Positions 1 through 64,000 of a stretch of 64,000 nucleotides of DNA are shown one piece after another; position 1 is the stretch's first letter; each line of letters begins with the position of its first letter. The notes beneath the pieces were generated by a model. It was not told the DNA's origin, ran no database searches, and saw only the letters and a program-made list of their open reading frames with translations. The stretch is taken from assembly GCF_018304825.1 (NCBI RefSeq), contig NZ_CP072648.1, positions 1,781,501-1,845,500 of the forward strand, read 5' to 3'. The position numbers and the translations under genes are program-made. The DNA comes from Chloracidobacterium validum. GTDB taxonomy: Bacteria; Acidobacteriota; Blastocatellia; Chloracidobacteriales; Chloracidobacteriaceae.

Positions 1-348
1 GGCATTTCCCAGCTCAGGGCGTGTGAATGTTCGGACGGCGACGCTGCACACCGTCTCGTTGGCCGACGTACTCGTAAAGGCCAGAACCGCGCCGTTGGGG
101 CTTTCCTCCCGCTTGGGCTGCTCGAAGCCACGCGGCAGGCGGACGCGGAAGCCTCCATCGGCTGAAATCAGTTCAAAGCCGGTGCGTGGTTTTTCGTCGG
201 GGCGCTCTCGCTGGCGTCCGCTCTGGGCATAGAGCGGCGCAAGCACTGTGGCGAGCAGCGTCACCAGCCAAGCGATTCGGAGGGATTTCCAGCGGCGCGG
301 CCATGTCTGGTGCCGTGACAGGTGTTGGTCATTGGGTCGGGTCTTCAT
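1..348 (-). CDS. Secreted hypothetical protein, N-terminal part (cut by window edge)
   Basis: I do not recognise a family. The reading frame is open from an ATG at 348 to the window start, giving 116 residues. A basic N-terminus is followed by a hydrophobic stretch (IAWLVTLLATVLAPL) and an AQS-like cleavage site near residue 43, so export is likely. The following part (FELISADGGFRVRLPRGF) resembles the start of small lipid- or membrane-associated secreted domains, but this is only a composition match. The ATG shares its A with the TGA stop of comEC, so translation is probably coupled to comEC. The C-terminus lies outside the window. Confidence 0.6.
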   Translation of the reverse strand, partial: MKTRPNDQHLSRHQTWPRRWKSLRIAWLVTLLATVLAPLYAQSGRQRERPDEKPRTGFELISADGGFRVRLPRGFEQPKREESPNGAVLAFTSTSANETVCSVAVRTFTRPELGNA

Positions 349-3125
349 CAGGGGTTCTCAGGAACGTGACTGTAAACGCGCAAGACTTGCCCATCGGTTT
401 CAAAGGTGACAGCGCCATCCCGTCCGGTATGCCACTGCCCAGCGCGGGGCAGCACGCTGGCGTAACGATTCACGACTTCCACGTGGGGATGCCCAAACGG
501 CGATTGTCGCGGGGCGCTAAACACGATGTGCGACGCCTGGGTAGCGGCGATAAAGTCCGCCGAACTCGAACTGCGGCTTCCGTGATGCGGCGCTTTGACC
601 ACGTCACAGGCAAGTTGAGCGCCGCGCGTCACGAGTTGACGCTCACTGGCGGCTTCAATATCGCCAGTCAAAAGCAGTGACCGGCCACCATAATCCACAC
701 GCAAAACCAAGGAATCATCGTTGGTTCCGGTCGGCGGCGCGCCGGCCGGTGGCCACAGAAACGTCAACTTTACGTCCCCAAGTCGCGCTTCCCGTCCGGC
801 GTGAACGACTTGGCGCGGAATGCCATGCCGCTCAAGCCCTTGGATAAACCGCCGAAACACTGTGTCTTCAGGGCGCGCCACGCCGTGCCAGGCCTGACCA
901 ATGGAGATGCTGTCGGCCAGTACGCCGAAACTGCCCACGTGATCGGCATCGGGATGGGTCGCCACGATGGCATCCAGCCGGGCAATTCCCCGCGCCCACA
1001 AGCACCGCGCCACCACCCGTTCGCCGAGGTCCACGACATCTTCCCGGAACGCATCCGGCCGTGGCGGGCCATAGTCCACCCGCCCACCACTGTCCACAAG
1101 CAAGGTTTCACCGGTCGGAAATTCCAGCAAGATGCAATCGCCTTGTCCCACATCAAGGAAGGTCACGCGCAACCAGCCGGGCAGTGGCGCGCGCCAGGCA
1201 CGTGGCGGGCTGACGGACAACCAACCAAACGCGATACACAACAAGATCCCAGCAACCATTGGCCTAACTTGGGGACGAACCGGGGGAGCAGCCAATGGAC
1301 GCCAGTGATGGAGTGACCGAACAACCAAAAAGCACCCAAACGCGAACCCAACATAAATGCCAACGCCCCAGCCTTCCCAATGCGGAATCCGCCAGCTTCC
1401 CCACTGACTCCCAACCTCAGCTACCCACACGACCCACTGGACGCTCGACGCAACCAGCCACTTGAACGGCGCTACGGCGAGCGGAAAGAGTCCGAGAACA
1501 AGGAAGTAGCCCAGTGTGGCGAGCAAGACCACCGTGAGGAGGAGTTCTGCCGCAAGTGTCGCCACGCCACCGCCCGGCGTGATGCGATTGAAATAGGACA
1601 GGTTGATTGGAAGGAGCAAAACCTGAATACAGGCGCTGGCCAGTAACAGCCCAAACACCCAGCGCACCCCGGTCTGGAGGTTCCATGCGCCCCGGCCGAC
1701 CCGTTCGAGCCGCCGCGCCCAGGGAGACTTGTCCAAGCGATAGGTGACCGGCTCGCGGCGCATCTGTTTTTGAAATTCGGATTCCTGCCAAAACAATGCT
1801 TCGGCAAAGCGGCGGACCACCCACGGTGCATGCGGGGGGTAGGGCGTGATGCGCGTTGGTCGCCATGCGCCAATCGCCCGCAGGCGGGCATACAGTGGCG
1901 CGGCAACCCCGACCAGCGCCAGGACCGCGCCAAACGTCAACTGAAAGCTAGGGGCAAAAAGATTCGACGGCTGCACAACAAGCAAGACGCAAGCGCAAGC
2001 GCCAAAGACATTCAGCCAATCCGGCTCACGGTAGGCCAAGCGCGTCACTTGCCACACCGAGACGGCAACGGCAGCACGCCAAACTGGCGGCTCAAGGCCA
2101 ACCAGGATGGCATAGCTCCACACCGCCAGCAGGACGCCAAGCGACGCTAACCACCGGTGGCGTGTCATCCGTGACAGCAACCACGTGACGAGACCGGCAA
2201 CCAGCGCAAAGTGTGAACCCGAAATAACCAGCAAATGAAACGTGCCACTTTGCCGAAACGCAGCGGCCCAGGTTGCGTCTAGGAAACGGTCACTCCCAAA
2301 GACAACCCCGGCCAGCAGACCGCTGGTCCGCGCATCGAAGTCACGTTGCACTTGATGGATGGCATACCGGCGAAGCTTGCGCAACCAAGCGCCATGGCCG
2401 GCGCGGACACCAGGCCGGCGGGTAACCGTGATGACCGAACCTTGCGCGTCATAACCTCGCCAATCGAGATAGTCGCCAACGGCGTGACTGCCGGGATTGC
2501 GGTACCGTCCCTGGCGGTTGAGCGTCACTGTGGCGCCGAGCAGCTCGCCAGGTTCGAACGCCAGTCGTTCCCATTCCAGCAAGTGCTCAGGGCGTGTCAA
2601 TGGCAGCGTGAGGCGAACCCGCCCAGAAACCGGCTCCGCCGCTGCCTGATTGGCGGTCCAAGAAGCGGAGTGATTGGATAATGACCTATTCTGGTCTGAT
2701 TCACCAGGAAGCAAGGTCATGACCTCCAAGTCGAAGGTGACCCGCCCGACGGCTGGTTCGGGCCAATCCGCAAGGTAGCCGGTGATAAGCAGCGGCGTTT
2801 CTGGCGCCAGTGTCCGCAGCCGGACACGAACCCGGTCAGGCAACTCCCGGCGATACCGTTCAAGGGAGGCACCCCACGCCCCACCTAAAACAATGCACAG
2901 CGCCGCCAAACGCAGTCCAGCCATCGGTTGAAAGGTGATTCGACGGCGGTACACAGCCCAATACAGCCACAGCCCAGCCAACCCACATCCCCAGAGCCAA
3001 GGCGGCGTATGAGGTAAACCAGCCTCTCCGAAAACACCCAAACTGAACCAACCAGCCGCGACCAAGAGCGGGGCGCGAATCAATAAACTTGGTGGGCCCG
3101 GTGGTGGGAAGCTGTTGCTTGACAT
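348..3125 (-). CDS. comEC: DNA internalization-related competence protein ComEC/Rec2
   Basis: Inner-membrane channel protein for uptake of single-stranded DNA during natural transformation. The N-terminal third has several membrane segments and a soluble domain. The middle is the hydrophobic competence domain (FHLLVISGSHFALVAG). The last ~260 residues are a metallo-beta-lactamase-like domain with FLDVGQGDC, the metal motif HPDADHVGS, LLLTGDIE and KAPHHGS. The frame is open upstream to 3233, but that would leave only 20 bp to the divergent pilB. The ATG at 3125 (MSSNSF) leaves room for promoters, so I chose it; ATGs at 3137 and 3152 are also possible. Length of ~925 residues is on the long side for the family. 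The pilus genes next door fit a DNA-uptake role. Confidence 0.93.
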   Translation of the reverse strand: MSSNSFPPPGPPSLLIRAPLLVAAGWFSLGVFGEAGLPHTPPWLWGCGLAGLWLYWAVYRRRITFQPMAGLRLAALCIVLGGAWGASLERYRRELPDRVRVRLRTLAPETPLLITGYLADWPEPAVGRVTFDLEVMTLLPGESDQNRSLSNHSASWTANQAAAEPVSGRVRLTLPLTRPEHLLEWERLAFEPGELLGATVTLNRQGRYRNPGSHAVGDYLDWRGYDAQGSVITVTRRPGVRAGHGAWLRKLRRYAIHQVQRDFDARTSGLLAGVVFGSDRFLDATWAAAFRQSGTFHLLVISGSHFALVAGLVTWLLSRMTRHRWLASLGVLLAVWSYAILVGLEPPVWRAAVAVSVWQVTRLAYREPDWLNVFGACACVLLVVQPSNLFAPSFQLTFGAVLALVGVAAPLYARLRAIGAWRPTRITPYPPHAPWVVRRFAEALFWQESEFQKQMRREPVTYRLDKSPWARRLERVGRGAWNLQTGVRWVFGLLLASACIQVLLLPINLSYFNRITPGGGVATLAAELLLTVVLLATLGYFLVLGLFPLAVAPFKWLVASSVQWVVWVAEVGSQWGSWRIPHWEGWGVGIYVGFAFGCFLVVRSLHHWRPLAAPPVRPQVRPMVAGILLCIAFGWLSVSPPRAWRAPLPGWLRVTFLDVGQGDCILLEFPTGETLLVDSGGRVDYGPPRPDAFREDVVDLGERVVARCLWARGIARLDAIVATHPDADHVGSFGVLADSISIGQAWHGVARPEDTVFRRFIQGLERHGIPRQVVHAGREARLGDVKLTFLWPPAGAPPTGTNDDSLVLRVDYGGRSLLLTGDIEAASERQLVTRGAQLACDVVKAPHHGSRSSSSADFIAATQASHIVFSAPRQSPFGHPHVEVVNRYASVLPRAGQWHTGRDGAVTFETDGQVLRVYSHVPENP

Positions 3126-3253
3126 GGTTGCAACCATTCCCTTAGTTTCCATCCTAAAGTTGGAAAAGTTATCTCCGCGCGGTTTCAGTTGGGTTGTTCT
3201 GCACGCTCCATGAGCCCCGGTTAGGTTGATCATTTACCCCAGGGTGTTCGCAA

Positions 3254-5107
3254 ATGTCAGCAAAGCTTGGTGAAGTCCTGCTCAAAGAAGGGCTGATTAC
3301 GCCGCAGCAGTTGAAAGAAGCCCTTGACTACCAACGGGCCAATGGTGGTCGGCTTGGCTCCATTTTTGTCACGCTGGGGATGGTCCAGGATGAAGCCATT
3401 ACCTCGGTTCTGAGTCGGCAATACGGTGTTCCGGCGGTCAACCTGGACCTTTTCGATGTTGACCCTAACGCGGTTCGCTTGCTTCCTGAAGAAACTGCCC
3501 GCAAGTACATGGTACTTCCGCTCGCTCGCAATGGCTCGACGATGACCCTGGCGATGGTTGATCCGGCGAATGTGTTTGCGGTGGATGACATCAAGTTCAT
3601 GACGGGCTTGAGCATCGAGCAAGTCGTCGTTTCTGAACTGTCGCTCGAACGCGCCATCGCGCGCTATTACGCGCCAGAGAAGGGACTCGTCCTGGCTGAG
3701 AAAATGAATGAATTCTCAGCCGGACTCAATGACCAGTTCAGCCTTGCAAACCTGAGCAATCTGGCTGGCGCAACGGCCGCGCCAGCCGCCCCGGTCAATC
3801 TCGACGAGGCGATGAATGAGATCAACGAAGCCCTTGGTGAAGGTGATTTCGAGGTTTCCGAAGCGCCTACCGAGGATGTGCTCGATCTCAGCACCCAAGC
3901 GGCTGATGAGGCTCCAGTCGTCAAGCTGGTCAACATGATCTTGGTTAGCTCACTGGAGTATGGGGCGAGTGACATCCATATCGAGCCATACGAGAAGGAG
4001 TTTCGCGTTCGCTTCCGAGTGGATGGGTTGCTGCGAGAAGTGATGCGTCCGCCAATGAAGATGCGGGCCGGTTTGACCTCGCGCATCAAAATCATGGCCA
4101 AGCTCGACATTGCGGAAACTCGCCTCCCCCAAGACGGTCGGATCAAAATCAAGCTCAAGCGCGAGACCGGTGTGCGCGACCTTGACTTTCGCGTGTCAAC
4201 TCTGCCGACCCTCTGGGGCGAAAAAATCGTGCTTCGGCTGCTCGACAAAGAGAAGCTGATGCTCGACATGACCAAACTCGGTTTTGAACCGGAAAGCCTC
4301 GAAAAGTTCAAGCGCCAGATTGCCAAACCCTACGGCATGGTGTTGGTCACCGGTCCGACGGGATCAGGAAAAACCAATACGCTTTACTCGGCGCTATCAA
4401 GCCTGAACACGCCGGACACAAACATCATGACGGCTGAAGACCCAGTCGAGTTCAACCTCACAGGCATCAACCAAGTTCAGATGAAAGAACAAATTGGGTT
4501 GAACTTCGCAGCCGCGCTCCGGTCCTTCCTGCGCCAGGACCCAAACATCGTCCTGGTGGGTGAAATCCGCGACTTTGAAACGGCTGAAATCGCTGTCAAA
4601 GCCTCGCTGACCGGACACCTCGTGCTGTCCACGCTCCACACCAATGATGCCCCATCTACGGTCAGTCGGTTGATGAACATGGGGATCGAGCCATTTCTGG
4701 TAGCCACTTCGGTCAACCTCATTCAGGCGCAGCGTCTGATCCGGCGCATTTGCTCAGAGTGCAAGGCCCCGGCCAAGATTCAGCCGCCAGCCCAAACGCT
4801 GATAGAACTTGGGTTTACACCAGAAGAAGCGTCCAAGATCACGATTTATGAAGGCACCGGTAAAACCAAGGATGGGCGCGAGTGTCCGAAGTGCAAAGGC
4901 TCCGGCTACAAGGGCCGGGTTGGTCTGTATGAGGTTATGGAGATGAACGATGAGTTGCGCGAACTCATCCTCATCGGGGCCTCGTCCCTAGAGCTGCGCA
5001 AAAAAGCGATTGAACACGGCATGCTCACGCTGCGGCGGAGCGGACTCAGGAAAATTATGGATGGCATCACTACGATCGAAGAAGTTGTACGCGAAACCGT
5101 CTTATAA
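3254..5107 (+). CDS. pilB: Type IV pilus assembly ATPase PilB
   Basis: Hexameric cytoplasmic ATPase that powers pilus extension. The N-terminal ~150 residues form a GspE/MshE N-domain (LGEVLLKEGLITPQQL). A linker rich in Ala, Glu and Asp follows, then the GspE ATPase core with Walker A GPTGSGKTNT near residues 366-375, the Asp box (EDPVEFN), Walker B (LVGEIRDFET) and the His box (GHLVLSTLHTNDA). A tetracysteine zinc element is present near the C-terminus (CSEC and CPKC), as in PilB/GspE but not PilT. Length 617 residues is slightly above typical PilB (~570) because of the linker. First of a pilB-pilT-pilC row. A 155-bp gap follows. Confidence 0.97.
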   Translation: MSAKLGEVLLKEGLITPQQLKEALDYQRANGGRLGSIFVTLGMVQDEAITSVLSRQYGVPAVNLDLFDVDPNAVRLLPEETARKYMVLPLARNGSTMTLAMVDPANVFAVDDIKFMTGLSIEQVVVSELSLERAIARYYAPEKGLVLAEKMNEFSAGLNDQFSLANLSNLAGATAAPAAPVNLDEAMNEINEALGEGDFEVSEAPTEDVLDLSTQAADEAPVVKLVNMILVSSLEYGASDIHIEPYEKEFRVRFRVDGLLREVMRPPMKMRAGLTSRIKIMAKLDIAETRLPQDGRIKIKLKRETGVRDLDFRVSTLPTLWGEKIVLRLLDKEKLMLDMTKLGFEPESLEKFKRQIAKPYGMVLVTGPTGSGKTNTLYSALSSLNTPDTNIMTAEDPVEFNLTGINQVQMKEQIGLNFAAALRSFLRQDPNIVLVGEIRDFETAEIAVKASLTGHLVLSTLHTNDAPSTVSRLMNMGIEPFLVATSVNLIQAQRLIRRICSECKAPAKIQPPAQTLIELGFTPEEASKITIYEGTGKTKDGRECPKCKGSGYKGRVGLYEVMEMNDELRELILIGASSLELRKKAIEHGMLTLRRSGLRKIMDGITTIEEVVRETVL

Positions 5108-5262
5108 CCCAACCAAGGTCTAGCCCAGTTAGCATTCGTGACCAGTTAGCGCTTCGGCCAGTGCGGCGCCAGCCTAGCACGGTGCGAGAGCCAAGAAACA
5201 AACTTGGTTTTTAGCTTTGTGACTGAATTCCACTGCCAGCGTCACCCACGGAGGTACACGCC

Positions 5263-6438
5263 ATGTCGTCCAATTTTGTACTGAGCGACCTGCTTCGAAA
5301 GATGATCGAGCTAGGTGGCTCGGATCTCCATATCACCACGAATTCGCCGCCACAGGTTCGCGTGCACGGTCACCTACGCCCTCTCGACTATCCAGAAATG
5401 ACGCCGGCGGATACCAAGCAATTGGCTTATTCTGTCTTGACAGATGCCCAGAAGCACCGCTTTGAAGAGACGCTTGAGCTTGACTTTTCATTTGGTATCA
5501 AAGGGATGTCACGTTTCCGAGCCAACCTGTTCAATCAACGGGGCGCGGTTGCCGCAGTGTTTCGGGGCATTCCCTATGAAATTCGGACCTTTGAGGACCT
5601 TGGCCTCCCACCAGTTGTCAGAAAACTCTGCGAAAAGCCACGCGGTCTCATTCTCGTTACAGGTCCGACGGGTTCGGGCAAGTCCACGACGCTGGCCGCG
5701 ATGATCAACAAAATCAATGAAGACCGGCACGAGCACATCATCACCATTGAGGATCCCATCGAGTTCCTGCATCCACACAAAAACTGCCTGGTCAACCAGC
5801 GCGAAGTGCACGCCGACACGCATAGCTTTGCCAACTCGCTCCGCGCGGCGCTGCGGCAGGACCCCGATGTCGTGCTGATCGGGGAAATGCGTGACCTTGA
5901 AACGGTTGAAACGGCCCTGCGAATCGCCGAAACCGGCCACTTGACCTTTGGCACGCTGCACACCAACTCCGCCTACTCCACGATCAACCGCATCATTGAC
6001 ATCTTCCCGGCACACCAGCAGTCCCAGATTCGGACGCAGCTCAGTCTCGTGCTGGAAGGCGTGCTATGTCAGTCACTCCTGCCCAAGGCGAATGGGCAAG
6101 GACGCTGCATGGCGCTTGAAATTCTGGTTCCGAACTCAGCCATTCGCAATCTCATTCGTGAAGACAAGATTCACCAAATCTATGGGATGATGCAGACTGG
6201 GCAGGACAAGTTTGGGATGCAGACCTTCAATCAGTCGCTCCTTGGCCTCTACCTCAATCGCCAAATTACGCTTGATGTGGCGATGGCACGCTCGCACAAC
6301 GCTGATGAGTTACAGGACTTAATCAACCGCGCAACCGCTGGTCAGGGCATGTCACCTGGCGGGATGCCGCCAGGCGGACGTCCGATGCCGCCAGGTGGAG
6401 CGGCTCGCCCTGGTATGCCACCGCCAGTTCGACGTTAG
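5263..6438 (+). CDS. pilT: Twitching motility / pilus retraction ATPase PilT
   Basis: Retraction motor that depolymerises type IV pili, antagonist of PilB. Visible motifs are Walker A GPTGSGKSTT near residues 133-142, EDPIEFLH, Walker B LIGEMRDLET, the His box HLTFGTLHTNSA, and the PilT hallmark AIRNLIRE near residue 292. The last ~40 residues are a Met/Pro/Gly-rich tail (GGMPPGGRPMPPGGAARPGM), longer than in well-studied PilT proteins. The start is well supported by GGAGG placed 9 bases before the ATG. It lies between pilB and pilC; the 305 bp before pilC carry a hairpin. Confidence 0.97.
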   Translation: MSSNFVLSDLLRKMIELGGSDLHITTNSPPQVRVHGHLRPLDYPEMTPADTKQLAYSVLTDAQKHRFEETLELDFSFGIKGMSRFRANLFNQRGAVAAVFRGIPYEIRTFEDLGLPPVVRKLCEKPRGLILVTGPTGSGKSTTLAAMINKINEDRHEHIITIEDPIEFLHPHKNCLVNQREVHADTHSFANSLRAALRQDPDVVLIGEMRDLETVETALRIAETGHLTFGTLHTNSAYSTINRIIDIFPAHQQSQIRTQLSLVLEGVLCQSLLPKANGQGRCMALEILVPNSAIRNLIREDKIHQIYGMMQTGQDKFGMQTFNQSLLGLYLNRQITLDVAMARSHNADELQDLINRATAGQGMSPGGMPPGGRPMPPGGAARPGMPPPVRR

Positions 6439-6468
6439 CCAGGTACGACTTGTTGGATTAATTGTGAA

Positions 6469-6496
6469 AAGTCACGGAGTTTTTGCTTCGTGACTT
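6469..6496 (+). terminator. Hairpin in the pilT-pilC spacer
   Basis: An 11-bp stem (one G-T pair) of AAGTCACGGAG with CTTCGTGACTT closes a six-base TTTTTG loop. No T-run follows the right arm, so it is not a textbook terminator. It could be an attenuator, a processing site or an RNA-stabilising element adjusting PilC against PilB and PilT. The rest of the 6439-6743 gap holds a 74-codon open frame (6483-6707) without coding features, which I do not call. Confidence 0.4.
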
Positions 6497-6743
6497 GCGC
6501 ATCTCGATGGTATCGCCAACAATCAGTTTACGCTTTGAATCAGGGAAAACGGCTGCAAGCGCGTGGGGTGGTTCGGCACCGCCAATCGCCTCCCAAATCC
6601 AACTGGGTCTGGCTGTCGGCGAAGGTCAGACGCTGGAGGCTATGGATAGTAGCCACCACAGGAAGATGACTCGGCGTTTGGACGGGTGCCCCGCCTGCCA
6701 GCCTTAATCAAGCAGACGCATCTGTGCAAGGAGTGATTCGGTC

Positions 6744-7967
6744 ATGCCGACGTATGTTTTCACAGGACGCAACCAGCTCAACCAGCAGGTGCGTGGAGAG
6801 CGCACGGCTGCCAGCCGCGAACAACTTGAAGCACTGCTCCGCCGTGAACAAGTCACGGTTGTCAGTGTTCAAGAAAAAAGCCGTGACATTGCCCTGCCCA
6901 AGCTCGTTGGCGGCAGCGTTTCCTCGAAAGAGTTAGCGATTTTCACGCGCCAGTTTTCCGTCATGATTGACGCCGGCTTGCCGCTGGTGCAGTGCCTTGA
7001 AATCTTGGCAAGCCAGCAGGAGAAAAATAAGTATTTCAAGCAGGTGCTCACGCAAGTGCGGACGGACGTTGAAACCGGTTCGACGCTCTCGGAGTCCATG
7101 GCCAAGCACCCGAAGGTATTTGACAACCTCTACACGAACATGGTGGCGGCTGGCGAAACCGGCGGTATCCTCGACACGATTCTCCAGCGCTTGGCCACGT
7201 TTATCGAGAAAATCGTCAAACTTCGCTCCGATGTCATTTCGGCGCTGATTTACCCATCCGCAGTTATCGTGCTGGCGGTAGTCGTGATTGCCGTCATCAT
7301 GGTCGTGGTGATTCCAGCCTTCCGAAACATCTTTGAAGGTCTGCTTGGTCCAGGCGAGCGCCTGCCGCTGCCAACAGAAATCGTGATTGCCATCAGTTCG
7401 TTCATGGCCAGCTACTGGTGGCTTCTTTTGATCATCATTGTGGGTATCGTATTGGTCATTCGCGCTTACTACAAGACACCTGGCGGGCGCTTTCAAATTG
7501 ACCGGCTCATGCTCAAGATTCCGATTATCGGTGATATTTTGCTCAAGATTTCCGTGGCGCGTTTCTCGCGGACACTCGCCACGCTCCTGTCAAGCGGCGT
7601 GCCAATTCTTGAATCGCTTGACATTACGGCACGAACCGCCGGGAATGTCATTGTCGGGAATGCGATCAATCGCGTGCGCGACTCAATTGAGCAGGGGCAA
7701 ACCATCGTCGAGCCGCTCAAAGCCAGTGGAGTTTTCCCCTCTATGGTCTGCCAGATGATTGGTGTTGGGGAGCAAACCGGTGCGCTGGACGCCATGCTCT
7801 CCAAAATTGCCGACTTCTACGAACTCGAAGTGGACGCAGCCATTGCCAACCTCTTGACGTTGATTGAGCCGATCATGATTGGCTTTCTGGGTGTTACCAT
7901 TGGGGGGATCGTCATCGCAATGTACCTCCCGCTCTTTGCCTTGGTTGGAAAACTGGCTGGACGCTAA
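6744..7967 (+). CDS. pilC: Type IV pilus inner-membrane platform protein PilC
   Basis: Polytopic platform protein on which PilB and PilT act. Length (407 residues) and architecture match the GspF/PilC family: two copies of the GspF domain (FTRQFSVMIDAGLPLVQCLE and FSRTLATLLSSGVPILESLD), each beginning with the characteristic helix, and three membrane segments (around ALIYPSAVIVLAVVVIAVIMVVVIP in two parts, SYWWLLLIIIVGIVLVI, and the C-terminal VTIGGIVIAMYLPLFALVG). The N-terminus MPTYVFTGRNQLNQQVRGE is the usual PilC opening. Third in the pilB-pilT-pilC row; no major pilin gene is in this block. Confidence 0.96.
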   Translation: MPTYVFTGRNQLNQQVRGERTAASREQLEALLRREQVTVVSVQEKSRDIALPKLVGGSVSSKELAIFTRQFSVMIDAGLPLVQCLEILASQQEKNKYFKQVLTQVRTDVETGSTLSESMAKHPKVFDNLYTNMVAAGETGGILDTILQRLATFIEKIVKLRSDVISALIYPSAVIVLAVVVIAVIMVVVIPAFRNIFEGLLGPGERLPLPTEIVIAISSFMASYWWLLLIIIVGIVLVIRAYYKTPGGRFQIDRLMLKIPIIGDILLKISVARFSRTLATLLSSGVPILESLDITARTAGNVIVGNAINRVRDSIEQGQTIVEPLKASGVFPSMVCQMIGVGEQTGALDAMLSKIADFYELEVDAAIANLLTLIEPIMIGFLGVTIGGIVIAMYLPLFALVGKLAGR

Positions 7968-7979
7968 CCTCAACGTGGC

Positions 7980-8013
7980 GGACCTGGTTTCGCGCATGAG
8001 CGTAGCCAGGTCC
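7980..8013. terminator. Hairpin between convergent genes (pilC end)
   Basis: Perfect 8-bp arms GGACCTGG (7980-7987) and CCAGGTCC (8006-8013) enclose an 18-base loop that can itself form a CGC/GCG pair. It sits in the 63 bp between the convergent stops of pilC and the minus-strand gene at 8031, a position typical for a bidirectional terminator. There is no strong T-run. Confidence 0.45.
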
Positions 8014-8030
8014 TGTCTCACTCATCGCAC

Positions 8031-8918
8031 CTAATCCCGCACGGGCCGTCGGCTCGTTGCCCAGGCTGGCATCTTCAAAACTGGGCGATAGTTCCCTTCC
8101 TCAAAACTAAACTTGAAATAGCCATCAAAGCGTGAAACGTCGGAGATTCCCTCGCCGCGCGCAAGGGTTGGCATGCGAAACCGGTCGTTGAACTGTGAAT
8201 AATCCACCGTCGCCGAGATGGAGCGGATGTTTTTGAGGTTCTTATCGAGAATCTCTAAGTTGTACATGCCGTCTATGGTCAGGGTGAGCATCTCGCCTTG
8301 CTCACTTAGATAAATCACGCCAGAGGCGAGGGGCACGGTACGTGACCGCGTGCGTGGGCGAAAGCGGAAAGCCAGTTCCCCATCGCGCGGCGAAGTGGTT
8401 GGCTCGAACTCATAGTAGGCAACCCGTTCTGGTGTCAGTGGAAAAAAAATCAGATCAAAGAAGCCCTGTGCCGAGAGAATGGTCAACCCCTTGGGGTCAA
8501 CGCGACTCTTGGGGCGGCCGTTGTCATCGGTGTCGCTCACGATGCGCGTCAAGACCGGATATTGCCCGGTTTCATCTGGTCGGGTTGATGGCTCAATGAT
8601 GACTTCGGTTTCACGGTTCTGCCGCTGTCGCCCTGGCGCATCCCCAGGCCGGCGCGGCTTGTCGTAGCGCTCGACAGCCAGTCGCTGCCGATAGGTACAC
8701 CGGTCACGCACCACGGCCGATTGGAATTGGTTGCAGATTGCCCGGCAAACCACAGGCGGGATGCCGCTGCAATCATAACCAGGACTGCCAGGACAATCTG
8801 GACCTGGCATTCGAGAAACGGTTCGTGGCACTGACCAAGCGGAAGAAAGGTTTCCCAGCCCAAGCAGGACACCGATCAGAACCAGGACAAGCCAAGACCT
8901 AAACACACATTTCATCAT
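8031..8918 (-). CDS. Secreted protein of unknown function
   Basis: Not recognised. A signal peptide is clear: MMKCVFRSWLVLVLIGVLLGLGNLSSAWS. A Cys/Pro/Gly stretch follows (PDCPGSPGYDCSGIPPVVC), with about six Cys in the first ~75 mature residues, suggesting disulfides in the periplasm. The rest is predicted beta-rich and contains repeated DG or EG turns. The frame is open to 8948, but the ATG at 8918 has GAGGTG six bases upstream (GAGGTGAACGGTATG), so I start there. It faces pilC convergently and is divergent from the zinc-ribbon gene at 9049. Pilus involvement is not supported by any motif. Confidence 0.75.
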   Translation of the reverse strand: MMKCVFRSWLVLVLIGVLLGLGNLSSAWSVPRTVSRMPGPDCPGSPGYDCSGIPPVVCRAICNQFQSAVVRDRCTYRQRLAVERYDKPRRPGDAPGRQRQNRETEVIIEPSTRPDETGQYPVLTRIVSDTDDNGRPKSRVDPKGLTILSAQGFFDLIFFPLTPERVAYYEFEPTTSPRDGELAFRFRPRTRSRTVPLASGVIYLSEQGEMLTLTIDGMYNLEILDKNLKNIRSISATVDYSQFNDRFRMPTLARGEGISDVSRFDGYFKFSFEEGNYRPVLKMPAWATSRRPVRD

Positions 8919-9048
8919 ACCGTTCACCTCAATCAGGGTTGCTTTCATAGGGCACGACGTTCTACAAGCGAGGACGATCTTGGTTCATTCGTGGGCGTTC
9001 GCTCAACGTAGGCCCAATCCAACCTTTCCAAAAGTCCAGAGTGTGACG

Positions 9049-9705
9049 ATGCAAGACCGTACCTACCGCCTCCCGTCTGGGTTCAATTTACCAGCCTTGG
9101 CCAACGACATTCGGCACTTTTTCCTGATGCGCGATCACCGCGTGCAAGTTGTGCCAATGGGTGAGGCCGTCATCGTTCAGGCCGTTCGGGACTCCACCCT
9201 GACCACCTTGCTTGGGCAATCATCCGCCTTGACCGTGCGGCTTCAGCCCATTGGAGATCACCTAAAAGTTGAAATTGGGACAAGCAAGTGGCTCGAAAAA
9301 GCCGCGCTGGGCGTTGTGGGCTATGTTTTACTCGGGCCACTGATTGTCTTACCAATCGTCGGCGCATTCAACCAGCTCAAGCTGGTCGAGGACCTCTGGG
9401 CGCATCTCGATACTCGGCTTATGTCTCCCTTTGATAGCCGTTTGCAAACGCCAGTGCCACCGCCAGAGCCATCTTACCGGAGCGACACGCCCTCCCAACC
9501 ATCACCGGAGCAACGTTGCTTGTCGTGCCAGTCACCGATGCCGGCCAATGCGGTCTTTTGTTCCCGCTGCGGGCAACGGGCGTCAGTCATCCCCTACACG
9601 GCGGAACCAGAAGCGACTTCCCTGACACCGACTTGCCCACAGTGTGGGCTGGTCAACCAGATGGGAGCCCGTTTTTGTTCGGGGTGTGGGTACCGCTTCC
9701 CGTAG
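9049..9705 (+). CDS. Membrane-anchored double zinc-ribbon protein
   Basis: About 218 residues. The N-terminal ~85 residues (YRLPSGFNLPALANDIRHFF) form a soluble alpha/beta-looking domain, followed by one hydrophobic segment (AALGVVGYVLLGPLIVLPIVGAF), a Pro-rich linker, and two C-terminal zinc ribbons: CLSCQSPMPANAVFCSRC and CPQCGLVNQMGARFCSGC. Such ribbons usually are structural or protein-binding. The frame is open upstream to 8980; the ATG at 9049 is chosen because the domain starts there, though no good ribosome-binding site is seen. It lies next to a minus-strand series of zinc-ribbon and TM2 proteins and may act in the same envelope process. Confidence 0.75.
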   Translation: MQDRTYRLPSGFNLPALANDIRHFFLMRDHRVQVVPMGEAVIVQAVRDSTLTTLLGQSSALTVRLQPIGDHLKVEIGTSKWLEKAALGVVGYVLLGPLIVLPIVGAFNQLKLVEDLWAHLDTRLMSPFDSRLQTPVPPPEPSYRSDTPSQPSPEQRCLSCQSPMPANAVFCSRCGQRASVIPYTAEPEATSLTPTCPQCGLVNQMGARFCSGCGYRFP

Positions 9706-9889
9706 AGTCCTGGCGGGCCATCGTAGCCGGGGCGCAACCGGCTTGGATTCGCAAGACAACATATCCACCGGTTGTCACACAGACAACGGACAGGGTGGCC
9801 TTCGCTGACTTGGCAGTAAAGTCGCCAATCCTGAGCCTGGTCCAATCGCGTTCCGGCTGCTTATCGTGCATTGGGTCCTGCAAGCGGTG

Positions 9890-10273
9890 TCATTCACGGC
9901 GCATTGCCGATTGTTGTTTTTCAGCTTCGCGCGCCTGCGCTGCGCGGGACTGCTCAACCGCTTCTTTTGTGGTATGAATGTGAGGGCGTTTGGCTGAGTA
10001 GATGATTTTCAGGGTCTGTCCTACCTGGGTACGGTCGTACTCCGAGTAAAAAACACGTTTGTCCATCCGATGGATTTTCCCAGTGACATCACGATACTCA
10101 TAGGCCAGCCGATATTTCCCATACTTACGCACAACGAGCGCATCTGTCTCGACTCCATTCGCCAGGATTTCCTGGAAGTGATGGGTTAGCTGGATAAAAC
10201 GGAACACGATGAGTCCAACAGCGACAACAAGAAGCCCACAAAACAAAAAAACGGACAGCAATATGCTGGCCAT
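9890..10273 (-). CDS. DUF3592-like membrane protein
   Basis: About 127 residues with an N-terminal membrane segment (ASILLSVFLFCGLLVVAVGLIVF), then a small beta domain with the pattern GVETDALVVRKYGKYRLAYEYRD and VGQTLKIIYSAKRP, which resembles the DUF3592 family of unknown function. The C-terminal 25 residues are charged and helical (EQSRAAQAREAEK). The ATG at 10273 is preceded by GGAGG five to six bases upstream and places the membrane segment at the N-terminus; the longer frame to 10381 has no such site. The 185 bp on its downstream side (9706-9889) hold nothing I can call. Confidence 0.7.
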   Translation of the reverse strand: MASILLSVFLFCGLLVVAVGLIVFRFIQLTHHFQEILANGVETDALVVRKYGKYRLAYEYRDVTGKIHRMDKRVFYSEYDRTQVGQTLKIIYSAKRPHIHTTKEAVEQSRAAQAREAEKQQSAMRRE

Positions 10274-10437
10274 AGCCCTCCATCTCACACGACCCAATTC
10301 CCGGGTCTCTTCAGTTTGATCATCAGGAAGCAGGCATCCGCCTGATGTGTTCCCTCCTAAGGAGCCGGTCACGCGAAACACAGGCGACCGACCACACCCC
10401 GTAGTGCCACCTGTGACGTTTTCCTAACCCAATCATA

Positions 10438-10785
10438 CTAGTGCGAAGATAAATAAAGCCACAAAAACCGAACGAGGCTCACGAGAAACAAGACCGTGCC
10501 AATGCCACCGAGCGCCAACGCCCAGCGCACGCGCCGCCGCAGGGTGACAAGCCGCAAACGGTAGCCCTCTGGCAGCTCGGCCCGTTCCTCAAACCGCAGG
10601 CGGCCAGCCTCGGCCTGAATCGCGAAAAAAAGCGCGAAGACCCCTAACGGAAGCGTACAGAGCCAGCCGACGAGCGCCGCGGCGATGCCAAGCGCCAATC
10701 CGAGGAAAGCTCGCCCTTCTAGTCGAACGAGTTCATCAATCGGTGACACCGCAAGTGAAGCTGAACTATCCCCTTGCTCTATCAC
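10438..10785 (-). CDS. Small membrane protein, unknown function
   Basis: 115 residues with three hydrophobic segments: residues ~27-60 form one long or two short helices (FLGLALGIAAALVGWLCTLPLGVFALFFAI) and the C-terminal part forms another (WALALGGIGTVLFLVSLVRFLWLYL). No family is recognised. The start is GTG, only 6 bases after the stop of the TM2 gene at 10792, with GAGG just upstream, so it is almost certainly co-translated with that gene. Confidence 0.65.
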   Translation of the reverse strand: MIEQGDSSASLAVSPIDELVRLEGRAFLGLALGIAAALVGWLCTLPLGVFALFFAIQAEAGRLRFEERAELPEGYRLRLVTLRRRVRWALALGGIGTVLFLVSLVRFLWLYLSSH

Positions 10786-10791
10786 AGCGCC

Positions 10792-11175
10792 TCAAAACCA
10801 GCCGCGCCGACCCTGCACATAAGTTGCCACGAATTCCTGATCAGACTTAGTCAAATACATGATCCCTTCCACCAAGCCAATGACACTGGAGATCATGGCG
10901 CCAAAGCCACAAGTCAATATCGTGATGCCTAGCATGATCAGCCCTTCGGTGGTGTAGCCAAGGATAAACTTATGAACCCCTAGCGCCCCCAGCAAAATGG
11001 CGCAAATGGCAGCCGGTATTTTCTTGTCAGCGCCTGGAACCGGGCCGCCCGCTGATGGCGGATAAGGTGCTGGTTGATAAGAAGGCGGGGTTTGCCCACC
11101 GTATGGACTTGAGAAAACATTCAAATCAAAAGCGGTTCTCGAACCGGTCAGCATTGCCAAGCGCATCTGGTGCAT
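10792..11175 (-). CDS. TM2 domain-containing protein
   Basis: 127 residues. A short N-terminal part and a Pro/Tyr-rich linker (PPSYQPAPYPPSAGG) precede a TM2 domain: PAAICAILLGALGVHKFILGYTTEGLIML, a turn, and a second membrane helix ending in GLVEGIMYLTKSDQEFV. TM2 proteins are two-helix membrane proteins of mostly unknown role in bacteria. The ATG at 11175 has AGAGGA about six bases upstream. It is a paralogue of the next gene upstream (11298-11711): both begin with a DLNVFSSPYG / ELNLLTSPYG segment and end in FVATYxQGRRxWF, so the pair probably arose by duplication. Confidence 0.82.
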   Translation of the reverse strand: MHQMRLAMLTGSRTAFDLNVFSSPYGGQTPPSYQPAPYPPSAGGPVPGADKKIPAAICAILLGALGVHKFILGYTTEGLIMLGITILTCGFGAMISSVIGLVEGIMYLTKSDQEFVATYVQGRRGWF

Positions 11176-11297
11176 AGCGTCCTCTCACAACATTAAGCCG
11201 AATCCCACAGGTTTCCAGGGTTTGCCCGACAGGATTCGGCCAGTCACAAGCGATCAAAATTGGGACAAGCAAGGTGTGGCGCGCCAACAAGTCTAAC

Positions 11298-11711
11298 TCA
11301 AAACCAAGGTCGCCGTCCCTGAATATAAGTCGCAACAAACTCATCATCGCTTTTTGATAGATACATCACTCCTTCAACCAACCCAATAACTGAAATAGCA
11401 ACTGGGATGAGGAGGAGAACAAACCCGATCCCGCAGGTCAGAATACCGACAATGACCGCAAGGATGAACCCACCGATCGTCCCACTCAGCATCATGATGC
11501 CTTCCTGCTGATAGCCCAGGACGAATTTGTGCGCCCCAAAACCGCCAAGCAAAATGGCCAGCGTGGCGGCAGTTACTTTCTTCTCGGCACCAGGCGGCGG
11601 CCCGCCTGGGAGAGGCGGCACCGGCGGTGGATAAGATGGCTGCTGGTAAGGTGACTGGGAAGGCTGACCGTAGGGACTTGTCAACAGGTTGAGTTCCAAG
11701 GCTGTAGCCAT
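11298..11711 (-). CDS. TM2 domain-containing protein (paralogue)
   Basis: 137 residues, same plan as its neighbour: ELNLLTSPYG, a Pro-rich linker (YPPPVPPLPGGPPPG), then TM2 helix one (AATLAILLGGFGAHKFVLGYQQEG). It carries an extra ~20-residue hydrophobic insertion (GGFILAVIVGILTCGIGFVLLLIPVAISVI), so it may have three membrane segments. The ATG at 11711 has GGAGG eight bases upstream; the longer frame to 11789 would overlap the upstream gene region and has no such site. The 123-bp gap to the next TM2 gene is the largest in this run. Confidence 0.8.
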   Translation of the reverse strand: MATALELNLLTSPYGQPSQSPYQQPSYPPPVPPLPGGPPPGAEKKVTAATLAILLGGFGAHKFVLGYQQEGIMMLSGTIGGFILAVIVGILTCGIGFVLLLIPVAISVIGLVEGVMYLSKSDDEFVATYIQGRRPWF

Positions 11712-11790
11712 CAGCGGGTCCTCCACAACGAGACGTTGCAATGTTGTTTGGCTCAAACGAATCGTCTCAGCGAATCCCGCTGAAGTCAAA

Positions 11791-12348
11791 TCACCCTGAA
11801 ATCAGGCTCACCAACATCCCCAAGAACCACAGCGCAGTTGCAGCCCCACCCAGAATGATACCGGCCAGGGCCATGCCTTGACCTTCGGTCACACCAATTC
11901 GCTGCAACTTGCTTTTTGATTGAAAACCAAAACCCATGGCGATCGGTCCAAGCAGTCCACAGCACAGCAGCCCCAAAATGCCCAGAATAAGCGCCGTTCG
12001 CGCCTGGCTTTGCAGCCGCCCAGATTCAGCGAACAGCGTTGCTTCTTGATAACCAACCTGCCCATAGCTGGGTGGCACATAGGCAGCCATCGGCGGCGGT
12101 GGTGGATACTGATATGGAATCGTGGGTGGCGTCCCGTAAGCGCCCGGTGGAACCGGCGGCGGATAGGACGGCGCTTGATAGGGCGAGGCTGGTTGAGACT
12201 GCGGCTGGGTTGGCGCCTCAAACGGGTTTGTCGCGGCTGCCGGCGTTGTATCCGTAACCGGCGCGGATGGGTTTGGCGCGCCGCAGTTGTGACAGACTGC
12301 CACGGTATCCGCGTTGAGCGCACCACAGTTCGGGCAGTAGTAAGGCAT
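11791..12348 (-). CDS. Zinc-ribbon / DUF4190-like membrane protein
   Basis: 185 residues. Residues 1-25 are a zinc ribbon (CPNCGALNADTVAVCHNC). A ~90-residue linker rich in Pro, Gln, Tyr and Ala follows (YPPPVPPG and similar). The C-terminal ~70 residues hold two membrane helices (ALILGILGLLCCGLLGPIAMGFG and ALAGIILGGAATALWFLGMLVSLI) in the arrangement of DUF4190 proteins. It is the most upstream of the minus-strand run of small envelope genes and lies 6 bp beyond the ABC ATPase stop, so that gene may be the true operon head. Confidence 0.78.
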   Translation of the reverse strand: MPYYCPNCGALNADTVAVCHNCGAPNPSAPVTDTTPAAATNPFEAPTQPQSQPASPYQAPSYPPPVPPGAYGTPPTIPYQYPPPPPMAAYVPPSYGQVGYQEATLFAESGRLQSQARTALILGILGLLCCGLLGPIAMGFGFQSKSKLQRIGVTEGQGMALAGIILGGAATALWFLGMLVSLISG

Positions 12349-12354
12349 GAGTGG

Positions 12355-13893
12355 CTAAGCTCCACGAGCAGCGTGAGATGTTTTCGTCGCGCCGGTCATC
12401 ATCAGACCAAGCTCAGATTGGGACGCAGTCGCCGGATCGGTTTCACCAACGATGCGGCCATCATACATGACAAGCAGTCGGTCGCTGAGTGACAAAACTT
12501 CTTCCAACTCGGCAGACACAAGCAAAATCCCAACGCCAGCGTCGCGCAGCGCAATGAGCTTGCGGTGAATAAACTCGATAGCGCCAATGTCAACCCCACG
12601 GGTCGGCTGTGAAACCAGCAGCAGCCTGGGCGGCAACTCAAACTCGCGGCCCACGACGAGTTTTTGCTGATTTCCCCCCGACAGTGACCGGGACAGCGCC
12701 TGCCGCTGGGGAGGGCGCACATCAAAGTCGCGCAGCAGGGCATCGGTTCGCCGATCAATGGTTGGACGGTCCAGAAACCCAAAGCGCACGGCCGGTGGAC
12801 GGTAATGATCGCCCAAGATGGTGTTGTCAGACAAATCAAAATCCAGCAGAAGCGCCCGCTTATGCCGGTCTTCCGGGATATGCGCCACGCCCAAAGCACG
12901 AATGCTGCGCGGGGATTGTCCGATGATTGACTTGCCTGAAAACCGGATATCGCCTGACGTTGGCTTCAACAGCCCCGCCAGACACTCCACCAGCTCCGAC
13001 TGACCATTGCCTTCCACGCCAGCAATGCCAACGATTTCTCCGGCTCGCACGTTGAATGAAACGTCTTCCAGCGCCCGCGCGCCGCTGGCTTTCATCAAGC
13101 TTAGACGTGACACCTCCAGCAAGGTGTCCTGGGGATGCGCCGGTGTTTTTTCAACCCGTAGCAAGACTTCCCGCCCAACCATCAGACGCGCCAGGTCTTC
13201 GGCCGAGGTCTGATGCGTTTCGACTTCATCCACCACTCGCCCATCCCGCATGACGGTTACACGGTCAGAGATTGCCAGCACTTCAGCCAGCTTATGCGTA
13301 ATGATGATGATCGTTTTGCCTTGTTTGCGGAGTGCGCGCAGGACAGCAAACAGTTCTTCAACTTCGGGCGGGGTGAGGACTGCCGTTGGCTCGTCGAGAA
13401 TCAGCACCTCCGCGCCACGGTAAAGCGTCTTGAGAATCTCGACCCGTTGTTGCTCGCCAACTGAAAGGTCACCAATGAGCGCATCAGGATTAGCGCGTAG
13501 CTTATACCGTTCGCACAGGTCGAGTAATGTTTGGCGCGCACCGGTATAATCCACCATCAAGCCGGCGCGTGGCTCGGCACCCAGCACGATGTTTTCCAGC
13601 ACGGTGAGCGTTGGCACGAGCATGAAATGCTGATGCACCATGCCCAGTCCGGCCGCAATGGCATCGCGCGGCGAAGCAAATCGGACGGACTGACCGTGCA
13701 GGAAAATCTCCCCGGCGTCTGGCTGATAGAGTCCGTAAAGGACGTTCATGGCAGTGGACTTGCCAGCGCCGTTCTCGCCGATGACGGCATGGATCGTTTG
13801 CGTGGCAATCTTGAGCGTTACGGCGTCGTTGGCAACGAGCGCGCCAAAACGCTTCGTCACCCCACGCATTTCAACGGCAACCGGGTGGGCCAT
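12355..13893 (-). CDS. Sugar/nucleoside ABC transporter, tandem ATP-binding protein
   Basis: A single chain with two ABC ATPase domains, as in RbsA/XylG and the nucleoside type (YufO/NupO) that works with Bmp-family binding proteins. Domain 1: Walker [25 protein letters not shown], signature [13 protein letters not shown] and Walker B VLILDEPT. Domain 2: [12 protein letters not shown] (degenerate Walker A, normal for this family), [13 protein letters not shown], signature [14 protein letters not shown]. The HQHFMLVP and [11 protein letters not shown] motifs favour the nucleoside/BMP branch. No permease or binding protein is within the window, so the rest of the transporter must be elsewhere. 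A GTG six codons upstream (13911) is an alternative start; neither start has a clear ribosome-binding site. Confidence 0.92.
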
Positions 13894-13943
13894 GATGTCG
13901 AGGCAGCGCACTTGGTGGAGCGTCCGCTGCTTGGAAAGAAAAG

Positions 13944-14019
<76 letters not shown>

Positions 14020-14084
14020 GCCCTGAAAAGGTGAGCCGGAACGTTAGCGCGGGACCTCACGAAAAGCAAGATTCACCCAAACAT

Positions 14085-14585
14085 TTAGCCAGCCGCGACT
14101 TCCTCAACTCGCGCCGACTGGATGACCACCGCCTTCAGAGGACGGTCTTGCGCATTCGTCGGCGTTTCGGCAATGGCATCCACAACCTCTTGTCCGGCAA
14201 TGACCCGGCCAAAGATCGTGTAGTTCGGCGGCAGGGCACTTTTCTTGTGCATGATGAAAAACTGGCTGCCGTTCGTGTTGGGTCCACGGTTAGCCATCGC
14301 AACGATGCCGGGCACGTATCCCGTCCGGTAGAGCGGTGAGCTAGGGTTGATTTCATCGGCAAATTCGCGCCCGAAAGCTGATTCACCCCCAGCGCCCGTG
14401 CCGGTCGGATCGCCGCCCTGAATCATGAAGCCACGAATAACACGGTGAAACGTTACGTTCGTGTAGTAGCCCCGGTTGGCAAGTGTCGTGAAATTCTCAA
14501 CCGTTTTGGGAGCGTCATTTGGTAACAGCTCGAACCGAATCTCCCCATGATTGGTGACTAGTGTAGCAATGAGTTTGGCGGTCAT
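14085..14585 (-). CDS. Cyclophilin-type peptidyl-prolyl cis-trans isomerase (cytoplasmic)
   Basis: Catalyses cis-trans isomerisation of Xaa-Pro bonds. 166 residues, a minimal cyclophilin with no signal peptide. Visible motifs: FHRVIRGFMIQGGDPTGTG (catalytic Arg in HRVI), GIVAMANRGPNTNGSQFFI and TIFGRVIAGQEVVDAI. The ATG at 14585 has AAGGA about nine bases upstream. The adjacent gene encodes a lipoprotein form of the same enzyme with about 60 % visible identity over the core, so the two are likely tandem duplicates, one for the cytoplasm and one for the envelope. Confidence 0.95.
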   Translation of the reverse strand: MTAKLIATLVTNHGEIRFELLPNDAPKTVENFTTLANRGYYTNVTFHRVIRGFMIQGGDPTGTGAGGESAFGREFADEINPSSPLYRTGYVPGIVAMANRGPNTNGSQFFIMHKKSALPPNYTIFGRVIAGQEVVDAIAETPTNAQDRPLKAVVIQSARVEEVAAG

Positions 14586-14641
14586 GCCAAGTATCCTTTC
14601 AAAGGTTTAGAGTGGTGTAACAGTCACGTCCGGCCGGGACA

Positions 14642-15334
14642 TCATGGCTCGCCAACCGTCGCCGAGATGATACGCACCGGCGTCACCGGACGGTCGTTTG
14701 GTCCGGTTGGCGTTTCGGCAATCGCATCCACGACGTCTTGCCCCTCAAAAACACGCCCAAAGATGGTATATCCCGGTGGAAGTTGATAGTCGCGGTGCAT
14801 AATAAAGAACTGACTCCCGTTCGTGTTCGGACCGCGATTGGCCATGGCCACGATACCGGCCTTGTAGCCCGCCAAGTACAGCGGCGAGCGGGGGTCTATC
14901 TCATCGGCAAACTCGCCTCCGAAAGCGGATTCCCCGCCAGTGCCGTCGCCTCTAGGATCACCGGTCTGGATCATAAAGCCTTTGATTACCCGGTGGAACG
15001 TCAACCCGTTGTAGTATTTTCGTTCAGCCAGCAAGCGAAAATTCTCGCAAGTTTTTGGGGCATCCTGCGGGAGCAGTTCAAAGCGAATCCGCCCTTTGGT
15101 TGTTTCCAGTGTGGCAACCAACCGTTTTGCTGGGGTGGTTTCCGCCGGCGGCGACGGTGTGGATGACGGTGTGGATGACGCCGGCGGCGCAACTGGTGGT
15201 GAGGTTGGCGGTGGGGCGCTAGGCGGCGGCGAACTACAACCAAACGTCAGCGCGATCATCGCCAAGGTCAGGAGAAAGGACATCTGGTGTGGCAAACCGA
15301 TTCGCCGGTCAGCAAAACGTAGCCAAAACATCAT
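14642..15334 (-). CDS. Cyclophilin-type peptidyl-prolyl isomerase, lipoprotein form
   Basis: 230 residues. A basic N-region and hydrophobic core end in a lipobox (ALTFGC, residue ~33), followed by a Ser/Pro/Thr-rich tether of ~35 residues and a complete cyclophilin domain (FHRVIKGFMIQTGDPRGDG, GIVAMANRGPNTNGSQFFI, YTIFGRVFEGQDVVDAI). This suggests a membrane-anchored periplasmic folding factor. An internal ATG at 15283 is possible but would remove the positive charges of the signal peptide. The 5' end overlaps the longest frame of the divergent CHAT gene by ~45 bp, so one of the two starts is probably further in; I think it is the CHAT gene's. Confidence 0.92.
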   Translation of the reverse strand: MMFWLRFADRRIGLPHQMSFLLTLAMIALTFGCSSPPPSAPPPTSPPVAPPASSTPSSTPSPPAETTPAKRLVATLETTKGRIRFELLPQDAPKTCENFRLLAERKYYNGLTFHRVIKGFMIQTGDPRGDGTGGESAFGGEFADEIDPRSPLYLAGYKAGIVAMANRGPNTNGSQFFIMHRDYQLPPGYTIFGRVFEGQDVVDAIAETPTGPNDRPVTPVRIISATVGEP

Positions 15335-18300
15335 GGTACAGCCGTAAGTTCCTTACAGATTTAGGGTGTTTCTTCACTGAGCCATGTATTGGCACGCCAC
15401 GCTCCCCAAATGCAATACACCTGGGCAAAAATCACCGAGGGTCTCCACGCCGGTCAACGATCAGCCCTTGGCTTGCGCTCGGATGGCTCGCCTGTTTTCT
15501 AGCTTGTTTTCTAGCCTGCCAGCGCGCGCCATCATCTGCCCCGCCGACAGCTTGGCAAAAGCTTCGGCAATGGCCGGTGACGTCACCCCAGGGGTTTCGG
15601 CTTTCTGGAGGGCAAGCGCCCCCAACCGGGACAACTGCCGTTTTTGACTCGGCAAAAGCCACCGCAACGATGGCTACGGTTGCCGCGGCTGCCGGATTGG
15701 ACCCGACCCAGTACAATCATCTCCTGCTTTGGCAGAACTTAGCCGCCGGTGAGATACAGACTGCTCGCCGCCGACTGAGTGACCCATTACCTGGCACCAC
15801 GACTTGGGCAAATGATGCCGGTGTCGCTCATGGCGAGTGGGCGCTGTGCCAAGGGCAGCCGGAAGATTTCGAGGCGGCACTCAACAGCCTCACGTCAGCC
15901 CTCGACAATACTGACTCGGCGCTGACCGCGCGCTTCAACCGCGCGGTTTTATTTCAGCGCCTTGGCCTGTCTGACCACGCTGAGGCTGAATGGGTGGCTT
16001 ACCTCGCCGCCGAGACTGATGCCGCCTGGCTTGCCGTAGCACAACGGCACCGCGCGCGCCTCGCCCATCAACCACCAGATGAGGCACAACTCTGGGAAAC
16101 GTTCACGACCCTCGCGCCCGACCCAAAGACGCCCGCGATGCAGGCGTTTCTTGCCCAACACTTGGGCAAGCTGGTTAGCCACACAGCCATCGCTCAGTCT
16201 GAAAGGCTGGCGACTTCAGGCGACGCAAAGCAGATGGCACAACTCCAACAGCTCGCCGAAGTCGCCAAAGATCAGGCAAACGATCACTGGATGAACGATC
16301 TCATCCAAGCCTTGGGCAACCTGCGCACGACCGGTCAGGGCGCGGCCTGGCTGGCCGCGCGCCAGGAACTCCACCAGGCCCGGCAACACTACCCAATTGA
16401 AGGCAAACCAACCGTAGCCGAACCCCTATATGCCCATGCCCGCCAGACATTTCTCGACTTGGGAGACGTGGCCAGCGCGGCCGAAGCCGATCTCGGTCTT
16501 GTGTACTGTGCGGTTCAGCGCCCTGAAACAACCAGCCTCGACCGCCTCAGCGCGGCGCTGTTGACCCTGGCGCGTGAGCGGCGCTACGCCCGACTCGAAG
16601 GGCAAGCCTTGCGCGTGCGCGCCCAACTGGCGCTCCGGCAGGCAAATGCCGCGCTCGCCACGACCCACTGCCAGGCGGCGCTTGCGCGCTTTCGGGCGCT
16701 CGCCGACTGGGAAGAAGTTCAGCGGACGCTGCTCATCCTCAGTGACGCCTATGAACGCCAAGGTGACTCACGCTCCGCGCTCACTACGTTGCGCGAGTTG
16801 CTGGTGACCGGCTTGGAACAAGGCACGAATCCACGCCGCCACTCGCAAGCCTGCGCCTTCGCAGCGCGGACCTGCGCGGCGGCCGGGGCATTTGAGCTTG
16901 GGATCATTTTTGCCGACGAGGCTCGGACGGCAGCCACCGGGCAAGCTTTCCCGGCATTCCAACTCGACGCCGAAATCCTGTTGGCCGTGCTCGGCATCAA
17001 GGTCGGTCGCCCAGCCGAAGCAGCGGCGGCGCTGGAACGGGCTGAGACCATGTTGGCCGGCATCGAAGACCCGCGGACGCGGGACGTACTCGCTTTAGAC
17101 TTCCTGCCGACCGCCGCTTGGTGCCGCCTGGAACTAGGTGATCCGGTCGCCGCACTACGGCTCTGCGCCACGGCAGCCGATAACCTCCGTCAAGGGCAGC
17201 ATGACGCCTACTGGCCGCTGGTGCAGTCCGTACGGAGCGCCGCACACCTGGCATTGGGCGATGACCGCGCCGCCGAGGCGGACCTTCAGGCCGGCATTCG
17301 GTGGCTGGAGGCAGCCCGCTTGCGCCTAACGAAAACGCCTGACCGCCAGCGCTTCTTTCACCGGCATGCCGATCTTTATGAACGCTTGGCTCATATCTGG
17401 CTGAAGCGCGGCGCGAGTGACAAAGCGTTTGCGTGGCTTGAACGCGCCCGCGCCCGTACCCTTCTGGATCGCCGCCAAGCCTTGAGTAACCCGGCACCCA
17501 CCCCAATTGACGCAAGCCAAGCGTTTTCAGTTCAGGCACAACAAAAGCGGTTGCCAAGCGACATCGTGATCGCGGCCTATGCGGTCGGTGCCGATCAGAC
17601 CGAAGGCTTCGTTCTGGACCGACACGGGCTACGTCATCGGACGCTTCCAGTTGGAAGGGAGCAGCTCAACCGCGACATCCTCGCCCTGACGCGCGCACTG
17701 ACGCATCCAAGCGACGATCCGCAACCACTCCGCCAAACAGGACAACGGCTTTACGCCACCTTGATTGCACCGCTGGACCTCCCCCTGGAGACCACGCGCC
17801 GCTTGGTTATCGTCCCGGATGGGCCGCTCCATGCCTTGCCGTGGGCGGCGCTCTGCGACACACAGGCGCGGTGGCTACCAGAACAAACGCCTTTCTCGAT
17901 TTGCCCAAGCGTAGCGGCGCTCATTCAGGCGCTTGAACCACGCTCACTTCCGCACAATCAATCGGTGCTGATGGCGACCGACGCTCACCTCACCTTCCCG
18001 GTGGCAGCCGACGCCTTGCCGCCACTCCCTGGAGCGCGGGATGAAATGCTCTGCCTTCAAGCGCTTCTGAATGCCGAACAGGCAAAGTCGGTACAGGTTT
18101 TGGCTGGGGAGCAAGTCACGAAAGCCAACCTGCTGGACGCGCTTCAGACCGCCGGCCTAGCTCATCTCGCGGTTCACGGGGTCGCCATGCCGAACGAGCC
18201 GTTACAGTCGGCACTTTACCTCACGGCCGCCCCAACCGATGATGGACGGCTGACAGCGGCGGAAATCTATGAACGATCCCTTCCCTCGCTCCAGTTGGTT

Positions 18301-18573
18301 GTCTTATCGGCCTGCGAATCAGCCCTTGGCGCGGCGCTCCAGGGCGAAGGACCGACCGGACTTGGACAGGCTTTTTTGGCGGCCGGGGCGGCGAGCGTGA
18401 TTGCCACGCTGGCGCGGGTGGATGATCGCGCCATGCGCGACTTGATGTGCGCGTTTCATGCCGCCTGGCAGGCCGGGGCGAGTCCGTCCGTGGCGCTGCA
18501 AGTCGCCCAGCGCGCTTGCTTAGGGCAACACCCGGCACAGTGGGCAGTGGTCGTGGCGCTGGGTGCGCCGTAG
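15289..18573 (+). CDS. TPR-CHAT protein (caspase-like peptidase fold), probably membrane-anchored
   Basis: Large protein of up to 1094 residues. The C-terminal ~330 residues are a CHAT domain with the expected His-Cys pair: HLAVHG (His ~963) and LSACES (Cys ~1009), followed by GLGQAFLAAGAASVIATLARVDD. The ~850 preceding residues are helical, Ala/Leu-rich TPR-like repeats (ERQGDSRSALTTLRELL, ARLEGQALRVRAQLALRQA). Near residue 61 a hydrophobic stretch ends in repeated Cys (WLACFLACFLAC), like a lipoprotein signal. If so, the ATG at 15289 is too early, but no later ATG, GTG or TTG lies in frame before it, so the start is unresolved (a CTG at 15421 would fit). CHAT domains act as proteases or scaffolds in bacterial signalling and immunity; the target here is unknown. 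Confidence 0.88.
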   Translation: MANRFAGQQNVAKTSWYSRKFLTDLGCFFTEPCIGTPRSPNAIHLGKNHRGSPRRSTISPWLALGWLACFLACFLACQRAPSSAPPTAWQKLRQWPVTSPQGFRLSGGQAPPTGTTAVFDSAKATATMATVAAAAGLDPTQYNHLLLWQNLAAGEIQTARRRLSDPLPGTTTWANDAGVAHGEWALCQGQPEDFEAALNSLTSALDNTDSALTARFNRAVLFQRLGLSDHAEAEWVAYLAAETDAAWLAVAQRHRARLAHQPPDEAQLWETFTTLAPDPKTPAMQAFLAQHLGKLVSHTAIAQSERLATSGDAKQMAQLQQLAEVAKDQANDHWMNDLIQALGNLRTTGQGAAWLAARQELHQARQHYPIEGKPTVAEPLYAHARQTFLDLGDVASAAEADLGLVYCAVQRPETTSLDRLSAALLTLARERRYARLEGQALRVRAQLALRQANAALATTHCQAALARFRALADWEEVQRTLLILSDAYERQGDSRSALTTLRELLVTGLEQGTNPRRHSQACAFAARTCAAAGAFELGIIFADEARTAATGQAFPAFQLDAEILLAVLGIKVGRPAEAAAALERAETMLAGIEDPRTRDVLALDFLPTAAWCRLELGDPVAALRLCATAADNLRQGQHDAYWPLVQSVRSAAHLALGDDRAAEADLQAGIRWLEAARLRLTKTPDRQRFFHRHADLYERLAHIWLKRGASDKAFAWLERARARTLLDRRQALSNPAPTPIDASQAFSVQAQQKRLPSDIVIAAYAVGADQTEGFVLDRHGLRHRTLPVGREQLNRDILALTRALTHPSDDPQPLRQTGQRLYATLIAPLDLPLETTRRLVIVPDGPLHALPWAALCDTQARWLPEQTPFSICPSVAALIQALEPRSLPHNQSVLMATDAHLTFPVAADALPPLPGARDEMLCLQALLNAEQAKSVQVLAGEQVTKANLLDALQTAGLAHLAVHGVAMPNEPLQSALYLTAAPTDDGRLTAAEIYERSLPSLQLVVLSACESALGAALQGEGPTGLGQAFLAAGAASVIATLARVDDRAMRDLMCAFHAAWQAGASPSVALQVAQRACLGQHPAQWAVVVALGAP

Positions 18574-18574
18574 C

Positions 18575-18595
18575 TTCAGACGCGCCTGAATTTTT
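18575..18595 (+). terminator. Rho-independent terminator after the CHAT gene
   Basis: Two bases after the stop codon, TTCAG and CTGAA form a short stem around a GC-rich ACGCGC loop (with further partial pairing), directly followed by five T residues. Short but well placed. Confidence 0.5.
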
Positions 18596-18709
18596 CAGAC
18601 TTACCAGACAGCGCGGCAGCAATGTAGGCTGGAAGTACGTTCCACCTTCTGAACGGCGTCCCTGCCATTTCTTATCTTTCTTGCAGGCCCTCTTGCAGGC
18701 GAGGTGCGT

Positions 18710-19078
18710 ATGCCCTTTCCCATCAACATCCAAGTCGAAAACCCGATCAACGATCCCCTGCAAATTGAAAACTGCACGGCCGAAGTTGCCGACAATGGCG
18801 ACATCCTCATCAGCGGTGAAGTCATTCACACCGGCCAGGATGGTGTGCGTCGCTACAATCCATCGCTGCTGTTTACGGTCGTGGACAAGCATAACGTCCC
18901 AATCGGCAGCAGCCGAACCATGGCCGGCGGGGAGTTTCTAGTACCCGGACAACGGGCTTACTTCACGGGCAAGGTGCCAGGCATGGGTCAGTCGGCCCGA
19001 TTTGGCAAGGTCGTCATCAGCGCCATTCCCAACAGCGGCTTCCGGGAAAACAAAAAGCGTGGGCGGGCGGCTGGCTGA
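18710..19078 (+). CDS. Conserved-looking hypothetical protein
   Basis: About 122 residues, not recognised. No signal peptide or membrane helix. The sequence is predicted beta-rich (IQVENPINDPLQIENCTAEVADNGDILISGEV, LLFTVVDKHNVPIG, RAYFTGKVPG) and ends in a very basic tail (RENKKRGRAAG). The pattern of short strands and a FTVVDxxxxPIGS segment recalls FxLYD-like or C2-like immunoglobulin folds of unknown function. The ATG at 18710 has GCGAGG just upstream; a GTG two codons earlier is an alternative. It lies 246 bp before bchI on the same strand, but nothing in the sequence ties it to pigment synthesis. Confidence 0.65.
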   Translation: MPFPINIQVENPINDPLQIENCTAEVADNGDILISGEVIHTGQDGVRRYNPSLLFTVVDKHNVPIGSSRTMAGGEFLVPGQRAYFTGKVPGMGQSARFGKVVISAIPNSGFRENKKRGRAAG

Positions 19079-19097
19079 GAGCGCCACTGAAAAATCA

Positions 19098-19129
19098 TTC
19101 ACTTGCGGAACGTTTCACTTGCAGAACGT
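19098..19129. repeat. Tandem 16-bp direct repeat upstream of bchI
   Basis: Two abutting copies of TTCACTTGC(G/A)GAACGT (19098-19113 and 19114-19129) differ at one base. They lie in the 246-bp gap ahead of bchI, about 195 bp before its start. Tandem same-orientation copies on about one and a half helical turns are a common operator layout, so a regulator site is possible. Confidence 0.45.
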
Positions 19130-19324
19130 TCAGATGCGCTCTCGGAGTTCCCCTGGGCAACCACGGAGCCAGTGCGGCCTGGCGGGGCAATGACCGACGC
19201 TCAAGCCGCCACCTGTTCGTCGTTGATTCCGGCCAGTCGCGCTTGGTGACTCGCTTTTGAGCTGGCTTTCAAGGTATGTTCAGAGCAGTAACCCTCGAAT
19301 CCACGACGACTTGATACGTTTTCG

Positions 19325-20485
19325 ATGCCTTCCTCATCCACATCGGCGGCGCGTGTTGGCGCGGCGCAAGTCACACCACCCAAGTCAACCGCGGTACGTA
19401 AATCCAAAAAAGTAGCCACCACGACCGGCGCATCGCCCCAAACCATCGCGGATGCCCAGCCGGTGTTTCCCTTCACGGCCATTCTGGGCCAGGAAGAAAT
19501 GAAACGGGCGCTCCTGCTCAACGCCGTCAACCCCAACATTCGCGGCATTCTGGTGCTCGGCCACCGTGGCACGGCGAAGTCCACTTCGATTCGCGCCCTG
19601 GCCGACGTTCTGCCGCCGATTACATTCGTTGCCGAATGTCCCTACCGCTGTCCGCCAGAAAAGCCGGCCGGGCTGTGCGATACCTGCGCCAACGCCAAAC
19701 CACGGGCGAAGCTGCCCACTCTAGTTGGTCGCGTCCCGGTCGTTGATCTGCCACTCGGCGCGACCGAAGATCGGCTCTGTGGCACGCTCGACATCGAACG
19801 CGCTCTGAGCCAGGGCCAGAAAGCCTTTGAGCCGGGGCTGCTGGCCAAGGCCAATCGCGGCTTTCTCTACATTGACGAAGTCAACTTGCTGGAAGACCAC
19901 CTAGTGGATGTCCTGCTTGATTCGGCCGCCGGCGGCATCAACATCGTTGAACGGGAAGGCATCTCGATTGCCCACCCGGCCAAGTTCACGCTCATTGGGT
20001 CGGGTAACCCCGAAGAAGGCGAACTGCGCCCGCAGTTGCTCGACCGGTTTGGACTGATGGCCGAGATTCGGACGATTACTGACATTGACACCCGCATTGA
20101 CATCGTCAAACGGCGACTGGCCTTTGAACGCGATCCGGTCGGCTTTCGCGCCGCCTACGAGCCAGCGCAAACCGAACTGCGCACCCGCTTGGTCAACGCC
20201 CGTGACCGGCTGGATGCGATTGATGTCCCTGACAACATCCTGCGCTTCATTGCCAAGCTCTGCGTGGCGCTCGAGGTGGACGGCCACCGGGGCGAAATCA
20301 CCCTGCTCAACGCGGCTTTGGCCAATGCCGCCTTTGAGGGGCGGGAAAGCGTCACCCGCGACGACATAAGCGCCGTGGCGACGCTTTCCCTCCGCCACCG
20401 GCTGCGCAAAGACCCACTTGACCGGACTGACGGCGGTGAAAAGATTCGCTGGGCGCTGGAAAAGCTCGATAAAGACGTTAGCTAG
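19325..20485 (+). CDS. bchI: Magnesium chelatase ATPase subunit I (BchI)
   Basis: AAA+ subunit of the Mg-chelatase that inserts Mg2+ into protoporphyrin IX, the first committed step of (bacterio)chlorophyll synthesis, acting with BchD and BchH. Visible motifs: Walker A GHRGTAKST (residues 79-87), the Cys-containing insert ECPYRCPPEKP ... LCDTCANAK, LPLGATEDRLCGTLD, Walker B GFLYIDEVNLLEDHLVD, sensor LIGSGNPEEGELRPQLLDRFG. At 386 residues it is ~40 longer than usual because of a Ser/Thr/Lys-rich N-terminal extension; no clear ribosome-binding site precedes the ATG, so the start could be further in. bchD and bchH are not in the window. An acid phosphatase gene follows after 15 bp. Confidence 0.96.
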   Translation: MPSSSTSAARVGAAQVTPPKSTAVRKSKKVATTTGASPQTIADAQPVFPFTAILGQEEMKRALLLNAVNPNIRGILVLGHRGTAKSTSIRALADVLPPITFVAECPYRCPPEKPAGLCDTCANAKPRAKLPTLVGRVPVVDLPLGATEDRLCGTLDIERALSQGQKAFEPGLLAKANRGFLYIDEVNLLEDHLVDVLLDSAAGGINIVEREGISIAHPAKFTLIGSGNPEEGELRPQLLDRFGLMAEIRTITDIDTRIDIVKRRLAFERDPVGFRAAYEPAQTELRTRLVNARDRLDAIDVPDNILRFIAKLCVALEVDGHRGEITLLNAALANAAFEGRESVTRDDISAVATLSLRHRLRKDPLDRTDGGEKIRWALEKLDKDVS

Positions 20486-20500
20486 AGGGAAGCCGGTCAC

Positions 20501-21355
20501 ATGTCACACGTTGGTCAAAACGCTCGGATGGTGGCTGTCCTGGCTGCCGGGTTGCTGCTGGGGCTTGGGCTAGGCTCAACTGGGACGACGGCCCTTGGTC
20601 AGCGCGAGATGCCACCGCGGGTCAATCCCCAGGAACGCACCCTGGATGCCAACCTGTTTGTGCAAACGTCGGCGGAATACGTCGCCTGTTGCCTTCAGAC
20701 CTACGCCTGGGCGACCGAGCGACTGCGCCAGCGCCTAGCCGCGATGCCCCCCTCTGACCAACCACCGGCCGTTATCATGGACTTGGACGAAACCGTTCTG
20801 GACAATGCCGGGTTTCAGTCCTTTCTCGACCGCGAAAGCAAAGGCTATGAGCAAGCCACCTGGGAACGTTGGGAGCGCGAGTTTCCGACCGAGGTGGGGC
20901 TGGTGCCCGGCGCAAAGGCCTTTATCACGGAGGCGGAACGGGCCGGCGTCACGGTCGTCTATATCTCGAACCGGACTGACCGGGACGCCACAATGGCTGC
21001 CCTGCGGCGCAACGGACTATCGGTTGATGGCATGGCCGACCGGCTCCTGCTGCGCGCGGACACGTCCGACAAGACGGGCCGCCGGAAAATCGTCGAAGAT
21101 CGGTACCGGGTTTTGCTTTACGTGGGCGACAACCTGCGGGATTTTTCGGAAGTCTTCGTCACGCCCAAGCTCCAGCCCGATGCGTCTGACGCCGAGCGCC
21201 TGACAGCGCTCGCCGCCCGGCGCGCTGCCGTTGAGCAACGGGCCTATCGGTTCGGCACGGATTGGTTTCTCTTGCCCAATCCGGTCTATGGGGAATGGCA
21301 AACACCGCTTGGGAAGGAACCGCGCCGTTTTCTACGTCCGACACAGATGAAGTAG
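20501..21355 (+). CDS. HAD-superfamily acid phosphatase (class B / lipoprotein e(P4)-like), exported
   Basis: Predicted secreted phosphomonoesterase or 5'-nucleotidase. The N-terminus has a hydrophobic signal (MVAVLAAGLLLGLGLG). The HAD motif I is AVIMDLDETVLDN (nucleophile Asp in DLDET), followed by the family segment TWERWEREF, motif II region VVYISNRTDRD, and motif III/IV LLYVGDNLRDFSEVF. No Cys is present at the expected lipobox, unlike e(P4), so it is probably soluble in the periplasm. The start lies 15 bp after bchI with GAGGGA upstream, so the two genes are likely cotranscribed; a functional link to chlorophyll synthesis is not evident. Confidence 0.92.
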   Translation: MSHVGQNARMVAVLAAGLLLGLGLGSTGTTALGQREMPPRVNPQERTLDANLFVQTSAEYVACCLQTYAWATERLRQRLAAMPPSDQPPAVIMDLDETVLDNAGFQSFLDRESKGYEQATWERWEREFPTEVGLVPGAKAFITEAERAGVTVVYISNRTDRDATMAALRRNGLSVDGMADRLLLRADTSDKTGRRKIVEDRYRVLLYVGDNLRDFSEVFVTPKLQPDASDAERLTALAARRAAVEQRAYRFGTDWFLLPNPVYGEWQTPLGKEPRRFLRPTQMK

Positions 21356-21375
21356 CCTTCCCAAAACGGTTCCCC

Positions 21376-23541
21376 TTATGTTACCGCCTCTGTTGCCGGA
21401 AACAGCCGAACCGGCACGCCACTCAGTGCCGCATTGCCGCTAGCTTCATCCACCAGTTGTTCGTCAGTGACATCGTTGATGCTGACGCCGGGATAGCGCC
21501 GCGCAACGTCAAGCTGGACACCCGGACGATCATGCCCCCACCCATGCGGCAAGCTCACCACACCGGGCATGACTTCATCGGACACTTCCACCGGCGCGCG
21601 GATAGATCCGACGCGGGAGACGACATTGACCACCTGCCCGGAAACGATGCCATGGCGCTGGGCATCCTGGGGGTGAACCAGGAGCGTGCACCGCTCTTTG
21701 CCGCGCACGAGCCGTTCGCTGTTGTGCATCCAGGAGTTGTTGCTGCGAAGCTGACGGCGGCCAATGAGGAGCAGATGACCATTGAGCGGCTCCGCAAGAG
21801 CATCGTCGAGCGCAGCACGCACGCGCGTCATGTCGCGCGTCAACAGTTCCGGCGCCAGGGCGATGCGTTTGTTCTTCGTCCACAGCCTGGCCGGCAGGGC
21901 CGGTTGCAGTGGGCCGAGGTCAATCCCGTGAACGGCGGCCTTGACCTTGGCCAGGGTCAACCCATCACCAAACAAACCCGTTCCGTACGGACCAAAGCGG
22001 AAGGCCAGGTCAAGCATCCCGTCCACGCCCAGGCCCAACCGGATGCCGCGTCGAACTTGGGCCTTGAGAGCTTCAAACGGCGTCCGGCTTGCCAGGCGAG
22101 TTTCCAGTTCAAGAAAAATTTGCCAATCGTGACGGGTGTCCGCGGCCGGCGCGAAAAGTGCCGGCGAGTACTTGACCGTATTGCGGACAGACAGGTGGTG
22201 AAAAATTGCCGCATAGTTTTCGTGCTCCAGCGTTCCGGTCGGCGGCAAGATGATATGCGCATGGCGGGTCGTCTCATTGATGTAGATGTCCACCGACGCC
22301 ATGAACTCAAGCGTTTGGAGTGCGGCCTCCAACTGCTTACCGTTGGGCGTCGAAAGTACTGGGTTGCCGGCAATCGTGACGAGTGCCCGCACCTGTCCTT
22401 TACCGGGGGTGAGAATTTCCTCGGCCAGCGCGGCGACCGGCAGTTCACCGGCGAATTCCGGCAGGCCGCGTACGCGACTCTTCCAGGCCCCCAAGTGACC
22501 GGCCGTGAAGCGTTCGAGCGGGTCGAGCGCCGCCTTGGGAAACATGGCTCCGCCTTCCCGGTCCAGGTTGCCGGTGACGATGTTGAGCGCGTTGACGAGC
22601 CACTGTGCGGTCGTGCCAAACGGCTGAATGGAAAGCCCAACGCGCCCGTAGCAGACTGCCACCGGAGCAGTGGCAAAGGCGCGGGCCAGGGTTTCAATCG
22701 TCGTGGCGCTGATGCCGGTCGCCGCAGCGACCCGGGCCGGGGGAAAATCACGCACAATGGCGGCCAGGGCTTCGACGCCATCAGTAAATGCCGCCAACCG
22801 GCCAAGCCGAACCAGCCCATCGGCAAAGATAACGTGCAGCATGCCCAGCAGAAGGTAAGCGTCCGTTCCCGGCCGGATGAAAAGGTGTTGGTCGGCCAGC
22901 GCAGCCGTTTCGGTGCGGCGTGGGTCCACGACGACCAACTTGCCACCGCGCCGCCGCAGGGCTTCAAGTCGGCGCGACATGCCGGGCGCGGTCATCAAGC
23001 TTCCATTGGAAACCACTGGATTCGCGCCCATCACAAGGAAAAACTCAGTTCGGTCCACGTCTGGCACGGGCAGCAACAAGCCGTGGCCGAACATCGCATG
23101 CGCCGCGACCATGTGGGGCAACTGGTCAACCGAACTTGCCGAGTAGATGTTTCTGGTCTTGAGCGTCCGCACAAAGGATGGAAACGACAGCACCGTGCCG
23201 AAGTTGTGAACTGCCGGGTTGCCCTGATAGGTTGCCACGGCATTCAAGCCATGGCGGGACTGAATGTCGCGCAGCCGGGTGGCGATTTCATCAAATGCCG
23301 ACTCCCAGGCTATGCGCTGCCAGGCGCCGCCGGGGGTGCGCCGGACGGGGTGCCGCAGCCGGTTTGGATCGTCATGTAGGTCTTGCAACGCAACGCCCTT
23401 GGGACAGACGTATCCCCGACTGAACGGGTCCTGGCGATCACCTTCGATGCGCGTGATAGCGCCATCCTTGAGCGTGATTTCAAGCCCGCACAGGGCTTCG
23501 CAGAGGTTACAAGCTCGGTAGTGTCGTTTTTCCTGGGACAT
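21376..23541 (-). CDS. Molybdopterin-dependent oxidoreductase (formate dehydrogenase / BisC-like)
   Basis: About 721 residues, typical of the Mo/W-bisPGD family. Residues 11-46 bind a [4Fe-4S] cluster (C11, C14, C18, C46: ACNLCEALCG ... YVCPKG). Later segments: ATYQGNPAVHNFG, VMGANPVVSNGSL, VVDPRRTETA, GRVGLSIQPFG, NIVTGNLDREGG and C-terminal HPQDAQRHGIVSGQVVNVVSRVG (molydopterin dinucleotide-binding domain). No Tat signal, so it is cytoplasmic. The position before GxxxP that would carry a Ser/Cys/Sec metal ligand is not obvious (VDQLPHMVAAHAMFG), so substrate cannot be assigned. Start moved to the ATG at 23541, which has AGGTGA six bases upstream. No partner electron-transfer subunit is adjacent. 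Confidence 0.93.
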   Translation of the reverse strand: MSQEKRHYRACNLCEALCGLEITLKDGAITRIEGDRQDPFSRGYVCPKGVALQDLHDDPNRLRHPVRRTPGGAWQRIAWESAFDEIATRLRDIQSRHGLNAVATYQGNPAVHNFGTVLSFPSFVRTLKTRNIYSASSVDQLPHMVAAHAMFGHGLLLPVPDVDRTEFFLVMGANPVVSNGSLMTAPGMSRRLEALRRRGGKLVVVDPRRTETAALADQHLFIRPGTDAYLLLGMLHVIFADGLVRLGRLAAFTDGVEALAAIVRDFPPARVAAATGISATTIETLARAFATAPVAVCYGRVGLSIQPFGTTAQWLVNALNIVTGNLDREGGAMFPKAALDPLERFTAGHLGAWKSRVRGLPEFAGELPVAALAEEILTPGKGQVRALVTIAGNPVLSTPNGKQLEAALQTLEFMASVDIYINETTRHAHIILPPTGTLEHENYAAIFHHLSVRNTVKYSPALFAPAADTRHDWQIFLELETRLASRTPFEALKAQVRRGIRLGLGVDGMLDLAFRFGPYGTGLFGDGLTLAKVKAAVHGIDLGPLQPALPARLWTKNKRIALAPELLTRDMTRVRAALDDALAEPLNGHLLLIGRRQLRSNNSWMHNSERLVRGKERCTLLVHPQDAQRHGIVSGQVVNVVSRVGSIRAPVEVSDEVMPGVVSLPHGWGHDRPGVQLDVARRYPGVSINDVTDEQLVDEASGNAALSGVPVRLFPATEAVT

Positions 23542-23591
23542 GCGGCTCACCTGGCGATCTGACGCCATTCTAAGCTGGTCAAGACTACATT

Positions 23592-24464
23592 TCAGCGCGT
23601 TTCACGCCAGGGAACCGTGCTGGCCGGCGCGGTGTATGGCTGAACCTTGCGCGCCGGAAAGCCATGTGTCAGTGCCGTCTGCTCCCACTCGGCGGCCGTG
23701 CGCTCAGACAAGAGCTTCTTGATTTCGACATAGACTGGATTGCTCTCAATGGCCGGCGAGAAGGCAGACGCCCGCCAATCCTCGCGCCCAACGGCCGTGC
23801 AAAATCGTTGCCAGAGGTGCGGTTCGAGAAGGCCTAGGGCCAACTGACCGTCGAGCGTGGGATAGATCCCATAACAAACGATGCTTCCATCGAGCTTGAC
23901 CGGCGTTGGGTAGCCTAGACCACCTGCCGCTTCGGACAAATACACTTCATAGAAGCCGCCGCCTTTGCGGAGTCCATCCAGCGCCGCAATCACGGCCCAG
24001 TACGCCCCGGCCCCGTCGGCAATTTGCAAATGCTTCCAACCGTCACCAAAGCGCGGCAGAAAGCCACCGGCCGCGAGGTAGGTCAGGTCATGACCGGGCG
24101 CGTCATGAAAAACCTCATCCCGGTAGCTCGCAATTCGCACGTAGGTCAGCTTTGGGTTGATTGTCCGCAGCGCATCCGGTCCGACGCCAAGGCGCTCCAT
24201 GACGCCCGGCCGGTTGGTTTCCAACAGCACGGCCGCGTCAGACACCAACGACTTCAGGTACGCAACGCCGTCTGGTGTCTTCAGGTCGAGGGTTTCCGTT
24301 TGTTTCCCACTGGAAAGCCAGTCATACAACTGGGGTGAAAGCGCTTGGGTCATATCGCCGGCCGGCGGCAGGAGGCGCAGCACATCAAAGCCAAGGTCAG
24401 CCAGCATTCGCCCGGCCAGCGGGCCGGGCAAAAGACGGCACAAATCAAGGACTCGATTTGACAT
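23592..24464 (-). CDS. CoA-transferase family III (CaiB/BaiF), short form
   Basis: Moves CoA between carboxylic acids. The N-terminus (VLDLCRLLPGPLAGRMLADLGFDVLRL) and LYDWLSSGKQTETLDLKTPDG plus LLETNRPGVMERLGVGPDALR match family III; in typical members the catalytic Asp is in a DxTHVxxGPxxxxxLADxGAEVIK-linked segment further on, here replaced by GHDLTYLAAGG, where the Asp of GHDLTY is a candidate nucleophile. At 290 residues it is shorter than the usual 360-400, closer to alpha-methylacyl-CoA racemase-like short versions. It lies 50 bp downstream of the molybdopterin enzyme's start, so the two may be cotranscribed. Confidence 0.85.
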   Translation of the reverse strand: MSNRVLDLCRLLPGPLAGRMLADLGFDVLRLLPPAGDMTQALSPQLYDWLSSGKQTETLDLKTPDGVAYLKSLVSDAAVLLETNRPGVMERLGVGPDALRTINPKLTYVRIASYRDEVFHDAPGHDLTYLAAGGFLPRFGDGWKHLQIADGAGAYWAVIAALDGLRKGGGFYEVYLSEAAGGLGYPTPVKLDGSIVCYGIYPTLDGQLALGLLEPHLWQRFCTAVGREDWRASAFSPAIESNPVYVEIKKLLSERTAAEWEQTALTHGFPARKVQPYTAPASTVPWRETR

Positions 24465-24518
24465 TGATCACGAAATCGTCGGTGGTGAGTTTTCAAGGGA
24501 CGCCTCCTGAGCATACTC

Positions 24519-24887
24519 TTAGTGCGCGCCTGGTTGAAAGAGACGACGAGCTAGGAGCAACAATTCAGTGACCTCAAAGGGTTTTTGCAAGAAGGGTATG
24601 CCTTGAAAGAAACTCTCTCGAGAGGACTTGAGGGTTCCAGAAAGGCCCAGAACGGGCAGATTGGGGTAAATTTGGCGAATCTCTTTGACAAGCTCGACAC
24701 CATTCAGGAGCGGCATGTGCAGGTCGGTGATGACGCCCTGAATGGCTGGGAACTCCCGGAGCGCCTTTAGCGCGAGCATCCCGTTCGAAGCCGTGACGAC
24801 AGTGAAGTCGTCTTCAAACAGGTCGGTCAGTAGCTCGATGATAAGCTCCTCATCGTCAACAACAAGTAAAGTCGGCTTTTCACTCAT
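24519..24887 (-). CDS. Single-domain response regulator (receiver)
   Basis: 122 residues, only a CheY-like receiver domain. Acidic pocket DDEE near residues 12-15, phosphoacceptor Asp in VITDLHMP, Ser/Thr in LGLSGT and Lys in LQKPF are all present, so phosphorylation should work. No output domain, hence a relay protein or an allosteric partner; the gene is orphan, without a histidine kinase nearby. Start moved to the ATG at 24887 (MSEKPTLLVVDDEE), preceded by GGAAG. Expression may be controlled from the AT-rich upstream region that holds an inverted repeat at 25057-25086. Confidence 0.93.
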   Translation of the reverse strand: MSEKPTLLVVDDEELIIELLTDLFEDDFTVVTASNGMLALKALREFPAIQGVITDLHMPLLNGVELVKEIRQIYPNLPVLGLSGTLKSSRESFFQGIPFLQKPFEVTELLLLARRLFQPGAH

Positions 24888-25056
24888 GTGCTTCCATTGA
24901 TGCCTTCCAACTTCTAGATAAAACGAAGTCTTCAAGGGATACCCAGGCTAGAGACCCAGGAAGTTCAGGCGACTTGGGGGTTCGTATTTCGCTAAGAAAG
25001 TGACTTGATAGGTCGGGTAGCAAAATCCGGCAGGATGGTAAAACTCAATATGAAGA

Positions 25057-25086
25057 AAACGCAATTATTTTTCTGTTATTGCGTTT
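25057..25086. promoter_or_regulatory. AT-rich inverted repeat in the 24888-25300 intergenic stretch
   Basis: Arms AAACGCAAT (25057-25065) and ATTGCGTTT (25078-25086) are perfectly complementary around a 12-base T-rich centre. The 413-bp gap around it, between the divergent receiver gene (start 24887) and the membrane protein gene (start 25301), is noticeably AT-richer than the surroundings and holds no convincing gene. A regulator operator or hairpin in a divergent promoter region is likely; I cannot tell which. Confidence 0.4.
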
Positions 25087-25300
25087 CATACAGGTGAGAC
25101 CAGCCGAGCACCCTAGGGACTAGCTCACATCGTTGCTGGACGCACAGTCAGCGAGGCAGTATCCTCGGCATAGTGTGATTCCTGTCTGCATTCCGCCAAC
25201 TGCATTACACTTGACTGGTCATAATCAGCGCCGTAAGCAGCATCCAGGTGGGCGGCGCTTTCGATGTCCCCGAACAGTCATCCCTGGGAGGTTAGGCGTC

Positions 25301-25915
25301 ATGATGGAAATCCAGCCGTTACGGGTCAGGTCGGTTTCCTTGGCCGCGCGTTGTGAGATTTGTCATCAGGCCGATTGTTACGACCCAGCGTCCAATGTTT
25401 GTAGCCGCTGCCAAGATGTGTTGCCTTTCATCGCGCCGTCAGGAACGTTGCGTCAACCGACCTTTGACTCGCTGGAGCGCTTCTGGACGATGCTGCTGGC
25501 CGGAAGCCGTGTCGGGTTCGTCAGCAGCTTGGTCGTCGTGGCGCTCTACATCGCGTGGCGGCAGACAGGCTTTCCAGATGCGCACCCCATCCGCAACGGC
25601 ACGATGTTTGCCGAGATCGGATTTCTGGTTGGGACGTTTGCTGGCGTCCTCCGCCACGGCGGCCATGCCGAGACGCCCCGTATTGCCGCACACAACGCCA
25701 TTCTGGGGTTCATTTTTGGTGGAATTCTGACCGGCTTGCTTTATCTGCTCAAGTTTGCAGCGCCCGATCTGGACGGGGCAGATTTTCTGCGCTTTCTCGC
25801 CTTCTGTACCTTCGGCGGCCTCATTTTTGCCCTGGGCGGTGGCTTTATCGGCGCGGTGCTCAGCGTGCTGATCCCGGTTGACCACCCATTGCGCCGGCGG
25901 TCAACCCATTTCTGA
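25301..25915 (+). CDS. Zinc-ribbon membrane protein, unknown function
   Basis: About 204 residues. Near residue 18 is a putative zinc site CEICHQADCYDPASNVCSRC. Then come four hydrophobic segments: VGFVSSLVVVALYIAW, IGFLVGTFAGVL, AILGFIFGGILTGLLYLLKF and LAFCTFGGLIFALGGGFIGAVLSVLI. No family is recognised. The start at 25301 has GGGAGG nine bases upstream; upstream sequence to 25133 is open but has no coding character. It ends 5 bp before the HD-GYP gene, so the two are probably one transcript. Confidence 0.72.
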   Translation: MMEIQPLRVRSVSLAARCEICHQADCYDPASNVCSRCQDVLPFIAPSGTLRQPTFDSLERFWTMLLAGSRVGFVSSLVVVALYIAWRQTGFPDAHPIRNGTMFAEIGFLVGTFAGVLRHGGHAETPRIAAHNAILGFIFGGILTGLLYLLKFAAPDLDGADFLRFLAFCTFGGLIFALGGGFIGAVLSVLIPVDHPLRRRSTHF

Positions 25916-25920
25916 ACGAG

Positions 25921-27501
25921 ATGGCTGGACAAGTCTCCGCGCTAGACGCCTGGGCGGCGCGAATCGCCGAGTGCGAGCGTGAAGCGGTGCAGATTGATGC
26001 ACTTGAAGGTTACACGACACCGCACGCGGCGCAGTTAGCGGCCTGGGCAGATGAACTGGCGGTTGCCTTTGGTTTTTCCGAACGCGGTCGCCGGGACCTT
26101 CAGCTTGCGGCGCTTCTCCACGATATTGGCGAAAGCCACCTGGATTTGCCCGGACTGACTGCGGCGCGGCCGCTCACGTTTGCCGAGCGCCACACCCTCT
26201 GGCGACATCCCGTCGTTGGTGAGCGGCTGGCGCAGGAAAGGAATCTCCCCGAAGCCAGCAGGCTACTGATTCGCTGGCACCACGAGAACTGGGATGGCTC
26301 CGGTTATCCAGATGGGTTGCGCGGCGAGCAGATTCCCCTGGCGGCGCGCATTCTGCGGACGGTGGACACCTGGTGTGCACTGACGCAGGCGCGTCCGTTC
26401 CGTCCGGCGCTAAGCCCATCAGACGCCCTTGACCGCTTGCGGTCGCTGGTTGGAACAACGCTTGATCCCGTCGTGGCAAGCCGCTGGTTGACGCGCGTGC
26501 TCGGCAACCCAGAGCCGGCAAGCAAAGTGTCGCCCTGGACGGTTTCCCACAGCACGGTTCATCAGCCTCCGCTAATTGGTTTTGAGTTGGCGGCGCTCCA
26601 AACGATACCGTTTCAAACCATTGCCCTGCCGTTTGGCGGTGACGGACTACTTGGCTGGCATCTCAAGCTGCTTGGCAAACAAGTCTTCACAAATGATGCG
26701 CGTCAAGCCGAGACATGCTTGGCAATTGGGTCGGTTGAAAACAACGGCTACGTCCTCACGGCCAGCCAGCTCGATGCCTGGTTGAGCCGTGCCCGCGACG
26801 CCGAAGACAATCCAGACTTTCCGTATAACCCAGCCTTAGGGCGCTGGTTTCCACCGGCGCAAGCCCGCTGGTTGGCCGGCTTCCGGCGCGCCGTCATCGC
26901 CGATCCAAACCGAATCATTCAAGCGCTTGGCATGAGCCTTGGCTTATATCTTGGGGACTACTGGCTGGCGTTCGATCCGGCATCCACAGACAGACGCTCG
27001 ACACTGGAAGAGGTCGCCATTGAAGGGTTGTCCAAAGTCAATCGCGCCGTGGATAACCAACTGGCCAACCAGGCGACGTGCCTACCGGCGCAGGCATTTG
27101 CCGTCCAAACATCCGCTGATGTGGTCTATGTCCGCCTGCCGCCGTTGGCGGCCTACCATCATGCGACGAATCACCGAGACGGTTGGCGCGAAACTTGGGT
27201 GAGTGACCTCCCGGACGCGCTCGCGCAGTTGACTCAAAAACATACCGGACGCCTTGGCGGTCAGCTTGGTTCACGCCGTGAATACCGCGCGGCGTTACGT
27301 TCCTTGCTGCGGCGGCTGCCGCACATTCCTCAGTGGGCCATCGGCATCTCGCACGACGGGCAAGGCTTAGGGCTGCCTGACGACCTTCTGACGGAAATTA
27401 TTGGTTTTCGACCGATTGCCAAGATTCTCACCAAACCGGTCAGCGCTTGCGGGACGCTCCTCAACCAATCCATCGTCTTTTGTCAGACTCGCGTGGACTG
27501 A
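25921..27501 (+). CDS. HD-GYP domain protein fused to a degenerate D12-type DNA methylase-like domain
   Basis: 526 residues. Residues ~30-190 are an HD-GYP phosphodiesterase domain with the full motif set: LLHDIG (H67, D68), RHTLWRHPVVGE and HHENWDGSGYPDGLRGEQIPLAARIL (GYP 128-130); this family hydrolyses cyclic di-GMP or related dinucleotides. From ~215 to the end the order of elements matches D12-class adenine methylases: PFGGDGLLGWHLKLLGKQVFTND (like motif I), FPYNPALGRWFPPAQARWLAGFR, then DVVYVRLPPLAAYHHATNH where active enzymes have DxVYLDPPYxxRxYxxNYH. The Asp and Tyr of DPPY are replaced (RLPPL near 405-409), so methylation is unlikely. It follows a zinc-ribbon membrane protein gene by 5 bp. 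Confidence 0.85.
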   Translation: MAGQVSALDAWAARIAECEREAVQIDALEGYTTPHAAQLAAWADELAVAFGFSERGRRDLQLAALLHDIGESHLDLPGLTAARPLTFAERHTLWRHPVVGERLAQERNLPEASRLLIRWHHENWDGSGYPDGLRGEQIPLAARILRTVDTWCALTQARPFRPALSPSDALDRLRSLVGTTLDPVVASRWLTRVLGNPEPASKVSPWTVSHSTVHQPPLIGFELAALQTIPFQTIALPFGGDGLLGWHLKLLGKQVFTNDARQAETCLAIGSVENNGYVLTASQLDAWLSRARDAEDNPDFPYNPALGRWFPPAQARWLAGFRRAVIADPNRIIQALGMSLGLYLGDYWLAFDPASTDRRSTLEEVAIEGLSKVNRAVDNQLANQATCLPAQAFAVQTSADVVYVRLPPLAAYHHATNHRDGWRETWVSDLPDALAQLTQKHTGRLGGQLGSRREYRAALRSLLRRLPHIPQWAIGISHDGQGLGLPDDLLTEIIGFRPIAKILTKPVSACGTLLNQSIVFCQTRVD

Positions 27502-27503
27502 GT

Positions 27504-27533
27504 AGCCAGTAGGTTGCCAGCCAGTAGGTTGCC
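27504..27533. repeat. 15-bp tandem duplication after the HD-GYP gene
   Basis: AGCCAGTAGGTTGCC occurs twice in direct succession (27504-27518 and 27519-27533), starting two bases past the stop codon. It looks like a recent replication slip in a non-coding spacer. Confidence 0.7.
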
Positions 27534-27557
27534 AGAAAGCAGGCAAGACGGTTGAGC

Positions 27558-27677
27558 CTACGACGGGAGATAACCCAAGCGAATGGCCACCCCCCAGAGG
27601 ACAGAGATTGCCAATCCCACCAATGAAAGCACTATCACGACGAGTACCCAGGTTGGGGATGGCTGACGGGACGACAT
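27558..27677 (-). CDS. Possible 39-residue single-span membrane protein
   Basis: The frame downstream of the glycosyltransferase gene encodes MSSRQPSPTWVLVVIVLSLV followed by GLAISVLWGVAIRLGYLPS: a short polar N-terminus and one strong transmembrane helix. The gene lies 28 bp after the stop of the glycosyltransferase gene on the same strand. No good ribosome-binding site precedes the ATG at 27677, and a longer frame to 27824 overlaps the glycosyltransferase end, so it remains tentative. The clean hydrophobic helix argues for it. Confidence 0.4.
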   Translation of the reverse strand: MSSRQPSPTWVLVVIVLSLVGLAISVLWGVAIRLGYLPS

Positions 27678-27705
27678 AGCACGCCCGTAGCCTAGCAAAG
27701 TTTGA

Positions 27706-30057
27706 TTACGGGCTGGCACCAATCTGCCGGACTTCAACCCGGCCAAGATACATGGCAGAAGCCGCCGGTTGATTGCGGCGGTTGCCAATGGCGAGTTCCG
27801 CGTCCCCTCGCTCATTGGTGACAAACAAGATGTCTATCGGCACGTAGGTTTGGCTTTCACCCAGCGCGACCGGCTCATTCAGCCATAGGCCAGTTCGATC
27901 ACGCACGCCAACCACCGCCCCCCCCTGCGTGACACGCACGGCCGTCTGTAGGCGGTACATCACATGCGGCTTCAACGGAGGCAACGGCAAACGCAACCGA
28001 GTCGTATAGTTCGACACATCGGTCACAATGCGAAGCACGAGCTGGTTGCCATCCCGCTGGACTTCGGGTGGGCGCATCTCGGAAGCTGGGAGTTCCCTGG
28101 TTAGGCGTTCAAGTTCGGTTGGTTCGGCAAGCCAGACGAGCGCGGCCTCCTGACGTTGCTGTTCGCTGTAATAACCACGGCGCGCGTAGCCATTCGTGCT
28201 ACCCATGAAGTAGTACCGGGCCGGCGACGAGGCACTCCCTTCCGCCATGGTGAGCCGATAGACCCGTACCGTGCCGTAGAGCGTCCCCGAAAGCTCCGCG
28301 ATCAATGGCCACCGGCGCGTCTCGGCAACGTCGCGCAAGACCTGCGATTCGGGCGTGTCATCCGTGATGAGGACAACCGGTTCAGCCCCCCCGGCTGCCC
28401 AGTCCAGGAAGTTGTCATTCCCCAGTGGCGTGACGTAGTGCGTTCCAGGTGGAAAGGCAAAACGGTGGATGTCATTTCCCACGACCGTTGCGCCAGGGGC
28501 CACGACTTGGCGTAACACTGTAGCAAGATCGGCGTAGGGCGCCGGCGTGAACGTGCGGGTCCAGCGGTGGAAGCGCCACACGGCGCGCGCGCCTGAACCC
28601 AGCGCCGCAGTTACCAAACTGACCACGAGTAAACCCACGGCAAGCCCACGGAGAACACGCGGGACGGCCCTCCGCCGTTGATCCACGGCCCACCGTAGTG
28701 CATCCACCACGAAAACGCCGATGCAAAGCGCAAACCATACGGTCACGAACGGTAGCACTGCCGGCACTTTGTGACTGTCAAACAGTGCCAAACCAACCAG
28801 GCTGGTGATAGTCACAATCAACAATCCGGTTCGTGGAATGCGCCAGTCCGGGTGCGATGGAGCACCCAAAGCCTGAAGCCAGTGGGTAATGGGCCGGGTG
28901 TCTTTCTCGATTTCCTGTACGATGAGCGAGAGCCGCCGGAGCAATCCGCCACGCTCGAACATCCAACTTTCAAGCGTGCCGACTTTCGGCAGCTTGACTT
29001 CCCCGCTCGCGTATAGCTCTTGCAGTTCAGCCGGGGCCGGCATACCGCCAAAGCGCTTGCGCAGCTCGCGCACAAACTGCCAGTGCAACACCATATGGGA
29101 AATGGTTCGGATCGTACGCACGGACAGATACACCAGCGATGCCAGGGCCAGACACTGAAAAAGCCGGGCGCTCAGGCTATCCGGCGTTGGAATGAGCAGT
29201 AGTCCACCTGACCAAGCCGCATAACGCTGGGCTTCAGCCGCCAGGTTGTCCCACATACCAACGCTCGACCGATTGTAGATCACGGCCGCTATTTGCGCGG
29301 ATTGCTGACTGTAGGCTGACCAGTGCGAGGCCACCCACCCACCATAAGGCACCAGCCAGAGGCTGACACCAAGCAGATAAATGCGCCAGGAGAGGCTGCC
29401 GAGCAAGTCTCCGCGCTGGACGAGCGTCCACGCCAGCATGCACAGAAACATGAGCAGTCCGATGTGGTCAAACCACCCCGCAGCGAGCGACATCCAGCCG
29501 CTCGTGAGCGCCCAGAGCCACTTGTGCCCCAAGCGGTCGGTCGCCTGCGCCCGCAGTAACAAATAGAAGCCCAAGAACGCACAGGCAACGGCCCCGGTTT
29601 CTGGGCGCAGTGTCCGCAGTGAGCCAAAGAAGTTGGGGTCGCCCATGAGACAGGCCACGCCAATGAGGCCTGCCGCCCGGCTGTGAAGCTTGCGGCCGAT
29701 TAGATACGTCACAACCAAGGTCACGAGCGCCAGCAAAATGCCATAGACCCGGACTTGGGCGACTCCATCACCAAAAGCATTGAGGAAAGCCCACAGCGTC
29801 CAGTCAAGCGCTGGGCGCGTGAGTGCCAAACCATTCGTCAGCGCTTCATGAGCGAGCAAACCTTCCGTCGCGGTGGGCGCGGGAATGGTTCCAATTCGAC
29901 GGGTCACAAAAAAGGTGAAGGCGGCCGTGAGTCCAGCCAGCAAAAAACCAGCCAGACCATCCGCTAGGCGGGATTCATCAGTCCAAGCCGGGATGGCATT
30001 GGACGACAGCCGCAAGGCATCGCGGCCTGCCGCGACTTTTGCTGAACCGTCCGTCAT
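27706..30057 (-). CDS. GT-C type (family 39-like) membrane glycosyltransferase
   Basis: 783 residues with about ten to twelve membrane segments in the N-terminal two thirds (FLLAGLTAAFTFFVT, YGILLALVTLVVTYLIGRKL, GVACLMGDPNFFGSLRTLRPE, IGLLMFLCMLAWTL, LFQCLALASLVYLSV, LIVTITSLVGLAL and others), then a ~250-residue soluble periplasmic C-terminal domain. The topology and the first loop region (PAPTATEGLLAHEA) fit lipid-linked-sugar glycosyltransferases of the ArnT/PMT type, where an acidic residue follows the first helix. A central ~90-residue cytoplasmic insertion (LRKRFGGMPAPAELQELYASG) splits the membrane part. Acceptor and sugar cannot be inferred. Confidence 0.75.
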   Translation of the reverse strand: MTDGSAKVAAGRDALRLSSNAIPAWTDESRLADGLAGFLLAGLTAAFTFFVTRRIGTIPAPTATEGLLAHEALTNGLALTRPALDWTLWAFLNAFGDGVAQVRVYGILLALVTLVVTYLIGRKLHSRAAGLIGVACLMGDPNFFGSLRTLRPETGAVACAFLGFYLLLRAQATDRLGHKWLWALTSGWMSLAAGWFDHIGLLMFLCMLAWTLVQRGDLLGSLSWRIYLLGVSLWLVPYGGWVASHWSAYSQQSAQIAAVIYNRSSVGMWDNLAAEAQRYAAWSGGLLLIPTPDSLSARLFQCLALASLVYLSVRTIRTISHMVLHWQFVRELRKRFGGMPAPAELQELYASGEVKLPKVGTLESWMFERGGLLRRLSLIVQEIEKDTRPITHWLQALGAPSHPDWRIPRTGLLIVTITSLVGLALFDSHKVPAVLPFVTVWFALCIGVFVVDALRWAVDQRRRAVPRVLRGLAVGLLVVSLVTAALGSGARAVWRFHRWTRTFTPAPYADLATVLRQVVAPGATVVGNDIHRFAFPPGTHYVTPLGNDNFLDWAAGGAEPVVLITDDTPESQVLRDVAETRRWPLIAELSGTLYGTVRVYRLTMAEGSASSPARYYFMGSTNGYARRGYYSEQQRQEAALVWLAEPTELERLTRELPASEMRPPEVQRDGNQLVLRIVTDVSNYTTRLRLPLPPLKPHVMYRLQTAVRVTQGGAVVGVRDRTGLWLNEPVALGESQTYVPIDILFVTNERGDAELAIGNRRNQPAASAMYLGRVEVRQIGASP

Positions 30058-30117
30058 GAGGCGCTCAGTTAGTCGCGGCGGCAGACAAACCGTCCCTGCC
30101 GCCGCAAGCTATGAATG

Positions 30118-31506
30118 CTAGTTCAGTTCAGTTGCCTGAAAGTTTTCCAACGTCTGCTTGAGTTGGGACATGAACTGGTCAGCCACCGCGCCGTCAATGA
30201 GACGGTGGTCGAAAGTCAGCGAAAGGTAAGACATGTGACGGATGGCAATGGCATCGTCATCCGTCACGACCGGGCGCTTGACGATGGCGCCGACTCCCAG
30301 GATGGCCACTTGCGGCTGGTTGATGATGGGTGTCCCGATTAGGCTCCCGAAACTGCCGTAGTTGGTAATCGTAAACGTGCCGCCCGCCACTTCATCCGGT
30401 TTGAGTTGCTTGGCCCGCGCGCGCGCGGCAAGGTCGCCAATGCTTCGGGCCAACCCAACGAGGTTTTTTTCTTCCGCATGCCGAATGACCGGCACAATCA
30501 GGCCCCAGTCGAGCGCGACGGCAATGCCGATATGGTAGTGCTTCTTGTAGATGATGTTGTCGCCCTCAATCGAGGCATTGATGACCGGCCAGGCGCGCAA
30601 CGTATCTACCACGGCCTTGACGATAAAAGGCAGGAAGGTGAGCTTCGCGCCATGCTGCGCTTCAAAATCGCGCTTGTTGCGCTCGCGCAGCCGGTGAATA
30701 TGCGTCATGTCCACTTCAAAAACCGAGGTAACATGCGGCGACGTATGCTTGCTGAGAACCATGCGCTCGGCGATCTTTTTCCGCATGGAGGTCATCGGCG
30801 TGATCTCTACGCCATCGCCGGGCAGCGTCATCGCCGGAGCGCTCGGCGCGACCACCGCCGGGGTGGGAGTCGGCGGCGGCGCCGCAGCAACCACTGGAGG
30901 AGCAACCACTGGAGGCGCGACCGGGGCCGTGACCGGCGCGCTTGCCGGCAGTGCTTGGCGTCGCTCCAGAAAAGCGAGAAAGTCATGCTTCGTGATGCGT
31001 CCGCCGATGCCCGTGCCCCGAATCTGGCGCAAATCCACTTGGTGCTCCCGTGCCATGCGGCGCACGAGCGGTGAGGAGCGGATGCCAAAGGCATCGGGCG
31101 CTTCTGAAGCGTCTTCGACATCGGCTTCATCAATCCTGGTTGCCACCACGGCCCTGGTGGGCGCACTGGCTGTTCCGTTTGGAGGCGACGCTGGAGCCAC
31201 TGCCTGAGGAGCGGCTTCCGCTGGTGCGGAAGCGCCCAGAGCCGGCGGCGTTGAAACCGGAGCCGATACTTCATCGCCAATGTAGGCCACCACTGTGTTG
31301 ACCGGCACGGTTTGATTCTCACCAATAAGCACTTCCACCAACACGCCCGCCTGCGGAGCTGGTATCTCCGCATCCACCTTGTCGGTTGAAATTTCAAAGA
31401 TGGGTTCGTCGCGCTCGACTCGATCCCCAACCTGCTTCAACCACTTGATGATTGTGCCTTCCGTAATGGACTCGCCCATTTGAGGCATGACGACTTCGTG
31501 ACGCAT
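30118..31506 (-). CDS. 2-oxo acid dehydrogenase E2, dihydrolipoyl acyltransferase
   Basis: Acyl carrier core of a 2-oxo acid dehydrogenase complex. Domains in order: lipoyl domain at residues 1-80 (lipoylated Lys in STDKVDAEI), an Ala/Pro linker, peripheral-subunit-binding domain near 140-180 (SPLVRRMAREHQVDLRQIRGTG), a second Ala/Pro linker, and the catalytic domain ending in SLTFDHRLIDGAVADQF with the HxxxDG signature. One lipoyl domain only. The ATG at 31506 has AAGGA about nine bases upstream, and MRHEVVMPQMGESITEGT is the usual opening. It follows the E1-beta gene by 79 bp on the same strand. Branched-chain or pyruvate specificity cannot be separated by eye. Confidence 0.95.
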   Translation of the reverse strand: MRHEVVMPQMGESITEGTIIKWLKQVGDRVERDEPIFEISTDKVDAEIPAPQAGVLVEVLIGENQTVPVNTVVAYIGDEVSAPVSTPPALGASAPAEAAPQAVAPASPPNGTASAPTRAVVATRIDEADVEDASEAPDAFGIRSSPLVRRMAREHQVDLRQIRGTGIGGRITKHDFLAFLERRQALPASAPVTAPVAPPVVAPPVVAAAPPPTPTPAVVAPSAPAMTLPGDGVEITPMTSMRKKIAERMVLSKHTSPHVTSVFEVDMTHIHRLRERNKRDFEAQHGAKLTFLPFIVKAVVDTLRAWPVINASIEGDNIIYKKHYHIGIAVALDWGLIVPVIRHAEEKNLVGLARSIGDLAARARAKQLKPDEVAGGTFTITNYGSFGSLIGTPIINQPQVAILGVGAIVKRPVVTDDDAIAIRHMSYLSLTFDHRLIDGAVADQFMSQLKQTLENFQATELN

Positions 31507-31584
31507 AACTGCAAATCCTTTATCAATGAAATCTTTGTGAGAACGGATCATCGAGTAGCGCACAAGCTGGCGCGGCTCGGTTGA

Positions 31585-32562
31585 TTAATACTCTACCAGC
31601 TTGCGCGCGGCTGCCATGACTTTCTCGACATTGGGCAAGAAGAAGTCTTCGAGCGGAGGACTGTATGGCGTTGGCGTGTCAATTGAAGCCACCCGTAGAA
31701 TTGGTCCATCGAGCTGCTCAAAGAGTTCTTCGGCAATGAAGGCCGCGAATTCGCCTCCAATGCCACCCGTCAGTGTCGCTTCGTGGAGGATAATGACCTT
31801 ATTGGTTTTCTGCACCGTCTGGGCAATGGCTTCCTTGTCGTAGGGAAGCAGCGACCGCATATCCACCACTTCCACCTCGATGTCAGCCTCGCGGGCGAGC
31901 GTTTCCGCCGCCTCCAGCGCGACATGAACCATCGCCCCAAATGTAAGGATCGAGACGTCGCTGCCGGCCCGCCGCACGGCGGCCTTGCCGATGGGCACGA
32001 CGTAGTCGGTATCGGGGAGGTCTTCCTTGATCCGGCGATAGAGGTACTTGTGCTCAAAGTACAGCACCGGGTCGTCATCGCGGATCGCGGCCTTGAGCAA
32101 CCCCTTGGCGTCGTAAGCCGTCGCCGGTTCAACCATTTTCAGCCCTGGGGTGTTGAGAAAGAAGGCTTCCGGATTGAGTGAGTGAAAGGGCCCGCCGCGC
32201 ACGCCGGCCCCGGACGGGCCACGCACCACAATTGGAACCGCCAGCCCTTGGCGGTAGCGGCTCGTCGCGGCGTAGTTGGTCAGCATGTCGAACGCGCAGG
32301 AGATGAAATCAATGAACTGCATTTCTGCTACCGGGCGAAGGCCCATGTGCGCCGCGCCACACGCTGCGCCGACAATCGCCGCTTCGGAAATAGGCGTGTC
32401 AATGACCCGGTCGGGTCCGAATTCTTCAAGGAGTCCGGCCGTGACCTTGAAGGCCCCGCCGTAAACGCCGATGTCTTCACCGAGACAGAACACATTCGGA
32501 TCACGGCGCATTTCCTCAAACAAGGCCTGCCGGATGGCTTCGAGATACGTGGTGAGTGCCAT
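31585..32562 (-). CDS. 2-oxo acid dehydrogenase E1 component, beta subunit
   Basis: 325 residues, thiamine diphosphate-dependent decarboxylase subunit of the pyruvate/branched-chain 2-oxoacid dehydrogenase type. Motifs: LGEDIGVYGGAFKVTAGL, RVIDTPISEAAIVGAACGAA, PVAEMQFIDFISCAFDML, VVRGPSGAGVRGGPFHSLNPEAFF and TLTGGIGGEFAAFIAEELF. It is upstream of E2 in the same orientation. An E1-alpha gene would normally sit just before it but the 340 bp upstream hold none, so alpha and E3 must be encoded elsewhere. Confidence 0.95.
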   Translation of the reverse strand: MALTTYLEAIRQALFEEMRRDPNVFCLGEDIGVYGGAFKVTAGLLEEFGPDRVIDTPISEAAIVGAACGAAHMGLRPVAEMQFIDFISCAFDMLTNYAATSRYRQGLAVPIVVRGPSGAGVRGGPFHSLNPEAFFLNTPGLKMVEPATAYDAKGLLKAAIRDDDPVLYFEHKYLYRRIKEDLPDTDYVVPIGKAAVRRAGSDVSILTFGAMVHVALEAAETLAREADIEVEVVDMRSLLPYDKEAIAQTVQKTNKVIILHEATLTGGIGGEFAAFIAEELFEQLDGPILRVASIDTPTPYSPPLEDFFLPNVEKVMAAARKLVEY

Positions 32563-32902
32563 GGTGTCGTGCTGTTTGTGACTGTTTTTTTAGAGGTCGC
32601 GCTGGTTCAAACGCTTCCGCAATGTACCACCTAAAACCCATTCCGCAACGGCATTCCCGCGCCGAACCAAGGCTTGCCGGGCTTCAGGTGAGCCATCGCA
32701 CGATAGCACTGGACAGCACTTCAGTCAGTATCACTTGAGCATGCCCACTCGGCCCATTCATCTCCGGCCTTTGCGTAGGCTCGGCACAACGGGCGTCTGG
32801 CAAAGTCGCTCCTCCAGACCTGGCCTGCCGGCGCGAATCTTCCCCGATGCCCCTACGAGGCTTCACAAGCTGGTTTCCTTCAACTCAAGTCAAACGATTT
32901 CT
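32563..32902. other. Intergenic stretch, nothing recognised
   Basis: The 340 bp between the E1-beta start and the holB stop contain no open frame with coding features, no tRNA and no hairpin with a T-run that I can see. The promoter of the E1-beta/E2 operon should lie at its left side. Confidence 0.5.
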
Positions 32903-33925
32903 TTAGGTGAGCATCGGCCTTCCAGCCGATAGCGAGAGGAGAGCGGCTTCCATTGCCAAGACGCGGTTGATATTGCGATTGAGGTTGCGCCGAATGGCTT
33001 CAAAGCGGTCGAGGGCGACTTGAAGCTGTTTGAGTGAAAGCTGCGTTGCCAACGCCTGTAGCTTTGACACGATATCCACATGCGTTAGCACGTCTTCCAT
33101 GCTATCCCCTGGCTGAGACGCCAACGATGCCGCCTTCAAGCACGTCACGTCACGCAGCAGGCTCGCCAGAATGTCCAGTGCAGCTTCAAATTCCGGGCGC
33201 TCAAGCTTGCCGAAGTAGTTTGCGGCTTTCAGCAATCGCGTCACGGGTGTCCCCTGGGTCAGCAGTCCCAAAAACTCCAGCGCAATCTTGCGTTGCTGGC
33301 GGTAGTCTTCCAAATCCAGCCCCACGACGGTGCCGGGCCGGCCTTGCGCCAGTCGCGCCAGCAAACGGCGGTCTGCCGGCGGACGCTTGGCTTGTCGGTC
33401 GAGGCACTGCTCAACTTCATCCAGGGTCAACGGCGTGAACCTCACTTGTGGACAGCGCGAGCGGATGGTCGCCGGCAGGGCATCTGGACGCGCGCTGATG
33501 AGGATGAGCTGCGCATGGGCTGGTGGCTCTTCGAGCGTCTTGAGCAAGGCGTTGGCGGCCGCCGTGTTGAACGCATCGGCAGGCTTGAAGAGCAGCACCC
33601 GCCGTCGCGCCTCATAAGGTGGATCGGTCACGAAACGCACCGCTTCGCGCGCTTGTCCAATCTTGATCTGCGCTCCATCTGGCGCCACCAGTTTGACATC
33701 GGGATGTTCGCCCCGCGCTATTCGCTGACACACCGAGCAGGTGCCACAGCCTTCGGCCGGTGCAACCTGGCAGTTCAGCGCCTGGGCAACGGATAGCGCA
33801 CACAGCCGCTTGCCAACACCAACGGGTCCAACAAACAACAGCCCAGTGGGCAACCGCTGCGCGTGGAGGCTCCGCCGTAGCAAATCTTTCGCTATGGATT
33901 GTCCGATCAGATCATGAAACGCCAT
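32903..33925 (-). CDS. holB: DNA polymerase III, delta prime subunit
   Basis: 340 residues, clamp-loader AAA+ subunit. N-terminal MAFHDLIGQSIAKDLLRRSL, Walker A FVGPVGVGKRLCA, zinc-module Cys residues (CGTCSVCQ plus an upstream Cys in NCQVAPAEGC), LKTLEEPPAHAQLILIS, and the SRC arginine-finger motif TIRSRCPQVRF are all present. The C-terminal collar region (LQVALDRFEAIRRNLNRNINRVLAMEAALL) is intact. Walker A retains its Lys, unlike E. coli delta prime, as is common in other phyla. Divergent from the unknown gene at 34075. Confidence 0.93.
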   Translation of the reverse strand: MAFHDLIGQSIAKDLLRRSLHAQRLPTGLLFVGPVGVGKRLCALSVAQALNCQVAPAEGCGTCSVCQRIARGEHPDVKLVAPDGAQIKIGQAREAVRFVTDPPYEARRRVLLFKPADAFNTAAANALLKTLEEPPAHAQLILISARPDALPATIRSRCPQVRFTPLTLDEVEQCLDRQAKRPPADRRLLARLAQGRPGTVVGLDLEDYRQQRKIALEFLGLLTQGTPVTRLLKAANYFGKLERPEFEAALDILASLLRDVTCLKAASLASQPGDSMEDVLTHVDIVSKLQALATQLSLKQLQVALDRFEAIRRNLNRNINRVLAMEAALLSLSAGRPMLT

Positions 33926-34074
33926 ACGTTCGCCGGTCGCACGCAGGTAAACTGGCTTGCATGCGGTACATTTTCATAAAATTCCGACTTGCTTATCAAG
34001 GACGGCTTCGGCATAGTTTCAACCGGAAGCATCCCAGGTCGTGGATAGTTCCAGTTTTCGAGGAGTCACCGCTT

Positions 34075-34710
34075 ATGACCCTAGCCACCACTGATGCCGC
34101 AACCGTCGAGGTTGGCAACCAGTCTTCCCCGCTGCCCAGAGGCTTGAAACGCGAAACAATTGAGCTACCCGGCGGTGAAATCCTTGAGTATGACTACTTC
34201 AGCGCCGATCCCGCGACCATGACACGGCTGACGGATTTGCTTTTCAAGGAACACTGGCGGGAAATTGTCGTCGGCCCCTGTATTCAGGGGGCGGTGTTTG
34301 AAGTCCGGTTCGAGCAAGCGCCCGACGTCACGTTTTCTGATGGTTATCTTACCGTGGACCTCGGTTACTGGCACTTCCATTTGTGCACGGGTGTTCACAA
34401 GCACGCGCCAACGCCGGAAGTCGCCCGACAGCGGCAAGTTGCCCAAGTGGCCTTCTTCCTGCAACGTGGGCAACGGTGTGGCGGCGGACGCAGTTGGGGA
34501 CTACGGCTGTGGAACGGCCTCGGCGAACAGATGACCACCGTCTTTTTGCCAAACCCCTATTTGACCGATGACATGAGGGTGCGCAAGAACCCAGACTGGA
34601 ATCGGCTTGGGCTGTGGCACAAGCTCCGGGAAATCTTTTTGGGTGAGCCAATCCCGCCTGACCTCGTCACCCACTACAATCAAGAGCCAATTGTGTCGCT
34701 TCACCACTAG
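34075..34710 (+). CDS. Conserved-looking protein of unknown function
   Basis: 211 residues; not assigned. The sequence is compact with conserved-looking blocks: LLFKEHWREIVVGPCIQGAVFEV, DGYLTVDLGYWHFHLCTGVHKH, WGLRLWNGLGEQMTTVFLPNPYL and NRLGLWHKLREIFLGEPIP. The dense His/Cys cluster WHFHLC-GVHKH could bind a metal. No signal peptide or membrane helix. The open frame begins at 33760, but the ATG at 34075 has GAGGAG nine bases upstream and starts the protein cleanly. Such block conservation (rich in W, H and G) argues for an enzyme or ligand-binding protein. No operon partner. Confidence 0.75.
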   Translation: MTLATTDAATVEVGNQSSPLPRGLKRETIELPGGEILEYDYFSADPATMTRLTDLLFKEHWREIVVGPCIQGAVFEVRFEQAPDVTFSDGYLTVDLGYWHFHLCTGVHKHAPTPEVARQRQVAQVAFFLQRGQRCGGGRSWGLRLWNGLGEQMTTVFLPNPYLTDDMRVRKNPDWNRLGLWHKLREIFLGEPIPPDLVTHYNQEPIVSLHH

Positions 34711-34782
34711 TGACCGGCACACCGCGCGGCCGTCGTGCCTACCAGTCCAGCGGTAACGCCCAAAAACGTTCCGGCAAAAACA

Positions 34783-34815
34783 CTGACCGCCGCCCAACCT
34801 GTAGGCGGCGGTCAG
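34783..34815 (-). terminator. Strong rho-independent terminator for the 17-codon ORF
   Basis: Perfect 12-bp GC-rich arms CTGACCGCCGCC (34783-34794) and GGCGGCGGTCAG (34804-34815) with a nine-base loop. On the minus strand the hairpin is followed by TGTTTTTG. It lies 39 bp after the stop of the small ORF at 34855-34908 and ends minus-strand transcription from it or from the hydrolase gene at 35101. Confidence 0.75.
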
Positions 34816-34854
34816 CGTCCAGGACAAATCACCTGAAAACCCGGCTTCACAGCA

Positions 34855-34908
34855 CTAGCCAATAAGAACGCTGGCTGACGGCGAACCCGGAAGTATCCCT
34901 TCATTCAT
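34855..34908 (-). CDS. Tiny 17-codon ORF with ideal ribosome-binding site
   Basis: On the minus strand AAGGAGGTGATCC, an extended match to the 16S rRNA 3' end, directly precedes ATG at 34908. The ORF encodes MNEGILPGSPSASVLIG and stops with TAG. The terminator at 34783-34815 follows, so the unit looks complete: Shine-Dalgarno, ORF, terminator. It sits in the 390-bp gap between the gene ending at 34710 and the hydrolase gene ending at 35101. It could be a signalling or modified peptide, a leader, or the 5' part of a small RNA. I recognise no known peptide family. Independent transcription is not proven. Confidence 0.5.
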   Translation of the reverse strand: MNEGILPGSPSASVLIG

Positions 34909-35100
34909 GGATCACCTCCTTGCAACGTCAGTATCGGCAACCCGTAATTGCCACATTGCGCCGTCACACTAGCAGACCGGGGGTTGTCAGAAAAGCGAAA
35001 ATTCACTCGCAGTCATGGCGTTACGCCTGACACCATTGGGCCATTGGCCACCAATGACACCTCATTGGGTTGCAAGCGAGCTGGATGTTTCAGATACGCG

Positions 35101-36678
35101 CTATAGACGGCGCACGATTGCCCGCCTTCCTTCAATACCGGTACGGCTCACGGGCCAGACCGCGACGGCCCGCGCGGTTTCCGGCAGCGCCACTTGGTGG
35201 CAAGTGGCTGGCTGCACCTGCAACTCCCAAGTTTCACCGGTCTGAATGGCGATGCACCAACGCGCAACCGGCGCGGCTTTATCGGACGTGCTGTCCATCG
35301 TGGGTGACACGACCTGCCAGGCGGCAACCAGATGACGCCTGGTTGGATCAACCCCGATCTCCAGGCGCGGCGCCGGCAGCACCGTCGCATCCAGCCAGGG
35401 AGACGCTGGCACCAGCGCTGGGATGGCATAGACTTCCTTTTTGAGTAAGTCGGACAACCCGCCCCGGTTGCGTCGAAAAGCGCGAAAACTGAAGTGGATG
35501 TTTCCTCCCTGTCGGTTCAACCGCCTGGCGAGTCTGACTTGAGCTGCAATTTCATGAGCCGGAACGGCGCGCGGCGTGCCATCCGCGACCTTGAAGGCCG
35601 CGCTTCCAGGCCAGACGTGGCGTCCCTGGCGGTTCTGCGCCAACCACCATTCGAGCAAACGCGGGTAACTTTGCCGCTCACGCTCAATCGGCCAGTACAG
35701 TTGGGGAGCGAGATAATCCACCAGTCCCTCTGATAGCCACCGGCGGGAGTCGGAGCATAGCTCCATGTAAGAGTTAAGCCCCTGAATACCAGGTGGGTGG
35801 TCTGGCTGCCAGATGCCAAACGGACTGATACCAAATTTCACGTACGGCTTGAGCCGCCGAATCCCGGCTGAGACTTCCCCAAGAAAGACGTTGATGTTAT
35901 GGCGTCGCCAGTCATCGCGCGTCCGCCAGGTCTTTCCGTGACCATACCGCGCCCAACTCGCATCGTCTGGAAACGGGATGAGGTAGCCGGAGACCAGTCG
36001 TTCCTTGTACGGATAGAAATAGTCATCGAAGTGAACTGCGTCTATATCGTACCGCTCGACGACATCCAGAATCACCCGACAGGAATGCGCGCGCGCTTCC
36101 GGTTCGCCTGGGTCGAGCCAGTGATAGCGACCATAAGGCTTAGCCAAATCCGGTCGCTGCCGCGCAATGTGCTGCGGGTCAACACCCCCTTGCCGCGCTC
36201 GGTGCAGCGCCCGAAATGGATTGAACCAAGCGTGTAGTTCAAGCCCGCGGGCATGGGCCGCTTCAATGGCAAAGGCAAGTGGATCGTACAGTGGCGACGG
36301 CGCTTGCCCCATGGTGCCGCACAGGTACTCGGACCACGGCTCATACGGACTCGCATAAAGCGCGTCGCACATGGGTCGAACTTGAAAAATGACCGCGTTG
36401 AAACCCAGTGTCTGCGCCAGATCGAGAATCCCAAGCAACTCGGCCTGCTGCTGCTCAGGCGAGAGGTAGCGCGACGAAGGAAAATCTATATTCTCAACCG
36501 TTGCTACCCAAACCCCGCGAAACTCACGTGGGAAGCGTGGCAGCCCGGCACCGAGCTTTTCGGCAGTCTCTAGGTCCTCGCTTGGCCAACTGGAAAGGCA
36601 ACCCAAAACCCCTTCGGTTGGAAGCACGCAGCCTCCCAAACCGAGTGCCAAGCTTTTCAAGAACTCACTGCGCGTCAT
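35101..36678 (-). CDS. Secreted glycoside hydrolase-like protein (GHL10 / DUF187, YngK-like)
   Basis: About 525 residues. Signal sequence MTRSEFLKSLALGLGGCVL, with a Cys that may be a lipobox or part of a Tat-like signal. The core is the GHL10 TIM barrel: FRGVWVATVENIDFPSSR, LGFNAVIFQVRPMCDALYAS, GLELHAWFNPFRA, YDIDAVHFDDYFYPY, VKFGISPFGIWQPDHPPG and VDYLAPQLYW. The C-terminal ~90 residues are a beta domain. Acts probably on peptidoglycan- or polysaccharide-type substrates at the envelope. A TTG at 36735, overlapping the stop of the nucleotidyltransferase gene, is an alternative start; I prefer the ATG at 36678 because the signal peptide begins there. Confidence 0.9.
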   Translation of the reverse strand: MTRSEFLKSLALGLGGCVLPTEGVLGCLSSWPSEDLETAEKLGAGLPRFPREFRGVWVATVENIDFPSSRYLSPEQQQAELLGILDLAQTLGFNAVIFQVRPMCDALYASPYEPWSEYLCGTMGQAPSPLYDPLAFAIEAAHARGLELHAWFNPFRALHRARQGGVDPQHIARQRPDLAKPYGRYHWLDPGEPEARAHSCRVILDVVERYDIDAVHFDDYFYPYKERLVSGYLIPFPDDASWARYGHGKTWRTRDDWRRHNINVFLGEVSAGIRRLKPYVKFGISPFGIWQPDHPPGIQGLNSYMELCSDSRRWLSEGLVDYLAPQLYWPIERERQSYPRLLEWWLAQNRQGRHVWPGSAAFKVADGTPRAVPAHEIAAQVRLARRLNRQGGNIHFSFRAFRRNRGGLSDLLKKEVYAIPALVPASPWLDATVLPAPRLEIGVDPTRRHLVAAWQVVSPTMDSTSDKAAPVARWCIAIQTGETWELQVQPATCHQVALPETARAVAVWPVSRTGIEGRRAIVRRL

Positions 36679-36731
36679 GACGTGCCAACCACCGGCGTTG
36701 AATCCACTCCCTGGCCAAAACCTGGTTCCGG

Positions 36732-37754
36732 TCAAAAATGGACGATGAAGTTCTCGCCCACAAGCTTCCCTTTGCCTTCAGCCACCAGTGCATCCAACGC
36801 GGGTGGGTCTATGCCATCGGCACGCACGACGGCTGATCGGGAAAGTGTCGCTCCATCGGGGAGGTTCACGCCGTCTCCGACAATCACTTCCCTGAGGACT
36901 ACCTTAGCGCCGACCCGGACGCGGTTCCAGAGAATTGTACGCGCCAAGCTGGCGTCAGACGCAACTTGGCAAGCCGCGCCCCGAATCACAGCCCGTTCAT
37001 CGCCGGCCAGGCGACAGGAAAGATCGAGGTAGCGCTCCAAGGTGCTGAATTCGTACCAAGCCTCATCGGGCGCAGCCACGTGAGCCATGACACGCTGCCC
37101 ATCGGCGATGGCGCGTGGGTACACGTCGGTCGTCGTGTGTGAGAACACACCCGGCGGGATGTAGTCAAAGATTTCCGGTTCAAGCAGTTGGATGCCGGTA
37201 AAGAATAGCGGCGGCGCCTCCCAAACCGGGACGGACGAACCGGCATCGGACGGCGGCGGCGCGAACCTACGAATGGCCCCACCTTCATCTACCTGGACGA
37301 CGCTGAATCGCTCGCGCCGGAGATTTGGCTTGAGAATCAAGGTTGCCAAGGCGCGGTGGTTGCGATGTGTTGCGCGGGCAGCCTCCAAGTTGATGTCGGT
37401 CAGGAGCTTGCCGTTCATCACGACAAAGGTCTCCGTTGGGTTCAGCAGAGCCTTGGCGTGGTCGAGTGCGCCCCCGGTGCCCAAAATCGCCCCTTCCTCG
37501 TGGCTGTAGGTAATGCGGCAGCCAAAGGGCGAACCGTCACCAAGCGCGGATTGAATCGCCTCCCCCCTGTAGTGAAGGTTGACGACCAGTTCACGGCAGC
37601 CAAAACGCGCCAGATAAGCCACGCCGTGGGCAATGAGCGGCTGCCCGAGGACCGGCAGCGCCGGTTTTGGACGATCCAGCGTCAAAGGAAACAGCCGCGT
37701 CCCGAATCCGGCGGCTAACAGCATGGCTTTCATGGCGTGAACGGAAGACGTCAC
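36732..37754 (-). CDS. Sugar-phosphate nucleotidyltransferase (NDP-sugar pyrophosphorylase)
   Basis: 340 residues. N-terminal Rossmann-like domain with the activation loop MLLAAGFGTRLFPLTLDRPKPALPV, and sugar-phosphate motifs GTGGALDHAKALL and VVMNGKLLTDINL (normally VVNxDxxxD; here NGKLL replaces the metal-binding NxD, which is unusual). The C-terminal part is a left-handed beta helix-like repeat (VIRGAACQVASDASLARTILWNRVRVGAKVVLREVIVGDGV). It resembles MurNAc-1-P uridylyltransferase / mannose-1-P guanylyltransferase proteins. The start is a GTG directly after the stop of the DUF4388 gene; ATG at 37733 is an alternative. It overlaps the next gene's possible TTG start. Confidence 0.9.
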   Translation of the reverse strand: MTSSVHAMKAMLLAAGFGTRLFPLTLDRPKPALPVLGQPLIAHGVAYLARFGCRELVVNLHYRGEAIQSALGDGSPFGCRITYSHEEGAILGTGGALDHAKALLNPTETFVVMNGKLLTDINLEAARATHRNHRALATLILKPNLRRERFSVVQVDEGGAIRRFAPPPSDAGSSVPVWEAPPLFFTGIQLLEPEIFDYIPPGVFSHTTTDVYPRAIADGQRVMAHVAAPDEAWYEFSTLERYLDLSCRLAGDERAVIRGAACQVASDASLARTILWNRVRVGAKVVLREVIVGDGVNLPDGATLSRSAVVRADGIDPPALDALVAEGKGKLVGENFIVHF

Positions 37755-39617
37755 CTACCGCTTGAACAACTTGCCGATGAGTTCCCCAACGTCCTGCTGG
37801 AGGAGACCTTTTTTGGGTTCGGCCGACTTGGGATCGGATTTTGGCACAGGCTTGGACTTCTCGGCCGCGCCGGTGACTGACCCGGCGGAGGCAGCGGTTT
37901 GGCTCGTCGCTGGCTTGAGGGACAGCATCTGCTTGGCCACCGGGTTATCTGGTTGGATAGATAGCACCGCCTCAAACTGCTTGCGCGCGGATTTTTCCAT
38001 CCCAGCCTGGTGATACATGTGACCAAGTGCTAGGCGGGCGTCCACATAGTTCTCATCTAGCTTGAGAATGGCCAGAAGCTGATCTTCGGCTTCCTTGCGC
38101 AACTTGGGATTCTGCATGCACAACGAGGCGAGCCGTGAACGATAACGGATCACGTCGGGGGCAAGGCGAACCGCCTCCCGCAGGTAGGTCATCGCGGTGA
38201 TGAAATCCTTGCGCTCGATAGCCGCACAGGCGAAGTCATAGCTCCGTGCCGCTGTGTCAGCTTGTGTCTCCGGTGGGGGCGCGGCCGAACCGGTGGACGA
38301 TCCGGTTTGGCGGCCAAGCTCTTGCGTGCGACTCTTGGCAGTCTCGCTTCCTGCCTGCGTGAACGTTGGCGGCAAAGCTCCGGTCGTGCTCGCCCCAACT
38401 GGCATGCCTGGCGGAGTTGGCACCGGAACTGGACGGCTCGCCGGGGCCGTTGGTGCCGGCGACGCTTCACTGGCGGCTGTCACTGACGCAAATTTTGCCT
38501 CCGTCCGGTCGCTGGTTTCCGGTATGACCCCAATGAAATCGTCGTACCGTCGGCGCACTTCCGGGTCGCGGAGCTTCTCGTAAGCTTCGCTAACCTTGGA
38601 AAAAACCCACTCGGCATCGTTGAGTACGTCAGGCAGCCCAAGGTTACGGTACCGATCCGGGTGATACTTCTTCGCCATCTGGTAATACGAACGCTTGATG
38701 TCGCTATCACTGGCGGAAGGACTCAAATTGAGCATGTCATAGTACGTTGTTGTCCTAAGGGACAAAAACTCACGCAACATCTGAAACTCAAAGCGCGCTT
38801 CATCCAGATTGACTTCAGTTTCAGGCTCCGGCAGGTTGACCGGCGTTGGCGGCGTCGCGGCGGGAGCCTGGGTTGGCGTGGCCACGGCGGCCACCGGTTG
38901 CGGATTGGCCATAGTCGGACGCGGATGGCTTGTCACCAAGATACCAGCGCATACCAAGCCATACACCACACGCAGGATGGTCGCTTCAGGAACGCCGCTG
39001 ATGAGCACCAACTCATCAATGGTCATCCGCCCCGTGATTCGCGACAGAACAAAACCCTCCGTGCCGTCAAGTGTTGCCCGTTGGAGTTGCGTCATTGCAT
39101 CTGGCGACAGTTCAATGTGCTGCGTGGTCGGGCCTAGCGAGCGGCGGATCGCCTCTTCATTGGTCATGCGCCGCACCCCCAGGAGAATCAGGTTTGGCGT
39201 CAACAGGTCCAGTTTGACGTCATGGGCGGCGCGCGAGCCCTCATCGAAGGAGAAGTCCCCGCTCACCCACTCAAAGGCCGCGAGAATGATGTCGGTTAGG
39301 TGCTGGCGGGCATGCGTCTCCACCATCTCACGCGACATAGCGCCCATTTCGACCAGGACTTGCCCGAAACGCTGCTTGGCGTTGGGCTTTTGAACCGCGG
39401 CTTCATACTGCTCGCGGGTAATCAGGTCGCGTGACAGCAAAAAGTCGCCCAGTCGCTCGTGTGGCAGATTTGATAACGCAAACACCACATCACCGTTTTC
39501 AACGAAGACGGCGCGCAGTTCGCGCTCGCGGGTCAGGCGGAGCAGCCCAGTACGCCGCGTGAGGTGCAAGTCACGAATGATGTCAGCAAAGTTGAGGACT
39601 GAAAGCTTGCCGTTCAT
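37755..39617 (-). CDS. DUF4388 / J-domain / TPR protein
   Basis: About 620 residues. Residues 1-~90 are a DUF4388 domain (MNGKLSVLNFADIIRDLHLTRRTGLLRL ... in parts), then a helical GspE-N-like stretch (HERLGDFLLSRDLITREQYEAAVQ). A linker rich in Pro/Ala/Thr leads to a DnaJ J-domain (YYDMLNLSPSASDSDIKRSYYQMAKKYHPDRYRNLG) with the HPD tripeptide intact, so it can recruit DnaK. The C-terminal ~150 residues are TPR repeats (AIERKDFITAMTYLREAVRLAP) and a Lys-rich tail. DUF4388 proteins are common in gliding and predatory bacteria and in Acidobacteria; roles include pili/gliding regulation. The ATG at 39617 has AGG close by; the frame runs open to 39848 without coding character. Confidence 0.88.
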   Translation of the reverse strand: MNGKLSVLNFADIIRDLHLTRRTGLLRLTRERELRAVFVENGDVVFALSNLPHERLGDFLLSRDLITREQYEAAVQKPNAKQRFGQVLVEMGAMSREMVETHARQHLTDIILAAFEWVSGDFSFDEGSRAAHDVKLDLLTPNLILLGVRRMTNEEAIRRSLGPTTQHIELSPDAMTQLQRATLDGTEGFVLSRITGRMTIDELVLISGVPEATILRVVYGLVCAGILVTSHPRPTMANPQPVAAVATPTQAPAATPPTPVNLPEPETEVNLDEARFEFQMLREFLSLRTTTYYDMLNLSPSASDSDIKRSYYQMAKKYHPDRYRNLGLPDVLNDAEWVFSKVSEAYEKLRDPEVRRRYDDFIGVIPETSDRTEAKFASVTAASEASPAPTAPASRPVPVPTPPGMPVGASTTGALPPTFTQAGSETAKSRTQELGRQTGSSTGSAAPPPETQADTAARSYDFACAAIERKDFITAMTYLREAVRLAPDVIRYRSRLASLCMQNPKLRKEAEDQLLAILKLDENYVDARLALGHMYHQAGMEKSARKQFEAVLSIQPDNPVAKQMLSLKPATSQTAASAGSVTGAAEKSKPVPKSDPKSAEPKKGLLQQDVGELIGKLFKR

Positions 39618-39937
39618 GCGTACCTGGTGAAAGTTGGTCAATATCAGGGCCGGCGGTCGCCGGGTTGGCCTGGCGCGCTGCGGAAGAGGCGCACTTCTGA
39701 TTTTGCTTCGCTTTTGAAGGTGACACAAGCCAATCGCGATGAAGTCACGGTGGTCTGCCGCCTCGCAGTGGCGAGCCACCGCCCACGCCTTCCTCTGGGC
39801 ATGGCTTGACCACGTTTGGAATGGTTTCAGTATCCAAGAACATGTCATAGCTGTTCTATAGCGTGCTATGGTTAGCCTTGGTCCTGCCGGGCAACATCCA
39901 CCGCGGTCCTCAGTGGTGGCACTTCACGAGGTGAGCG
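39618..39937. promoter_or_regulatory. 320-bp divergent region with inverted repeats
   Basis: No gene is visible between the DUF4388 gene and the VWA gene. At 39846-39870, CATAGC and GCTATG form an inverted repeat around the palindrome CTATAG, 68-92 bp before the VWA start. TTGACC at about 39806 lies where a -35 element might be. A divergent promoter/operator is plausible, not proven. Confidence 0.35.
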
Positions 39938-40933
39938 ATGCGTCATGTTTTGCTGTGTTTTTGTGTTTTACTGGGCGGACTGGGCGGGCTGTCCAGTAGC
40001 CCGCGACTGCCTTGCGTTGCGGGTCAAGCCACGCCACCACCGGTCAGGTCAGCCGCCGGTGAAGAAGAGGAGTTCACGCTCGATGTCGTCAACATTTCCC
40101 TACCGGTCACGGTATTGAACCAGCAGGGGCGATTCATTGCCGATCTCTCACAAGCCGACTTCGAAGTTTTTGAAAACAATCGTCGCCAATCCATCATTGC
40201 CTTTCAGCGCCGGGATGGGCTTCCGCTCAACATTGCGATTCTGATGGATACCAGCACCAGTGTCCGGTATCGGCTGGCATTTGAGCGCGAAGCGATTACG
40301 GAGTTTCTGGGCAAGCTGCTCGACAACCGGCGCGATCAAGCCTCATTCGTCACCTTTGACGACGAACCACGCATCCGGGCCGGTTTTACCAACGACTTTC
40401 AGCAGCTCGCCCGCGTCGTCAATAGCGTGACGACGGCCAATGGGCGCACGGCGCTCTACGACGCCATCAAGCAAGTCTGCCTCGAGCAAATGCCATCTGC
40501 CAGCACCCGGCGGCGCGCGATTTTACTTGTCACGGATGGCGGCGACACGGCCAGCGACACGACACTGGACGAAGCCATCTCGATTGCCCAGCGCGCAGAA
40601 GTGACTATTTACGCCATCAGCACCAAAGGCGGTGGGGTGTTTCGCGTCGAGGGCAACCCCTATTTCAATATGGATGACCGCAATCTGAAACGACTCTGCA
40701 AAGAAACCGGCGGCGATGTTTTTTTTCCCAGCGACCTGAAACAAACCAAACGCGCCTACGACTTGGCCAAGGATTACTTACGCAATCAATACTTTCTTGT
40801 TTACGAGCCAAGCGAAACCCGCAACAATAAGGGCTTTCGGGAAATCGAGGTGCGTGTTCCCAAACATCGGGGGGCGCGCATTCTCACCCGGCGGGGCTAT
40901 TTCCCCGGTGGACTGGCGACTGGCACCAAGTAA
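39938..40933 (+). CDS. Secreted von Willebrand A domain protein (acidobacterial VWFA type)
   Basis: 331 residues. A signal peptide (MRHVLLCFCVLLGGLGGLSSS) is followed by a short beta segment (LDVVNISLPVTVLNQQGRFIADLSQADFEVFENN) of the type seen in VWFA-related acidobacterial proteins, then a VWA domain. The MIDAS motif is DTSTS (residues ~104-108), with the later T and D positions in GRTALYD and LLVTDGGDT. This fold binds metal-dependent ligands. The family is strongly expanded in Acidobacteria, which supports the taxonomic reading. It precedes the LecA-like gene by 74 bp on the same strand, probably one operon. Confidence 0.9.
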   Translation: MRHVLLCFCVLLGGLGGLSSSPRLPCVAGQATPPPVRSAAGEEEEFTLDVVNISLPVTVLNQQGRFIADLSQADFEVFENNRRQSIIAFQRRDGLPLNIAILMDTSTSVRYRLAFEREAITEFLGKLLDNRRDQASFVTFDDEPRIRAGFTNDFQQLARVVNSVTTANGRTALYDAIKQVCLEQMPSASTRRRAILLVTDGGDTASDTTLDEAISIAQRAEVTIYAISTKGGGVFRVEGNPYFNMDDRNLKRLCKETGGDVFFPSDLKQTKRAYDLAKDYLRNQYFLVYEPSETRNNKGFREIEVRVPKHRGARILTRRGYFPGGLATGTK

Positions 40934-41007
40934 CGCCGAGGTCAGCCGGCAACCAACAACCAAAAACCTACCAATAGGAAAACTACTCACGCCACGCGAC
41001 ACACCTT

Positions 41008-41706
41008 ATGCACTACCGCTCGGCACTCTGGCTTGGATTTCTTGGCGGCGCGCTCGCCTTGCCGAGTTTACCGCTCAAGGCCGATACGATCCGTCTCAAA
41101 AACGGACAGACCGTGATTGGCAAGATCGTCCGTTATGAAAACCGCCGGTTCGTGATCGTGTACGAACGATCATCACCGGCAACCCAAGCCACCATTGCCC
41201 TTGAAGATATTGAAAGCGTCGAGTTTGATGGGCGACCGCTGCCGCCCGGTTATGCGGGTGGTGGGCGTGACGATCAGCCGTCCAACCCACCTGAACCACC
41301 ACGCCGCGACCCACCGCCGGCACGCGTGCCACCCACCACCACGGGCGGACTGACCCAGACCGTCAGCGTCAGTGCGCGCGAAGACTGGACCTACACGCAA
41401 CTCGATGTCCGGCGGGGTGACCGGATTCGCGTCTCAGCGCGTGGAATCGTTCGGCTGGATAGCCGGCGGCAATCCCCGCCAGACGGTATTGCCGACGACG
41501 ATCCCGACAAGCTCATGCCGGGTCGCCCGACCGGTGGGCTGATTGCCGTCATCGGCGATGACAACAACGACTTCATTTTCATTGGTAGTTCACGGGAGTT
41601 TGTCGCCCAGCGCAGCGGCAAGCTTTACTTGAGCGTCAATGAAGGAGACTTATCAGACAACAGCGGGAGCTATGAGGCACGGGTCGAGGTGCAGCGCAAT
41701 CCCTGA
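41008..41706 (+). CDS. Secreted protein with LecA/PA-IL-like C-terminal domain
   Basis: 232 residues. Signal peptide (SALWLGFLGGALALPSLPLKA). Residues ~26-70 are a short beta unit (TIRLKNGQTVIGKIVRYENRRFVIVYERSS) as in many acidobacterial secreted proteins. After a Pro-rich linker (PPEPPRRDPPPARVPP) the last ~120 residues match the PA-IL/LecA-like galactose-binding fold (VSAREDWTYTQLDVRRGDRIRVSARGIV, PTGGLIAVIGDD, FIGSSREFV, KLYLSVNEGDLSDNSGSYEARVEV). A carbohydrate-binding role on the surface is inferred. Start ATG at 41008 with no strong ribosome-binding site. It follows the VWA gene. Confidence 0.82.
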   Translation: MHYRSALWLGFLGGALALPSLPLKADTIRLKNGQTVIGKIVRYENRRFVIVYERSSPATQATIALEDIESVEFDGRPLPPGYAGGGRDDQPSNPPEPPRRDPPPARVPPTTTGGLTQTVSVSAREDWTYTQLDVRRGDRIRVSARGIVRLDSRRQSPPDGIADDDPDKLMPGRPTGGLIAVIGDDNNDFIFIGSSREFVAQRSGKLYLSVNEGDLSDNSGSYEARVEVQRNP

Positions 41707-41805
41707 CCTTCCCAAATGTTTCCAAACACACTTTTCAAGTCTGGTCTGGCTTCGTAAACTTTGATGCTAAAAGCTTTATACTTTCAGACGAGGGAAGTTC
41801 AAACC

Positions 41806-42117
41806 ATGCCGATCTATGAGTATGTGTGTGGAGATTGCGGTGCGCAGACTGAAGCCATTCAGAAGCTTTCCGATACGCCGCTCACGACTTGTTCAGTGTG
41901 TGGCAACGATGCTCTCAACCGCGTGGTCTCGGCGCCGAGTTTCACCTTCAAAGGTTCTGGGTGGTACATTACCGACTACAGCGCCAAAGGCCGCCAAGAG
42001 AAACCATCCACATCATCCCAGCGTGAGGAAAGTCCCGCTGAGGCAAAGGCTGGTAAAACTGGCGCTGGCGACACAACCGTGACCTCCAATGCCAAACCAT
42101 CAACCCAAGCTGCGTAA
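41806..42117 (+). CDS. FmdB-family zinc-ribbon protein
   Basis: About 103 residues. Residues 1-60 are the FmdB zinc ribbon: MPIYEYVCGDCGAQTEAIQKL with CGDC and CSVC metal ligands, then the usual F-KGSGWY-TDY block (APSFTFKGSGWYITDYSAK). The remaining 40 residues are a Lys/Ser/Glu-rich disordered tail. FmdB-type proteins are small putative regulators. The frame opens at 41761, but the ATG at 41806 has AGGGAAG eight bases upstream. It overlaps the next gene by 29 bp. Confidence 0.9.
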   Translation: MPIYEYVCGDCGAQTEAIQKLSDTPLTTCSVCGNDALNRVVSAPSFTFKGSGWYITDYSAKGRQEKPSTSSQREESPAEAKAGKTGAGDTTVTSNAKPSTQAA

Positions 42118-42748
42118 GTTTTCGTTTCCACGGTCAACAACCCGTTACACGATCCGACTACTCCCGCTGGTGAGTGTGCTGCTCATTGGGGCTGCATCAC
42201 TCACCGCTTGTCGTCCATCACCGGCCCAATCAGTGGCCGTCATCAAAACTGAGTTCGGCAACATCGTTTTCGAGTTTTTTCCCGATGTGGCTCCAAAACA
42301 TACGGCCCAGATTCAAGGACTCATTCGGAGTGGTTTTTACGATGGGACGGCCTTTCATCGCGTCGAGCCGGGAAGCCTCATTCAAGGCGGCGACCCAAAT
42401 TCCAAAACCGCGCGTGAGGACACCTGGGGACTGGGACGACCAGACCTCCCCAAAATTCCGGCTGAGTTCAGCGCCCTCAAGCATGTGCGCGGGACGGTGT
42501 CGGCCGCCCGGGTTGGTAGCGACAAAAACAGCGCCACGACGCAATTCTTTATCTGCTGTCGGGCGCATCCCGAATGGGACAACCAGTATAGTATTTTTGG
42601 TCGGGTGATTGCAGGAATGAATGTCGTGGATATTATTGCCAATGCGCCAACCGTTGAGGGAACGACCCGTCCGAAGCAAAAAATCACTATGCTGTCGGTC
42701 ACGCTTGAACCACGGAGCAACTATCCGCCAACGCCGCCGCAACCCTAA
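42089..42748 (+). CDS. Cyclophilin-type peptidyl-prolyl isomerase, lipoprotein (third copy)
   Basis: 219 residues. Signal with lipobox SLTACRPSPA (Cys ~41), so a lipoprotein. The cyclophilin domain is present but diverged from the pair at 14-15 kb: FHRVEPGSLIQGGDPNSKT, GTVSAARVGSDKNSATTQFFICC and QYSIFGRVIAGMNVVDII. The catalytic Arg in FHRV is kept. It overlaps the 3' end of the FmdB gene by 29 bp, so translation is likely coupled; the next gene starts 11 bp downstream. Confidence 0.9.
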   Translation: MPNHQPKLRKFSFPRSTTRYTIRLLPLVSVLLIGAASLTACRPSPAQSVAVIKTEFGNIVFEFFPDVAPKHTAQIQGLIRSGFYDGTAFHRVEPGSLIQGGDPNSKTAREDTWGLGRPDLPKIPAEFSALKHVRGTVSAARVGSDKNSATTQFFICCRAHPEWDNQYSIFGRVIAGMNVVDIIANAPTVEGTTRPKQKITMLSVTLEPRSNYPPTPPQP

Positions 42749-42758
42749 GCGCCTGCCT

Positions 42759-44177
42759 ATGCCCGACCGCGAATCTCGTTCGTTTGAACCGGACACGATA
42801 CCCACCAAAATGCTGGGTGGCTCAACGGAAAATACAACCCGTCGTCCTGATGAAAGCGACGATGACATCGCGGCCGCCATTGACGAACTCATCCATCCAA
42901 CCGGAGCCTTTCCACCGCCGTCGCTCGAAGACCAACTCGCCGCCGAGCGGCGGACCGAAGCCGAACTCAAAGGCATGTTTGGCTCGATTGTCTGGGAGTT
43001 TCTCGAACCCGTTGGACTCTCGCTTTACACGCTGGCGGATTACGTCGCTCGCGCCGGTAACGCCTCTGATCAAAGCCGGGTCGTGAAGGGGACAGTGGAT
43101 GCCTGCGTTGGTGCGCTGCGTCCGCTCATCAAGGCATCGGAAACCATTCAGTACCATGACATCCTTGATGTGTTGAAGGGTATCGAGCGTCCACTGCTTG
43201 AAGTTCGGGTGGGAAAGCGAACCCTCACGCAACGCGACACCAAGAACCTGACGCGCGATTTCAATGAGTTGCGTCGCCTCATTCGCCAGAGTCTGGCGTC
43301 AGAGCCGGTTTCAGCCCCAACCGCGTCCAATGAAGCCATCGCGCCCACGCCCCACATTGCCGATGTCGCGGGGTATTTCAAGACGATTGACCCGGTCAAC
43401 CTACAACGCCTGCATGCGGCGGGCATTACGCGGCTGGGCGATATTGGCACAGCGTCAGCGTATGAGCTGGCGACGGCGGCCGGGATTCCCGTCACAGTCG
43501 CTGAACAGGTCAAGGCCTGTGCTTTCCGGGCAATTTTGGAAAACGCTGCCGTGCTGCCACCTAATCTGCCCGATAGCCCATCGGCCGCCGTGCCGAGCAG
43601 TCCCGCCCCCAGCAACCTCGCGCCCGGCAGTTCGTCGGGCAGCAGTCCACCGGGCAATGTCGCGGGTGGGCTGCTTGGCAGCGCATCGGCAACTGAGCCA
43701 ATGGATGGACTACCGCCATCACTTGACCTCAGCGGTGAGTTTGCAGCCTTCGATGGTGAACAGGCCATCACAGAAGCGCGTCGGTTGTCGCATTTACGGG
43801 AACTCATCCAGCAGGAAGGCGCGCGGTATAGCCAGGCTGGGGCGCGCTTGAGCGTTGAGTTTCACCGCGCCCACCGCGCCCTTTTGCAGCTCCGGGCCGA
43901 ACACAACCGGCTTCGGGGCGAGGTAGAGTTTCACCGCGAGGAACTCCGCTCGCTTCTTGACGCACCGCCATCCGGTAGCGAGTCGGAAGATGCCCACAAA
44001 GCCCTGATGGCCGCGGTCCAGCAGACGCTCGACACCCTTACGGCGGCCATCAAAAAGTCTAACCTGTTTGCTCAACAACTCACGGAAGCCCTTACGGAAG
44101 CCCGCGAGCTGCTGGGCGAGGTCAACGAACTCCGGCGCAAGCGTCGTCCGCGGCGGGGTGATGCCCGCGAGCCGTAG
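42759..44177 (+). CDS. Coiled-coil / HhH-like protein of unknown function
   Basis: About 472 residues. No family recognised. Residues ~1-60 are polar; ~60-190 are helical (ERRTEAELKGMFGSIVWEFLEPVG, VVKGTVDACVGALRPLIKASET). Residues ~215-260 contain a helix-hairpin-helix-like unit (LQRLHAAGITRLGDIGTASAYELATAAGIPVTVAEQVKAC), as in DUF4332-type or nucleotide-excision HhH segments, hinting at DNA or protein binding. After a Pro/Ser/Gly linker the last ~150 residues look like a coiled coil (HRAHRALLQLRAEHNRLRGEVEFHREEL). Begins 11 bp after the cyclophilin stop; the longer frame to 42621 is inside that gene. Likely the third gene of the fmdB-ppi run. Confidence 0.72.
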   Translation: MPDRESRSFEPDTIPTKMLGGSTENTTRRPDESDDDIAAAIDELIHPTGAFPPPSLEDQLAAERRTEAELKGMFGSIVWEFLEPVGLSLYTLADYVARAGNASDQSRVVKGTVDACVGALRPLIKASETIQYHDILDVLKGIERPLLEVRVGKRTLTQRDTKNLTRDFNELRRLIRQSLASEPVSAPTASNEAIAPTPHIADVAGYFKTIDPVNLQRLHAAGITRLGDIGTASAYELATAAGIPVTVAEQVKACAFRAILENAAVLPPNLPDSPSAAVPSSPAPSNLAPGSSSGSSPPGNVAGGLLGSASATEPMDGLPPSLDLSGEFAAFDGEQAITEARRLSHLRELIQQEGARYSQAGARLSVEFHRAHRALLQLRAEHNRLRGEVEFHREELRSLLDAPPSGSESEDAHKALMAAVQQTLDTLTAAIKKSNLFAQQLTEALTEARELLGEVNELRRKRRPRRGDAREP

Positions 44178-44191
44178 CCGCGCGCGCCGGT

Positions 44192-44926
44192 TCAGGCTGG
44201 CGCGAGATGGCGCTGCCGAACGGCTTCGTAAAGCACCACGCCTGCGGCCACCGACACATTCAGCGACGTAATCTGCCCAAGCAGTGGGAGCGAAACGACC
44301 AGGTCGCAGCGCTCCCGTACGAGTCGGCGCATGCCCTTCCCTTCGCTACCCAGCACGATGGCGGTTGGCAGCGTGAAGTCCCAGGCTGTGTAAGGGCGTT
44401 CTCCATCGCGCTCGACGCCGACAATCCAGATGTCGCGCCGGCGGAGCGCATCCAGCGCCGTTGCCAAGTTGACGACACGCGCCACTGGCAGGTATTCCGT
44501 TGCGCCCGCTGAAGCCTTGACAACGGTATCCGTCAGTCCGGCGGCGTGGTGTTCCGGGATGATGACGGCGCGCGCTCCGGCACACTCCGCCGTACGGATG
44601 ACGGCTCCCAGGTTGTGGGGGTCTTCGACTTGGTCAAGCACCACAAACAGGGGCTTGTCGGTGGCGCTGGCAAGTACGTCTTCCAAATCGGCATATTCGA
44701 CCGGCGCGACAAAGGCCGCCACGCCCTGGTGATTGGCCCGGTGGGTGACAGTGTCGAGCCGAACCCGATCAACTTCGACTAGCGGCACACCGGCTTGGCG
44801 CGTCAGCGCGCGCAGTTCGTCCAGACGGTTTGGCTTGCCGCCGCGCGCAACCAGCACTTCGCGCACGCGCCGCCGCCCGCTACGTAGCGCCTCAAGGACT
44901 GGTGATACGCCATAGATAACCGACAT
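44192..44926 (-). CDS. rlmB: 23S rRNA (guanosine-2251-2'-O)-methyltransferase RlmB (TrmH family)
   Basis: 244 residues, SPOUT-class methyltransferase that modifies the 23S rRNA P-loop region. N-terminal substrate-binding domain (VIYGVSPVLEALRSGRRRV) and the C-terminal trefoil-knot domain with motif 1 LDQVEDPHNLGAVIRTAECAG (with catalytic N/R), motif 2 IVLGSEGKGM and motif 3 LPLLGQITSLNVSVAAGVVLYEA. All are intact. Convergent with the coiled-coil gene; divergent from the beta-propeller gene at 45105 with a 178-bp shared upstream region. Confidence 0.96.
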   Translation of the reverse strand: MSVIYGVSPVLEALRSGRRRVREVLVARGGKPNRLDELRALTRQAGVPLVEVDRVRLDTVTHRANHQGVAAFVAPVEYADLEDVLASATDKPLFVVLDQVEDPHNLGAVIRTAECAGARAVIIPEHHAAGLTDTVVKASAGATEYLPVARVVNLATALDALRRRDIWIVGVERDGERPYTAWDFTLPTAIVLGSEGKGMRRLVRERCDLVVSLPLLGQITSLNVSVAAGVVLYEAVRQRHLAPA

Positions 44927-45104
44927 GCTCTCTTTTTCCTTTGCTGTTTCGATTCAAAGGCAACGGGATGGTGACGCGGCCTATCAACGCAAGTTACAGA
45001 CGACTGGACTATCCGCGCAAGACGGTGCCAGTTCCATTGCCGGGCTACTTTCGTTAGGGTAGCGCCAGCAAGCTCCAGCCACCTTGAGCGAGGATCGCCC
45101 ACCG

Positions 45105-46199
45105 ATGTATCACCGCCTGACCGTTCTTTGTTCTGCTCTGATGTTGGTCATGTTCATGGCCTGTTCTTCCAGCCAGCCCGTTTTGCCGGCGGTAGCAGCG
45201 CCGCCCCCGAATCCCACAGCGCCCAAAAGGGCCGAAACGCCGAAGTCCGCCGGCGGAACCGTTGCCGGACTCAAGCTCGTCAAGAAAATGACCGTCCCGG
45301 CCGGGCCGAAGTCCCTGCGGGTGCTACCTGATGGCAAGCGGGTCATGACGTGCAATTTGTATGGCTACCAAGTGACGTTCATTGATGCCAAGACCTATGA
45401 GATTCTCAAGAAAGTGCCGGTTGGGGGTGAACCGGTTGAGTGTACCTTTACCAAGGGCGGCAAATACGCCTGGGTCTCGCTGTATGGCAGTGAGCGGGTC
45501 GGGGTTACGAGTTTTGTCGTGGTGATTGACACCGAGACGTACCAAATCGTGGCCCGCATCCCGGCTGGGCGGGTTCCGAAAGTGGTCGCCGAAAGCCCGG
45601 ACGGCAAGTGGGTTTATGCGGCGAACTGGCTCTCTGAGTCCATCACGGTCATGGACGCCGAGAAACTCACCAAAGTCAAGGATGTGCCGGTTGGACGGGT
45701 GCCGCGTGGCATTTGCTTTGCCCCGGATGGCAAGCTGGCCTATGTCTGCATCATGGGCGGACATAGTTTGGCTGTGATTGATGTCGAAAACGGTCATCAG
45801 AAAATCCGCGACATTGAAACCGGCTACAATCCGCGCCACGTGTGCGTCTCGCAGGATGGCAAGCTGCTCTATGTGGCGCTCAACGCCTCTGGGACGCTCA
45901 TCAAGATTGATCGGGCGAGCGAGACGATTATTGGACGCGCCAAGACCGGCACGCAGGCGCGGTCAACGTCCCTTTCCGTAGATGACCGCTATGCGTTCGT
46001 CTGCAACTACGAGGACAATAACCTGGGCGTTGTTGACTTAGAGCAGATGAAACAACTTTTTACGGTCAAAACTGACGTGCACCCGATTGGCGTGACGACC
46101 ATGCCGGATGGCAAGCACGTCTGGGTCTCGAACTACCGTCCGAGTACGGTGTACGTGTTTGAGATTGAGTATGCCGGTGAGCCGGCAGGCGGGAGCTAG
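45105..46199 (+). CDS. YVTN beta-propeller lipoprotein
   Basis: 364 residues. Signal and lipobox MFMACSS (Cys ~21), then a ~35-residue Pro/Ala-rich linker, then a propeller of YVTN-type repeats, recognisable as DGKRVMTCNLYGYQVTFIDAKTYEILKKV, GGKYAWVSLYGSERV, DGKWVYAANWLSESI, DGKLAYVCIMGGHS and DGKLLYVALNASG. Seven units can be counted. Probably an envelope-located protein-binding or electron-transfer scaffold. The frame opens at 45084 with TTG; the ATG at 45105 with GAGGA ten bases upstream and a normal signal peptide is preferred. Divergent from rlmB. Confidence 0.9.
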   Translation: MYHRLTVLCSALMLVMFMACSSSQPVLPAVAAPPPNPTAPKRAETPKSAGGTVAGLKLVKKMTVPAGPKSLRVLPDGKRVMTCNLYGYQVTFIDAKTYEILKKVPVGGEPVECTFTKGGKYAWVSLYGSERVGVTSFVVVIDTETYQIVARIPAGRVPKVVAESPDGKWVYAANWLSESITVMDAEKLTKVKDVPVGRVPRGICFAPDGKLAYVCIMGGHSLAVIDVENGHQKIRDIETGYNPRHVCVSQDGKLLYVALNASGTLIKIDRASETIIGRAKTGTQARSTSLSVDDRYAFVCNYEDNNLGVVDLEQMKQLFTVKTDVHPIGVTTMPDGKHVWVSNYRPSTVYVFEIEYAGEPAGGS

Positions 46200-46359
46200 A
46201 CTTGGGGTACGGGTTGCCGTGGGGCTGAGGGTTGGCCATTCGTGAAGTTGGTTTCCGGTTGGGGGAGGTTCTGGGAACGATGTAAGGATGCCCGACCTTT
46301 TCAGGGCTACCTGCCGGGAGCGCGCGTTCGTCATCGCATGCGAGCGCAGGCAACACGGA
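46200..46359. other. Short spacer, likely decayed end of a WYL gene
   Basis: The 160 bp between the beta-propeller stop and the recognisable end of the WYL remnant have no gene I can support. The frame of the remnant continues here without family resemblance, so the original stop was probably lost by mutation. Confidence 0.35.
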
Positions 46360-46617
46360 TGGCTTCTCCCGAAGCGAATCCGGCGGGAGCACTTCAATTT
46401 CCGGCAGCCAACCAAGCACGAACCGCTCCAGCCCCGCCCGCCAGCGACGGGTCATCTCAATCGTCACCGATTCGTCCTGCTGCGCTGTTTTTGGGGAGTA
46501 TTCAATCACCCTTTGGGTCAGATGGAACGTCCGTTCCGTGAACATGCGCGCCGTCACCCCAAACGTCCGCAGCCGAACGGTTACCGGCGCGCCGTGAATG
46601 CCGTTGAAGCAATTGTT
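46360..46617 (-). pseudogene. WYL-domain regulator, C-terminal fragment (left half)
   Basis: In the minus frame downstream of 46617 the protein reads NNCFNGIHGAPVTVRLRT, then FHLTQRVIEYSPKTAQQ, MTRRWRAGLERFVLGWLPE and IEVLPPDSLREK, which is the C-terminal (WCX) part of WYL-domain transcriptional regulators. It lacks the N-terminal half, which is found at 48445-48741 on the same strand across the restriction-modification genes. The natural start, promoter and stop are missing, so this half is not expressed as a functional protein. WYL proteins commonly regulate phage defence and DNA damage genes. Confidence 0.7.
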
Positions 46618-46625
46618 GGCCTGCC
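46615..46625. repeat. Left imperfect inverted repeat of the inserted block
   Basis: GTTGGCCTGCC at the left edge of the AT-rich block is the inverse of GGCAGGCTAAC at 48366-48376, with 10 of 11 positions matching. It lies at the point where the WYL gene reading stops. Confidence 0.45.
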
Positions 46626-46642
46626 TTTCTGAATCCAAGTGG

Positions 46643-46648
46643 TATAAT
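46643..46648 (+). promoter_or_regulatory. Consensus -10 element (TATAAT), probably leaderless start
   Basis: TATAAT ends seven bases before the ATG at 46655, so transcription should begin at or next to that ATG and give a leaderless mRNA; no Shine-Dalgarno is present. A weak -35 candidate (TTGGCC at 46616) lies 21 bases upstream, too far for a good pair; the inverted repeat overlaps it. Confidence 0.5.
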
Positions 46649-46654
46649 ACAGTG

Positions 46655-47437
46655 ATGGATAAAAACAATTTTCTGGCCGCACTTCAAGAGGAAGCGAAAG
46701 CGTTTAATTCAGCAGTGTCCACTCAAGGCGGCGACTGGATTATCAAGGGGTTTATCGATATAGCTAGGAATATTTACACTATTTCAGTGGACACAAAAGT
46801 TATCTCAAAAATCATGGAGCTTTTGCTGTTCCCGAAACTTGCGCATTTCGCCGAAAAACATGGTTTCAAAATGGTCTTACCAGAACAGCAGAACTTCTAT
46901 CCAGATATAAGTTTTGTGGACGATGACGGCCGTCGTTTTGCGCTTGACTTGAAAAGCACTTATAGAATTGATAGCAACCGTGTGAATGGTATGACACTTG
47001 GGGCCTTTACCGGATATTTCCGGGAAAGAGATAGCAAAAAAAACGTAACCTTTCCGTACGGTTCCTATAGAGGTCATTTTGTTCTGGGCATGATTTACTC
47101 AAAGGTAGATGATTTGATTGATGAGCGAAGAAGATATACTATTGATGAACTTGAAAACATTACATCCGTTATCAGAGATTTTCAGTTCTTTGCTCAAGAA
47201 AAATACTGCATTGCATCTGACCATCCAGGAAGTGGTAACACCAAGAATATTGGTTCAGTTACAGAGATTGATAAACTTGTGAGTGGCTCTGGACCATTCG
47301 CCTCATTAGGTGAAAATGTTTTCGATGACTACTGGGTATATTACTTGACCAAAGATATGGCAAGAGCAGCGGAACTTAAGCAACCGCCTTACACCAATTT
47401 GCGTAGTTATTCCAAATACAAAGGTCTGGCAAAGTGA
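46655..47437 (+). CDS. Type II restriction endonuclease, EcoRV family
   Basis: 260 residues (EcoRV has 245). The alignment to EcoRV is clear by eye: VDTKVISKIMELL (EcoRV SDTKVLSTIFEL), AEKHG, LPEQQNFYPD with catalytic Asp84, FALDLKSTY with Asp98 and Lys100 (the PD-(D/E)xK core), and the DNA-recognition loop PGSGNTKNIGS. Recognition of GATATC with blunt cutting is inferred from the family. Codon use is AT-rich, unlike the neighbours. The ATG at 46655 fits the start of the EcoRV family; the frame upstream overlaps the inverted repeat. The next gene, the methylase, overlaps its stop by four bases (GTGA), as in a restriction-modification operon. Confidence 0.93.
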   Translation: MDKNNFLAALQEEAKAFNSAVSTQGGDWIIKGFIDIARNIYTISVDTKVISKIMELLLFPKLAHFAEKHGFKMVLPEQQNFYPDISFVDDDGRRFALDLKSTYRIDSNRVNGMTLGAFTGYFRERDSKKNVTFPYGSYRGHFVLGMIYSKVDDLIDERRRYTIDELENITSVIRDFQFFAQEKYCIASDHPGSGNTKNIGSVTEIDKLVSGSGPFASLGENVFDDYWVYYLTKDMARAAELKQPPYTNLRSYSKYKGLAK

Positions 47438-48375
47438 TTATCCAAGGTCTACCACGCACAGTAAAACAAGTTATTGTCCCCCCGATAAAGTGTCAGGGGA
47501 TTAAAACTAAACTTGTTAAGTTTATCTTGAGCAACATTTCCTGGAACGGCAAAGGGCGGTGGATAGAACCGTTCCTTGGATCAGGCGCAGTATTGTTCAA
47601 TGTTCAGCCAGAGCGCGCATTACTTAATGATGTTAATCCTCATATCATCAGGCTATACCAGATGATTTATGATGGAAGTTTGTCGCCTGAACAAGTTAGG
47701 TTATACTTGACCACGGAAGGTAAAAAATTATTATCAAATGGCGAAGACCATTATTATTTAATCAGAGAATGTTTCAATAGAACTAGGAATCCTTTAGATT
47801 TTATTTTCCTCAACAGGTCATGCTTCAATGGAGTCATGCGTTTTAACAGCAAAGGAGAATTCAATGTCCCGTTTTGTCGTAAGCCGGATCGCTTTCGTCA
47901 ATCCTATATAACCAAGATAGTAAATCAAATCTCTCAGGTACGCAGAATAATGCAAGGCAAAGAGTGGGTGTTTTTCACTGGAGACTGGCGCGAAGTCCTT
48001 AGCAATGTAGATGTAGACGATTTTGTTTATCTTGACCCACCCTACATCGGCAGGCATACAGATTATTATCAAGAATGGTCAGAAGATGACGCAGAAGATT
48101 TAGCAAGAGTTGTTCGAAACTTACCATGTGGTTTCGCATTGTCTATGTGGAAGGAAAACAAGTATCGTCTTAATCAGCATATTGAATTTTACTGGAATGG
48201 ATTGATAGAAAGAACCTTCACTCACTTTTATCATGTGGGCTCAACAGAAAATCTCAGAAACTCAATGGAAGAAGCTTTGTTGATAAAACATGGTTATGAG
48301 ACGGTGCTTATTGAGACTACAAAATCCGATAAGCCCATCCAATTGGAATTTGCTTTACATGAGCAGGCAGGCTAA
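47434..48375 (+). CDS. DNA adenine methyltransferase, D12 class (EcoRV-type partner)
   Basis: 313 residues, N6-adenine methylase that protects the host from the adjacent endonuclease. Motifs: PPIKCQGIKTKLVKFI at the N-terminus, SAM-binding PFLGSGAVLFNV, catalytic VYLDPPYIGRHTDYYQEW (DPPY intact), and a C-terminal LIKHGYETVLIE block. The GIKTKL and DPPYIGRHTDY segments match M.EcoRV. The start is GTG, overlapping the endonuclease stop. AT-rich codon use like the partner. It ends within the right inverted repeat (GGCAGGCTAAC, 48366-48376). Confidence 0.95.
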   Translation: MIIQGLPRTVKQVIVPPIKCQGIKTKLVKFILSNISWNGKGRWIEPFLGSGAVLFNVQPERALLNDVNPHIIRLYQMIYDGSLSPEQVRLYLTTEGKKLLSNGEDHYYLIRECFNRTRNPLDFIFLNRSCFNGVMRFNSKGEFNVPFCRKPDRFRQSYITKIVNQISQVRRIMQGKEWVFFTGDWREVLSNVDVDDFVYLDPPYIGRHTDYYQEWSEDDAEDLARVVRNLPCGFALSMWKENKYRLNQHIEFYWNGLIERTFTHFYHVGSTENLRNSMEEALLIKHGYETVLIETTKSDKPIQLEFALHEQAG

Positions 48376-48376
48376 C
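48366..48376. repeat. Right imperfect inverted repeat of the inserted block
   Basis: GGCAGGCTAAC overlaps the last codons and stop of the methylase gene. It is the 10/11 inverse of GTTGGCCTGCC at 46615-46625. A short chance match inside a coding end is possible, but its position at the edge of the AT-rich block argues for significance. Confidence 0.4.
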
Positions 48377-48444
48377 CTGCGCGGCACCCGACTTGGACTT
48401 CGCGCTCCCTCCGGGCGCGCTCGGCCAAGCAGGCGAGCGCAAAC

Positions 48445-48741
48445 GTTATCCAGATCTTGCTTTAGCGAAAAGTCTGCCGGCCGGTCAAAGGTCTCGTTGG
48501 CAAGTTCAATCTGTTCGATGTGATCGATGGATAGGGAGATGATGCCGGACCGGCGCGAATCAACGCCAAGGGTCTTGAGCATGCCACCTTCTGGGTCGAA
48601 GTACACCGCGTAGGGCGCAAACACCTGCTCTTTCTTTTTCTCATCGGTCAGCGAGCAGTACATGAGCGCCACGTTCCGCCGCCCATACGCGGCGTACGCC
48701 AGCGTTTCAATCGTTTTGGTATGGGTTGCGTAATCCTTCGG
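48445..48741 (-). pseudogene. WYL-domain regulator, central fragment (right half)
   Basis: The minus frame entering from 48741 reads PKDYATHTKTIETLAYAAYG, then RRNVALMYCS, QVFAPYAVYFDPEGGMLK, LSIDHIEQIELANETF and RPADFSLKQDLDN, the WYL domain itself. It ends at 48445, where the restriction-modification block begins; its continuation (NNCFNGIHG...) is at 46617. Upstream a TGA lies in frame at 48742-48744 and no HTH domain is found, so the gene is also broken or truncated at its 5' side. It is a relic split by the insertion. Confidence 0.75.
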
Positions 48742-49050
48742 TCACCAGTGACGTGCCGTAAATCTCGCTAAAAACTGTCCGGCATAGCGCGCGGTAGTTC
48801 CGGGAGTGCGGCTCTCACCTTCTTCAGCAGTGACTCGCCATGCCTGGCAAAGGGACTGCGAAAGGCGGCTCCCCCTAACGCACTGATAACCTTTTGCGAC
48901 AGCAGCAAGGGCATCGTTCCCTACGCACGTGGGAATGAACCGGACTGGGGGGTTCGCTGCGCGTTTCGTGCCAGTTCCTAACCAGAAAGGGACTGACTGC
49001 CAGGCGTAGGGCCGGTTGCGTTCCCTGCTTGCGCTTGTCTGAAAACCCAA
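48742..49050. other. Non-coding stretch with a single CRISPR-like repeat
   Basis: No supportable gene lies between the WYL relic and the terminator at 49051-49070. A single type I-E-like CRISPR repeat is at 48914-48942 (separate entry). Weak look-alikes of its ends (GTTCC at 48974 and GTTCCC at 49020) are at spacings of 58 and 104 bases, not the 61-base period of I-E arrays, so they do not form an array. An open minus frame (48742-49167) across this region is considered spurious. Confidence 0.5.
48914..48942. repeat. Solitary type I-E-like CRISPR repeat
   Basis: The 29 bases have the dyad layout of type I-E repeats: GTTCCC, then ACGCACGT, then GGGAATGAACCG. Read on the minus strand they translate as RFIPTCVGN, the peptide that commonly appears in false ORFs across such arrays. 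No second complete copy at a repeat-spacer period and no cas gene is in the window. It is probably the remnant of an array or a mobilised single repeat. Confidence 0.55.
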
Positions 49051-49070
49051 GGGGCACAAGGTAGTGCCCC
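49051..49070 (-). terminator. Hairpin downstream of the DUF4912 gene
   Basis: Perfect 7-bp arms GGGGCAC (49051-49057) and GTGCCCC (49064-49070) with a six-base loop, 26 bp past the stop of the minus-strand gene at 49097. On that strand it is followed by TTGGGTTTTC, a modest T-rich tail. Confidence 0.55.
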
Positions 49071-49096
49071 TGAAAACAAACGCCTCGGACGCGCGT

Positions 49097-50494
49097 CTAG
49101 CCTCCAAGCAGTGCCAAATCAAAACCCTCCACGGCCGCCAGGTCGCGGAGAATCGCGTCCAGGTCAAAGTACAGCATCCCCAGTCCGCCGCCTGACAACC
49201 GCAAGCTCCCCGGACGCTCCATGCTTGGCAGCCATACCGGCTGCGGAACCGGCTGTGGAACAGGCCGCGCCGCTTCCGGCCGCCGTACCCGCCGCCGCGG
49301 CAACCGCCGCCGCCGCCGCTGCCGCAAGCTCCCTAACTCGCTGCCGGCCGAACTCCCAATCCCAAACCGCTGCAATCCCGGCACATCAAACGTCTCCTCG
49401 TCCTCAATCCAGTCGCTCCATTCAAGCTCCTCGATGATTTCCTCTTCCGATTGACCGTCCGTGACCACATAACCGGCAGCCAACAACTGCTCTACGTTTG
49501 CAAACGCGATCGGCACCCCCCGCGCGGCCAGCCGCGCTAGGTAGGTGTCCCGCAGCAACGCCGGCAAATAGTGCAGCAATGCCTGCGCCGCCAAATCACC
49601 ACCATCCCCCTCAAACACCCCCGCCACCACATCACGGACGGAATCGGGAAGCCGTCGGACGTGATCCGGCGCGAGCGGCAACCCATCGCCCGCCGTAAAG
49701 ATGGCTTCCGCAACGGCCGGCGCAAACCACTCCTCCAGCCGCTCCCGTGGTACGGCAGCCCCATCGGCGCGAAAGCCAGACACTTCCAGCGTCCGGCGAA
49801 AGCGAGTCTGCGAAATGCGATACTCCGGTTGCGGCGGGAGTTCCGGCGCAACCGTCCCACGCGGGGTCTTCTTTTCCGGGGCTGACATCAACCGAATGAA
49901 GCCAAACAGAGGCGAATGTACCCCAAACTCAACCACGTAAGTCCGGTCAGGAAAAACGCTAAACCATTCGCTGCCTTGATACAGCACCGGGTAGTACGTC
50001 TCGGTTTCGCTTTCGCGCTCCGTCACCCGCAACACCGGGCGAAACGTCGCCACTTCTTCCGGCGAAAACAGGTCTTCCACCGAGCGCACTGTCTCCGGCC
50101 GCGCTTCCCAGTACACGAACATCCGAAATGGATCCTGAATCAACGCGGCAATCGCATCTGCTTCATAGTCCTCTGGCAGCGGCGCAAGCTGCGGGGGCGC
50201 GTCAACCTCGACGGACGGACCTTCCGGCATGGCCGAAAGAAACGTCGGGGTTTCCTTGATGGCTGGCGATGCCGCCAGCACATCCGCGACGGCTGTCGTC
50301 AGAAGCGGCTCGGACGCGCCCCCCTGGCCGGCCAGCAAAACCGCTTCCAGGTCGCCGGCCGGTACGGTTGGCTCGCTGTCCGGCGCATCACCGGTTGGCT
50401 CAAGATCCGCTTCGCCAATCACCAACTCCGGCGGGGCGACTTCGGATGCTTCTTGGGATTGGGGCTGGACTGGTTCATCAGGTTGGTTGGCCAT
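49097..50494 (-). CDS. DUF4912 domain protein
   Basis: 465 residues. The first ~125 are acidic and Ala/Pro/Glu-rich (disordered). The core from ~130 is a DUF4912 domain: ALIQDPFRMFVYWEARPETVRSVEDLF (the DPxRMFVYWE signature), WFSVFPDRTYVVEFGVHSPLFGFIRLM. A middle helical part (YLPALLRDTYLARLAARGVPIAFA) and a strongly basic tail segment (RQRRRRRLPRRRVRRPE) follow. The family is of unknown function, often near bacterial envelope polysaccharide or PilZ-type genes. Divergent from the penicillin-acylase gene at 50573. Confidence 0.85.
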   Translation of the reverse strand: MANQPDEPVQPQSQEASEVAPPELVIGEADLEPTGDAPDSEPTVPAGDLEAVLLAGQGGASEPLLTTAVADVLAASPAIKETPTFLSAMPEGPSVEVDAPPQLAPLPEDYEADAIAALIQDPFRMFVYWEARPETVRSVEDLFSPEEVATFRPVLRVTERESETETYYPVLYQGSEWFSVFPDRTYVVEFGVHSPLFGFIRLMSAPEKKTPRGTVAPELPPQPEYRISQTRFRRTLEVSGFRADGAAVPRERLEEWFAPAVAEAIFTAGDGLPLAPDHVRRLPDSVRDVVAGVFEGDGGDLAAQALLHYLPALLRDTYLARLAARGVPIAFANVEQLLAAGYVVTDGQSEEEIIEELEWSDWIEDEETFDVPGLQRFGIGSSAGSELGSLRQRRRRRLPRRRVRRPEAARPVPQPVPQPVWLPSMERPGSLRLSGGGLGMLYFDLDAILRDLAAVEGFDLALLGG

Positions 50495-50572
50495 AGCTAA
50501 GGGATAACTCCTTGGGGTATTTAGGACAATTTGCTATCAAAAGCTGCCGACTCTAGCGCGATTTCTGAAAAC

Positions 50573-53140
50573 ATGCATCCTTTCCCTGCCTTCATGACAT
50601 TGCCCACATATTGCGCCGAAAGATTTTCCCGCCTGCCACATCGCGTTTTGCCGCTGCTGCTTGCGCTATGCCTGTGCCTGGCGACGCCACTCCAGCCCGT
50701 TGCCGGCCAGGTGTCACCCCGCTCCCCACGCGCGCCTGGCGCGTCCATCCCGGAAACCATCACGCTCGACGGACTCACCGCTCCGGTCATCGTACTGCGC
50801 GATACCCGTGGCGTGCCCTACATTACCGCCGCCAACGAAACTGACCTTGCCTTTGCCCAAGGCTTTGTCACGGCCGGCGACCGGCTGTGGCAAATGGACC
50901 TCCTGCGCCGAACGGCCGCCGGCGAACTGGCCGAACTTTTCGGCCCAGTGGCGCTCGACGAAGACCGCCTGCACCGCACATACGGCTTCCAGCAGGTTTG
51001 CGACGCAACCCTAGCCCAGATGGACGCCGAAGAACGACAGCACCTGGAAGCCTATGCCGCCGGGGTCAATGCCTACTTGGCCCAGTGCGACGACCAGCAC
51101 CTTCCCATCGAATGCCGGCTCTTGCGCTACCGACCGCGTCCCTGGCAACCGGCCGATACCCTGTTGATCGGCAAAGTCTTTGCGGAATCGCTCTCGACAA
51201 CCTGGCCGGCCGACCTAGCGCGTGCAAGCATGGCCAAGGCCAATCCCAACGCCTACGCCATGCTCACTCAACACCCAACCATCGTGCCGGAAGTGCTCAT
51301 TGTTGGCAGCGATGAACCACCTCCACCGCCCGCCAAACGAACAAAACGCCAACGGCGGTCGCAGCTTTCACCCGGACTGGCCATCGAAGCCGAACGCTGG
51401 CTGACTGCCCACCGGCAATCCCTAGCCCGAGCCGGGTTGTGGGCCGAAGAGCTTGCCGCCAGCAACAACTGGGTCGTTTCCGGGAAGCGGACAACCACCG
51501 GCAAACCGCTCCTGGCCAACGATCCCCACCTCGACGCCTCTGCGCCGGGCATTTGGTACATGGTCAATCTCGCGGTTCCCCAGTATCGCGTCGCCGGGGT
51601 CACGGCACCGGGCATTCCGGGCGTCCTCATCGGCCACAACGAACGCATTGCCTGGGGCTGTACCAACCTGGCACCGGACGTACAAGACCTATTCTACGAA
51701 ACCTTCGATCCGGCCCGCCCGCGCTTCTACCAAACACCCCAAGGCTGGCGCGAAGCCGAAGTCCGCACCGAAGCAATCAAGGTTCGCCGCGCCATCGGCG
51801 CGCCAGAGGTAGATACGGTCACCCATGAGGTCACCGTCACCCGCCATGGACCTATCTTGCTCGAACGGGATGGGCAACGGCTTGCACTTCGGTGGACGGC
51901 GCTGGATATCACGCCACATGAGTCCCGCTGCTACCGGCGGCTGGGTCGCGCCACCAACTGGAACGAGTTTTGCCAAGCACTGGCCGATTATGGCGGCGCA
52001 ACCCAAAACTTCGTCTATGCCGATGTGGAGGGCAACATTGGCTACTACGGCGCCGGACGCATTCCGCGCCGGAAACAGGGCAACGGGACGCTCCCGGTCC
52101 ACGGCGCAACCGATGAAGGCGACTGGCTCGGACTGATTCCTTTCGATGAGCTTCCCCACGTTTTCAATCCGCCCACCGGGATCATCGTCACGGCCAACAG
52201 CCGTATCGCCGGGCGCAGCTATCCGCACTTCCTCACCACCCAGTGGTCGCCACCCTACCGCGCGCGCCGGATTTATGACCTGCTGACCGCGCAACCGAAG
52301 GTGTCAGCAGCCGACTGCCTGCGCATTCAGGCCGATGTCACCGCGCTTGGCGCGCTTGGCTTCGTCCGGCAAGTGCTCCAGATTGCCGAAAACGACCCGG
52401 AAGCGGCCAACGACGCTGAATGGCAAGCTACGCTCCAGCTTTTCCGCCAGTGGAACGGCGAACTCACGCCTGAATCGCAAGCTGGTGTCTGGGCGGCATT
52501 GCTGGCGGACGCGGTTCGGGAACAACTGCTGACAGCCATGTTTGGCGCGCCCCCAACGGAAACGGTTTCGCGCGTCCGGCGGCGTGAGCTGACTGACTGG
52601 CGGCTCGTCGTGTTTGGAGGGCCGGAGCTGGCCTACCTTCTGGCGACCCAGCCAACCGACTGGCTGCCCAAAGGCATACCAAGTTACGCTGCGCTCTTGC
52701 GCCAAGCGCACCAGACAGCGCGGCAGCGCCTGGCGGCGCGGCTAGGCAACGATCCCAGCCAGTGGACGTGGGGTCAATGGCGGCCGATTACCTTCTCGCA
52801 CCCCCTATCGCAAGCCCCACTCATCGGACGCCAATTCCAAACCCCGACCCTGGCCCAGTTCGGCGGCGGACGCTTCATTTTGGCGACACCCAACGTCGGC
52901 GAAGCGGTCTCGATGCGCTTTGTTGCCGATGTGAGTCAGTGGGACGCCACCCGCCTGGGACTTCCACTCGGACAATCAGGCGACCCACGCAGCCCACACT
53001 GGAGCGATCAACTTGAGAGCTGGAAAACCTGCCAGCCACCGGTTTTCCCGTTCGGGCCGACCGCCATTGAAAAAGCTGCCGTCGGCCGGTTGACCCTGCG
53101 CCCACCGGCCGCAAGCACCGGTTCGACGGCCGTTCATTAG
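50573..53140 (+). CDS. Penicillin acylase family protein (Ntn-hydrolase), secreted
   Basis: About 855 residues. Signal peptide (VLPLLLALCLCLATPLQPVAG). The precursor layout is that of penicillin/cephalosporin acylases: an alpha region (VIVLRDTRGVPYITAANETDLAFAQGF), a linker with a basic stretch (PAKRTKRQRRS), then the autocatalytic Ser of SNNWVVSGKRT (Ser ~297), which becomes the beta-chain N-terminus, followed by LLANDPHLDASAPGIWYMV and GHNERIAWGCTNLAPDVQDLF. Substrates may be acyl-homoserine lactones, aromatic amides or lactams. The start could be at 50573, 50594 or another nearby codon; none has a clear ribosome-binding site. It overlaps the convergent phosphorylase by four bases at the 3' end. 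Confidence 0.93.
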   Translation: MHPFPAFMTLPTYCAERFSRLPHRVLPLLLALCLCLATPLQPVAGQVSPRSPRAPGASIPETITLDGLTAPVIVLRDTRGVPYITAANETDLAFAQGFVTAGDRLWQMDLLRRTAAGELAELFGPVALDEDRLHRTYGFQQVCDATLAQMDAEERQHLEAYAAGVNAYLAQCDDQHLPIECRLLRYRPRPWQPADTLLIGKVFAESLSTTWPADLARASMAKANPNAYAMLTQHPTIVPEVLIVGSDEPPPPPAKRTKRQRRSQLSPGLAIEAERWLTAHRQSLARAGLWAEELAASNNWVVSGKRTTTGKPLLANDPHLDASAPGIWYMVNLAVPQYRVAGVTAPGIPGVLIGHNERIAWGCTNLAPDVQDLFYETFDPARPRFYQTPQGWREAEVRTEAIKVRRAIGAPEVDTVTHEVTVTRHGPILLERDGQRLALRWTALDITPHESRCYRRLGRATNWNEFCQALADYGGATQNFVYADVEGNIGYYGAGRIPRRKQGNGTLPVHGATDEGDWLGLIPFDELPHVFNPPTGIIVTANSRIAGRSYPHFLTTQWSPPYRARRIYDLLTAQPKVSAADCLRIQADVTALGALGFVRQVLQIAENDPEAANDAEWQATLQLFRQWNGELTPESQAGVWAALLADAVREQLLTAMFGAPPTETVSRVRRRELTDWRLVVFGGPELAYLLATQPTDWLPKGIPSYAALLRQAHQTARQRLAARLGNDPSQWTWGQWRPITFSHPLSQAPLIGRQFQTPTLAQFGGGRFILATPNVGEAVSMRFVADVSQWDATRLGLPLGQSGDPRSPHWSDQLESWKTCQPPVFPFGPTAIEKAAVGRLTLRPPAASTGSTAVH

Positions 53141-54408
53141 TGCACCGCGATGGTGACAGCCGCCCGCAAACGGCGCTCAACTTCCGGCACCGGGCCGGCA
53201 TCATTGTAGTGGATCCGCGCCAGCGCATCACCGGCGGCAACAGGGCTTCCCAGCTCAACTTCCATGCGAAAACCCACCGCCGGATCGATGGGCGAGGCGA
53301 GCGTTTGGCGTCCTGCCCCGAGGACGACGGCGGCCATGCCAATGGCTTCGGTGTCCATGGCGGTCACCGTGCCCGATTGCGGCGCGCGAACGACAAGTTC
53401 GTGCGCGGCCTGTGGGAGCCGCGTTTCATCTTCGGCTACACGCGGATCCCCCCCCTGTGCCTCGATAATCGTTTGCCATTTCGCCAGTGCCTGGCCAGAT
53501 GCCACCACGTCGCGGGCCAGGATGTGGCCGGCAGCGACTGACTCAGCCGCGCCACCCAACCAGAGCATGTGCGCCGCAAGCTCAAACGTCAGCTCGGCAA
53601 AGCGTCCGGTCGTCACTTCGCCACGCAGGAACTGCTGGGCCTCGATGACTTCCAGGGCGTTGCCAACGGCCCAGCCAAGTGGTTGATTCATATCGGTCAA
53701 CAGCGCCACGACGCGCTTGCCCATCGCCTCGCCGGTCGCCGTCAGCGAGGCGGCCAACTGCTGGGCGTCGGACTGGGTCTTCATGAAGGCCCCGCTCCCG
53801 ACCTTGACATCCAACACCAGGGCGTCAATGCCTTCGGCCAGCTTTTTCGACATGATGCTGGCCGTAATCAAGGGAATGGACTCCACCGTTCCCGTCACAT
53901 CGCGCAGGGCATAGAGCTTTTTGTCGGCCGGAGCAATCTCCGGCGTTTGTCCGATGAGGGCAACCCCCAGGCGCTCCACCAGCGCCCGAAACGTGTCCAG
54001 TGAGAGGCCGGTCTGAAACCCTGGAATGGCTTCGAGTTTGTCGAGCGTCCCCCCGGTGTGACCGAGGCCACGCCCAGAAATCATTGGGACGGCAACCCCG
54101 GCCGCCGCAACCAACGGAGCCACCCCCAACGAGGTTTTGTCACCGACCCCACCGGTGCTGTGCTTGTCCACTTTGGCAACTGGCAAGTGGGAAAAGTCCA
54201 CAACCGCGCCTGAAAAGAGCATAGCCTCTGTCAGGGCGCGCGTTTCAGCAACGGTCATCCCACGCCAAAAGGCGGCCATCAAAAAGGCCGCCATCTGGTA
54301 ATCAGGAATATCGCCGCGCGTGTAGCCGGCAACGAGTGCCGAAAGGTCGGCAGCCGACACTTCGCCGCCATCGCGCTTTCGACGAATGATCTCAACCGTG
54401 GTCGGCAT
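53137..54408 (-). CDS. Pyrimidine-nucleoside / thymidine phosphorylase
   Basis: 423 residues, cleaves thymidine or uridine with phosphate to base and (deoxy)ribose-1-phosphate. Motifs: VDKHSTGGVGDKTSLG (phosphate-binding loop), the family signature SGRGLGHTGGTLDKLE, SIMSKKLAEGIDALVLDVKVG with KVG, and the C-terminal barrel-sandwich domain (RAPQSGTVTAMDTEAIG). The pattern is that of the deoA/pdp group; I cannot separate pyrimidine-nucleoside phosphorylase from thymidine phosphorylase by eye. Ends convergently with the acylase gene. Confidence 0.96.
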   Translation of the reverse strand: MPTTVEIIRRKRDGGEVSAADLSALVAGYTRGDIPDYQMAAFLMAAFWRGMTVAETRALTEAMLFSGAVVDFSHLPVAKVDKHSTGGVGDKTSLGVAPLVAAAGVAVPMISGRGLGHTGGTLDKLEAIPGFQTGLSLDTFRALVERLGVALIGQTPEIAPADKKLYALRDVTGTVESIPLITASIMSKKLAEGIDALVLDVKVGSGAFMKTQSDAQQLAASLTATGEAMGKRVVALLTDMNQPLGWAVGNALEVIEAQQFLRGEVTTGRFAELTFELAAHMLWLGGAAESVAAGHILARDVVASGQALAKWQTIIEAQGGDPRVAEDETRLPQAAHELVVRAPQSGTVTAMDTEAIGMAAVVLGAGRQTLASPIDPAVGFRMEVELGSPVAAGDALARIHYNDAGPVPEVERRLRAAVTIAVH

Positions 54409-54418
54409 GCCAGCGGGC

Positions 54419-55915
54419 CTAAAGCAACCTAAACTCCATCGAGAACTTCACCGTTGCCGACACCGGACGACCATCGGCTATCGCCGGTTGGAACCGGCAC
54501 TGACGAGCTGCTTCGATGGCTTTCTCATCCAGGCCATAGCCCAGCGACTTGACGACGCGGATGTTGCTCAACGAACCATCCGGTCCGACGGTTGCAGAGA
54601 GCACAACCGTTCCCTGAATTTTGTTGACTCGGCCTTCCTCGGTGTATTTCGGCTTGACAGAGTAAATAAGCTTCGGGCGCTGCGTGATGACACCGGTGCC
54701 ATCGCCATCACCGCTGCCGCGTCCGGCCGGACCACCGGCCACACCGCCGCCAACACCGCCGCCACTACCGGGACCGCCACCGGGACCTGTTCCGCTTCCG
54801 ACGCTTCGCCCGTCACCGCCACTACCAATCCCGGCGTTTTGCTTACCTGTCCCATCCGAGGGCTTCGTCGTGTTGCTGCTGTTTGGATCGCCGATGGGCA
54901 CTTTCAGGTCCGGTGGCGGCACGGCGCGGGGATCGGCAATGATCTTCGGCGCGACCGGAAGTGAAGGCTCCTCGATACGCGGTTTTGTCGTCGGATCAAC
55001 AATCTGCTGATCCTTGTCGAGCGTTGGCTCAGGCAAACGCCCTTTCATTGGTGGATCAGGGTCCGTTTTGCCACCACCACCACCGCCTTTCCCCGGTGTC
55101 TTCAAACCAAAACCGGCGCCACCACCACTATCCCTGTCGTCAGGTGGCGGAGGCGGGGGGAGCGGGGGCAGCTCCAGCATCGAAATGAGTTGCAGGTCTT
55201 CCTTTTCTTCCTCCTGAACAACCGGCGGCGGCGCGGATGGCCACACCAGCATCACCCCGATCAACCCTGACATCAGGAAAAACGCGAACAGAAAGCACAA
55301 ACCAAAAAGCTGGGCGCGGCGCCGTTCCAAGCGCGTCAGCGTGAACTGTGCCGCCACGAAACCACGGGGGTCACTCCCCAAACGTCGAGATAGCTCACCA
55401 ACCTCGCGCCCAATCCGCGTCCACAGTGGCGGCAAGTCAACCTGCGTTAGATTTGGCGCGTCGGGAACCGGAACCGAAGGCTTGCGACTCAGGAAGGCGC
55501 TGGGCTGGCGGACAAACTGGCCAAGCTTACGGAACAAACTCCGTGAAGCCGGCTCGAAATACAGCCCGGCTGAAAACATATCCTGCTCGGCTGGCGAGGG
55601 TTTATGCCAAAAAAACTGTGCCGGATGACGGATGAAATCTCGACCGGTATCCCTGAGATTGCCCCACAACCGAACCAAAAATGGGGCGTCCTGGAGCCCG
55701 GCAAAGCTTGGAACAGGTATCTCATGGGACGGGAAGCGGGAGGTATCCTCTGCTGATGCCCCGGTCACTGTCGCTGTTTCAGAAATCCGATTGAAGTCGT
55801 TCACCGTCATTACCCTCCCGACATGTCGAAAGCCATACTGGCCAAGCTGAGTTTCGAGTTCCACGACATCTGGCGACGGCTCGCCGGACTTATCCCAAAG
55901 ATAGTCGTCTCGCAT
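54419..55915 (-). CDS. TonB-family energy transducer with an unusual N-terminal domain
   Basis: About 498 residues. N-terminal ~150 residues are soluble and include MRDDYLWDKSGEPSPDVVELETQLGQYGF, a segment that resembles the N-terminus of acidobacterial anti-sigma or membrane regulators. One membrane helix (QLFGLCFLFAFFLMSGLIGVMLVW) follows, then a Pro-rich periplasmic spacer (LPPLPPPPPPDD), a long Gly-rich stretch (GGPGSGGGVGGGV...), and a C-terminal TonB domain (PKYTEEGRVNKIQGTVVLSATVGPDGSL ... AIEAARQCRFQPA). The ATG at 55915 begins the DDYLWDKSGE segment; the frame runs open to 55939. It lies 39 bp downstream of the ECF sigma gene, so the two are almost certainly cotranscribed. Confidence 0.9.
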   Translation of the reverse strand: MRDDYLWDKSGEPSPDVVELETQLGQYGFRHVGRVMTVNDFNRISETATVTGASAEDTSRFPSHEIPVPSFAGLQDAPFLVRLWGNLRDTGRDFIRHPAQFFWHKPSPAEQDMFSAGLYFEPASRSLFRKLGQFVRQPSAFLSRKPSVPVPDAPNLTQVDLPPLWTRIGREVGELSRRLGSDPRGFVAAQFTLTRLERRRAQLFGLCFLFAFFLMSGLIGVMLVWPSAPPPVVQEEEKEDLQLISMLELPPLPPPPPPDDRDSGGGAGFGLKTPGKGGGGGGKTDPDPPMKGRLPEPTLDKDQQIVDPTTKPRIEEPSLPVAPKIIADPRAVPPPDLKVPIGDPNSSNTTKPSDGTGKQNAGIGSGGDGRSVGSGTGPGGGPGSGGGVGGGVAGGPAGRGSGDGDGTGVITQRPKLIYSVKPKYTEEGRVNKIQGTVVLSATVGPDGSLSNIRVVKSLGYGLDEKAIEAARQCRFQPAIADGRPVSATVKFSMEFRLL

Positions 55916-55954
55916 GGTTTTGGCTCCCTTTTCTGCCAAGCTCCCAATGTTGCT

Positions 55955-56584
55955 TTATTTGCTATCAGCATTCCAGTTTTGACCACTAGGTAAGCCAAGC
56001 CGCTCGCGCAACAGTTTGAGTCCGCGATGTAAGTTTACACGCACGGAATCCGGCGTCAGCCCGGTGGCGGCGGCAATTTCGGGTCCGGTCAGTCCTTCCA
56101 CCAAGCGTAAGGTCAGGGTTTCAGCATAGGTTTCCGGCAACTGGCGGATTTGGCCGAGTACCGTCCGCGCATCGAGCTGGGCATCGAGCCGTTTATCCAC
56201 AGCGGACGTGATTCCTGATGCCGCATCGAGCGGTTCAGTTTGATGCGTACGGCGAAAAAAATCAGCCGACCGCTGCCGCGCAATGGCAGCTAACCAGCCA
56301 CCGAAAGCCGCCGGTTCACGGAGCGCCGGCAGTTGCCGAAAAGCTGTGAAGAAAACGTCCTGCATCACGTCGTCCACCTCATAGAGCGGCAGGCGCGCCA
56401 AAAGTAAGCCGTGAACCATCGGCGCAAACATCTGGTAGAGCCGTTCAAAGGCGGCGACATCTCCCTGCTGCGCAGCCGTTGCCACTGTCGCCACATTGGA
56501 CAACCACGCTTCAACTTCCGGCGACGACGGTTGGACGGCCACCCGGTCAGAGCCAGCGTGGGGCGACATATCACGATTGACCAT
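55955..56584 (-). CDS. RNA polymerase ECF sigma factor
   Basis: 209 residues. Region 2: AAFERLYQMFAPMVHGLLLARLP, EVDDVMQDVFFTAFRQL, FGGWLAAIARQRSADFFRR. Region 4: LPETYAETLTLRLVEGLTGPEIAAATGLTPDSVRVNLHRGLKLLRE. No region 3, as expected for group 4. An N-terminal ~40-residue extension precedes region 2. The TonB-like gene downstream has an N-terminus similar to partner regulators of such sigma factors, so it may control this one. Promoter targets are not known. Confidence 0.94.
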   Translation of the reverse strand: MVNRDMSPHAGSDRVAVQPSSPEVEAWLSNVATVATAAQQGDVAAFERLYQMFAPMVHGLLLARLPLYEVDDVMQDVFFTAFRQLPALREPAAFGGWLAAIARQRSADFFRRTHQTEPLDAASGITSAVDKRLDAQLDARTVLGQIRQLPETYAETLTLRLVEGLTGPEIAAATGLTPDSVRVNLHRGLKLLRERLGLPSGQNWNADSK

Positions 56585-56869
56585 TCAGTTCTCATCCCAC
56601 GAAGCATTGCCAGCCTCACACCTTACGCAAAAGCTTGCCCATGGGTAAAGACGGATTTGAAACAAAACCGTTAACACTCGTGCGCAAAAAACCATAGCCC
56701 TGGTTCGTTAGACGTTCGATGCGTCAAAAGGTTTCATGCGACGCCCCAAACGCTTGGCTCAAGACGTTAGACGCTTGTCCACGGCTGCCTTGACAAAGGT
56801 TTTTGCAATACATAACCATGCTCTGCTTCGAAAAAACTCTGTGAAGCAGCAAGGTGGTGAACAATACGC
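56585..56869. other. Intergenic region upstream of rpsU and the sigma gene
   Basis: The 285 bp between the divergent sigma-factor and S21 genes hold no supported gene or clear hairpin. Both promoters should be here. Confidence 0.4.
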
Positions 56870-57070
56870 ATGGCCGTCGTCGAAGTCGCGCCGAATGAGT
56901 CTATTGACAGCGCATTGCGGCGCTTCAAGCGGATGGTGCAACGCGAGGGCATTATTGCCGATGTCAAGCGGCACCGGTTCTTCGTGCCGCCAGGTGAAAA
57001 ACGGCGTCTCAAATCTGAGTTAGCCCGCAAGCGGCAACGTTCCAGCATGCGCAAGCGTCGGATGGAGTAG
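56870..57070 (+). CDS. rpsU: 30S ribosomal protein S21 (bS21)
   Basis: 66 residues, small basic ribosomal protein. The sequence (MAVVEVAPNESIDSALRRFKR ... GIIADVKRHRFFVPPGEKRR ... RKRQRSSMRKRR, shown in parts) matches bS21, which helps initiation by positioning the mRNA near the anti-Shine-Dalgarno. Stand-alone here, not in the usual rpsU-dnaG-rpoD order. The 161 bp after it hold no supported feature. Confidence 0.97.
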   Translation: MAVVEVAPNESIDSALRRFKRMVQREGIIADVKRHRFFVPPGEKRRLKSELARKRQRSSMRKRRME

Positions 57071-57229
57071 CACCGCGCACAACAGGCACTAACGCCTCAA
57101 CCATAACAATCTTTTTCAACCCAGCGGTGGTCAGGGGACATTCGGAGTTATCTTCCGAGCGTTTCCGGCTGCCGCTTTTTTCTGGATAGCTTCTTTTTTG
57201 AGTAGCGTCTCTTGAGACAGGAGGCTTGC

Positions 57230-58831
57230 ATGCTGAATCAAGTCGGTCAGCGTCGCCACGGTCTATTACGCAACGCCGTCATCACCGGCTGGCTGATGAC
57301 GAGCTTGGTTCTGTGTAGCGGATTCACCGGGCTGGCCCGTGAGACGAAGCCATCCCAAAAATCAGCGCGATCAACCAAGCCACCATCTACCGCGGCGCGT
57401 CCAACGACAAAGCCAAGTGAACCCAAAGGCGTCCAGAAGACAGCGCGGAAACCAGCGAGTCCATCAAGCGCCGGCGTCAAAACCACCACCGCCAACGCTC
57501 CCAGAAACAAGCGCGCGGCTGGCAACCCAGGTACGGTAACCAAAGCGGCAACCCCGACGCGGCTCAACCCACAACCATCCAGGCGTCAACCAGACACCGC
57601 TCGTCAGACGGCGCCATCGGCCGCAACGGCGCGCACCAAACAGGCCCGGGTGTCAGCCGAGCAAACCGCCAAAGCCAAACGTGGGGCCGACCCGCGCCGT
57701 AGCTACGAAACCCAGGCAACTGCCGGTCGCCGAAGCCGCGCACACGCGGAACATGTCCGCGCCATGCGCCGGCGCGCCGAACAAGCCCGACTGGCCGAAC
57801 TCGCTCGCATCCGCGCCCTCGATGAATCGCTCCAGCACGCAGCCCAGTCCAGCATCGAGCAAGACGACCTCCGTGGCGAAGACCCGACCATTCGCCAGAT
57901 TGCGCTCAACGCGCTCGGCGGCCGCGCTGGTACGGTCGTCGTCATGGAACCAGCCACGGGACAAGTACTCAGCATCGTGAACCAGCAGTGGGCCATTCGG
58001 ACGCCGTTCAAACCCTGCTCGACCATCAAGGTCCTGACTGCCTATGCCGCCCTTCAGGAACAGTTGACAACGGCAGATGAAGCCATCACCACCGGGGGAC
58101 AAAGCTGGACCCTGCGGACGGCAATGGCGCGCTCAAATAACGAATACTTTCAGGTCCTGGGCCGGCGACTAGGCTTTGAACGGGTCGTCGCCTACGCCCA
58201 GCAAGCCGGCTTCGGGCGTAAAACCGGCATCAATCTCCCAGGTGAAACCAGCGGTGTCATCCCACGCCTGCCACCGGCGGATATGGGACGAACCTGTAGC
58301 CACGGGGATGGGTTTGGCGTCACGGCTATCCAGTTGGCGACCTTCATCAGTGCCATTGCCAACGGCGGAACGCTCTACCGCCCGCAAATCTTGCGCTCGC
58401 CACAAGATACGGCGACGTTCAAACCGATTCCCGTCAAGAAACTGGCGCTTTCCGAGCAAGTTCGTGGCGACTTGCTGGCCGGGATGGTGAGCGCCGTCGA
58501 GCGTGGCACCGCGCGTCGCTCCGGCGCGGCAGCGTTTGGCGTTGCCGGCAAAACCGGAAGCTGTAACTGCGACTTCGGCGCACGCACGCGCGTTGGGCTA
58601 TTCGTGTCGTTTGTGGATGCGCCGGGCAAGCCCGGACTACTCGTCACCGTCATCACCAAGGGATCAACCGCCCGTGGGTCGAACGCTTCCGTGATCGCCG
58701 GAGAGGTTTACCGTGGGGCAGCGGTTGCCAGCCGAACGAAGCTACGGCCACGAGTCGTACCGACGACCAACCTACCTGGCGACCTGCCTGATGCGGACTC
58801 AGACGAAGAAGATGATGAGTCGAATGACTGA
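57230..58831 (+). CDS. Penicillin-binding transpeptidase, single catalytic domain
   Basis: 533 residues. A hydrophobic N-terminal segment (NAVITGWLMTSLVLCSGFTGLA) may be a signal peptide or anchor. Then come ~120 residues very rich in Lys, Ala, Pro, Arg and Thr, an unusual basic linker, a helical Arg/Ala-rich stretch, and the transpeptidase domain from ~225: SxxK as STIK, SNN, and KTG as AGKTGSCN. It lacks the PBP dimerisation domain, so it is a short FtsI/PBP2-like or BlaR-like D-Ala transpeptidase. An acidic C-terminal tail ends it. The ATG at 57230 has AGGAGG five bases upstream. Confidence 0.9.
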   Translation: MLNQVGQRRHGLLRNAVITGWLMTSLVLCSGFTGLARETKPSQKSARSTKPPSTAARPTTKPSEPKGVQKTARKPASPSSAGVKTTTANAPRNKRAAGNPGTVTKAATPTRLNPQPSRRQPDTARQTAPSAATARTKQARVSAEQTAKAKRGADPRRSYETQATAGRRSRAHAEHVRAMRRRAEQARLAELARIRALDESLQHAAQSSIEQDDLRGEDPTIRQIALNALGGRAGTVVVMEPATGQVLSIVNQQWAIRTPFKPCSTIKVLTAYAALQEQLTTADEAITTGGQSWTLRTAMARSNNEYFQVLGRRLGFERVVAYAQQAGFGRKTGINLPGETSGVIPRLPPADMGRTCSHGDGFGVTAIQLATFISAIANGGTLYRPQILRSPQDTATFKPIPVKKLALSEQVRGDLLAGMVSAVERGTARRSGAAAFGVAGKTGSCNCDFGARTRVGLFVSFVDAPGKPGLLVTVITKGSTARGSNASVIAGEVYRGAAVASRTKLRPRVVPTTNLPGDLPDADSDEEDDESND

Positions 58832-58903
58832 GCGACCACACCCCAACGGACTTGGCCGAACGTCTCGACCCTGAAACGGCCGCTTCTACCATCCGGGTTT
58901 CAA

Positions 58904-59971
58904 CTAGCGCGCGGCTTTGGCAATCTTCGGCAGCGCACTCAAGACAGTATCGCCAACGATCTTCAAGCTGCGCGGACTCAGTTTGTCAGGCGTGTCACGC
59001 GCCGTGTGCCAGTAGGCGTTTTCCGGCCCGCCGGGCCCAAAGTTGACTTCATCTGTGCCATAGGTAAAGTCAATCAGGTCAACGGCCGGAATCCCGGCCT
59101 TCAAAAATGGCAAATGATCATCGGCAATGGCATGCGTCGTTTTTGGGAAATGTGCCCCATAGCCAAGGTCATGGGCGGTTTCATGGATGATGTTCGCCAA
59201 CCAGGCCGATGACTGATATTCCTTTGGAATCGCCAGATCGGCGTCGCCCACCATGTCGAGCAAAATCATGGCCTTGATGCGCTTCATCTGCCCAGTTGCT
59301 CGAAGTTGCTCGACGAAGTGCCGCGAGCCATAGGTATTGTCATCCCCTTCCCATTCAACGACGGCTTCCTCGCCGTCAAAAAACACAAACTGCACGGTCT
59401 GGGAAAAACCCCGTTCTTCAGGCGACATGGCGGCCAACACGCGGGCCAGTTCCAAAACGACCGCGGTGCTCGACCCGGCGTCATTTGCGCCGACAAATAC
59501 TTCATCTTCCATGTATTTCGTGTCGTAGTGGCTGGCAATGAGCAAAACGTCTTGGCTCGCGCCGGGCAACTCCGCAATCACGTTCTCCATGCGAATCGTG
59601 GGGAACTTTTTTGATGGCGTCCTGGCAGTGAAAGGCTGCGTCGTCACCTTCAGTCCGTAGCTTTTCAACTCTCCAATCAGCCACTCGCGCAGCTTTCCCA
59701 AGGCAGCCGAACCGGCCGGGCGCGGTCCATAGGCGACTTGCTTTTCAATGTGTCGGAAAGCCCGCTCCGCATCGAATGGCGTTGAGCGTTCGCGCGCCGT
59801 GGTTGTCGCGGCCGGACGGGTTGGTTCAGCCGCCGGGACAATCGTGGGGCTCGGCGCTGACTTGCAACCGGTCGCAAGGGCGACGGCCAAGCACAGCCCA
59901 ACGAGGCAACCACGTGAAGCGGGGGGTAAGCATCGCATGAGATGTGAAAAAGCCTCCAAGCAAACCGTCAT
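58904..59971 (-). CDS. M28-family peptidase / glutaminyl-peptide cyclotransferase-like lipoprotein
   Basis: 355 residues. Signal with lipobox ALATGCK. The M28 fold is evident: LIASHYDTK, VGANDAGSSTAVVLELARVL (first metal Asp), FVFFDGEEAV, MILLDMVGDADLAI and DDHLPFLKAGIPAVDLIDF, with Zn ligands Asp, Glu and His. The PRPAGSAALGKLREWL start and the DxH zinc pattern resemble glutaminyl cyclase rather than aminopeptidase. The ATG at 59971 overlaps the TGA of the M16-like gene (ATGA); an internal ATG at 59938 would give a more normal signal peptide. Probably translationally coupled to the M16 gene. Confidence 0.9.
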   Translation of the reverse strand: MTVCLEAFSHLMRCLPPASRGCLVGLCLAVALATGCKSAPSPTIVPAAEPTRPAATTTARERSTPFDAERAFRHIEKQVAYGPRPAGSAALGKLREWLIGELKSYGLKVTTQPFTARTPSKKFPTIRMENVIAELPGASQDVLLIASHYDTKYMEDEVFVGANDAGSSTAVVLELARVLAAMSPEERGFSQTVQFVFFDGEEAVVEWEGDDNTYGSRHFVEQLRATGQMKRIKAMILLDMVGDADLAIPKEYQSSAWLANIIHETAHDLGYGAHFPKTTHAIADDHLPFLKAGIPAVDLIDFTYGTDEVNFGPGGPENAYWHTARDTPDKLSPRSLKIVGDTVLSALPKIAKAAR

Positions 59972-61248
59972 TCAGCCGCATCCGCCGTGACCGGCCCAGC
60001 CACGACCCTGGTGAATGCGGATGGGTTGAGATGAACTTGGCTAACGCGCAGGATGTCTTCCACCGTGACGGACTCAATCAAAGCCGGGTAACGCTCGGCG
60101 TAATCAACGCCCAGCGCATGAATCTCGGTTTCTATCAAAAACAACGCGCGCTGGGCATTGGTTTCAAAGTTGAAGACAAAACTGCCGGTCAGATAGGCCT
60201 TGGCGGCGGCAAGCTCCTCTGGTGTGACCGGGACTTGTTGGATGCGTTCAATTTCGGCCTGGATTGCCGCCAGGGCTTTTGATTGGTGCTCCGGCGACGT
60301 GCCGATATAAGCCACAAACCGTCCCGGATCAATGCCGGCCGTGGCGGTAATGTTCGCGTAGGTCGTGTAGGCCAGCCCTAGGTCGTCCCGTAGGATGCGC
60401 GGAATCCGCGCCGTCATCCCAGGACTATCGCCCAAGATGACATCCAACACCCGTAGCGCGTAGTAGTCGGGATGAGACCGGGGAATCCCCAAGTGACCGA
60501 GCATGACGTGAATTTGTTCTTTGTCCGGGCGCACAATGCTCCGCTGCCGAGGCGTGGTTTGGCGGGTCACGGCCGGCACACTTGGCAGTTTGAAGTCAGC
60601 CGCCGGTGACCAGTCCCCCAGCGCTTCGGTCAACAGCCGTTCCATGTCGGACACGGGCAGATCGCCGACCACCGCGATGAGCAGGTTGTTGGGAACGAAA
60701 AACCGCGCATGAGCGGCACGCGCATCCTCGGCAGTAAGCATCGAGACGGTGGACTCATAACCGACAATCGGCCGTCCGGCTGGATGGCCACCATACACCA
60801 GCTCGTCAAAAGCGTCAGATGCGACAACCCGCGCATCATCGGCCCGTGACCGAAGCTGAGCCAGCCGCCGCGCCTGGCACTGCGCAAAACGCGCTTCGGG
60901 AAATTGGCTGTGGCGCAAAAGATCAGCCGCAATCGTCAAGAGATATGGAAAATCATCGCGCAGCGCCGTCAGACTCAATCCACTTCGCGCATAGCCACCA
61001 AACGTGTTGAGCCGTCCGCCGGTGGACTCAATCGCCAAAGCGATGTCCTGTGCTGTCCGGCTGATGGTGCCTTCATCCAGCAAGTCGCCCACGAGCGACG
61101 CCAGCCCAGCTTGCGCATCCGGCTCATAGCGTGAGCCGTAGGCCACAATCGCATACATGGCAACGACGGGGAGATTAGGCTGTTCAGCGCATAGCGCGAC
61201 GCATCCATTTGGTAGGACGATACGATGGGCAGCTTGTGGGATGGGCAT
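59968..61248 (-). CDS. M16-family (insulinase-like) protein without the zinc motif
   Basis: 426 residues, a two-domain M16 core. The expected HxxEH active-site element is replaced: GLASLVGDLLDEGTISRTAQDI in place of GxxHFLEHMxFKGT. The companion parts (LDVILGDSPGMTARIPRILRDDLGLAYTTYA in the second domain) are conserved. It resembles the non-catalytic partner subunit of heterodimeric M16 proteases. The catalytic subunit is not in this window. No signal peptide is visible. It is followed by the M28 gene with an ATGA overlap. Confidence 0.9.
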   Translation of the reverse strand: MPIPQAAHRIVLPNGCVALCAEQPNLPVVAMYAIVAYGSRYEPDAQAGLASLVGDLLDEGTISRTAQDIALAIESTGGRLNTFGGYARSGLSLTALRDDFPYLLTIAADLLRHSQFPEARFAQCQARRLAQLRSRADDARVVASDAFDELVYGGHPAGRPIVGYESTVSMLTAEDARAAHARFFVPNNLLIAVVGDLPVSDMERLLTEALGDWSPAADFKLPSVPAVTRQTTPRQRSIVRPDKEQIHVMLGHLGIPRSHPDYYALRVLDVILGDSPGMTARIPRILRDDLGLAYTTYANITATAGIDPGRFVAYIGTSPEHQSKALAAIQAEIERIQQVPVTPEELAAAKAYLTGSFVFNFETNAQRALFLIETEIHALGVDYAERYPALIESVTVEDILRVSQVHLNPSAFTRVVAGPVTADAAE

Positions 61249-61339
61249 ATCAGAGCAATTCGAGTTGAGCCGTTGCGTGGCCTGTTTGCTTTTTGGGGAA
61301 CATCTTGATGGATACAGCGCTCATGGCTATTCTGACGGC

Positions 61340-62383
61340 GTGAACAGTCTCAGTCAGACACAAAAATTGCAAGCCAACCCGCTTGCCCGCCCGCGGCAGG
61401 CCCGCCCAGCGCTTGTTCACATGCGTGGTGACTACCTGGGCAGTTCTTTCCGCATCGAGCGGAGTGTCATGCGCATCGGCCGTGGTTCGGATGCTGAGTT
61501 GCGGCTTGAAAATGATGATGAAGCGTCGCGTCTCCATGCCAAAATTGAGTGTTCCGAAACCCCAACTGGTCACTTTCAGTACTGGTTGACCGACCTGCGG
61601 AGCACGAATGGCACGCAGCTCAATGGCATTCCACTGACGCCGGGTGAGCCAGTGTTGCTGCATGACGGAGACAAATTCTCGATTGGCCGGCATATTCTGA
61701 AGTTCACCTTCCTAGACGACATTGACGAAGAATTCCACCGCCGGATCACAGACCTCATCACGCATGACGACCTGACGGGACTGCTCACCCGCAAAAGCTT
61801 CATTCTGGAAATGGAGCGGGAAATGGCACGTTCGAATCGCTATGGCCACCCGTTCGGACTGCTGATGATGGATATTGACTTCTTCAAGCGAGTCAACGAT
61901 ACCTACGGGCACCTGATTGGCAGCCAAGTCCTGCGTGAAGTGGCCGTGGTCATCCGGCAAACGCTGCGCGATTCCGACATCGCCGGACGCTATGGCGGCG
62001 AAGAGTACATTGCGCTCCTGCCGGAAACTGACCGGGTTCGGGCGCATGAAGCCGCCGAACGCATTCGGGCCGCAATTGAGAGCGCCCCGTTCACGGCGTC
62101 GCTCCACGACCCCAATCTCAAGCTCAACTTGACCATTAGCGTAGGGATTTCGAGCTACCCGGGAGACGCCACCCAAGTCAACGACTTGATTGAGCGCGCC
62201 GATGAAGCCATGTATGAGGCGAAAAGGCGCGGCCGCAACCTGGTTCAAATCGCTGGACAATCGTCAGCCACGCGCACGACACCGCCATCGCTTCCTACGG
62301 CCGGCCGACCAATGCCTCGTTTGGAAGCCAACCCAACCGAACACCTCACCATCGAACAACCGAAACCGGCCGGAGATTCGTGA
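61340..62383 (+). CDS. FHA-GGDEF diguanylate cyclase
   Basis: About 347 residues. Residues ~50-125 are an FHA domain (MRIGRGSDAELRLENDDEASRLHAKI ... DLRSTNGTQLNG), which binds phosphothreonine peptides. The GGDEF domain follows (DDLTGLLTRKSF ... DIDFFKRVNDTYGH) with the active site GGEEY and an inhibitory RxxD site five residues upstream (RDSDIAGRYGGEEY), so product inhibition is likely. It makes cyclic di-GMP in response to a phosphorylation signal. The start is uncertain: the frame opens at 61157 inside the divergent M16 gene; I use the GTG at 61340, with a possible alternative further in. Its output would serve the pili or the HD-GYP protein. Confidence 0.9.
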   Translation: MNSLSQTQKLQANPLARPRQARPALVHMRGDYLGSSFRIERSVMRIGRGSDAELRLENDDEASRLHAKIECSETPTGHFQYWLTDLRSTNGTQLNGIPLTPGEPVLLHDGDKFSIGRHILKFTFLDDIDEEFHRRITDLITHDDLTGLLTRKSFILEMEREMARSNRYGHPFGLLMMDIDFFKRVNDTYGHLIGSQVLREVAVVIRQTLRDSDIAGRYGGEEYIALLPETDRVRAHEAAERIRAAIESAPFTASLHDPNLKLNLTISVGISSYPGDATQVNDLIERADEAMYEAKRRGRNLVQIAGQSSATRTTPPSLPTAGRPMPRLEANPTEHLTIEQPKPAGDS

Positions 62384-62417
62384 TGGCGCGTACTCACTGG
62401 CGAGCTACCGCTTCTGG

Positions 62418-62681
62418 CTAGTTGCCGCTTTCGGTGGATACGCTAGCATCCATCGCCAGTTCAGCCGTCAGACGATTGGGGTCAAACGGATTGAGCGAAA
62501 ACATGCGGTCGCCAATCTCGATGACCGGAACCTTGGCCGACCGACCTAGCCGCTCAATAATATAAGACTTGGCAGCCGGGTTGCTTTCTAGCAAGATGTC
62601 CTCAAACGCGACATTGCGTTGTTTGAGGAACTGCTTGGCTAGCATGCAATCAGTGCACCACTTGGTTGAATAGACTTTCAA
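62418..62681 (-). CDS. Glutaredoxin-like protein
   Basis: 87 residues with thioredoxin fold and redox motif WCTDC at residues 8-12 (YSTKWCTDCMLAKQFLKQRNV), plus SAKVPVIEIGDRMF where a cis-Pro (VP) is expected. It is a stand-alone glutaredoxin of the CxxC type used for thiol-disulfide exchange. Convergent with the FHA-GGDEF gene. Confidence 0.92.
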   Translation of the reverse strand: MKVYSTKWCTDCMLAKQFLKQRNVAFEDILLESNPAAKSYIIERLGRSAKVPVIEIGDRMFSLNPFDPNRLTAELAMDASVSTESGN

Positions 62682-62744
62682 AGCGACTCTCAGCAGGTAA
62701 TAAACTGACGACCACTTTCAGGATGGTAGCTAACTTGCGGACGA

Positions 62745-62969
62745 GTGTCCAATCAGACCGACATCTTCAGCAGTGGAACCCCGTTGAACCAGCTTGCTTC
62801 ACGGCCGAGCGACACAGGGACTGAACCGGTAATATCACGCGCCACCCACGTTAGCAGACAAAATTCAAAGGAACTGGTAAAACTCAACAACGTTCGACGC
62901 ACCAATGCGACTGACGACAGCTCAACCCGAGTGAGGCCGAGACACCGCCACAGCGCATACCGACAATGA
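62745..62969 (+). CDS. Uncertain 74-codon ORF just before the pilN-like gene
   Basis: The ORF (GTG start at 62745) ends in a TGA that overlaps the ATG of the pilN-like gene by four bases, which could mean translational coupling. However its protein is Ser/Thr/Asn/Arg-rich without any domain, and no ribosome-binding site precedes it. I doubt it encodes a protein; it may instead be a leader. The whole 62682-62965 gap contains no clearer gene. Confidence 0.25.
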   Translation: MSNQTDIFSSGTPLNQLASRPSDTGTEPVISRATHVSRQNSKELVKLNNVRRTNATDDSSTRVRPRHRHSAYRQ

Positions 62970-63688
62970 CAGTTAACCATATTCACCGGCTCAATCTTTC
63001 AGCCACCCCCTTCCACAATCGGCGACTCTTCTGGCTCGGACTAACGGTCGCGTTTGGACTCCTCTGTGGGGTTACAGGCTGGCTGGCCCAACGCTACCGG
63101 CAACTAGCCGGAGATGAACAACGCTACGTTGATCTTCGGAACGCCTCGCGGACCATGCTTGAGCGCGAGCAAGCACAACTCAACAAGGTACAGAAACAGA
63201 GCGCCGAGACAGGGCGGCAGCCCACCCCAGAGCAGGCGCGCGCCATGCGCGAAGCACTTTACTTGCTTGAGCGGCGCCAGCTTTCCTGGTCGCGCCTCAT
63301 GCTTCAGATGGAACAGCAACTCCCATCCAACATTCGCATCTTGCAGATCGCGTTTACGGACAAAGACGATGAGCGCTTGGGAGCGGGCGGCCGAGCCGAC
63401 CAAGACAAGAATCAAGACAAGAATTTCGACGCGCCGTTGCCGGTGTCGCAGGACATTCCATTTACCGTGACCGTTCGCGCTCCGACGCCGGAAGCGGTTA
63501 CGGATTTTATTCGCGCTTGTGATCGCCAAGGGACGTTTTACTTCAACCCTGACACGCAGTCCATTCCATCCGATACCCGGACGGCTACGGACAAAAAGGA
63601 AGTCGAATTCATGTTGCGTGGGCGTTACCGTCCGGGCAGCCCGGCGCTAACGCCAGACACCCCACCACCACTAGAGGTCAAACGATGA
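62966..63688 (+). CDS. pilN: PilN-like type IV pilus assembly protein
   Basis: 240 residues. A short basic N-terminus (MTVNHIHRLNLSATPFHNRR) is followed by one membrane helix (LFWLGLTVAFGLLCGVTGWLA), a coiled region, and a periplasmic ferredoxin-like domain (SWSRLMLQMEQQLPSNIRILQIAFTDKD ... PFTVTVRAPTPEAVTDFIRAC). This is the PilN layout, part of the inner-membrane PilMNOP alignment complex. The unusual insert (AGGRADQDKNQDKN) lies between the strands. It is followed by the pilO-like gene with an ATGA overlap; no pilM lies upstream in this window. Confidence 0.85.
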   Translation: MTVNHIHRLNLSATPFHNRRLFWLGLTVAFGLLCGVTGWLAQRYRQLAGDEQRYVDLRNASRTMLEREQAQLNKVQKQSAETGRQPTPEQARAMREALYLLERRQLSWSRLMLQMEQQLPSNIRILQIAFTDKDDERLGAGGRADQDKNQDKNFDAPLPVSQDIPFTVTVRAPTPEAVTDFIRACDRQGTFYFNPDTQSIPSDTRTATDKKEVEFMLRGRYRPGSPALTPDTPPPLEVKR

Positions 63689-64000
63689 CTTGGCTACAGC
63701 GGCACCCACTGGCTTGGCTCGGATGGCAGGGGACAGTTATCCGTCGGGGCTACTTTCGGTGGATTGAATGGGCTGGACTGTTGGCTTTCGTCTTGGGCTT
63801 GGCGGCCGTCCTCACGGGCTACCAAACGCTGGTCGCTCCCTTGAGTCAGCAACTCAACCGTATTTCACGCGAAACGAGTGACCTCCGGCGCCAGACCGAA
63901 ACAGCCCGGATGGAACGACAACGCTTGGAACGAGAAGCGGGGGCCTTTACCGAGGCAATGGAGAACTGGCGTCGCTTCGAGCGGGAGCACTTGCGCGACA
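63685..64000 (+). CDS. pilO: PilO-like type IV pilus assembly protein, 5' part (cut by window edge)
   Basis: About 105 residues are present. After MTWLQRHPLAWLGWQG comes one membrane helix (WIEWAGLLAFVLGLAAVLTGYQTLV) and a coiled-coil (LSQQLNRISRETSDLRRQ, TARMERQRLEREAGAF). PilO is the usual partner of PilN. The ATG overlaps the stop of the pilN-like gene (ATGA), so the two are translated together. Family assignment rests on position and topology as well as sequence. Confidence 0.75.
   Translation, partial: MTWLQRHPLAWLGWQGTVIRRGYFRWIEWAGLLAFVLGLAAVLTGYQTLVAPLSQQLNRISRETSDLRRQTETARMERQRLEREAGAFTEAMENWRRFEREHLRD

Follow-up and report, generated by a model that had tools for sequence, protein, structure and literature searches.

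HD-GYP domains usually break down signaling dinucleotides, and D12 methylases are the classic restriction-modification and Dam enzymes. The Blastocatellia, in which the present analysis finds derivatives of the two paired, are a class of soil and hot-spring bacteria. In the HD-GYP protein PmGH, the K225A mutation abolishes the activity, and the introduction of an Ala at D183, K225, or D308 is about as severe as the loss of a metal ligand (PMC4159591). DvhD of Desulfovibrio vulgaris is an HD-GYP receptor of c-di-GMP, which binds the dinucleotide without hydrolyzing it (PMC13090378).

The window (the whole 64,000-nucleotide stretch of Chloracidobacterium validum DNA that was analyzed) contains a gene that starts with ATG, runs without interruption along 526 aa, and joins an HD-GYP domain to a domain derived from a D12 methylase (Table 1). 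The preliminary description had placed an HD-GYP domain in the N-terminal half, which the Pfam match bears out, and the solved chains nearest to this half are 5z7c, 4r8z, 9rbz, and 4mcw, with V-cGAP3, PA4781, DvhD, and PmGH as the PDB relatives. The open reading frame directly upstream is conserved only within the genus, gave no match in a Pfam search, and is probably an operon mate of the fused gene in Chloracidobacterium alone.

Table 1. Coordinates, in window numbering, of the fused gene, its domains and diagnostic residues, and the neighboring reading frame.
Feature	Position	Strand	Basis
Fused gene, complete, 526 aa: HD-GYP + D12-methylase-derived domain	25921..27501	+	ORF, translation; full-length relatives L001-L003, L074, L075
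HD-GYP domain, residues 32-185	26014..26475	+	PF13487 E=1.1e-30
D12-methylase-derived domain, residues 206-526, catalytically decayed	26536..27498	+	hhalign E=1.5e-15, 6.9e-22 vs D12 enzymes; AF2 pLDDT 86; Foldseek
Glu71, HDIGK lysine position (PmGH K225)	26131..26133	+	Lys in 0/44 partner HD-GYPs
Cys152, PmGH D308 position	26374..26376	+	Asp in 2/44 partners vs 18/19 other HD-GYPs
D12 motif I remnant PFGGDGL	26629..26649	+	GxG kept in only 8/45 relatives
Asn-Asp, residues 258-259, after strand 2	26692..26697	+	N 45/45, D 44/45; invariant in aligned D12 enzymes too
RLPP replacing DPPY	27133..27144	+	[DNS]PP[YFW] in 0/45 relatives
Co-directional upstream ORF, two CxxC pairs, hydrophobic segments	25301..25915	+	stop 5 nt before fused gene

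The region of about 320 residues behind the HD-GYP domain (206-526) gave nothing significant in direct sequence searches of Pfam, NCBIfam, PHROGs, and the PDB; weak matches to neurofibromin and to a serine hydrolase were regarded as fortuitous. Scanning of prokaryote genomes located full-length fused relatives (L001-L003) in Chloracidobacterium and Blastocatellia MAGs, and the C-terminal half alone was found to be 25-28% identical to proteins bearing FSGSG and DPPY (L036-L038), which their PF02086 matches (best E = 1.4e-20) identify as D12 methylases. As the search that yielded the latter proteins had started from shared peptides, an unbiased six-frame scan with the family profile was examined too. 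Within the same genomes, the profile matched open frames about 364 aa long (E = 2.3e-24 in G096 and 7.6e-6 in G000:C2), which are genuine DPPY-bearing D12 enzymes. Profile-profile comparison with hhalign gave E = 1.5e-15 for six family against three D12 sequences and, when 45 family and nine D12 (PF02086) sequences were used, an alignment of 272 columns with E = 6.9e-22. The PFGGDG, the NPALGRWFPP block, and the VVYVRLPP that had been singled out in the preliminary description lie where it placed them, each aligned with the corresponding D12 region. It can be mentioned here that the window's own genome encodes a genuine DPPY-bearing D12 methylase on a second contig (G000:C2; L168:923-2008(-), PF02086 E = 2.8e-31).

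The predicted fold points in the same direction. In a Foldseek search with an AF2 model of the domain (15 aligned rows, pLDDT 86, pTM 0.85), the 14 best PDB matches are all E. coli Dam (E from 3e-5 to 5e-4), a result that is only partly independent of the sequence comparison, because the alignment included D12 rows. A model obtained from six close relatives without D12 rows was poor (pLDDT 54), and the fold search with it ranked Dam at the top without significance. Judged by profile and fold comparison, the C-terminal half is a true homologue of the D12 adenine methylases rather than a member of another fold, in agreement with the original proposal that an HD-GYP domain is joined here to a D12 methylase with decayed catalytic motifs.

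As to the decay, none of the 45 family members carries a motif IV of the [DNS]PP[YFW] type, the usual substitute being RLP, and the SDNEYVRRYHF stretch that follows DPPY in the D12 enzymes is gone together with it. The alignment with the D12 enzymes also shows that the N-terminal TRxMGSKxKLL (GSK) segment is missing throughout the family and that a 10-residue segment of the RGIFTY type, taken to be the D12 target loop, is deleted, and the motif I GxG survives in only eight members, that of the window among them, the other 37 having lost it. Residues F16, L21, K44, N53, F146, P202, W217, E219, Y250, and K300 (domain numbering) are nevertheless invariant, and dN/dS for the D12-derived half is about 0.12-0.16, with very few changes in the most similar pair (L074/L075), indicating purifying selection. 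Because the motifs are lost while these residues stay invariant at such a dN/dS, the domain is considered to have decayed as a methylase and to be maintained as a protein. A frameshifted pseudogene is ruled out by the same conservation and dN/dS, and a chance resemblance to D12 enzymes by the dN/dS and by conservation across the class (139 of 162 genomes).

What is left of the D12 SAM pocket, to which the FGGDG-type motif and the ND after strand 2 belong, bears on the idea that the D12-derived half senses SAM or SAH and thereby gates the HD-GYP half. The window's clade keeps FGGDG, and ND is present in 44 of the 45 members; however, most members have lost the GxG and all lack the SAM-binding GSK segment. 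SAM sensing is therefore not a function of the whole family, could persist only in the family of the window, and is in our estimate quite unlikely. Even less weight is given to the alternative that the D12-derived half still binds DNA, bringing the HD-GYP to the nucleoid or acting as a dinucleotide-responsive transcription regulator. The D12 ancestry and the persistence of the target-recognition insert region as a conserved helical block speak for such a role, but on average the pI is 6.8 in the family against 8.8 in the D12 enzymes and the net charge -2 against +6, in addition to the deletion of the RGIFTY-type segment. The DNA-binding module suggested in the preliminary description thus finds no support, as the net positive charge and the presumed target loop are lost. 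With motif I and the basic charge mostly gone, both functions are less likely across the family.

The family-profile searches covered the phylum Acidobacteriota, where, among 396 genomes, the D12-derived domain was found in 41 of the 47 genomes of the window's class and in none outside it. In a class-wide scan it was present, usually as a single copy, in 139 of 162 Blastocatellia genomes (90 of 101 high-quality ones), a distribution that rules out an isolated peculiarity of a single genome. Although nearly universal in the class, the family is not represented in Pfam or NCBIfam. Viral contigs contained no relatives of the decayed family, the other matches there being genuine D12 enzymes only. 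One record (L004) is labeled as an Actinomycetota MAG; going by the name of its scaffold and the genes present, it is probably a mislabeled member of the Acidobacteriota.

The association with HD-GYP is close. With five exceptions, the non-redundant loci examined have the HD-GYP either fused to the D12-derived domain or encoded by the gene immediately upstream in the same orientation, and many of the unfused pairs have a 1-nt overlap or only a few bases between the genes. In the five exceptional loci the D12-derived gene is relocated, and each genome encodes the same HD-GYP type elsewhere (59-70% identity), so that they were rejected as a break in the pairing. On either tree the fused state takes three changes to explain, and with G491 there is a fourth fused lineage; hence, the fused form occurs in at least four lineages, the two genes being otherwise mostly separate and adjacent. 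The partner HD-GYPs group in a single clade (SH-aLRT 98) that is distinct from 19 other HD-GYPs. The patristic distances of the HD-GYP and D12-derived trees correlate with r = 0.93, a value that shared vertical descent alone would give likewise. The view that no protein with this pairing has been described agrees with the openly licensed literature, in which we found none. To our knowledge, no D12 methylase has been recruited as a signaling pseudo-enzyme, and no such case was found in the open literature.

Further genes and domains accompany some of the pairs. In family f4 (L080-L113), the HD-GYP gene is immediately preceded in 22 loci (e.g., L084:9826-11292(-)) by a DUF4388-DnaJ-TPR gene, which stays beside it where the pseudo-methylase gene is relocated (L175, L176) and whose product is probably a third component in f4. 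The window itself has a DUF4388 domain (39159-39611, minus strand) in a 722-aa open frame, and its genome has 17 DUF4388 matches. In L089:6437-7987(+), the partner HD-GYP carries a fused GNAT acetyltransferase domain, and the pseudo-methylase gene lies downstream. In unfused pairs of the window's family, the HD-GYP (L004, ORF 3565-5166; L005, 5947-7326) may have a long Pro/Glu-rich tail, which precedes the start of the overlapping pseudo-methylase gene.

The state of the HD-GYP active site was assessed in 44 partner domains, against 45 for the D12-derived half. The window domain retains H35, H67, D68, H96, H120, H121, Y129, and D149, such that the HD and HHExxDGxGYP motifs and the metal ligands are in place, and the position of PmGH E185 is a Tyr, which predicts a site of at most two metals. 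The equivalents of H189, D222, H250, H276, H277, Y285, and D305 (PmGH numbering) are retained in most partners, such that the seven ligands of a two-metal site and the GYP tyrosine are largely intact. The residues D183, K225, and D308, essential in PmGH, are Glu, Glu, and Cys in the window and are replaced in nearly all of the 44 partners. At the K225 position, 37 partners have Glu, four Leu, two Ala, one Val, and none the Lys that 18 of the 19 other HD-GYPs carry; at the D183 position, 39 have Glu and none Asp, and the D308 position is listed in Table 1. The HD histidine (H221 position) has been lost in seven partners through two events, and three of the seven partners also lack the first His of HHE. 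The statement that all HD-GYP motifs are present is accordingly correct for the metal-binding His and Asp residues and for GYP, but not for the lysine of HDIGK or the equivalent of PmGH D308, and the label of dinucleotide phosphodiesterase becomes uncertain, the residues essential in PmGH being absent. Since a Glu at the K225 and D183 positions is not an Ala, the comparison predicts an altered rather than a certainly dead site.

These replacements are central to a rival explanation, in which the partner HD-GYP would be an active cyclic-dinucleotide phosphodiesterase with a non-standard center, the Glu at the K225 position giving the metals a carboxylate and the D12-derived half serving as a regulatory or stabilizing subunit. 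The metal ligands and GYP tyrosine kept in most partners are consistent with this. Against it stand the strong impairment of PmGH by K225A, D183A, and D308A individually (PMC4159591), all three positions being changed in nearly every partner, and the retention of the pair where the HD histidine, or the first HHE His as well, is gone. Such an enzyme is considered possible but doubtful.

The co-occurrence with GGDEF links the pair to cyclic dinucleotides. GGDEF was found in all 27 pair-bearing genomes tested, whereas the six f8 genomes have no GGDEF, no HD-GYP, and no pair. Three f5 genomes, with none (G123), one, and one marginal GGDEF matches, lack both HD-GYP and the pair, as does an f88 genome with one GGDEF match below the cut-off. 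Ten fragmented f2/f4 assemblies have GGDEF without the pair, likely because the assemblies are incomplete. The pair is not indispensable, because G211 (f6) has many GGDEF and HD-GYP proteins without it. At the other extreme, G506, G499, G267, G500, G503, G505, G418, G419, and G422 have a single GGDEF, and G227 two, with the partner as the only HD-GYP; several of the one-GGDEF genomes belong to f7 and f4 (e.g., G506, G499, G418, G267, G422). Tests of G506, G499, G418, G267, G227, G505, and G422 showed no EAL, and the readable single GGDEFs retain an intact GGDEF or GGEEF. Genomes with one GGDEF and a single partner HD-GYP represent a nearly minimal signaling circuit, in which the partner, with its two-metal ligands and GYP, may be the sole phosphodiesterase; this favors the active enzyme and counts against a receptor. 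In the window, a GGDEF domain is found at 61760-62239 (plus strand) in a 413-aa open frame.

What can be read from the genomes themselves is that the domain is homologous to the D12 enzymes and has lost their motifs, that the pairing is fixed, that fusion has occurred repeatedly, and that the pair is lost jointly with GGDEF. As to what the pair does, the account to which we give somewhat better than even confidence is a Blastocatellia-specific module linked to cyclic dinucleotides, with the HD-GYP half as the binder of the nucleotide and the D12-derived half as its partner for structure or docking. A dinucleotide made by the GGDEF protein, probably c-di-GMP, would bind at the metal/GYP pocket, where hydrolysis would be little or altered, and binding would shift the contact of the HD-GYP with the D12-derived half, which would act in this structural or docking role rather than methylate DNA. 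A receptor is slightly preferred to an active but modified phosphodiesterase that needs the pseudo-methylase subunit.

The data suggest the recruitment of a dead DNA-modifying enzyme into second-messenger signaling. In the broader scenario, which we hold at about even odds, an adenine methylase was turned early in the Blastocatellia into a dead, obligate partner of a modified HD-GYP, the pair forming the conserved core of the cyclic-dinucleotide signaling of the class and its sole HD-GYP where one diguanylate cyclase remains; two altered nucleic-acid and nucleotide enzymes would thus have given a new receptor or phosphodiesterase complex. The pair is a testable candidate for cyclic-dinucleotide sensing or degradation in this class.

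Compared with the D12 N6-adenine methyltransferases (PF02086; E. coli Dam, DpnM type), the pseudo-methylase family shares about 270 collinear columns, the ND after strand 2, the helical insert, and the strand order. It differs in lacking the DPPY and N-terminal GSK motifs, the target-loop segment, mostly the GxG, and the basic charge, and in being always paired with an HD-GYP. The partners resemble the HD-GYP phosphodiesterases (PmGH 4MCW, V-cGAP3 5Z7C, PA4781 4R8Z) in fold, most metal ligands, and GYP, and depart from them in the K to E change of HDIGK, the non-Asp residue at the D308 position, the Glu at the D183 position, and, in some, the missing HD histidine; in place of a sensor such as PAS, GAF, or REC, they have a pseudo-methylase as the partner. 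DvhD provides a precedent for an HD-GYP turned into a binding domain (PMC13090378). However, DvhD is a membrane receptor with dCache/PAS that has lost the metal ligands, whereas the Blastocatellia module keeps most of them and has a D12-derived partner.

Follow-up and report, generated by a model that had tools for sequence, protein, structure and literature searches.

A predicted small RNA gene of Chloracidobacterium with a masked Shine-Dalgarno sequence and a tiny open reading frame

Chloracidobacterium is a phototrophic genus of the Acidobacteria. A 64 kb stretch of the C. validum genome (64,000 nucleotides of contig NZ_CP072648.1), referred to here as the window, contains a feature whose best explanation is a Chloracidobacterium small RNA gene of about 180 nt, predicted to run on the minus strand from about position 34961 to about position 34776. 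Most likely the feature is a structured RNA gene specific to the genus; its tiny ORF would be gated, and the peptide may or may not matter. The reading given a probability of roughly 0.55 is that of a stand-alone, terminated RNA gene that is probably bistable and controls access to its tiny ORF through its own fold. Comparison of the copies indicates that the selected product of the element is mainly RNA.

Organization of the element

An earlier note on this DNA had described an ideal Shine-Dalgarno directly before an ATG, without stating the strand, and a 17-codon ORF ending in TAG. Both are present on the minus strand, where AAGGAGGTGATCC (34921-34909) abuts the ATG (34908-34906) and the ORF occupies 34908-34855. 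That reading had missed the strand, the structured leader and the predicted masking of the Shine-Dalgarno. From 5' to 3', the element consists of a possible -10 box, GCGCAATGTGGCAATTACGGGTTGCCGATACTGACGTTGC, AAGGAGGTGATCC, the ATG with its 17-codon frame, and two further hairpins, the last of which is a GC stem followed by GTGTTTTT.

The possible -10 box, TAGTGT, lies within TGCTAGTGT at 34966..34971 (minus strand), 4 nt upstream of 34961; it was found by eye and is tentative. The boxes read by eye in the copies are TAGTGT, TATTTT, TAGCGT and TAGACA, 4-5 nt upstream of GCGCAATG. A sigma-70 promoter scan of 34600-35200 returned none for the element and none on either strand, antisense included. 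A sigma-54 promoter suggested by TGTGGCA...TTGC was dropped, as its spacing differs between copies and its bases form P2 (by eye).

The leader is predicted to form a two-helix domain. The 5' strand of P1, GCAATGT (34953..34959), is helix 1 of the RNAalifold consensus and is invariant, with 7 pairs in all four sequences; the 3' strand, ACGTTGC (34922..34928), is assigned from the consensus fold and pair counts. The P2 hairpin (34936..34952) is stacked on P1 in the consensus fold of the four sequences and varies in length and loop. Four of its pairs are invariant and two are kept in 4/4 sequences via one-sided changes (A-U, G-U, G-C). Between P2 and the 3' strand of P1 lies an invariant 7-nt bulge, GATACTG (34929..34935), unpaired in the consensus fold.

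The Shine-Dalgarno AAGGAGGTGATCC (34909..34921), a 13-nt complement of the 16S rRNA 3' end, is invariant in 5/5 copies. It is predicted to enter a 10-pair hairpin (34889..34919, helix 3 of the consensus) with the AUG in the apical loop. In this hairpin GGAGGTG pairs with TACTTCC, which is codons 5-7 of the ORF, followed by an A.A mismatch and TCC paired with GGG. All cells of the hairpin are paired (100%), and three pairs vary via G-U or A-U in the four copies. The ORF itself (34855..34908) encodes MNEGILPGSPSASVLIG, with its stop TAG at 34857-34855. The P4/P5 hairpin (34840..34888; helices 4 and 5) covers the 3' part of the ORF and beyond; three of its pairs have changed on both sides, and 93-95% of its cells are paired.

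The element ends in a terminator-like hairpin (34776..34820), whose core ACCGCCGCC / GGCGGCGGT is invariant in 5/5 copies. The earlier claim of a 12-bp GC hairpin with a T-run held for the hairpin and the TTTTT, but the MFE stem has 17 pairs, with a 5-nt loop, before GTGTTTTT. The T-run is TTTTT in G000 and is shorter or absent in the other copies. The GC hairpin is absent from the list of a simple terminator scan; the terminator call is based on the fold and a reading of the sequence.

Conservation and RNA folding

Copies from four genomes (G000, G003, G004 and G001) were aligned. A fifth, from G005, was left out because it equals that of G001 over the aligned stretch, six differences lying further downstream. 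The comparison base is therefore four distinct sequences, all of one genus. Of 132 columns, 79 are invariant, including a single run of 38 that covers leader, Shine-Dalgarno and start in four divergent copies; 71 invariant columns fall in the first 95 of the element and 8 in the last 37. The adjacent DUF7676 gene has 328 of 522 codon positions invariant, 11 of 63 shared four-fold sites invariant, and a longest invariant run of 11. As judged from these alignments, conservation of the element is far above the neutral level, and strong selection is shown on about 75 nt comprising the leader, the Shine-Dalgarno and the start. No Rfam family matches the locus at threshold, although conservation of these 75 nt, the first of the element, exceeds that of the adjacent protein gene.

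RNAalifold, given no hint, returned five helices with 39 pairs, one of them the Shine-Dalgarno hairpin that displays the AUG in its loop. The predicted architecture is a 5' two-helix domain with the GATACTG bulge, the Shine-Dalgarno hairpin and a 3' hairpin. Read as minus-strand RNA, 151 of 155 cells are paired (97.4%), against 29-46% in slid controls. An RNA of the complementary strand was rejected, with only 125 of 155 cells paired. At the variable pairs, 60 of 64 cells are paired on the minus strand and 42 of 64 on the complement; the minus strand fits better because many changes run through G-U. These counts show that the predicted consensus fold scores as minus-strand RNA.

Three pairs have two-sided changes, a number reached in 19 of 500 shuffles, and the covariation score was reached by 15 of 500. 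Taken alone, the Shine-Dalgarno hairpin has z values of -2.1, -3.7, -3.2 and -3.7. No variation occurs in P1 or in most of the Shine-Dalgarno stem. Covariation thus says nothing about P1, and the support for both comes from energy and conservation. The unconstrained MFE of G000 is a different fold from the consensus.

Coding potential

The ORF is open in 4/4 distinct copies, at 17-18 codons, and accommodates a 3-nt indel; its stops (TAG, TAG, TAG and TGA) stand at the same aligned place. A column-permutation test gave p = 0.037 for frame 0 and about 0.73 and 0.75 for frames 1 and 2. This signal is real but weak as support for translation. The earlier description of a discrete small gene with an unusually strong Shine-Dalgarno is borne out by these data.

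The peptide is another matter. The comparison does not support a reading in which it is the main product. The second half of the four peptides (MNEGILPGSPSASVLIG, MNEGTLPGFSSASAARVR, MNEGTLPGLSSAGALRVG and MNAGTLPGPASADTSRVR) is not conserved, and the conserved codons of the ORF are those paired in RNA helices. Codon 10 is variable at its first base and invariant at the other two, opposite to what coding constraint would produce. Codons 6, 7 and 11 keep their third bases unchanged at places paired in the RNA fold, and no amino-acid conservation was found beyond what RNA pairing explains. Charge and hydropathy differ between the copies, with GRAVY values of 0.63, -0.19, 0.23 and -0.43 for peptides of 17-18 residues. 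Because the distal half of the peptide drifts while a stretch spanning leader, Shine-Dalgarno and start is invariant, constraint appears to act mainly on the RNA and not on the peptide.

These observations bear on the possibility that the element is a micro-peptide gene, whose product would be the peptide of 17-18 aa and whose structured leader would do no more than adjust translation, as in small stress or signal peptides. The ideal spacing of the Shine-Dalgarno, the preserved frame with its 3-nt indel, the two kinds of stop at one place and the frame-0 signal all speak for it. Against it stand the drifting second half (8 of the last 37 columns invariant), the reversed pattern at codon 10, the differences in charge and hydropathy, and the retention of third bases at codons 6, 7 and 11, as compared with 11 of 63 four-fold sites in the neighbouring gene. 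On balance this explanation is unlikely, but is one to be kept in view; were it true, the element would encode a conserved micro-protein of a kind easily missed by gene callers.

In some copies (G001 and G005, loci L004 and L005) a long frame starts at a second ATG 4 nt downstream of the first; in L005 this frame has 157 codons and runs through the terminator. Coding from this second ATG (34904) was rejected, frame 1 having p = 0.73 over the ORF stretch.

The extended Shine-Dalgarno sequence

The earlier note held the match to the 16S anti-Shine-Dalgarno to be above chance, and this was confirmed. The exact 13-mer AAGGAGGTGATCC occurs once in the 64 kb window. When up to two mismatches are allowed, 2 occurrences are found and 1.2 expected, which leaves the exact match alone as notable. 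The longer AAGGAGGTGATCCATG is present in 4 of 396 genomes of the phylum, and three of these are the same locus in the same genus.

The calculated duplex of the 13-mer with the 16S end has an energy of -23 kcal/mol, compared with -10 to -13.5 kcal/mol for the Shine-Dalgarno hairpin. The predicted mean unpaired probability of GGAGG is 0.03-0.19 at 37 C, 0.06-0.25 at 51 C, which we take to be the growth temperature, and 0.16-0.41 at 70 C. An RNA thermometer was rejected because the predicted opening of the Shine-Dalgarno is too small at 51 C. Our thinking is that the 13-mer and the hairpin may have evolved together, since a strongly folded start would need a long Shine-Dalgarno.

The length of the match could also point to a non-coding RNA that acts on the ribosome, its 13-nt 16S complement capturing or parking 30S subunits or pairing with pre-16S, and the ORF being incidental. 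A normal Shine-Dalgarno needs no 13 nt, the calculated duplex is strong, and the 13-mer is invariant in all five copies and rare elsewhere. However, an AUG stands at ideal spacing and its frame is kept, and the 13-mer would be masked in both of the predicted states described below, with GGAGG seldom unpaired at 37 C. An RNA of this kind is considered improbable.

Alternative pairing in the element

Two mutually exclusive states were compared by constrained folding: state A, the P1 helix, and state B, a helix of CGTCAG (34875..34880) with the invariant leader sequence CTGACG (34926..34931), which overlaps P1 and the bulge and excludes P1 when so paired. CGTCAG is invariant and corresponds to codons 10-12 of the ORF, as seen by sequence comparison and folding. 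In an RNA ending at CGTCAG, B is calculated to be favoured over A by 2.6, 5.6, 5.5 and 7.9 kcal/mol (G000, G003, G004 and G001). In the 123-132 nt RNA reaching the end of the 3' hairpin, A is favoured over B by 2.7, 2.9, 2.9 and 1.8 kcal/mol in the same order. The calculated preference is thus for B during transcription and for A once complete, in 4/4 copies. Folding of the growing transcript passes from P1 to B and back to P1 in three copies and partly so in G004 (P1 0.28 at 128 nt).

When only the variable letters 3' of CGTCAG were shuffled, a full-length preference for A no weaker than the observed one was obtained in 19, 2, 5 and 12 of 150 trials, the values of 19/150 and 12/150 being weak and the copies related to one another. 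This modelling hints, though it falls short of proof, that the 3' half has retained the ability to take CGTCAG back despite its drift. When more 3' flank is included, the MFE of the copies other than G000 mixes A and B, which makes the preference for A marginal. State B derives from 6 invariant pairs and energies, not from covariation. The Shine-Dalgarno is masked in both predicted states, and since full-length A still masks it, the switch need not change ribosome access.

A more specific version of the RNA reading is an autonomous bistable switch, in which a riboswitch-like P1/P2 domain with its invariant GATACTG bulge would act on no neighbouring gene, its sole target being the loading of ribosomes onto the element's frame of 17-18 codons. 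The helix exchange during transcription would set a time window, and the ribosome would resolve the switch through the full-length 16S complement. In this detailed form the proposal is speculative and rather unlikely.

Distribution and gene neighbourhood

The earlier note had called for a search of related genomes for the same arrangement, and the search found it. The element is single-copy in 5 of 7 Chloracidobacterium genomes and was found in no other genome. A blastn search of 58 genomes with a 221-nt query gave six matches: its own genome, four of the six others of the genus, and one at class level that covers query 184-220 only (the 3' end), the Shine-Dalgarno region lying outside. The core 21-mer without mismatch identified the same five genomes among 162 of the class, and three mismatches added four class genomes. 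An RNA model built from the four copies recovered the same five genomes at E < 1e-19 among 156 relatives; four extra matches at E 0.5-0.8 are chance-like and by eye lack the AAGGAGGTGATCC start. Plasmid and phage collections gave no match to the element.

Among 84,980 species, the exact 18-mer AAGGAGGTGATCCATGAA was present in 38 stretches, two of which are the element (L042 and L073). The other 36 have no leader and include ordinary gene starts; the frame from their ATG is shorter than 30 codons in 6 of 36. In Rhodocyclales and relatives (L053, L058, L063 and L071), AAGGAGGTGATCC-ATG starts a conserved 46-aa peptide of several betaproteobacteria, the N-terminus of which is signal-like (in L058, MKFVARILALMFALAATSAWACPGDKAKDDGKQSTPKKPTTSLAID). 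Burkholderiales (L057, L061 and L074) have a 45-aa form of similar appearance.

Two genomes of the genus are without the element, G002 (85% complete) and G006 (99% complete). In G006 (L037:2130-2320), DUF7676 and TauE/SafE lie side by side with no element between them. This is a clean absence with both flanking genes retained, so the element is dispensable in the genus.

In the source genome the upstream neighbour is a gene for a glycosyl-hydrolase-like GHL10 protein on the same strand (window 35101-36735). In G001, G003, G004 and G005 the upstream gene is of TauE/SafE type, an assignment for which Pfam was run on the G003 copy only. The element stayed while its upstream neighbour changed. Past the terminator, the next gene is the convergent DUF7676 in four of five loci (G000, G003, G004 and G005), with a DNA polymerase III delta' gene beyond it in the source genome.

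The fifth locus, in G001, carries an insertion of ~8.4 kb (C1 about 868200-876700, L088) in the 3' arm of the terminator hairpin. A perfect 32-bp direct repeat (L088:300-331 and 8744-8775) flanks this insertion, which encodes a type IIG restriction enzyme-methyltransferase (PADLOC E 0), a type II methyltransferase, an uncharacterised protein and a protein whose matches to HerA/mads_8 are weak. None of these four genes was recognised as an integrase. Insertions classically occur at the ends of small RNA genes, and by this analogy the insertion site fits a real gene end at the terminator of the element.

This arrangement argues against a leader peptide, attenuator or riboswitch for a downstream gene, a role that had been raised in the earlier note. 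The riboswitch-like 5' domain, the helix exchange and the terminator hairpin are the usual parts of a leader. However, the gene after the terminator is convergent in four of five loci and the 8.4 kb insertion follows in the fifth, so a leader would have no downstream gene to act on; none of the Rfam riboswitches matches either. A leader function is very unlikely.

A type I toxin mRNA is at least as doubtful; the earlier note had suggested a toxin as one possible product. The ORF is short, and the Shine-Dalgarno is predicted to be masked during and after transcription, as in hok mRNA; AapA mRNA shares this feature (PMC6733600). The peptides are too short and not hydrophobic (17-18 residues, GRAVY 0.63 to -0.43), which makes a membrane toxin unlikely. 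The promoter scan gave no antisense promoter, but none for the element itself either. Finally, a fortuitous origin, as a decayed rRNA 3' fragment (the 13-mer being the complement of the 16S end) or a chance Shine-Dalgarno beside a terminator, is hardly credible given 38 invariant columns in divergent copies and no rRNA found by cmscan in the window, which also excludes a 16S gene end read in reverse as the source of the 13-mer.

Proposed mechanism

The preferred reading, a terminated RNA gene with a gated ORF, can be cast as a sequence of folding events. RNA polymerase would first make the P1/P2 domain with its GATACTG bulge, after which the 13-nt Shine-Dalgarno would fold into its hairpin with the AUG in the loop. 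As CGTCAG emerges, the outer helix CTGACG/CGTCAG would replace P1 and close the start region further. Once the 3' hairpin and terminator are complete, CGTCAG would be taken back and P1 would reform. The full 13-nt match to 16S may still let a 30S subunit open the Shine-Dalgarno hairpin. The tiny ORF would then be loaded with ribosomes and translated in a timed or conditional way, possibly tuned by a ligand of the invariant bulge. The guess we favour is an RNA of dual purpose, translated under certain conditions; its effect might come from the peptide, from capture of ribosomes or from pairing with a target RNA.

Were this RNA reading true, the genus would have a structured RNA of its own that combines a perfect 16S complement with an exchange of helices and a hairpin presenting the AUG, all in one small terminated gene. 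It would also offer a compact system in which to study competition between ribosome binding and co-transcriptional folding.

Comparison with known systems

No family of Rfam 15 matches the element at the gathering score; the only match in the window is a tRNA at 13947-14019. Below threshold, RF01867 (CC2171; gathering score 75 bits) scores 16.2 bits in the window, 26.3 in L002 and 24.0 in L003. It is the best or near-best sub-threshold match in three of four copies scanned and is unlisted for L005 at E up to 5. CC2171 is a Caulobacter sRNA; the element has in common with it a small size, a GC terminator and the position of AAGGAGGUGAUCCA close to the beginning of the RNA. The shared part, however, is the 16S complement and the GC stem only, with low posterior probability between them, and the CC2171 model leaves AAGGAGGUGAUCCA almost unpaired, whereas here it lies in a 10-pair hairpin. 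A search of titles and abstracts for CC2171, a 13-mer small RNA and Chloracidobacterium RNA found no description of the element.

SgrS/SgrT is a dual-function sRNA, and the element resembles it in being a terminated small RNA with a small frame and a good Shine-Dalgarno. The same three features are shared with peptide-coding sRNAs (PMC5521070). Unlike in dual-function sRNAs, the most conserved part here is the start region and not a separate pairing region. Extension of Shine-Dalgarno pairing toward the start codon occurs in ordinary genes of S. aureus (PMC13009471). The element is similar in this respect, but here the extension is an exact 13-mer in one structured RNA.

The hok mRNA, like that of AapA, has a masked Shine-Dalgarno. 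The AapA/IsoA type I toxin mRNAs of Helicobacter are described as having Shine-Dalgarno-masking hairpins in the 5' UTR and ORF and transient co-transcriptional structures (PMC6733600). The element would share with AapA and hok a Shine-Dalgarno masked by successive hairpins (predicted here), a short ORF and a stand-alone transcript. Its peptide is not hydrophobic, in contrast to theirs, and no antisense RNA is known for it, so the mechanism is partly alike and the element is not a member of the group. By analogy of mechanism, toxin mRNAs whose Shine-Dalgarno is masked by successive hairpins are nevertheless its nearest counterparts.
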